Source of the DNA: a bacterium
Lineage (GTDB): Bacteria > SM23-31 > JAUVVT01
NCBI GenBank assembly: GCA_030616165.1
Contig: JAUWXV010000196.1
Location: forward strand, 1 to 7,010
Length of the DNA stretch: 7,010 bases
Direction of reading: 5' to 3'
Both the position numbers and the translations under genes were made by a program. Each line of letters starts with the position of its first letter. The first letter of the stretch is position 1. Below are positions 1 to 7,010 of this stretch, one piece after another. The notes under the pieces were generated by a model. It saw nothing but the letters and a program-made list of their open reading frames with translations. It was not told the origin of the DNA and made no database searches.

Positions 1-234
1 GCAAAATTACATGATTTTATTTATCCATTGAAAGTAATAATAACTCATTATTCTATTGATAGAAATAATATGAATTATTTAGCAGAAAGAATAAAAAAAG
101 TTCAGAAGTTGATAAAATTTTTAAATAAAAAAAACCCAGAGAATCCAAAAAATGAATACTTAGTTATATATGCTGAAGGAACAAAAGAAAAATTCAATAA
201 GTGGGTTGGATTTAAATTTGATACAAACGGTTAA
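1..234 (+). CDS. C-terminal fragment of an unrecognised protein (5' end outside window)
   Basis: The frame is open from the first base (Ala-Lys-Leu-His-Asp...) to TAA at 232-234, so this is most likely the last 77 residues of a longer gene cut by the window edge. A TTG at 28 is an internal possible start, but nothing supports initiation there. The fragment is Lys/Asn/Ile-rich and shows no signal peptide, membrane segment or motif that I recognise. A central stretch rich in Lys and hydrophobic residues (around 'RIKKVQKLIKFLNKK') is probably helical, and a short strand-like piece 'EYLVIYAEG' follows. It ends 40 nt before the secreted beta-helix gene. Function is unknown. Base composition matches the neighbours. 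Confidence 0.55.
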   Translation, partial: AKLHDFIYPLKVIITHYSIDRNNMNYLAERIKKVQKLIKFLNKKNPENPKNEYLVIYAEGTKEKFNKWVGFKFDTNG

Positions 235-274
235 TTTAAAGATTTTCATCACATTTATAATTAATAGTAATACT

Positions 275-2176
275 ATGAAAAAATTTTATCTTATTTTAAT
301 TTTTTTACTTTCTTTACTTTCATTAAACAATTGCTTTGCTCAAACAGAAGTTTGCGGAAATATAACAGATAAAACTATATGGACAAAAGATAACAGTCCA
401 TATATTGTAACTGGAATTATAAATGTTTATTCTGGTTCTACCCTGATAATTGAATCTGGGGTTGTTGTAAAATTAGGCAAAGATATTTCTATTATGATAA
501 GTGGTGAATTAATTGTTAAGGGGGATGGAATTAATAGTATATCTTTTATTCAAAATAGAGAAGGCGTTAGATGGGGAACTATTAAATTTTTAGATTCAAG
601 TGTTGACGCAACCTATGACGATGAAGGTAATTTTGTCAGCGGTTCTATAATTGAATATGCAAAGATTGAAGGTGCAGGGCATAGCGGGATTTACTGTAAA
701 TCTTCTTCACCTTTTATTTCTAAAAACACAATATCAGGTAATTTAGCAGCTTATGACGGTGTTAGTGTATATGGTGGTGGTGGAATATATTGCGAATACT
801 CTTCACTGAAAATTTCTAAAAACACAATATCAAATAATCAATCAATTACTTGTGGTGGTGGAATATATTGCAGTAAATCATCACCAAAGATTTATAAAAA
901 CACAATATTAAATAATTCGGGTAGTGGTATTTATTGCGATAATTCTTCGCCTTTTATTTCTGAAAATATAATAACGGATAATAATACAAATAGTGGAGGT
1001 GGTGGTATTTGTTGTGTTAATTGTAATGCTTTTTACATTATTTCTGGAAATACTATATCGAATAATTCGGCACGTAGTGGTGGTGGTATTAATTGTATTA
1101 GTTGTTATGCTTCTCACACAATTTCTAAAAATATAATAACAGGTAATGAAGCGGTCTATGGTGGTGGTATTTATTGCGGTGGTTATTCAAAAATTTATGA
1201 AAATATAATAACAGGTAATGAAGCGGTTGCCTATAATGGTGGTGGTATGTGTGGTGGTGGTATTTATTGCGGTAATCAATGGAATTGGATTTCACCTGAA
1301 ATCAGTTATAACAACATATTTAATAATAAAGGATTTGATATTTATGTTTCTGACGAAACAAGCTATATAAACAAAATGGAAAACATAAATGCAAAAAACA
1401 ATTATTGGGGAGTATCGGATAAAAATTGGATAGATAAGTTTTGTATTTATGATTATTGTGATGATACTACATCAGCAAAAATTTATTATGAGCCTTTCCT
1501 TACTTCTGCAACTCCGATTAATATAACATCAATAGAATTAAAAACTGATAGTTCATATTCAACAAATCTAACTACAACTTTATCATTTCTTGACACTCTA
1601 TACATAGAACTTAATGGAACTGATGGTAAAAAATCACATCAAGACACTACCATTGTATTTGTAATAAATGAAAGTAAATCAGATAGCATCTCTATTAAAC
1701 TAATTGAGACTTCTTTAAATTCTGGCATTTATAGAGGTATTGCTTTTATCCAAGATGAAAGTAATAATGAAAAAGATATAATTGGAGTATCGCTTGGAGA
1801 TATTATTAAAATATTTTCTGTTGTTAATGCATCTATATATGATTCTGTAATTGTTTCTGAAACAACCTCAATTGAGTTATTATCTAAAAAAATCCCAAAT
1901 GAATATAAATTATTTCAAAATTATCCTAATACATTTAATCCAGAAACCCGTATAAAATATGAAATACCGAAAACTACGAATGTGGAAATTGCAGTTTATA
2001 ATATTTTGGGGCAAAAAATAAAAACACTTTTAAATGAAACAAAAAATCCTGGAGCTTATAAGATTCTATGGGATGGGACTAATGAAAGGGGCATCAATGT
2101 TTCAAGTGGAATTTATCTATATATTATTAAAACTAAGGATTTTTTTGCATTGAAAAAAATGGTTTTACTTAGATAG
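275..2176 (+). CDS. Secreted Cys-rich right-handed beta-helix protein with T9SS/FlgD-like C-terminal sorting domain
   Basis: 633 aa. ATG 275 is chosen because it begins a clear signal peptide (MKK, a long Leu/Ile/Phe core, probable cleavage CFA|Q at 22/23). The earlier in-frame ATG at 170 lies inside the upstream gene and would bury that signal. Residues about 24-137 resemble the N-terminal cap common before beta-helices ('TLIIESGVVVKLG'). Residues about 138-350 hold eight coils of the form GIYC-x-x-SSP-x-IS-x-NTIS-x-N, starting near 138, 170, 196, 218, 244, 271, 298 and 329, followed by 'NNYWG' at about 375. Residues about 410-530 look like an Ig-like spacer. Residues about 543-633 match the T9SS type A/FlgD-like tail ('LFQNYPNTFNPETRIKYEIP', ending 'KKMVLLR'). 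I infer export and attachment to or release from the cell surface. The ligand or substrate is unknown, and no catalytic residues of a polysaccharide lyase are evident. No Shine-Dalgarno is seen. Confidence 0.88.
   Translation: MKKFYLILIFLLSLLSLNNCFAQTEVCGNITDKTIWTKDNSPYIVTGIINVYSGSTLIIESGVVVKLGKDISIMISGELIVKGDGINSISFIQNREGVRWGTIKFLDSSVDATYDDEGNFVSGSIIEYAKIEGAGHSGIYCKSSSPFISKNTISGNLAAYDGVSVYGGGGIYCEYSSLKISKNTISNNQSITCGGGIYCSKSSPKIYKNTILNNSGSGIYCDNSSPFISENIITDNNTNSGGGGICCVNCNAFYIISGNTISNNSARSGGGINCISCYASHTISKNIITGNEAVYGGGIYCGGYSKIYENIITGNEAVAYNGGGMCGGGIYCGNQWNWISPEISYNNIFNNKGFDIYVSDETSYINKMENINAKNNYWGVSDKNWIDKFCIYDYCDDTTSAKIYYEPFLTSATPINITSIELKTDSSYSTNLTTTLSFLDTLYIELNGTDGKKSHQDTTIVFVINESKSDSISIKLIETSLNSGIYRGIAFIQDESNNEKDIIGVSLGDIIKIFSVVNASIYDSVIVSETTSIELLSKKIPNEYKLFQNYPNTFNPETRIKYEIPKTTNVEIAVYNILGQKIKTLLNETKNPGAYKILWDGTNERGINVSSGIYLYIIKTKDFFALKKMVLLR
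1128..1227 (+). repeat. Perfect 28-bp direct repeat within beta-helix coils
   Basis: The 28 bases at 1128-1155 recur exactly at 1200-1227 (72 bp = 24 codons apart). They encode the end of one coil, the residues 'NIITGNEAV'. Both copies are followed by a GGTGGTGGTAT-rich Gly stretch and 'GIYCG'. Nucleotide identity as well as protein similarity suggests a recent in-frame duplication of one helix coil. Shorter shared runs (for example CTAAAAACACAATATCA, found twice between 715 and 832) show the older duplications. Confidence 0.8.
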
Positions 2177-2195
2177 GTTTTTTTGTTTAAAAAAT

Positions 2196-3032
2196 ATGAA
2201 AAAGCAAATAATTAAATATAAAGAAAATAAAAACGATATTATCCAAACTGTAGAAATTGACTTATCAGAAATTGGTATTAAAAGTGAAATTAACAAATAT
2301 AAGAAACATATTGATAAAAAATACAGAAATATATTTAAATATAATGTTGATAAAAAACTTATATATAAAACAGAAGCTTTAATACCTAAAGTAAATAAAA
2401 AAAGGATTAATTTATTATTAGTGTTAGGAAATCCTGCTGTTCACTCGGTGGCAGAACGGATGCCCTTTTCACATGAAAAAACACGATGCAAAGAAAAATT
2501 GAGAGAGCATAGATTTTGGCGCACATTGAGAGATTTTGAGGTTTTAAAATTTAATAAAAATTTAGAAAAGCCAAATCTTAAAAATATTGTGGAGATAAAT
2601 GATTATAAGAGAGATTGTTTGTTAAAAGGGAATTACAATAGCGATTTTAATATATTTCTCTTATCATACTTTTCTTTTCCTACTCCTGCCTCAGGGAAAT
2701 ATAGTGGAGTTGCTGGAATTGAAAAAATATTCGGTAAGTGTTTATTTAAGGAAGTGAAGGAATTTGAGTTTCAACGATTTAAAGAAATCGTTTTAAATAA
2801 CAAAATCAAAAATATAATCTGTTTTCAAAAAGATGCTATAAATGAGATAAAACAAGATAAATACAAGCAAATTGGTAACATATTAAATAATCCAGATTAT
2901 GAGATATATAATGTTCTAAAGAATATCACTTTATATACTGCTCTTCCAACAAGATTTATTCTTACTAATAAAGGTAAATCTATATTAAAGAATATATTAT
3001 TTGATATTAAAAGGAAAAATAAAATAGACTGA
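2196..3032 (+). CDS. Uracil-DNA-glycosylase-superfamily-like protein
   Basis: 278 aa, starting at ATG 2196, 19 nt after the beta-helix stop. No Shine-Dalgarno is present; the leader is A/T only. Residues 71-119 carry the best clue: 'LLLVLGNPAVHSV' followed by 'F.....REHRFW..L....VL'. This resembles motif 1 of the UDG superfamily as seen in Mug/TDG proteins (G-x-N-P-x-x-x-S ... F ... NRFW..L...G). A second element, 'FKEIVLNNKIKNIICFQKDA' (about 195-214), sits where those proteins have the strand 'P.a.a.LG..A'. 'TALPTRFILT' (248-257) sits where the C-terminal P-S substrate loop is expected. The N-terminal 70 residues are Lys-rich and not recognised. If correct, it is an intracellular base-excision or DNA-recognition protein. 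The catalytic activity is uncertain because the general-base residue cannot be assigned by eye. Spacing suggests cotranscription with the upstream gene, but no functional link is apparent. Confidence 0.55.
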   Translation: MKKQIIKYKENKNDIIQTVEIDLSEIGIKSEINKYKKHIDKKYRNIFKYNVDKKLIYKTEALIPKVNKKRINLLLVLGNPAVHSVAERMPFSHEKTRCKEKLREHRFWRTLRDFEVLKFNKNLEKPNLKNIVEINDYKRDCLLKGNYNSDFNIFLLSYFSFPTPASGKYSGVAGIEKIFGKCLFKEVKEFEFQRFKEIVLNNKIKNIICFQKDAINEIKQDKYKQIGNILNNPDYEIYNVLKNITLYTALPTRFILTNKGKSILKNILFDIKRKNKID

Positions 3033-3150
3033 CATTCATAAGGCTGTGGCAATGCTATTTTTTTAACGCTTAAGCACTGTATAAATGCGTTCTACGGGGC
3101 TTTTAGAAGGCTTTTAATGATATTTATATGGCTAAATTTGAAATATTTAA

Positions 3151-3220
3151 ATCCTGAAACAAGTTCAGGATTGCTGAAATGGTAAATATAAGATATTTAT
3201 TCCTGAAGCAAGTTCAGGAT
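3151..3220. repeat. Pair of TCCTGAA-(A/G)CAAG-TTCAGGA palindromes
   Basis: Copy 1 (3151-3171) has arms ATCCTGAA and TTCAGGAT, an 8-bp perfect stem with loop ACAAG. Copy 2 (3201-3219) has arms TCCTGAA and TTCAGGA with loop GCAAG. The copies are in the same orientation, 49 bp apart, and identical over 21 bases apart from one A/G in the loop. Both are preceded by an ATATTTA word. There is no T-run, so they are not classical terminators. They look like a dispersed intergenic palindromic repeat family. Confidence 0.75.
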
Positions 3221-3293
3221 TTGATTTCTGAATGTTTTGCAGTTGGAATATGAGTTTAGTTGGGACAAGGATTAAAAATATTTCATATTTTTT

Positions 3294-3318
3294 AACATCA
3301 AATCAACGATGTTTTTTT
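3294..3318 (+). terminator. Weak candidate terminator after the UDG-like gene
   Basis: AACATC (3294-3299) pairs with GATGTT (3308-3313) across an 8-nt loop and runs into seven Ts. The stem is only 6 bp with two G:C pairs, and it lies about 260 nt past the stop codon, so it may be a chance hairpin. It is the only hairpin with a T-run between the UDG-like gene and the next promoter-like sequence. Confidence 0.25.
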
Positions 3319-3347
3319 ATAAAAATATATTTTCAAAAAAATTTTTC

Positions 3348-3376
3348 TTGATTTTGTGTAAAAAATTACATATCTT
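3348..3376 (+). promoter_or_regulatory. Putative sigma70-like promoter of the leader RNA/regulator
   Basis: TTGATT (3348-3353) and TATCTT (3371-3376) are separated by exactly 17 bp, each matching 4 of 6 consensus bases. The second box, read as TATCTTTA, also resembles the Bacteroidota TAnnTTTG element with a TTG 20 bp upstream. Transcription would begin near 3383, just before the hairpin region. Confidence 0.45.
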
Positions 3377-3382
3377 TAAAAA

Positions 3383-3480
3383 GATTAAATAGAAGAGCGT
3401 CAAGAACGCCATTAAATATAGTTTTAGAGCTTCAAGAAGGCCATAGTTTGAATCAATAGGTTCAGATTGTGGCTTTTTTT
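3383..3480 (+). ncRNA. Candidate small RNA or terminator-controlled leader with twin CAAGA-loop hairpins
   Basis: The stretch runs from the predicted start point to the end of the intrinsic terminator, about 98 nt, with no plausible reading frame. It holds two copies of an 18-nt unit, GAGCGTCAAGAACGCCAT (3395-3412) and GAGCTTCAAGAAGGCCAT (3427-3444). Each folds into a 4-bp stem with a CAAGA loop (3397-3409 and 3429-3441). The only two differences between the copies fall on the same base pair (G-C versus U-G), so pairing is kept. This is evidence for selection on RNA structure. The second hairpin overlaps the first two bases of the terminator stem, so the two cannot both form completely. It may be a free-standing sRNA, or a 5' leader attenuating the regulator gene, whose ribosome binding site begins 23 nt later. 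I do not recognise the RNA family. Confidence 0.4.
3440..3480 (+). terminator. Strong intrinsic terminator upstream of the HTH regulator
   Basis: GCCATAGTTTGAA (3440-3452) pairs over all 13 positions (three G-U wobbles) with TTCAGATTGTGGC (3461-3473) across the loop TCAATAGG, directly followed by seven Ts. It is preceded by a purine/A-rich tract. Its position between a promoter-like sequence and the ribosome binding site of the next gene suggests either the 3' end of an sRNA or an attenuator. Confidence 0.8.
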
Positions 3481-3502
3481 ATTTAAACCAAAATAATTTA
3501 TA

Positions 3503-3508
3503 AAGGAG
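3503..3508 (+). promoter_or_regulatory. Canonical Shine-Dalgarno of the HTH gene
   Basis: AAGGAG lies 6 nt before ATG 3515. It is notable because the beta-helix, UDG-like and primase genes in this window have no recognisable Shine-Dalgarno, so this gene is probably translated strongly and may have a different origin. Confidence 0.75.
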
Positions 3509-3514
3509 ATTTAA

Positions 3515-3727
3515 ATGACTAACAAAAAGCTTAAATCAAAAATTATTGAGCAATATGGTTCTCAGAGCGATTTCGCTCAGGTATTGAAAATTCACGAATC
3601 AGTTATTTCCAGGGTTATTCAAGGTAGAAAGAGATTATCTAAAGCCGAGCAATTACGCTGGGCAGAGGCTTTAGGATGTAAAATAAAAGAATTTTATAAT
3701 TTAATAGAAACCAACAGCAATAGTTGA
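3515..3727 (+). CDS. Small Cro/C1-type (XRE) helix-turn-helix regulator
   Basis: 70 aa. It is almost entirely one Cro/C1-like HTH domain: 'SQSDFAQVLKIH' (about 16-27) forms the positioning helix and 'ESVISRVIQGRKRLS' (28-42) the recognition helix and following turn. The consensus Ser/Arg/Gly pattern 'S-x-V-I-Q-G-R' typical of phage and plasmid repressors is present. There is no dimerisation or sensory domain beyond the short C-terminal helix, so it resembles Cro rather than a full CI repressor. The start is fixed by AAGGAG 6 nt upstream. The stop overlaps or nearly abuts the primase start, implying one operon. A likely role is DNA-binding control of the replication genes and its own leader; the target is not shown. 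TCAAGAA words near the promoter are candidate operators. Confidence 0.85.
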   Translation: MTNKKLKSKIIEQYGSQSDFAQVLKIHESVISRVIQGRKRLSKAEQLRWAEALGCKIKEFYNLIETNSNS

Positions 3728-3735
3728 ATTGTAAT

Positions 3736-6093
3736 ATGTCAGAGAAAAAGACATTTAAATTGTGGGATTATGAAAAGAGAGAGCCTTTTGAGGTAGTAGC
3801 AACGAAACAAGGCAAGCAATGGATGGCTATATGCCCTAAACATAATGACACAAAACCGAGTTTATCTATAAATGAGGATGAAAAGATTTATAATTGTTTT
3901 GGTTGCGGTTGGAAGGGACGGTTTTATAACCCAGATTATAAATATAAAAAAAAAGAAAATATAATAATGAATATCTATGACTACGAAGATGAAAATGAGA
4001 AATTGTTGTTTCAGGTTGTTAAATATTATCCTAAAAAATTTGTGCAAAGGAGACCAGGCGGTAAAGAAGGCTGGATATGGGATTTAGATGGAGTTAGGCG
4101 TGTATTATATAAACTTCCATCTTTAATTAAGGGCAGTGATCCTGTATTTATAGTTGAGGGGGAGAAGGATGTTGACAATGTTATTAAGCTCGGATTGACA
4201 GCTACAACTAACCCTATGGGAGCAGGAAAGTGGAAACCAGAATATAATGAGTTTTTAAAAGATAGAAGTGTTGTTCTTATTCCAGATAATCACAAAGAAG
4301 GGTTTGAACATGCTGAACAAGTAGGAAAATCACTTTTAAATGTTGCAAAAAATATAAAATATCTTGAACTACCAGGACTGAAAGAAAAAGAGGATATTTC
4401 GGATTGGATTAGAAAGGGTGGAACTAAGGAAGAGCTCTTAGAATTAGTAAAACATGCACGTCAATATAATCCCTATATAACAGTTTATCAAGATAAAGGA
4501 ACATATATAAAAAAACAAAAAGGTGAAATATCAAATTTCATAATAAATCCCTTAGTAAGGGTCCAAACTGACGAGGGAGAATTTTTAAAATCAGAAATCA
4601 TTACTAATCTAAAAAAAACTTATCCTATCCAGTTTAGTCCTGATGATTTGAATTCAAAGAATAAATTTAAAAAAGCGTTAAGAGGTTATCTTGACCTTCA
4701 ATTCTTTGGCTCTGATGATGATATTCAGCATATTAAAGGTATTCTTGCAAGTTATAAGCCTCAAATAAAAAGGGGAATTAAAACAACTGGCGTGCATAAA
4801 GTTGATGGAAGTTGGGTATATGTTGAAGAAGGGCTTGCTTGTGATAGCAACGGAAATAGAGATGATATTACATATATTTCAATGAATCCCTATAAGACAA
4901 ACCTACTCAAAGAAACAGCACTAACCTCCGAACAGTTAGATGAAATGTTGTCTTTTCTTTGCGGATTTAATGATCCTGATGTAGTTTTTCCAATACTCGG
5001 TTTTTGTTTTGCCTGTTTTGTAAAAGAAAGAATATTTGACATAACAAATCAAAATCCAATTTTAGTTTGCTGGGGAGAAAAAGGTTCTGGAAAAACAGAG
5101 ACATTGAGTCAAATCATAAAACCGCTTTTTGGTATTCGTTCAGATATTGAAAACATTGGACACCCGACAGAATTTGGGTTAGCTCGTATTATATCCTCAT
5201 CAAACCTGCCACCAATACTTTTTGATGAATATAAAACAAATAAATTTTCAGATTCTCAAAAAAAAATAATTTCCGAAATGCTAAGAAGTGTTTATAATCA
5301 GACAAGGTTAACAAGGGGAACTCCTGATTTGAGAATTGTAGAATTTGTTTATTCTGCACCAGTTATATTAGCAGGCGAAATGGGAATATCTGAACTTGCA
5401 ATAAAAGATAGGATAATAGAAACTTATTTTTCAAAGAAAGAAACAATAAAATATACAGAAGAATTTAATAATTTAAAAAACCTTCCTCTTGGTTCTCTTG
5501 GTAAGGATTTTTTACAATGGACATTAAAGATTCCCGACAACGAGATTAAAAAAATATGGCAAACGCAATTTGAAAATGTTGACGAAGCCCTTAAATATAG
5601 GCTAAGGCAAAATACTGCATATGCCCGGTTGGGGTTAAAGTTATTTTTAAATTACTTACAAAATAGGGGAATAAATATAAAACCATTTGAAATAGGTTTC
5701 AATAAAATAGACCAGAGCCAAAAGAAAAATATCCTTGAAGAGAGTAATAAAACCATTGTTGATACTATCATCGAGGCATTTTCAATTATGGCAGAAAAGG
5801 GAACGATAGAAAAAAATAAACACTACATGATAGATATTAACAAAAATTTACTGTATTTGCATATTTCCAGTTTATATCCAGAATTTAAAAAATGGGCAAA
5901 AGATTATCAGTGGGATGGTGAGATTTTAAATACCAATAGTTTTACAAAACAAATCAAAGAGAATAAGTATTTCATAGAAAATAAAAGCTGTAGATTGGGG
6001 AAAATAGTAAAATGGGTAATATGTCTTGACATAACTAAAATGAACCATTTAGAGATAGAAAGCTTTGTAAATGAATTAGAAACAACAATGTAA
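3736..6093 (+). CDS. Primase-helicase: CHC2 zinc finger, TOPRIM and P-loop ATPase
   Basis: 785 aa from ATG 3736. TTG 3724, overlapping the upstream stop as TTGA, would add four residues; neither start has a Shine-Dalgarno, so translational coupling is likely. Residues 33-57 form a DnaG-type zinc finger with exact C-x2-H-x17-C-x2-C spacing (C33, H36, C54, C57). Residues about 135-240 are a compact TOPRIM domain: 'VEGEKDVD' (E141, E143, D145), then 'LIPDNH' (D184, H186; usually DND) and 'EKEDISDW'. Residues about 245-370 resemble the linker found in phage and plasmid primases. Walker A 'GEKGSGKT' is at 447-454, Walker B 'ILFDE' at 494-498, a sensor-like 'VILAGE' at 543-548 and a possible arginine finger at R559. 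The C-terminus may contain a winged helix. It probably unwinds DNA and primes replication of a mobile element. The substituted TOPRIM residue leaves primer synthesis uncertain. It could be a phage, plasmid or integrative-element protein. Confidence 0.88.
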   Translation: MSEKKTFKLWDYEKREPFEVVATKQGKQWMAICPKHNDTKPSLSINEDEKIYNCFGCGWKGRFYNPDYKYKKKENIIMNIYDYEDENEKLLFQVVKYYPKKFVQRRPGGKEGWIWDLDGVRRVLYKLPSLIKGSDPVFIVEGEKDVDNVIKLGLTATTNPMGAGKWKPEYNEFLKDRSVVLIPDNHKEGFEHAEQVGKSLLNVAKNIKYLELPGLKEKEDISDWIRKGGTKEELLELVKHARQYNPYITVYQDKGTYIKKQKGEISNFIINPLVRVQTDEGEFLKSEIITNLKKTYPIQFSPDDLNSKNKFKKALRGYLDLQFFGSDDDIQHIKGILASYKPQIKRGIKTTGVHKVDGSWVYVEEGLACDSNGNRDDITYISMNPYKTNLLKETALTSEQLDEMLSFLCGFNDPDVVFPILGFCFACFVKERIFDITNQNPILVCWGEKGSGKTETLSQIIKPLFGIRSDIENIGHPTEFGLARIISSSNLPPILFDEYKTNKFSDSQKKIISEMLRSVYNQTRLTRGTPDLRIVEFVYSAPVILAGEMGISELAIKDRIIETYFSKKETIKYTEEFNNLKNLPLGSLGKDFLQWTLKIPDNEIKKIWQTQFENVDEALKYRLRQNTAYARLGLKLFLNYLQNRGINIKPFEIGFNKIDQSQKKNILEESNKTIVDTIIEAFSIMAEKGTIEKNKHYMIDINKNLLYLHISSLYPEFKKWAKDYQWDGEILNTNSFTKQIKENKYFIENKSCRLGKIVKWVICLDITKMNHLEIESFVNELETTM

Positions 6094-6106
6094 TGAATGT
6101 AAGAGC

Positions 6107-6128
6107 TTGTAAGAGGTGTTTCTTACAA
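6107..6128. repeat. Perfect hairpin TTGTAAGA/TCTTACAA
   Basis: TTGTAAGA (6107-6114) and TCTTACAA (6121-6128) form an 8-bp perfect inverted repeat around a 6-nt spacer, 14 nt after the primase stop. The next T-rich run begins only 12 nt later, so it is a poor terminator. It looks like a dyad protein-binding site built from two repeat units in opposite orientation. Confidence 0.7.
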
Positions 6129-6164
6129 ATTATATAATTGTTTTTATTATAAGTTAGTTATTAA

Positions 6165-6280
6165 TGTAAGAATGTAAGAGAAATTTGATGATATACTCTA
6201 CGTGCGAGAGAGAAGAGTAAACGCTAATAATAAAAATTCATATAAGGGGCTACACAGCAAAAATCACTTACATTCTTACA
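6165..6280. repeat. 14-bp perfect inverted repeat enclosing a smaller dyad
   Basis: TGTAAGAATGTAAG (6165-6178) recurs as its exact reverse complement at 6267-6280, 88 bp apart. Each arm is a tandem of two TGTAAG units with an 8-bp period. Between the arms sit TACTCT (6194-6199) and AGAGTA (6214-6219), a second inverted pair flanking a purine-rich GAGAGAGAAG stretch. The symmetry suggests paired binding sites that could loop the DNA. Confidence 0.75.
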
Positions 6281-6368
6281 AGTTATTGTTAAGTATTTAA
6301 AAATTAAAAATATATGTTGCAATAATTAGGCATTACAAAAACTTACATTTTTATTACAGGTTGTAGTA

Positions 6369-6833
6369 ATGGGTGAAAAAGAGAATAAAATAACTGTAAT
6401 TGTAGATACCAGAGAACAACAGCCTTATCATTTTAAAAAAGAGAAATATATTCAGACCATAAAGCAAAAACTTGATGCCGGCGATTATTCTCTGAAAGGT
6501 TCTACTGACAAGATAATTATTGAGCGTAAGACTCTAAATGATTTATTTGGGATAATTGGTAATGGGCGGGAACGGTTTAAAAGGGAATTGCAGCATCTTA
6601 AGGATAATTGTGAGTTTCCCATTCTATTAATTGAAGGGAATATTTCTGATATATTTGATAAATATGCTTTGCCATATGAATCAAAAATACATCCAAACAG
6701 CGTGATTGGTTCGCTGATCAGTTGGAGCGTCAAATTTGGGATACAAATAATTTTTGCGGGAAATAGAATAAGGGCTGAATTAATTGCAGCTAAATATTTA
6801 ATAAAGGTTAATGAGATAATAACCAAAAAATAG
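6369..6833 (+). CDS. Stand-alone ERCC4/XPF-type nuclease
   Basis: 154 aa, starting at ATG 6369, with only a weak AGG 8 nt upstream. The whole protein is one ERCC4 nuclease domain. It has 'VDTREQQPY' (D13, R15, E16), 'AGDYSL' (G38, D39) and the hallmark 'IERKTLNDL' (E52-R53-K54-x3-D58), giving the family signature GD-xn-ERK-x3-D intact. 'RERFKRELQHL' and 'FPILLIEGN' follow, as in XPF/Mus81 and phage relatives. The tandem helix-hairpin-helix and helicase domains of cellular XPF are absent, as in viral and plasmid-borne versions. It would be a metal-dependent endonuclease cutting branched or flapped DNA at replication or recombination intermediates. Its place after a primase-helicase and the repeat-rich gap supports a role in element replication. 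It is followed after 18 nt by a winged-helix gene, so the two are probably cotranscribed. Confidence 0.87.
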   Translation: MGEKENKITVIVDTREQQPYHFKKEKYIQTIKQKLDAGDYSLKGSTDKIIIERKTLNDLFGIIGNGRERFKRELQHLKDNCEFPILLIEGNISDIFDKYALPYESKIHPNSVIGSLISWSVKFGIQIIFAGNRIRAELIAAKYLIKVNEIITKK

Positions 6834-6851
6834 TTGTAGGGGGTTGTAAAA

Positions 6852-7010
6852 ATGAATGAAAAATTATTAAAAACAACAGATGAACAGCTTTTAGAAATAT
6901 TGGAAAATCAACCAGATATGGCACAAGAACAGATAGGTAAAACTCTGGGCATTTCACAACAAGCAATTTCTAAGAGAATAAAAGCTCTTATAGAGAAGGG
7001 AAGGTTTAAT
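6852..7010 (+). CDS. Winged-helix DNA-binding protein, N-terminal part (3' end outside window)
   Basis: The first 53 residues from ATG 6852, open to the window end. AGGGGG (6838-6843), 8 nt upstream, serves as a purine-rich ribosome binding site. 'DEQLLEILENQPDMAQEQIGKTLGISQQAISKRIKALIEKGR' is a classic winged helix-turn-helix of the AsnC/Lrp/MarR kind: a first helix, the turn 'QEQIGKTLGIS', the recognition helix 'QQAISKRIKALIEKG' and the start of the wing. The rest is missing, so it could be a transcription regulator, a phage replication-organiser-type protein or an initiator with an N-terminal HTH. It lies 18 nt after the nuclease and shares a near-identical GGTTGTA leader with it. Confidence 0.7.
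   Translation, partial: MNEKLLKTTDEQLLEILENQPDMAQEQIGKTLGISQQAISKRIKALIEKGRFN

Follow-up and report, generated by a model that had tools for sequence, protein, structure and literature searches.

A candidate iteron-type replication origin directly behind a primase-helicase gene in an apparently mobile element of an uncharacterised bacterial lineage

Here, we analysed a 7,010-bp stretch of DNA (the window), which is one entire contig (C74) of a 3.74-Mb MAG in 343 contigs, and found that the 275-bp non-coding gap behind its primase-helicase gene (positions 6094-6368) is probably the replication origin of a mobile element, be it a phage, a satellite or an integrative plasmid, which the protein encoded by the preceding gene would recognise. 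The gap is 75% A+T and contains eight TGTAAG iterons. A sequence-only reading of the window had drawn attention to these eight words, four per strand, with 8-10 bp local spacing in non-coding DNA, to an adjacent 12-bp AT palindrome, and to the location of the cluster directly after the primase-helicase gene, all of which we recovered. Its proposal that the gap is an origin gains support from the specificity of the word and from clusters behind related genes; the primase-helicase would bind this DNA, and replication would start there. One gene and 275 bp from an uncharacterised lineage would thereby constitute a testable minimal replicon.

Results

The right half of the contig is a replication module with all genes on the plus strand. 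It is headed by a 70-aa Cro/C1-type HTH gene (3515-3727), the probable regulator of the module (Pfam HTH_3, PF01381, 2.3e-6; PHROG repressor families), followed by the primase-helicase gene (3736-6093, 785 aa), the candidate initiator by its Pfam and PHROG matches, the gap, an ERCC4-type nuclease gene (6369-6833, 154 aa; PF02732, 1.2e-20) that is also present on the sister contig C127, and the start of a winged-helix gene (6852-7010, HTH_24) that runs off the end of the contig. The last 100 bp match positions 4123-4222 of another contig, C324, at 100%, so that the end of C74 falls inside the element; as the right end continues in C324 and a terminal repeat is absent, the possibility that C74 is a circular contig was rejected. 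When completed from C324 (4073-4558), the winged-helix protein has 161 aa and weakly resembles terminase small subunits (phrog_2538, 1.8e-5), but general wHTH/MarR families outscore this match. In the left half of the contig lie an unknown gene and, at 275-2173, the gene of a glycine-rich beta-helix protein whose C-terminus is type IX secretion-like; the latter gene adjoins the mobile replication module and is either cargo of the element or part of the chromosomal flank.

The primase-helicase consists of a CHC2 zinc ribbon (PF01807, 5.4e-12), a Toprim domain and an AAA helicase with the Walker A motif GEKGSGKT, and matches phrog_26824 (1.7e-39) over residues 129-779 as well as several DNA primase/helicase PHROGs. 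The C-terminal region looks, by its sequence, like the winged helix of D5/P4-type initiators. The AlphaFold models are too poor to confirm this fold or to serve in a fold search (pLDDT 52 for the full primase and 50 for the C-terminus), and the protein has no match to the P4-type primase C-terminal family in Pfam or NCBIfam. Close relatives of the full primase were not found in IMG/VR. The helicase half is homologous to that of Halorubrum virus CGphi46; a profile of the divergent helicase halves retained too little conservation for searching. On sequence comparison, the primase-helicase is an assembly of exchangeable halves.

The gap is bordered by the primase stop codon (6091-6093) on the left and the ERCC4 start (6369) on the right, and its words form two mirrored groups. 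The left iteron group (6098-6127) comprises TGTAAG at 6098 and 6108 on the plus strand and at 6122 on the minus strand, and is followed by the 12-bp palindrome AATTATATAATT (6128-6139), which lies within an AT-rich stretch (6128-6162) and is not known to matter. Next comes the direct double iteron TGTAAGAATGTAAG (6165-6178, plus strand), with words at 6165 and 6173, mirrored at a distance of 88 bp by the inverted double iteron CTTACATTCTTACA (6267-6280, minus strand), with words at 6267 and 6275. The AT-richest stretch of the gap in an A+T scan, in which 24-mers reach 96% A+T from 6289, spans 6281-6341 and is a candidate melting region; the last iteron (6342-6347, minus strand) lies 21 bp ahead of the ERCC4 gene. 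Within groups, words on the same strand are spaced by 10, 8 and 8 bp, about one helical turn, and the AT-rich stretches at 6128-6162 and ~6289-6317 lie inside or beside the groups. The ninth copy of TGTAAG in the window, at 5655, falls within the primase gene.

Genome-wide, TGTAAG occurs 1,416 times in 3.74 Mb, from which 0.104 copies are expected per 275 bp against the 8 observed (P = 3.1e-13, or ~1e-6 after multiplication by all genome positions). The word is not equally dense elsewhere, an outcome on which the sequence-only reading had depended. In 5,000 dinucleotide shuffles of the gap, TGTAAG reached at most 3 copies, the cluster is the strongest word cluster on the contig, and the 14-bp double word TGTAAGNNTGTAAG has only two copies in the genome, both in the gap and mutually inverted. 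When the choice of word is allowed for, the best hexamer reached at least 8 copies in 37 of the 5,000 shuffles (0.7%; p ~ 0.007), so that the word count considered without the layout is only moderately surprising in AT-rich DNA. A fortuitous accumulation of an AT-rich word in non-coding DNA of similar composition would be in line with that value, with the 75% A+T of the gap and with the selection of the word after the data had been seen; yet the genome-wide density, the confinement of the double word to the gap and the fact that related gaps cluster GC-rich words too render it extremely improbable.

Iteron arrays can also be parS/incompatibility sites. A partition (centromere-like) site, or some other structural or RNA element, would fit this precedent and the folding of the gap strand, which is more stable than that of shuffles (z -2.5). 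However, this fold is mainly due to the inverted pairs of words, the window contains no ParA/ParB gene, and no Rfam family was found in the gap, so that we regard a function of this kind as highly unlikely. A GC-skew analysis, suggested together with the origin proposal, showed no switch across the contig, and no skew minimum coincides with the cluster in the Roseomonas and Microcystis circular plasmids considered below.

The comparison with contig C127 is informative as to what the word follows. Its ERCC4 protein is 79% identical to that of the window, and at the DNA level the two genes are 81% identical, the similarity beginning almost at the start codon. The gap before the C127 gene carries the word TGCCACA, again in two sets that mirror each other, with 24 bp of 100% A+T between them, and the frame upstream of this gap is unlike the upstream gene of the window. 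Thus, position and layout were kept, and the word changed with the upstream gene rather than with the downstream gene. Given that the upstream 94-aa frame of C127 matches no family, we only infer that it represents the C-terminus of an initiator. Downstream of the ERCC4 gene, at 965-2570 of C127 (locus L045), lie an excisionase-like gene, a tyrosine integrase gene and tRNA-Arg(CCT), which together indicate the end of an integrated element, so that this region is likely the attachment site of the sister element. The 7 kb of C74 contain neither integrase nor attachment site, int, xis and tRNA-Arg being on C127; as the ERCC4 gene common to both contigs adjoins excisionase, integrase and tRNA genes there, the window module looks mobile. 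Beyond this genome, only distant ERCC4 homologs (~32-44% identical) were found, and their upstream gaps were left out of the analysis.

These observations bear on the possibility that the words form an operator, at which either the Cro-like protein (3515-3727) or the product of the winged-helix gene (from 6852) binds to control a promoter of the ERCC4 and winged-helix genes. Two HTH genes flank the module, and hexamers resembling promoter elements occur in the gap (6122-6150 and 6297-6326), as an operator would have it. Nevertheless, such hexamers are no commoner in the gap than in its shuffles, an ordinary operator would need fewer than eight copies in two mirrored groups across 250 bp, C127 retains the ERCC4 gene yet has another word, and the clusters of relatives keep to the 3' end of the initiator gene even where the context is very different. 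We consequently consider an operator unlikely.

On C324, the gene upstream of the winged-helix gene encodes a phage O-like initiator, and a 36-bp remnant of the window primase start (89%) persists at 2534-2569. The winged-helix continuation, the O-like initiator and the primase remnant imply recombination among several related mobile modules of this genome. The same contig (locus L037) encodes three paralogous winged-helix proteins (1223-1603, 1631-2023 and 4073-4558), the start of one gene being nearly identical to the last gene of the window.

The reading of the gap as an origin recognised by the upstream gene product was further examined in a survey of 160 loci with relatives of the primase half, drawn from viral contigs and GTDB genomes. 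For the 148 testable loci, hexamers over-represented relative to shuffles were scored within the 300 bp that follow the stop codon, and 2,957 windows after other frames of the same loci served as controls. Word clusters with z > 3 followed 19.6% of the 148 relatives vs 1.0% of the controls (Mann-Whitney p = 2.7e-15), those with z > 5 followed 12.8% vs 0.24%, and after clustering at 60% identity 20 of the 115 protein clusters were positive. The words of positive loci differ (GTGACA, CGGGAC, GGAAAC, CGTAAG, CGTTAA and others), some being GC-rich; their style does not vary, in that both strands are used in 27 of 27 and the same-strand spacing peaks at 10 bp. In a position-free scan, the best cluster lay at most 300 bp from the initiator stop in 39 of 52 strong-cluster loci. 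The best windows were centred within the 300 bp before the stop in 17 of these 52, and some clusters may overlap the 3' coding end, as in Microcystis plasmid p1 (L242, 1-230). Positive loci cover several helicase types, including AAA_25, VapE-like, DUF3987 and D5_N. A 3' cluster is lacking in four fifths of the relatives surveyed. Related elements lacking any cluster were the other outcome that would have counted against the sequence-only reading, and the result is divided: many such elements do carry a 3' cluster, usually with another word, and some homologs have none. The association is strong but, because several homologs lack the cluster, not universal.

In 32 elements with clusters, we compared the C-terminal 130 residues of the initiator with the profile of the word. 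Pairs with at least 30% identical C-termini had a word similarity of 0.68 vs 0.36 for other pairs (permutation p = 5e-5). The Mantel rank correlation over all pairs was not significant, the signal coming from related pairs only, as expected if the words of unrelated proteins are mutually random. This pattern could stem from shared ancestry of protein and origin. By inspection, many iteron words start with TGT on one strand (TGTAAG, TGTGGC, TGTTAC, TGTCAC, TGTCCC and TGTCCA in the window, L045, L060, L194, L202 and L240), the proteins being only distantly related.

Individual relatives illustrate the range of the layout. In the viral contigs L092, L110 and L127 (IMG/VR), the AAA part is detectably related to that of the window, and in the gaps TA-rich DNA is enclosed by inverted sets of CGTAAG and TGTAAG, nearly the word of the window; the exact CGTAAG double-pair pattern had no match in IMG/VR. 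In Halorubrum virus CGphi46, the 449-bp 3' gap, a putative origin, contains 11 copies of GTAACA in mirrored order, with inverted GTAACA/TGTTAC spaced by 9 bp. This virus shares with the window a homologous helicase half and an iteron-like 3' gap but differs in its archaeal host and in its primase half, which is of the PriCT_2 type rather than CHC2/Toprim. Two complete circular plasmids likewise have clusters at the 3' end of the primase-helicase gene, namely, TGGACA x11 in the 9.7-kb Roseomonas plasmid and GGTGAC x10 in the 7.0-kb Microcystis plasmid. In three 21-kb Terrisporobacter plasmids, a full-length homolog is the only CHC2/DNA-replication gene in the gene tables, which supports the role of the protein as a plasmid initiator. 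The presence of relatives on circular plasmids lends indirect support to the idea that the gap and its initiator could replicate autonomously. No cluster was found 3' of the homolog in these Terrisporobacter plasmids or in Bordetella phage PY223, and none was seen by eye in Vibrio phage PS14A.1, where the gap is 27 bp, or at the MAG locus L067.

Seven other viral contigs (L243-L249, IMG/VR) contain many TGTAAG/CGTAAG words in the layout of the window within non-coding DNA, for instance, at 2101-2226 of L246 and 8185-8310 of L244. A primase of the L127 type was not detected in these records; in the contigs examined, the cluster is located between the terminase/portal genes and the early region, or by an ATPase gene, and in L247 a VapE/D5-like helicase gene lies ~1 kb from it. 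These clusters may be origins served by another initiator, or may represent a second use of the word. In contigs such as L246, terminase genes lie ~1.6-2.2 kb from the TGTAAG cluster, a proximity that, together with the weak terminase-small-subunit match of the winged-helix protein encoded just downstream of the gap, could speak for a pac/cos-like packaging site recognised by that protein. Against this stand the weakness of the match, which the general wHTH/MarR families surpass, the arrangement on C127, where the ERCC4 gene is accompanied by Xis and Int instead, and the occurrence of clusters behind initiators on plasmids, and we see little prospect that the gap serves in packaging. None of the rival readings explains why clusters of differing words recur at the 3' ends of initiator genes across many contexts.

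Discussion

If the gap is the origin of the element, replication might proceed as follows. The primase-helicase would be expressed from the module that begins with the Cro-like gene, and its C-terminal DNA-binding part would bind the TGTAAG words in the two mirrored groups, with their spacing of about one turn; given that the groups are mirrored, two helicase rings could face each other, as we propose. The AT-rich DNA beside or between the groups would then melt, the self-loading AAA helicase would take the single strands, and the zinc-ribbon/Toprim primase, a domain evident in the protein and presumably active, would lay primers from which a polymerase could copy the element.

Phage P4 uses separate ori and crr regions and in this respect differs from the window, as it does in the P4-type C-terminal family, which the window protein does not match. 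Nonetheless, the P4 alpha protein, which combines a Toprim-type primase with a helicase and an origin-binding domain and acts on a cognate origin (PMC6092414, PMC4234260), resembles the arrangement proposed for the window, namely, a primase fused to a helicase and a cognate origin. In the crenarchaeal plasmid pRN1, the origin lies directly 3' of the primase-helicase gene, the initiator having a C-terminal winged helix (PMC4234260), a location shared by the candidate origin of the window; however, the pRN1 origin is a 100-bp stem-loop without iterons and its primase is of the archaeo-eukaryotic type. The C-terminal domain of SCCmec Cch2 binds AAGTG iterons downstream of its gene in vitro, at a putative origin (PMC7581432). 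Like the window, the SCCmec system has short iterons in intergenic DNA behind a helicase gene, but it has three iterons only, a separate primase-polymerase and no Toprim domain.

The closest parallels are with the SaPI/PICI family of elements. In PICI origins, which are located 3' of pri-rep, an AT-rich region is flanked by two sets of iterons; for one PICI, the ability of the pri-rep-ori segment to maintain a plasmid was examined in E. coli alongside controls from which the gene or the ori had been deleted (PMC6092414). According to a passage of PMC7581432 that cites Ubeda 2007, the C-terminal domain of SaPI Rep recognises iterons directly downstream of its own gene. By analogy, the iterons of the window would be recognised by the C-terminal part of the primase-helicase. 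The window resembles these elements in having two sets of iterons directly 3' of the primase-helicase gene, in the pri-rep position, with AT-rich DNA, in the difference of words between elements, and in belonging, as it seems, to a mobile integrating element. It differs in that its protein combines a CHC2 zinc ribbon with Toprim and AAA domains and is followed by an ERCC4 nuclease gene; in that its AT-rich stretches lie inside or beside the iteron groups, although on C127 the 100% A+T stretch falls cleanly between the sets; and in that its type occurs in an uncharacterised MAG lineage, phages and plasmids. The candidate origin of the window can be viewed as a 3' iteron origin in the style of those of SaPIs and PICIs, differing from theirs in initiator and neighbour genes. 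The layout was stated to occur in no other known bacterial replicon (PMC6092414); its frequency in phages and plasmids of many lineages in our survey suggests a distribution beyond that statement.

More generally, self-loading primase-helicases from several unrelated helicase families (AAA_25, VapE/DUF5906, DUF3987, D5 and that of the window) might have their origin at the 3' end of the gene that encodes them, the word co-evolving with the C-terminus, in phages as well as in plasmids and islands, whether bacterial or archaeal; we consider the case for such a rule to be evenly balanced. If it holds, both the origin and its specificity could be read from the sequence of the element. The survey suggests that many unannotated origins could be found right behind primase-helicase genes in viral and metagenomic contigs, and from paired data on C-termini and words the code by which these initiators recognise DNA could be learnt.

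Other repeats in the window

Two further kinds of repeats were noticed upstream of the replication module. At 3153-3218, the near-palindrome CCTGAA(A/G)CAAGTTCAGG occurs twice; it has 18 genome copies scattered over contigs, vs 0 for the reversed control, and appears to be a dispersed REP-like hairpin. At 3396-3478, just ahead of the Cro-like gene, small hairpins in tandem (GCGTCAAGAACGC, GCTTCAAGAAGGC) are accompanied by a terminator-like hairpin that is strong, with 20 pairs, and together they represent a possible attenuator or small RNA; by eye, similar terminator-like hairpins lie ahead of genes on C324.
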